Source of the DNA: Rhodoluna sp.
Lineage (GTDB): Bacteria > Actinomycetota > Actinomycetes > Actinomycetales > Microbacteriaceae
Direction: 5' to 3'
NCBI GenBank assembly: GCA_023260375.1
Contig: JALQVK010000037.1
Span: 1 to 10,183 of the forward strand
Length of the DNA stretch: 10,183 nt
Shown here: in pieces, positions 1 to 10,183 of the stretch
How the letters are laid out: the number at the start of each line of letters is the position of its first letter
How positions within the stretch are numbered: position 1 is the stretch's first letter
Translations under genes and position numbers: made by a program
The notes under the pieces: generated by a model
Databases searched by the model: none
Seen by the model: only the letters and a program-made list of their open reading frames with translations
Told to the model about the DNA's origin: nothing

Positions 1-1
1 C

Positions 2-223
2 TACTTGAGTGTTTGGAAAGCCGGCGCATTTTGGGCGATGTTCGCAATCACTGCAATCGGAGGTTGGCTCATACACTTTGCTGGTGGCAATCTGTTGCAC
101 ACAGTCATCTCACTAGCAATCTGCCTAATGCTGATCGCGGTAAGGCAGAAGACAGATCAGGTCCGTGCACTTGTGGCGCTTGGTTTCATTTTGCAGAGCG
201 TGGTGATTTTGATTTGGGGATAA
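2..223 (+). CDS. Small membrane protein, C-terminal part (5' end not resolved)
   Basis: This open frame enters from the window edge and ends with TAA at 221-223. A TTG at position 5 could be its start, but the frame stays open to position 2, so the gene may begin outside the window. The visible 73 residues hold two or three hydrophobic segments, roughly WAMFAITAIGGWLIHF, LLHTVISLAICLMLIAV and ALVALGFILQSVVILIW, separated by the charged stretch RQKTDQVR. The GG-LIH-AGG-LLH spacing faintly recalls the small lmo0937/DUF5670 membrane proteins, but this is too short to rely on. Its last 10 bases overlap the proposed start of the phosphotransferase gene, so it is probably co-transcribed and translationally coupled with the lipid-type operon. 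Function unknown. Confidence 0.55.
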   Translation, partial: YLSVWKAGAFWAMFAITAIGGWLIHFAGGNLLHTVISLAICLMLIAVRQKTDQVRALVALGFILQSVVILIWG

Positions 224-2637
224 AGCTTGGAGCTAAAGCGGAAAACCTCCTCCGCCTCAAAAATGAATTCGGATTCAAAGTGCCAGAATTCGAGGCTGTG
301 CCATTCTCGGAACTAATCGAAAACTTCGACGATTTTGGGATAAAACTTGAAACCACCATCGACAAGTTTTTGTCAGGAGAATCCGACCTTAGACAAACTG
401 AGTCTAAAGTTGCCAAGATACTTGGCACTTTGGCAGTCGATCAGAAGGCCTTGCTAGCTAATTTTGAGAAACTGAATCGCCATGGTTGGAAGAAAGTCAG
501 CTTTAGAACTTCTGCGGCACTGGAGGATGGTCTAGAGCACTCGTTTGCCGGCCAATACGAGTCTTACCTCGACCAAGACTTCACAATCGAAAATTTCGAA
601 TCACATATTCTCAAGACTTTTGAAAGCTTGGTTGCTCCAAAGGTTTTGAACTACGCCAAACAAAAAGGTTTTCATAATTTTGTTATTGCTGGTTCCGTAA
701 TCGTCCAAGAAATGTTCTTTGGAAAAGCTTCTGGAGTCCTGTTTACCGAAAACGGTTCAGCCAAAATCCAGATCGCCTATAGCCAGTCTTGGCGAAACAC
801 CGTGGTCGAGGGCGAAGACGCCAAAGAACTGCTTATCGAGCGCAACAAAATTGCGAGTTCCGGGCTTGACTGGCAATTTATTGAGCTTTGCAAAAAGTCT
901 CTGGAACTTGAATACGCGTTGGAGACCCCGGTTGATGTTGAGTGGGCTTTCGACAATAAGGAACTGGTCTTTCTTCAGTTCCGACCGATTACTCAAAGGG
1001 TTTTAGAGCACACTTTTGAATGGGATAGCACCAATATCTCTGAAAACTACCCTGGCCTTACCCTTCCACTCACCTACTCGCTAATTCGCCAGTTTTATGC
1101 CGGTGTTTATCTGGCTTTCTTCAAAAAACTTGGAGCTACAACCACCGACATCGAAGACAAACGACCAATTGCCGACAACATGCTCGGCTACCTGAATGGA
1201 CGCGTCTACTACCGAATTTCAAATTGGTATCAGGCGGTCAAATTGATTCCTGGAAGATTCAATCAGGAATTCTTCGAGGGAATGCTGAACCCGGTGAAGA
1301 AACGTGGCAAAGCCGAACGTGCCCAACTGGATCTAAAGTCAACGTTTGCACTCATCAGATTTCTCAAGCTCCTGCTGGGCTCGGAGCGAGCTAGTCGTCG
1401 ATTCAGCAATTTGATTGCGAAGAAAATAGCGTTCTATGACGCCATCGACTTTAGTTTCATCAACGCTTCAGCAATCTTGGAATCCAGCAAGCGAGCGCGG
1501 GCAGAGATACTCAACGACTGGGCCACAACGATTCTCAACGACATTCGCCTAATGGTCTTCCATGGCCTAATGCAGCGTTTTTACCTAAAGAATGAGAATC
1601 CAAACGACTACCTAACAATGATTCAAGGATTGACCGACAAAGCCTCGATTCGTCCGCTCGAAGCACTATCTGAACTTGGACAAGTGATTTCTAAGGCCAT
1701 GGAAATTGAGGGAGTTGATTCACCAATGAAACTGCAGGGAACTGCTCAGTGGCTCAAGGTGAAGTCTGAAGCATCAACGTACATCTCCAAGTTTGGCGCC
1801 AGAACACCTGGCGAACTGAAACTCGAAAATATTCGCATTTCAGATGAGCTCGAGACCATTCTTACCATGGCCCTGAAAGCTGCCGAATCTGGCATCAGTT
1901 CACTTCCAGCGATCGAGAAACGTGTCGAGATTTGGCCTGACGGGCTTCCAAGAGTTTTGCGACCTCTGATTCGCTCTGTTGCAAAGAACACCCGCCAAGC
2001 CATCGACTGGAGAGAAAGATTCAGATTCAATCGAGCCCAAACGTTCAACCTTTCAAGAAAAGCCTTCGACGCGATTGGTCAGATTCTGGAAATCGAAGGA
2101 ATCATCGATAATCGGCGCGACATTTATTGGTTGACCGACAACGAGGTGGACGAATTGGTGAATGCACACTCCCCAGTTTTGTCTGGCAAAGAAATCGTTT
2201 CACTTCGTAAATCCAAGTTTGCAAACTATGAAAACCTCAACCAAGGGTTGGCAGTTTCTGGTTCCGGCAAAATCGCTGCCGTGAACCTAACCAACACCGA
2301 ATCCATCGAGGATGGAAAAGGGCTTGGCGGAAACGGAGTGGCTCCCGGACTGGTAACCGCGGAGGCAATTGTGGTTCGTGAATTCGACCCAAATCTCGAC
2401 GTGCGAGGCAAAGTCTTGGTGGTCCACTACATCGATCCAGGCTGGACGTTGCTTTTCACTCAAGCCGCAGCGATTGTCGCCGAACGCGGAAACGCACTCT
2501 CCCACGCCGCCATTATCGCCAGAGAGATTGGAATACCAGCAGTAGTTGCTGCCATCAGAGCCACAACTGAAATATCCACTGGTCAAATCATTACCGTCAA
2601 CGGAACCACAGGAACGATTACGCATGAATCGCTATAA
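214..2637 (+). CDS. PEP synthase / rifampicin phosphotransferase-like enzyme (ATP-grasp plus C-terminal phospho-His domain)
   Basis: About 807 residues from TTG 214. The frame is open further upstream, but homology-like sequence begins only at GIKLGAKAENLLRLK, the usual N-terminus of PEP/pyruvate-binding ATP-grasp domains (GxKxxNL). The ATP-grasp domain covers about residues 1-260. It has the nucleotide-binding motif FRTSAALEDG (Arg98, Glu104), SFAGQ at 110-114, and the closing motif FLQFRPIT around Gln255-Arg257. The C-terminal swivelling domain (about 725-807) carries NALSHAAIIAREIGIPAVV with the phosphorylatable His at residue 764. About 450 residues lie between, beginning with the family-typical NISENYPGLTLPLTYS. 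There is no PEP-binding TIM barrel. This domain order matches rifampicin phosphotransferase rather than true PEP synthase. In that family ATP phosphorylates the His, which then passes phosphate to a substrate bound by the middle domain. The acceptor here is unknown; the lipid-gene neighbours suggest a lipid or isoprenoid alcohol or a head-group precursor. Confidence 0.88.
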   Translation: MGIKLGAKAENLLRLKNEFGFKVPEFEAVPFSELIENFDDFGIKLETTIDKFLSGESDLRQTESKVAKILGTLAVDQKALLANFEKLNRHGWKKVSFRTSAALEDGLEHSFAGQYESYLDQDFTIENFESHILKTFESLVAPKVLNYAKQKGFHNFVIAGSVIVQEMFFGKASGVLFTENGSAKIQIAYSQSWRNTVVEGEDAKELLIERNKIASSGLDWQFIELCKKSLELEYALETPVDVEWAFDNKELVFLQFRPITQRVLEHTFEWDSTNISENYPGLTLPLTYSLIRQFYAGVYLAFFKKLGATTTDIEDKRPIADNMLGYLNGRVYYRISNWYQAVKLIPGRFNQEFFEGMLNPVKKRGKAERAQLDLKSTFALIRFLKLLLGSERASRRFSNLIAKKIAFYDAIDFSFINASAILESSKRARAEILNDWATTILNDIRLMVFHGLMQRFYLKNENPNDYLTMIQGLTDKASIRPLEALSELGQVISKAMEIEGVDSPMKLQGTAQWLKVKSEASTYISKFGARTPGELKLENIRISDELETILTMALKAAESGISSLPAIEKRVEIWPDGLPRVLRPLIRSVAKNTRQAIDWRERFRFNRAQTFNLSRKAFDAIGQILEIEGIIDNRRDIYWLTDNEVDELVNAHSPVLSGKEIVSLRKSKFANYENLNQGLAVSGSGKIAAVNLTNTESIEDGKGLGGNGVAPGLVTAEAIVVREFDPNLDVRGKVLVVHYIDPGWTLLFTQAAAIVAERGNALSHAAIIAREIGIPAVVAAIRATTEISTGQIITVNGTTGTITHESL

Positions 2638-3241
2638 GAAAATCGCCCAAACTATTGGCTGGGCTGGGCTAGCCAGTTTCTTGAGCCTAGGTGCAGCCTG
2701 GACTGCCCTAGCGTTTGTGTTGTCACATAATTTCAAACTCGCGGTCGTTTTTTCTTGTGCAGCTTTTTTATTGGACGCCACCGACGGTTTCATCGCCAGA
2801 AAATTGGGGACAGCTTCGGAATTCGGCCGCCAGCTCGATTCCATGATTGATTCGATCAACTATTCACTTTTTGCTGCAGTTTTCATTCTTCAAGTACTTC
2901 TACCAGGCACTCTCGGGGCAATTGCTGGTTACACAGTTCTCGCCTTCGGCATTTTGCGCCTGGTTCTTTTTAACATCAACGGATTTCACTCCGAAGGTGA
3001 TACCAACTACTACACAGGCGTGGTCACTCCGCATTTGAGTCTTGCCGGACTGATTCTTTATTCGATTGGCAAGTTCACCGATTGGCTGAGTTGGGCAGGC
3101 AGTGACGTTTTGATTTTTACCATCTTGATGCTGATGGCCGTTGGGCAAATCTCCACCCTAAAGGTTCGCAAAACCGGCGCTCTTGCCTTCTGGATTCCTG
3201 CGACGGTGATCATTGGGGTGTGTGGTTACATTTGGCTGTAA
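2624..3241 (+). CDS. CDP-alcohol phosphatidyltransferase family membrane enzyme (PssA-like)
   Basis: 205 residues from ATG 2624, preceded by AGGAA at 2610-2614. The start lies 14 bp inside the phosphotransferase gene, which indicates translational coupling. The full family signature DGx2ARx8Gx3Dx3D is present: Asp54-Gly55, Ala58-Arg59, Gly68, Asp72, Asp76, with Asp51 before it as in the D-x-x-D-G form. These acidic residues bind the catalytic divalent metals and the CDP moiety. About six hydrophobic segments make it an integral membrane protein, as usual for this roughly 200-residue family. The family transfers a phospho-lipid from a CDP-lipid to a small alcohol with release of CMP. The later stretch LRLVLFNINGF followed by YYTGVVTP recalls bacterial phosphatidylserine synthases, but the acceptor could be serine, inositol, glycerol or something else. 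A CDP-lipid-forming homologue and a lipid-kinase homologue lie nearby, so it may use a dedicated lipid rather than ordinary CDP-diacylglycerol. Confidence 0.87.
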   Translation: MNRYKKIAQTIGWAGLASFLSLGAAWTALAFVLSHNFKLAVVFSCAAFLLDATDGFIARKLGTASEFGRQLDSMIDSINYSLFAAVFILQVLLPGTLGAIAGYTVLAFGILRLVLFNINGFHSEGDTNYYTGVVTPHLSLAGLILYSIGKFTDWLSWAGSDVLIFTILMLMAVGQISTLKVRKTGALAFWIPATVIIGVCGYIWL

Positions 3242-3243
3242 CC

Positions 3244-3750
3244 GTGACCTCAAAGCTCAGTCCCGAATCTTCAGATCAAATCATCGAAGAAATCTTTTCA
3301 ATCACTTCTGCAAAGGCGAAAGAACTAACCCCAAGGAGTATCGAAACTCTTCGTGAGCTTGTTGCAGAAAACAGGCTGATCACCGCATTTGATGTTGATC
3401 GTTTGATTGGCTGGGCAGTGGTGGAGCGACTGACCAAGAACGTAAGTGAACTTGGCATGGCGTATGTGAAGCCAGAGTTCAGACGCGCCGGCGTCCTTCA
3501 CAAAATGCTCGATGAAGTTTCCAGGCGACCAGAGCTTTTGATTATCGCTTCCTACTCCAACGAACTTATTGAGTACGGCATTAAAAACTGGGGAGCCAAA
3601 AGGGTAAACCTTTGGCAAGTTGCCTTAGTGAGTCGCGGACGCTTCATCACCAAACGTCTAAATGCAACAACCAGGACGACCGTCAACCAACATCTTTCAG
3701 AACGCAAACCATTGTTCGTAATCACGGATCGGAGAAAACGAAATGGATAG
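3244..3750 (+). CDS. GNAT-family N-acetyltransferase
   Basis: 168 residues if GTG 3244 is used. GTG 3220 and TTG 3232 are in-frame alternatives that overlap the previous gene. A GGTGAT at 3205-3210, complementary to the 16S 3' end, would favour 3220, so the start is uncertain. The central part shows GNAT motif A: ELGMAYVKPEFRRAGVLHKMLDEV-like sequence at about 69-92, a beta strand leading to the acetyl-CoA pyrophosphate loop RRAGVL (80-85) and then a helix. The canonical Q/RxxGxG/A loop ends in Leu here, a mild deviation. After it come LLIIASYSNELIEYGIKNWG-like residues, matching the typical beta5/alpha4 of the fold. It is a soluble cytoplasmic protein with a basic C-terminus. It sits between two lipid enzymes, and its last 8 bases overlap the next gene. 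It could acetylate a head-group amine or a protein partner; nothing in the sequence decides the substrate. Confidence 0.78.
   Translation: MTSKLSPESSDQIIEEIFSITSAKAKELTPRSIETLRELVAENRLITAFDVDRLIGWAVVERLTKNVSELGMAYVKPEFRRAGVLHKMLDEVSRRPELLIIASYSNELIEYGIKNWGAKRVNLWQVALVSRGRFITKRLNATTRTTVNQHLSERKPLFVITDRRKRNG
3731..3735 (+). promoter_or_regulatory. Ribosome binding site inside the GNAT gene, for the lipid-kinase gene
   Basis: GGAGA lies 7 bases before ATG 3743 and within the GNAT coding sequence. It gives the kinase its own initiation site although the two reading frames overlap (ATGGATAG: ATG of the kinase, TAG of the GNAT). Confidence 0.6.
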
Positions 3751-4369
3751 TTTCCTTGGCACTCTGGCACTTGCCACGATACTTTCAACTTTTTACATCT
3801 CAGGTGTGGTTGGCCTCGAAGTCGCCAGAAGGAAATTTGGATACTCCCCAGAGATAACGCGTCGAATCGTCCATGTGTTTTCAGGACTTTCAACGCTGCT
3901 CGATTATTTATTGCTTCCAGGGATCTGGTTTGTGGTGCTCATTACCACGTCGCTCATCGGAATTGCCGCATCACAAAAATTTGGTTGGTTGACTTCGGTT
4001 CATTCGGTGAAGCGCCATACTTTCGGTGAAGTTTTCCTTCCGATTGGAACCTTGACCACTTACTGGGTAAGCCTTGATACAAACGGCCTTAGCGATTGGC
4101 GCTACTTCATCCCGGCTCTGCTCATCATGACCTTCGCCGATGCAGCTTCTGGCATTACCAGCGACTTGTTAAAACTTCAAAGAAAGTCTTGGCGAGGATC
4201 GTTGGTTTTTGCCGCAGTTACTTTGGCAATTTTGATTTCTTTTGGCACCGAACTAGTTCAGGCAGTTCTCTTCTCACTTGCCATAACCATCGTTGAGCGT
4301 CTTTCAAAACTTGGTTCTGACAACCTAACCGTGCCTTTTTCGGTGGCTTTACTTATTCGCTTCTTTTAG
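3743..4369 (+). CDS. Dolichol kinase / CTP-dependent diacylglycerol or polyprenol kinase-like membrane protein
   Basis: 208 residues with about six or seven membrane segments. Family landmarks appear in order: EITRRIVHVFSG (38-48), matching the RKxxH start of the SEC59/VTE5/yeast-type Dgk1 family; VKRHTFGEVFLPIG (89-102), matching the R-x3-GE-x-lfP motif; IMTFADAASGITSD (128-141), matching the gDa-A motif; KSWRGSLVFAAV (148-159), matching K-S-x-x-G-S; and a C-terminal ERLSKLGSDNLTVPFSVAL, matching E-x5-G-x-DNltvP. Enzymes of this family use CTP to phosphorylate a membrane alcohol such as dolichol, phytol or diacylglycerol. In this operon it would supply the lipid phosphate used by the CarS-like cytidylyltransferase encoded opposite. 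The 3' end overlaps that gene's 3' end by 21 bp. The substrate is not known. Family assignment is firm, the exact reaction less so. Confidence 0.82.
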   Translation: MDSFLGTLALATILSTFYISGVVGLEVARRKFGYSPEITRRIVHVFSGLSTLLDYLLLPGIWFVVLITTSLIGIAASQKFGWLTSVHSVKRHTFGEVFLPIGTLTTYWVSLDTNGLSDWRYFIPALLIMTFADAASGITSDLLKLQRKSWRGSLVFAAVTLAILISFGTELVQAVLFSLAITIVERLSKLGSDNLTVPFSVALLIRFF

Positions 4370-4906
4370 TTTCAAACTCTGCATGAGCAAATCGGTTCCA
4401 GCATGAACCGCGAATGAAAACAAGAAACTGACGAGCAGTAAACCAAGCGGAACTCCGAAGCAAAACAGAACAATTCCGCTTGCGAAAGCTCCATCGACGT
4501 TGTCAAAAAAGGTTTGAAGCTTTCCGCCAGGAGAACCCGCTGGCTTATGAAGCCGCCTCTTGATAAAACTGTTCACCAATTCAGCTCCCGAATAAGCGAT
4601 GGTGGACAGAAGCCCAAGAACTAGAGGATCTGAAAGGAAAACCCGAGCAATCCAAGTCTGGCTCGGGGCTAAAAAATGAAGTACATAGGTAATTCCCGTG
4701 CCGAAAACTACATAAAAAACCGGTGCTCTCCAGTTCTTATTGGGCCCAAATAACCGAACACCGCCCAAACTCAAACCAGCATCAATTGGATGGTTCAAAA
4801 ACTCGAACCAACGCTTTTTTATGCAAAAGATAAAGAAAATCCCACTAAGCAAAATCGGCAGCAACAAACTCAGAGCATTAGCCACTAGAAAAAAGGTTTC
4901 GGTCAT
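4349..4906 (-). CDS. CarS-like CTP:lipid-phosphate cytidylyltransferase (CDP-archaeol synthase family)
   Basis: 185 residues from the ATG whose complement is at 4904-4906, preceded on its own strand by a purine-rich GGGGGAG. Hydrophobic segments lie at about 4-28, 62-80, 93-108 and 140-168. Two conserved blocks resemble the CarS family: PIDAGLSLGGVRLFGPNKNW-R at about 40-60 (family pattern PxDxG-x-GxRlfGdnKTWRG) and GAELVNSFIKRRLHKPAGSPG-like sequence at 107-127 (family GDlvxSFiKRRlg-x-G), followed by DNVDG at 135-139 (family lDqlDf). CarS activates an archaeal ether-lipid phosphate with CTP to a CDP-lipid; bacterial members have largely unknown substrates. In this copy the usual GD of the second block reads GAE and the usual KTWRG reads KNWRA, so catalytic detail may differ. 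The gene converges on the lipid-kinase gene and diverges from the ABC transporter operon. Confidence 0.8.
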   Translation of the reverse strand: MTETFFLVANALSLLLPILLSGIFFIFCIKKRWFEFLNHPIDAGLSLGGVRLFGPNKNWRAPVFYVVFGTGITYVLHFLAPSQTWIARVFLSDPLVLGLLSTIAYSGAELVNSFIKRRLHKPAGSPGGKLQTFFDNVDGAFASGIVLFCFGVPLGLLLVSFLFSFAVHAGTDLLMQSLKLKEANK

Positions 4907-5038
4907 TCACTCCCCCGCTTGAACGCACATACAGGAATATTCTAGAAGCAAGGTCTGAATCTAATCGTTATGGTCAATCGAATAGAAGAAATCCTTTTCT
5001 GTATAAGATGAAGAATGCAATGACAGTGAGGTCTCAAA
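4907..5038. promoter_or_regulatory. Divergent intergenic region between the CarS-like gene and the ABC importer operon
   Basis: These 132 bp must hold promoters for both directions. Toward the importer, TATAAG at 5002-5007 is a possible -10 box, which would place the transcription start near 5014, but no good -35 box is visible at the expected distance. The importer's ribosome site GTGAGG (5026-5031) lies 7 bases before TTG 5039. Toward the CarS-like gene, TAGAAT (complement of 4939-4944) is a candidate -10 box, also without a clear -35. No operator repeat was recognised. Confidence 0.4.
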
Positions 5039-6019
5039 TTGGCGATTTCTATTCGCAACGTAACTAAAAAGTTCGGCGATTTCACCGCCGTTGACGACCT
5101 GAATCTCGAAATAAAATCTGGCGAATTTTTCTCCATGCTCGGACCTTCGGGTTCCGGTAAAACCACTGTTTTGCGCATGATTGCTGGATTCGACTTGCCA
5201 ACCAACGGCGAGATTTACCTCTATGAAGAGAACGTGACAACCAAAGCTCCATTCGACCGCGATGTCAACACTGTTTTCCAGGACTACGCTCTTTTCCCTC
5301 ACCTAAACGTGATAGAAAATGTGGAATACGGCCTCAAGGTTCGGAAAATCTCCAAGACGGAGCGTCGAATCCGCGCTATGGCCGCTCTTAAGAAAGTTCA
5401 TCTGTCTGAGTTCTCTGAACGGAAACCAGCTCAACTATCGGGTGGGCAGCGTCAGCGAGTAGCTCTGGCTCGCGCGATTGTGGTTGAGCCAAAGATTCTT
5501 CTACTCGACGAACCACTTGGCGCGCTAGACCTCAAACTTCGCGAAAAGATGCAGATCGAACTCAAGGAACTGCAGCGCGAACTCGGCATCACTTTCATCT
5601 TCGTCACTCACGACCAAGACGAAGCCTTAACCCTCAGCGACCGGATTGCCATCTTTAACAATGGCAAGATTGAGCAAATCGGCACTCCTCGTGAACTTTA
5701 CGAAAAGCCGGCAACAGAATTCGTGGCACGTTTTGTTGGAACCGCGAACGTCTTTGAGGGTGCTGCCGCCAAAGAACTGTTCGGCACCACAGCGAAGGTA
5801 ATGATCCGCCCAGAGCAGATTCAACTTAGCAACAAGGGCATCGAAGCCAAAGTCCTAGAAACGATCTATCTTGGTTCGACCCTGCGATTCCTGCTAGACC
5901 TAAACGGTCACCAACTCATCGCCGAGGTTTCGGCTAGCGATGATCAGGCACAGACTTACCGGCGCGGAGCGACGGTCAAGGTAAATATGAGCAAGACCGA
6001 CTTGGTCGAGCTTTCTTAA
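5039..6019 (+). CDS. potA: Polyamine-type ABC transporter ATP-binding protein (PotA-like)
   Basis: 326 residues from TTG 5039, chosen because GTGAGG precedes it at 7 bases and the protein begins ISIRNVTKKFGDFTAVDDL as in the family. All ATPase motifs are intact: Walker A GPSGSGKTT (35-43), Q-loop Gln81 in QDYALFPHLNV, signature LSGGQRQRVALARA (133-146), Walker B ILLLDEPLGALD (153-164), and H-loop His191 in FVTHDQDEALTLSDRI. Residues from about 240 to the end form a TOBE-type regulatory domain (MIRPEQIQLS; LETIYLGSTLRFLLDL). This is the CUT1/spermidine-putrescine (MOI) class of importer ATPase. It would work as a dimer on the cytoplasmic face of the two permeases encoded downstream. Only 11 bases separate it from the binding-protein gene. 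The name rests on family and operon context; iron or thiamine importers are less likely. Confidence 0.85.
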   Translation: MAISIRNVTKKFGDFTAVDDLNLEIKSGEFFSMLGPSGSGKTTVLRMIAGFDLPTNGEIYLYEENVTTKAPFDRDVNTVFQDYALFPHLNVIENVEYGLKVRKISKTERRIRAMAALKKVHLSEFSERKPAQLSGGQRQRVALARAIVVEPKILLLDEPLGALDLKLREKMQIELKELQRELGITFIFVTHDQDEALTLSDRIAIFNNGKIEQIGTPRELYEKPATEFVARFVGTANVFEGAAAKELFGTTAKVMIRPEQIQLSNKGIEAKVLETIYLGSTLRFLLDLNGHQLIAEVSASDDQAQTYRRGATVKVNMSKTDLVELS

Positions 6020-6030
6020 AGGAGAAAAAA

Positions 6031-7194
6031 GTGAAGCTAAACAAAGCAAAGGGGCTTGTAGCGGCTGCAATTATTTCGCTAGCCCTTTCAGGCTGTGCAG
6101 CTGGCGCCGACACCACCGGTGGCACCATGTTGGACAAGCTTGGCAAGAACGAAACAACCCTGAGCCTACTCGGCTGGCCTGGCTACGCTGAAGACGGCAC
6201 CAACGACCCAAACACCGACTGGGTAACCCCATTCGAAAAGGAAACTGGTTGCCAGGTGACCTTCAAGTCCTATGGAACCAGTGACGAGGCTCTAAGCCTG
6301 TTCAAGACCGGTGACTATGACGCCATCGCGGCTTCAGGCGACGCAACACTTCGCCTAATTGCAGGTGGCAACGTTCAGCCGCTCAACACCGACCTAATCC
6401 CTAGCTATGCCGGTGTATACAGCTTCCTAAAGGACCGCGACTGGAACAGTGCCAACGGCAAGACGTACGGTGTTCCTCACGGTTACGGCGCCAACCTATT
6501 GATGTACAACACCAAGGTGGTTACCCCAGCTCCAACCTCATGGGAAGTTGTCTTCGATGGTGCAAGTAAGTACAAGGGCAAAGTAACCGCCTACGACTCA
6601 CCTATCTACATCGCCGATGCAGCGCTTTACCTCATGAAGCACAAACCTGAGCTAAATATCACAAACCCTTACGCTCTTGACGCAGATCAGCTCGCTGCAG
6701 CGGTTGACCTACTAAAGGCTCAACGCGCCAACGTTGGCGAATACTGGAGCGACTACCTAAAGTCAATCCAGTCGTTCGAGACCGGCAACTCGGTGGTTGG
6801 AACCACCTGGCAGGTTATCCAGAACAGCATGTCGGCGAAGTCAAACACCGCATCGATCCTTCCAAGCGAAGGTGCCACCGGATGGTCTGACTCTTGGATG
6901 ATTGCGTCAAAGGCTAAGCACGTCAACTGTGCCTACAAGTGGCTTGACTACATCGACAGCCCGAAGGCTAACGCAGCAGCTACCGAGTACTTCGGTGAAG
7001 CGCCGGTTACCAATGACGCTTGCCAGTATGCCTCAAAGGGCTTCTGCGAGACCTACCACGCCGGCGACGAGGCTTACGCAGCTCAGATCTGGTATTGGAC
7101 CACCCCAATCAGCAAGTGTCTAGATGGCCGCACCGATGTAAAGTGCACCGACTATGCTGCTTGGACAAAAGCCTGGCAAGAAATCAAAGGCTAA
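6031..7194 (+). CDS. potD: Polyamine-type ABC transporter substrate-binding lipoprotein (PotD-like)
   Basis: 387 residues from GTG 6031, with a strong AAAGGAG 7 bases upstream. A lipoprotein signal peptide ends in the lipobox ALSGC, giving lipidated Cys22. The mature protein matches the extracellular solute-binding fold of spermidine/putrescine binders: TLSLLGWPGY (43-52), FEKETGCQVTF (68-78), YDAIAASGDATLRLIAGGN-like hinge residues at 96-114, YGVPHGYGANLLMYN (146-160), and the late WMIASKAKH segment (289-297) that precedes the C-terminal lobe. Beyond Cys22 there are six cysteines (74, 300, 331, 339, 363, 372), enough for three disulphides. Lysine codons are overwhelmingly AAG, unlike the more mixed upstream operon, which fits high expression. 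It would capture a cationic amine outside the membrane and deliver it to the two permeases. The ligand is inferred from family only. Confidence 0.83.
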   Translation: MKLNKAKGLVAAAIISLALSGCAAGADTTGGTMLDKLGKNETTLSLLGWPGYAEDGTNDPNTDWVTPFEKETGCQVTFKSYGTSDEALSLFKTGDYDAIAASGDATLRLIAGGNVQPLNTDLIPSYAGVYSFLKDRDWNSANGKTYGVPHGYGANLLMYNTKVVTPAPTSWEVVFDGASKYKGKVTAYDSPIYIADAALYLMKHKPELNITNPYALDADQLAAAVDLLKAQRANVGEYWSDYLKSIQSFETGNSVVGTTWQVIQNSMSAKSNTASILPSEGATGWSDSWMIASKAKHVNCAYKWLDYIDSPKANAAATEYFGEAPVTNDACQYASKGFCETYHAGDEAYAAQIWYWTTPISKCLDGRTDVKCTDYAAWTKAWQEIKG

Positions 7195-7200
7195 ACCTAA

Positions 7201-8109
7201 TTGACCAAGAATTCGGCTGTTGCGGGAGAAGACTTCCCGTCGACTCCCGCACGCCGGATCTCTAGTTACCTCTACCAAAACGCGAAAGTTCGCCTTCGCC
7301 TACTAATCGCAGCGCCTGTCTTCTGGCTCGGTCTCGTCTACATCGCAGCGCTTCTGATGCTGCTGATAACCGCTTTCTGGACCGTCGACGAATTCACCGG
7401 CAACACCAAAGTGGTTTGGAACTTTGAAAACGTGCTCTCGTTGTTCACCGATCCGCTTTATCGCAACGTAACGTTTAGAACCATCGGTATTGCTCTCGCA
7501 GTCACCGTCGTCGACGTGCTGCTCGCTCTTCCAATCGCATTCTTCATGTCCAAGGTTGCCGGGCCTAAACTTCGAAACGTCCTCGCCATCTCAGTGCTCC
7601 TGCCCCTTTGGGCAAGCTACCTGGTAAAGGCTTATGCCTGGCGTTCAGTTCTTTCCAACACCGGTGTTCTCGAGTGGCTCCTAAAGCCACTAGGACTTGA
7701 AACCCCCGGCTATTCACTATTCGGAGCTGCCATCACACTCGGATACATGTGGCTCCCCTACGTAATCCTTCCGATATATGGAGGATTGGAGAAGGTTCCA
7801 AACAACCTTCTTGAAGCATCCAGCGACCTCGGCGCAAAAACCTTTGCAACCATCCGCAAAGTGATTTTCCCAATCATCCTGCCAAGCATCATCGCCGGTT
7901 CAATCTTCGCGTTCTCGCTCACCCTCGGCGACTACATCACCATCAACATCGTTGGCGGACCAAACCAGATGCTCGGAAACCTCATCTACACCAACGTTGG
8001 AACCGCTAACAACCTCCCAATGGCAGCAGCGCTTGCGCTCATCCCAATCGGCATCATGTTCGCCTATCTCGGCGCCGTCAAACGCACTGGAGCTCTGAAC
8101 AACCTCTAA
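7201..8109 (+). CDS. potB: Polyamine-type ABC transporter permease (PotB-like)
   Basis: 302 residues from TTG 7201, only 6 bases after the binding-protein gene; AAAGG at 7186-7190 serves as a ribosome site at 10 bases. A cytoplasmic N-terminal tail of about 34 residues is followed by six predicted membrane segments. The cytoplasmic EAA loop that docks to the ATPase is clear: EASSDLGAKTFATIRKVIFP (205-224). LPLWASYLVKAYAW (134-147) and LGDYITINIVGGPNQMLGN (242-260) are typical of PotB-type permeases of the binding-protein-dependent transport (MetI-like) family. The stop and the next gene's ATG share one base (TAATG), showing translational coupling to the partner permease. Confidence 0.85.
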   Translation: MTKNSAVAGEDFPSTPARRISSYLYQNAKVRLRLLIAAPVFWLGLVYIAALLMLLITAFWTVDEFTGNTKVVWNFENVLSLFTDPLYRNVTFRTIGIALAVTVVDVLLALPIAFFMSKVAGPKLRNVLAISVLLPLWASYLVKAYAWRSVLSNTGVLEWLLKPLGLETPGYSLFGAAITLGYMWLPYVILPIYGGLEKVPNNLLEASSDLGAKTFATIRKVIFPIILPSIIAGSIFAFSLTLGDYITINIVGGPNQMLGNLIYTNVGTANNLPMAAALALIPIGIMFAYLGAVKRTGALNNL

Positions 8110-8900
8110 TGCGCATCAACAGAACCGCCACCATCAGTCTCGGAATCATATCGAGCTTTGTATTGGCTATCGTCTACCTACCACTGTTCATCGTGCTCAT
8201 CAACTCTTTCAACAAATCAATGAACATGGACTGGCCACCACCAGGCTTCACCATCACCTGGTGGGAAAAAGCATTCGGCTCCGGCGGACTAATCGCAGCC
8301 CTCAGCACATCGATTGTCATCGCGCTCTGTGCTTCAGCCATCGCGCTTATTCTGGGAACCCTGCTCGCAATAGCGCTCTCCCGCTATAAGTTCTTCGGCA
8401 AAGAATCCGTTGGCCTCATGGTCATCCTGCCAATTGCCCTGCCAGGCATCGTCACCGGTCTAGCCCTCAACAACGCCTTCAGAACCGTGCTCGGAATGCA
8501 ACTGAGCATGGCCACTGTGATCGTCGCTCACGCAACCTTCTGCATCGTCACCGTCTACAACAACGTGCTCGCCCGTCTCTCCAGAACCAACAAGAACCTC
8601 GAAGACGCATCAGCGGACCTCGGCGCAGGAGTCTTCACTACATTCCGTCTGGTGACCCTTCCCCAAATTGGTTCAGCCCTAATCGCCGGCGGTCTTTTAG
8701 CATTTGCTCTCAGCTTCGACGAAATCATCGTCACCACATTCACCGCTGGTTCAGGAGTTGAAACACTACCGATTTGGATCATGAACAACATGTTCCGACC
8801 AGGCAAAGCCCCTGTGGTGGACGTTGTGGCTGTGACCACAGTAATAATTTCTGTAGTTCCTTTGTATTTCGCAAACCGACTTACTCGCGAAGAAAAATAG
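8109..8900 (+). CDS. potC: Polyamine-type ABC transporter permease (PotC-like)
   Basis: 263 residues from ATG 8109, which shares its A with the preceding stop codon. Six membrane segments begin at about residue 8. Landmarks are YLPLFIVLINSFN (23-35), WWEKAF (51-56), the conserved LILGTLLAIALSRYKF stretch near 80-95, ILPIALPGIVTGLAL (106-120), and the EAA loop EDASADLGAGVFTTFRLVTLP (165-185) followed by FALSFDEIIVTTFTAG (199-214), a hallmark of PotC-type permeases. It pairs with the PotB-like protein to form the channel energised by the upstream ATPase. It is the last gene of the importer operon; the stop is followed after 2 bases by the 3' end of a tRNA gene on the other strand. Confidence 0.85.
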   Translation: MRINRTATISLGIISSFVLAIVYLPLFIVLINSFNKSMNMDWPPPGFTITWWEKAFGSGGLIAALSTSIVIALCASAIALILGTLLAIALSRYKFFGKESVGLMVILPIALPGIVTGLALNNAFRTVLGMQLSMATVIVAHATFCIVTVYNNVLARLSRTNKNLEDASADLGAGVFTTFRLVTLPQIGSALIAGGLLAFALSFDEIIVTTFTAGSGVETLPIWIMNNMFRPGKAPVVDVVAVTTVIISVVPLYFANRLTREEK

Positions 8901-8902
8901 GG

Positions 8903-8975
8903 CGCCCCCGGCAGGAATCGAACCTGCGACCAAGAGATTAGAAGGCTCTTGCTCTATCCACTGAGCTACGAGGGC
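8903..8975 (-). tRNA. tRNA-Arg (anticodon TCT)
   Basis: On the - strand the 73 bases fold as a standard cloverleaf. The acceptor stem is GCCCTCG with CGGGGGC (one T-G pair). The D arm is GCTC/GAGC around AGTGGATA. The anticodon loop is CTTCTAA with anticodon TCT, reading AGA and AGG. The T arm is GCAGG-TTCGATT-CCTGC and the discriminator base is G73. CCA is not encoded (GCCC follows), so the CCA-adding enzyme must supply it. The anticodon stem AGAGC/TCTCT has a C-T mismatch at the closing 31-39 pair. The gene faces the importer operon, with 2 bases between the permease stop and the tRNA 3' end. Confidence 0.93.
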
Positions 8976-9023
8976 GTTTGCCCGAGTCTCCTAGGGCATC
9001 ACTAGTTTAAGGCTCAGATGGGG

Positions 9024-9036
9024 TAACGTGCGACTA
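9024..9036 (+). promoter_or_regulatory. Candidate -10 box for a leaderless transcript
   Basis: TAACGT at 9024-9029 fits the actinobacterial -10 pattern TAnnnT. Exactly six bases separate it from ATG 9036, so transcription would begin at or beside the start codon. No good Shine-Dalgarno sequence is placed before this ATG (GGGG at 9020-9023 is too far), and no clear -35 box is seen. Confidence 0.5.
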
Positions 9037-9473
9037 TGAGGACAACCAAGATTATTGCGAGAGTGTTGCTTGGGCTGGCACTTATGTTCGCTGGAACGAG
9101 CCACCTGACTTTTAGTAGGGAAACTTTTCAAGCCCAAGTTCCAACCTGGTTACCTCTGGATCCAGATTTTGTTGTGGTTGCCTCCGGCGTGGTTGAAATT
9201 GGCTTGGGTTTGTCGCTTTTAGTGCTTCCCAGACTTCAAGCTCAGGTTGGTTTGATCGTCTCGCTCTTTTTCATAGTGATTTTCCCTGGAAATATTTCCC
9301 AGTATCTGACGCATACGGATGCCTTCGGGCTCAATACCGACACCGCAAGGTTCATCAGACTGTTTTTTCAGCCGCTTCTAGTGATTTGGGCCCTATGGTC
9401 AACCGGTGGTTGGAAATTCTTAAGAAAGAACTTTCTTCACTCCCCCAACAAGCCGCATGGAAAAAATTTCTGA
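9036..9473 (+). CDS. DoxX-family four-helix membrane protein
   Basis: 145 residues from ATG 9036. Four membrane segments lie at about 6-24, 46-65, 69-88 and 105-123. The conserved pattern is that of DoxX-like proteins: RVLLGLALMFAGTSHLTF at the first helix, FQAQVPTWLPL before the second, SGVVEIGLGLSLLVLP in it, then FPGNISQY, and a late RLFFQPLLVIWALW. Family members are small integral membrane proteins, some linked to thiol or quinone redox balance, but most have no assigned reaction. The C-terminus is basic and cytoplasmic. It stands alone between the tRNA gene and a lipoprotein gene, and appears to be transcribed from its own, probably leaderless, promoter. Confidence 0.8.
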   Translation: MRTTKIIARVLLGLALMFAGTSHLTFSRETFQAQVPTWLPLDPDFVVVASGVVEIGLGLSLLVLPRLQAQVGLIVSLFFIVIFPGNISQYLTHTDAFGLNTDTARFIRLFFQPLLVIWALWSTGGWKFLRKNFLHSPNKPHGKNF

Positions 9474-9597
9474 ACGCGAAGGCGCAAGTCTTAGGACATT
9501 CAAATAACAATTCAATAAAAACTCATGACGCCCTGATTGGAAGTCGATAGTTTTGCATCAAGTGTTGGCTGAATTTTTTAGACAATTAGGGGGAATC
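9474..9597 (+). other. Intergenic region before the small lipoprotein gene
   Basis: This is an AT-rich 124 bp. It should hold the promoter of the lipoprotein gene and perhaps the end of the DoxX transcript. No hairpin followed by a T run was found, and no paired -35/-10 boxes are convincing. AGGGGG at 9588-9593 is a ribosome site that supports TTG 9598 as the start of the next gene. Confidence 0.4.
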
Positions 9598-9945
9598 TTG
9601 AAGTTAGTAAAGGTCGTATCACTACTTGCTGTAACTATGTCCTTGGTCGGTTGCTCCAGCTCACCAAGTGAGGACCAAATGTATAAAGCAACTCAACTTT
9701 GCCAACAATATGCCCAAATGGACATTGAAAGTGTCCCTGGATTTGGTCCAGGTGGCCACTGGTATGAAACGGTAAGTGCGTGGCCGGGACTTTACCCAGA
9801 TGATTTGGTTGATGGCGCAGGAACTATTAAGGGAACCTTCGAAGCGGCAACTCCGAGCGGCGAAGTCACTTATGGTTCGTACAGTTGCGAAGTCACAAAT
9901 TTCGACCAAGTAAAGTACTCGGGTTTCGACAATAATCGCGAGTAA
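9598..9945 (+). CDS. Small secreted lipoprotein of unknown function
   Basis: 115 residues from TTG 9598, preferred over the upstream in-frame TTG 9553. AGGGGG stands just before it, and it yields a compact lipoprotein signal peptide, MKLVKVVSLLAVTMSLVGC, with lipobox SLVGC and lipidated Cys19. The mature part is about 97 residues, begins SSSPSED, is acidic and glycine-rich, and contains two cysteines, in ATQLCQQ and GSYSCEV, that could form one disulphide. The middle reads PGFGPGGHWYETVSAWPGLYP. I recognise no family. It would be anchored to the outer face of the cytoplasmic membrane. It lies 24 bases upstream of the zinc-ribbon membrane protein gene, so the two may be co-transcribed. Confidence 0.72.
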   Translation: MKLVKVVSLLAVTMSLVGCSSSPSEDQMYKATQLCQQYAQMDIESVPGFGPGGHWYETVSAWPGLYPDDLVDGAGTIKGTFEAATPSGEVTYGSYSCEVTNFDQVKYSGFDNNRE

Positions 9946-9956
9946 TTCGATTTATT

Positions 9957-9962
9957 AGGAGG
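9957..9962 (+). promoter_or_regulatory. Consensus ribosome binding site of the zinc-ribbon gene
   Basis: A perfect AGGAGG lies 7 bases before ATG 9970. It is the strongest ribosome site in the window and fixes the start of the last gene. Confidence 0.8.
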
Positions 9963-9969
9963 TTTTAAG

Positions 9970-10183
9970 ATGTCTTCGTTCTGTGGCAACTGTGGTTTTG
10001 AAAAAGGTGAACACAAATTCTGCCCAAAGTGTGGAACCAGTGACACAATTGCTCAAACCAATAAGCCCAATGGAACGTCACTTTCTACGACCGCATTGGT
10101 TCTAAGCCTTATCCTCCCTGTTATAGGTCTAATTTTGGGGTATGTTGCGAGATCTCGAGAGCAAAGCAATAGTTCGAACAAAG
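9970..10183 (+). CDS. Zinc-ribbon membrane protein, DUF4190-like (3' end beyond the window)
   Basis: 71 complete codons are visible before the window ends. The N-terminus holds a zinc ribbon, CGNC at 5-8 and CPKC at 18-21, giving four metal-binding cysteines with a 9-residue knuckle spacing. A short polar linker follows, then a hydrophobic segment LSTTALVLSLILPVIGLILG (38-57) and YVARSREQ. A cytoplasmic zinc ribbon joined to a segment ending in GxxLGxxAR is typical of small membrane proteins with DUF4190-type regions in actinobacteria. A second helix would be expected past the window end. Function is unknown. It follows the small lipoprotein gene closely and may share its transcript. Confidence 0.78.
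   Translation, partial: MSSFCGNCGFEKGEHKFCPKCGTSDTIAQTNKPNGTSLSTTALVLSLILPVIGLILGYVARSREQSNSSNK

Follow-up and report, generated by a model that had tools for sequence, protein, structure and literature searches.

Does a Rhodoluna genome encode the synthesis of a second polar lipid beside its ordinary phospholipids? The question was raised by three genes for membrane proteins in the window, that is, the whole stretch of 10,183 nucleotides analysed here (Rhodoluna sp. contig JALQVK010000037.1, positions 1 to 10,183, forward strand). The original prediction took a CDP-alcohol transferase, a lipid kinase and a CarS-like cytidylyltransferase as three neighbours forming a possible complete head-group pathway. 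All three open reading frames were present where it had placed them, but the real unit proved to be six genes, in the order UbiA-like end, dikinase, CDP-alcohol transferase, GNAT, kinase-like protein and CarS-like protein, the last on the opposite strand. It made no mention of the upstream dikinase, the UbiA-like end or the GNAT gene that lies between those for transferase and kinase.

The UbiA-like prenyltransferase was represented by its C-terminal end (2..223, + strand, frame translation), cut by the contig start. The rifampin-phosphotransferase-like dikinase (214..2637, + strand) comprised an ATP-grasp, a central and a swivelling His domain; its TTG start at 214 was placed by comparison with relatives, and the open reading frame itself was open to base 1. 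The CDP-alcohol phosphatidyltransferase (2624..3241, + strand) and a GNAT-fold protein (3244..3750, + strand) followed, the latter with a GTG start at 3244 likewise taken from relatives (the frame was listed from 3220). A membrane protein (3743..4369, + strand), putatively a lipid-kinase-like member of the CTP-transferase superfamily and of the dolichol/phytol-kinase type, lay tail to tail with the CarS-like CDP-lipid synthase (4349..4906, − strand), and the two genes overlapped by 21 bases.

Family assignments of the cassette proteins

Assignment at the family level was possible for the cassette proteins, with the kinase and the UbiA-like protein as the least secure cases. The UbiA-like end of the window matched the UbiA-like proteins of relatives (tblastn, 1e-10). 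PF01040 was scanned against the relatives' proteins, the window holding the C-terminal end only. Two of three relatives passed the cut-off of 34.2 (L028, 37.7; L009, 35.2), and the third (L034) gave no match. By eye, the first Asp motif was kept in the alignment, and the second was altered in the nine rows that reached it, with E/D-x2-R-K and D-T-Y instead. The protein was therefore named UbiA-like.

For the dikinase, only the PPDK_N and PEP-utilizers domains scored above cut-off. K10, R100, E245, Q257, R259 and H766 were invariant in a 15-row alignment that left out L011, L030, L032 and L112; the dikinase of L112 has no ATP-grasp part. PEP synthase was rejected as an identity, because the C-terminal barrel of that enzyme was absent and the best solved relatives (5fbs, 5hv1, 5hv2) were rifampin phosphotransferases (RPH). 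The Thr that precedes the catalytic His in the PEP-synthase motif, as given in the available text of PMC12167813, was replaced. Because the score against the rifampin phosphotransferase equivalog was 169.7 bits with a cut-off of 999, the dikinase was called RPH-like only.

The transferase matched PF01066 (51.2 bits, cut-off 22), and its nearest families were the phosphatidylserine and archaetidylserine synthases, both below cut-off (pssA, 63.8 against 107 bits; arch_ser_synth, 58.5 against 240 bits). Residues D51, D54, G55, A58, R59, G68, D72 and D76 were invariant in 14/14 rows, and the matches in PDB were 7pow and 7b1k. For the transferase of L112, the best family was archaetidylserine synthase (6.3e-23, 81.5 bits), again below the cut-off of 240. 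The CarS-like protein passed PF01864 (34.3 bits, cut-off 22) and scored 53.7 bits against the CDP-archaeol synthase equivalog PRK04032, which requires 148; it was thus named CarS-like and not CDP-archaeol synthase. Its S-F-x-K-R and D-x2-D segments (S113, F114, K116, R117, D135, D138) were invariant in all 21 rows and aligned to CDP-archaeol synthase 5guf, the sole PDB match of the CarS profile at E 0.1 (4.8e-9). Catalytic motifs were thus kept in the dikinase, the transferase and the CarS-like protein. In the GNAT protein, judged against what we take to be the CoA-loop motif, this loop was degenerate in most actinobacterial rows, and the window protein retains its Gly.

For the kinase-like protein, Pfam gave no match and NCBIfam none that was meaningful. 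CTP_transf_1 and the lipid-kinase models went unmatched at E 1 in all 26 aligned relatives, and two of ten further relatives matched CTP_transf_1, L114 (from another genome) above the cut-off of 24 (32.1) and L127 below it (15.9). A clamp motif, R-R/K-x2-H, was present in the 26 rows, with R40 and H44 invariant and R41 nearly so; these clamp residues are described for a prenol kinase in the part of PMC10849223 available. In profile comparison, the kinase matched CdsA at 71.6%, where three unrelated controls reached 0.1, 0.2 and 1.5% and CarS 13.1%. A Foldseek search with the kinase model gave no match at E 0.001, and dolichol kinase was absent from the VIA list of 50 rows; both outcomes exclude nothing. 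The clamp, the CTP_transf_1 match of L114 and the CdsA profile match together suggest a kinase-type protein. Identity with a plain CdsA was rejected, as the invariant residues lacked the CdsA signature of two CdsA proteins from the family.

Distribution and inheritance of the block

Within the reach of the contigs, 14 more Microbacteriaceae genomes kept the order and orientation of the cassette; the complete cassette, arranged in the same way, was found in one patescibacterial-phylum genome. Conservation over 16 loci is more than chance would give. The UbiA-like gene lay upstream in 14 of these loci, the remaining two being cut by contig ends. Conserved co-occurrence in relatives, on which the original prediction depended, was therefore observed, the genes recurring as one block. 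Strong kinase matches occurred in 9 of 398 Microbacteriaceae genomes, and strong CarS matches in the same 9.

The genes were inherited as one block. The kinase, CarS, transferase and dikinase correlated in their pairwise distances between loci (r = 0.92 to 0.98); distances and trees covered all loci but L031, L032 and L112, which gives 13 of 16, or 12 for the dikinase, where L030 was dropped too. The cassettes of two g1 genomes, G016 and G060, fell with genus g67 in the concatenated tree (SH-aLRT 97-99%). This hints at transfer, but single-gene trees were less resolved. That Microbacteriaceae and a patescibacterial genome both carry the block suggests that a lipid-related trait moves between phyla. 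Patescibacterial genomes are often short of lipid genes. A plasmid-borne block was rejected, since tblastn of the kinase against 72,556 plasmid records gave no match.

A kinase match was found in 29 of 379 patescibacterial-phylum genomes, and the neighbourhoods of 17 of the 29 were examined, L009 included. One held the full block, one a variant, and 15 a kinase relative without the block among the genes displayed (two of these at a contig end). The block was likewise absent from seven neighbourhoods in six other Actinomycetota genomes with a kinase match. At the patescibacterial loci L009, L010 and L011, the UbiA-like protein, dikinase and kinase were present and the CarS and CDP-alcohol transferase genes were absent, indicating that the CDP steps are not an invariant core.

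The other lipid genes of the cassette genomes were also surveyed. CdsA was present in all 15 Microbacteriaceae cassette genomes; that of the window genome was a C-terminal piece of 70 aa on a contig end. The CarS-like protein as the only CDP-lipid synthase was therefore rejected, and the cassette coexists with housekeeping CdsA. The window genome also has two separate CDP-alcohol transferases, PgsA (141.7, cut-off 109.1) and a ClsA-type protein (218.5, just under 240), in keeping with the report of PG and DPG from Rhodoluna lacicola in the available text of PMC4156110. On the other hand, prenylglyceryl-phosphate synthase (PcrB/GGGPS) was over cut-off in 0/15 cassette genomes, with one sub-threshold 19-bit match in G050; eight of the 15 genomes were less than 90% complete, and the seven others were without GGGPS as well. 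GGGPS-based archaeal lipids were rejected, the classical archaeal entry step being absent. This result and the six-gene extent of the unit do not support a "complete pathway", and the three patescibacterial loci without CarS and transferase weaken that wording further.

A candidate pathway and its alternatives

We give roughly even chances to the reading that the six genes form one cassette for a second, non-housekeeping polar lipid, most likely built on an isoprenoid alcohol. The UbiA-like enzyme would attach a prenyl group to an acceptor, leaving a membrane alcohol, which the kinase would phosphorylate with CTP as donor. The CarS-like enzyme would then convert the lipid phosphate and CTP to a CDP-lipid, from which the CDP-alcohol transferase would displace CMP by serine or a serine-like hydroxy compound, so that the head group is predicted to be serine-type. 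The GNAT protein may acylate an amino group, either on the head group or on its precursor, and the dikinase may transfer the beta-phosphate of ATP to a hydroxyl group on the polar acceptor or on a precursor. The substrates, the sequence of the steps, the isoprenoid character and the roles of the GNAT protein and the dikinase are all predictions. The second, possibly isoprenoid lipid pool of the original prediction gains from the UbiA-like gene, but the pathway itself stays at the level of prediction. In favour of the reading, a review (PMC9385802, accessible portion) has CarS and CdsA discriminate between archaeal and bacterial substrates. Against this reading, no equivalog cut-off was reached, the second UbiA Asp motif is altered, the GNAT CoA loop is mostly degenerate, and diacylglycerol may be the kinase substrate. 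More tentatively, the cassette is possibly a transferable one, common to scattered Actinomycetota and Patescibacteria, that directs the synthesis of bacterial isoprenoid phospholipids of a new class. These would combine a prenylated alcohol formed without glycerol-1-phosphate, phosphorylation by a CTP kinase, activation by an archaeal-type CarS and a further modified serine-type head group, and would occur beside normal fatty-acyl phospholipids.

The part common to L009-L011 (UbiA-like protein, kinase and dikinase) would also suit prenol salvage, in which the kinase, of phytol/farnesol-kinase type, would act on phytol or another prenol taken up by scavenging; a further phosphorylation would give the prenyl diphosphate with which the UbiA-like enzyme prenylates a small molecule, CarS and transferase being a side branch. 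UbiA-looking genes adjoin kinase relatives in the Actinomycetota loci L054, L057 and L058 (by eye only), and the clamp is common to a characterised prenol kinase (PMC10849223, available part). We consider this route unlikely: it needs neither CarS nor transferase, yet CarS was kept in 16/16 full-type loci and the transferase in 15/16, the exception being cut by a contig end. CTP-using diacylglycerol kinases occur in the CTP-transferase superfamily, and the transferase is nearest to PssA in NCBIfam and PDB, so an ordinary route to phosphatidylserine was weighed, with the kinase recycling diacylglycerol, CarS as a spare CDP-diacylglycerol synthase and the transferase as PssA. It seems quite improbable, given that CdsA is already in every cassette genome of the family and that every block whose contig extends far enough includes a UbiA-like gene and a dikinase. 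Moreover, according to the accessible portion of PMC9385802, complementation of an E. coli cdsA mutant failed with an archaeal CarS.

Sporadic distribution (8/67 genus genomes) and a variable locus, with a different large gene in the cassette's place in G046, would suit a prenylated protective or antimicrobial small molecule, as proposed for the ebo cluster, made through phosphorylated and CDP-linked intermediates with no membrane lipid. The L028 UbiA-like protein is weakly similar to EboC (4e-6, far under the EboC cut-off), and small molecules are phosphorylated by RPH-like dikinases (PMC12167813, available text). However, membrane proteins from three families that follow one another in lipid head-group synthesis stay together, and no scanned window cassette protein matched the families named for other Ebo proteins. 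We therefore hold this explanation to be very unlikely.

Comparison with known systems

A description of this cluster was not found among the papers listed in searches of the open-licence PMC literature, nor is the block described in the available part of the lipocone paper (PMC12419801). Like the archaeal glycerophospholipid pathway (GGGPS, DGGGPS, CarS, archaetidylserine synthase), the cassette has a UbiA-like enzyme, a CarS family member and a PssA/archaetidylserine-synthase-like transferase in one block. It differs in the altered UbiA motif, in the lack of GGGPS over cut-off and in the added kinase-like protein, dikinase and GNAT. FCB-group bacteria also carry a UbiA-superfamily gene and were inferred to make archaeal-like lipid; in the available text of PMC7852524 they have GGGPS and DGGGPS with CarS undetected, whereas the cassette genomes have the CarS-like protein with GGGPS undetected. 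An archaeal-type head-group module beside a genome's own CdsA would bear on the lipid divide, since natural bacteria, and not only engineered ones, could then serve for work on mixed membranes.

Phytol, farnesol and dolichol kinases (PMC10849223, available part) have the clamp in common with the cassette's kinase-like proteins, which may have a distant profile link to the CTP-transferase superfamily but, as scanned, gave no Pfam match. The ebo cluster, too, is an operon of wide and scattered occurrence that encodes a divergent UbiA-superfamily protein (accessible portions of PMC6282210, PMC5133447 and PMC9235831), but those of PMC5133447 and PMC9235831 name neither CarS nor a CDP-alcohol transferase, a dikinase or a lipid kinase. 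The cassette dikinase shares its three domains with rifampin phosphotransferase (PMC4844700) and HpeHI (PMC12167813), as far as the available texts describe them; it differs by its place in a lipid-type block and by a score far below the RPH equivalog cut-off. With the block, an RPH-like dikinase occurs naturally in a context other than antibiotic resistance or aromatic catabolism. In L011, the dikinase is split over two proteins, like HpeHI in the available text of PMC12167813.

Gene layout and family assignments

The window, one entire contig (G000:C21, 10,183 bases), belongs to a 1.14 Mb draft genome (199 contigs, 73% complete) of Rhodoluna, planktonic freshwater Microbacteriaceae. The original prediction had read three genes here, a lipid kinase, a CarS-like protein and a CDP-alcohol transferase, as a possibly complete lipid head-group pathway. 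All three were confirmed at their places; the interpretation was partly supported, the unit being wider and comprising six genes. Five lie on the plus strand: a UbiA-like prenyltransferase, of which only the C-terminal end is present (2-223, sequence reading), a dikinase resembling rifampin phosphotransferase (RPH; about 214-2637, family search), the CDP-alcohol transferase (2624-3241, Pfam), a GNAT protein (3244-3750, fold) and the kinase-like membrane protein (3743-4369; motif, relatives and profile). Because adjacent genes overlap or sit a few bases apart, these five look like one transcription unit. The CarS-like gene (4349-4906, Pfam) runs on the minus strand and converges with the kinase gene, as it does in all 16 loci of the full type, which span two phyla (window 3743-4906; L028-L041 from Microbacteriaceae; the patescibacterial L112). 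A four-gene ABC transporter (5039-8900; PotA-like ATPase, YdcS-like binding protein, PotB- and PotC-like permeases) was found by family search, with a minus-strand tRNA-Arg(tct) (8900-8976) beside it, together with a DoxX-like membrane protein (9036-9473) and a lipoprotein-like ORF (9553-9945) with no family over cut-off.

The transferase and the CarS-like protein passed Pfam cut-offs, and alignments of relatives showed their motifs to be retained. The sole PDB sequence matched by the CarS profile at E 0.1 was CDP-archaeol synthase 5guf, the PDB matches of the transferase were phosphatidylserine synthases (7pow, 7b1k), and RPH structures were the first matches of the dikinase. ATP-grasp residues and the catalytic His were kept across 15 rows of the dikinase alignment, at positions that we take to correspond to those of RPH. 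The GNAT fold of the 3244-3750 product is clear. The kinase-like protein is the least secure assignment, and the family search gave no match of its own. Its type was supported by a clamp motif, by one relative over the CTP_transf_1 cut-off, and by a profile comparison in which CdsA came out clearly higher than three unrelated controls; the match to the CarS profile was just 13%.

Conservation and history in Microbacteriaceae

Within the genus, the kinase profile matched 8 of 67 genomes (1 of 22 when only those of good quality are counted); in the family it matched 10 of 398, nine of them strongly. The nine best CarS matches (E <= 3.3e-61) fell in the same nine genomes, in line with the co-occurrence that the original prediction proposed to check. 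The remaining 16 CarS matches had E values of 4.9e-6 or worse; one was a CarS remnant in genome G402, and the others look like CdsA, judged from frame length. In the 14 family loci read in addition to the window, the dikinase, transferase, GNAT, kinase and convergent CarS genes were present in every one, as far as contigs reach. Of the 15 loci, window included, 13 have the UbiA-like gene immediately before the dikinase; in the other two (L030, L032) a contig end cuts the locus. Two neighbourhood types surround the block, one in genera g1 and g67 and the other in g37 and g77.

Pairwise distances of four cassette proteins were correlated over 13 loci (r = 0.92 to 0.98, part of which is also expected from host relatedness alone), indicating that these proteins travel together. 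In the tree, the cassettes of G016 and G060 clustered with a different genus. In G402 (g77, L081), the genes that border the block in sister genomes have no block between them; decayed CarS pieces were found there, which points to loss of the block. In G046 (g1), a 2676-aa ORF (L073:9245-17275) is located where genus relatives have the cassette.

Patescibacterial loci

G809, which belongs to the same phylum as the Paceibacterota genome G794, carries the whole block with gene order and orientation unchanged. Three further loci (L009, L010, L011) carry a variant with the UbiA-like protein, the dikinase, the kinase plus a membrane protein, a BtaA-like gene of DUF3419 type and a tandem GNAT. CarS and the transferase were absent from these loci, and two of the three draft genomes showed no CDP-alcohol transferase anywhere. 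The L011 dikinase is split into two proteins (L011:4910-6580 and 8201-9103), one holding the central and His domains and the other a stand-alone ATP-grasp protein directly after the kinase. A radical SAM gene was seen in two of the three loci. All three, as well as L031, L033, L034 and L035, have a membrane protein (about 216 aa, no family) upstream of the UbiA-like gene.

A putative route to a CDP-activated lipid

The UbiA-type step, the alcohol kinase, CarS and the PssA-like transferase would provide consecutive chemistry leading to a CDP-activated lipid. As described in a review (PMC9385802), CarS and CdsA keep archaeal and bacterial substrates apart and CarS has the wider lipid groove, which favours an isoprenoid lipid. 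The prenylglyceryl-phosphate synthase for which the original prediction proposed to look was over cut-off in 0 of 15 family cassette genomes (0 of 7 good-quality ones); a glycerol-1-phosphate backbone is therefore only putative, and phosphate would in that case be introduced by the kinase. For the dikinase, a hydroxyl is the most likely target, by likeness to its relatives. We infer the cassette substrates, all of them.

Several observations stand against a lipid cassette. The second Asp motif of the UbiA-like protein is altered, the GNAT loop is degenerate in most aligned rows, and NCBIfam equivalog cut-offs were unmet by the CarS-like protein, the transferase and the dikinase. Moreover, the three variant loci keep the core without the CDP steps, the G809 dikinase (L112) is without the ATP-grasp domain, and 15 of 17 patescibacterial kinase neighbourhoods examined held no block of any kind. 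The cassette is a combination of known families, and no description of this six-family combination was found in the open-licence PMC papers searched.

A CdsA besides CarS, a further point of the original prediction, was present in all 15 family cassette genomes; in the window genome it is a C-terminal fragment lying where a contig ends. The other CDP-alcohol transferases of that genome were housekeeping ones: PgsA, which passed its cut-off, and a ClsA-type enzyme that fell just short.
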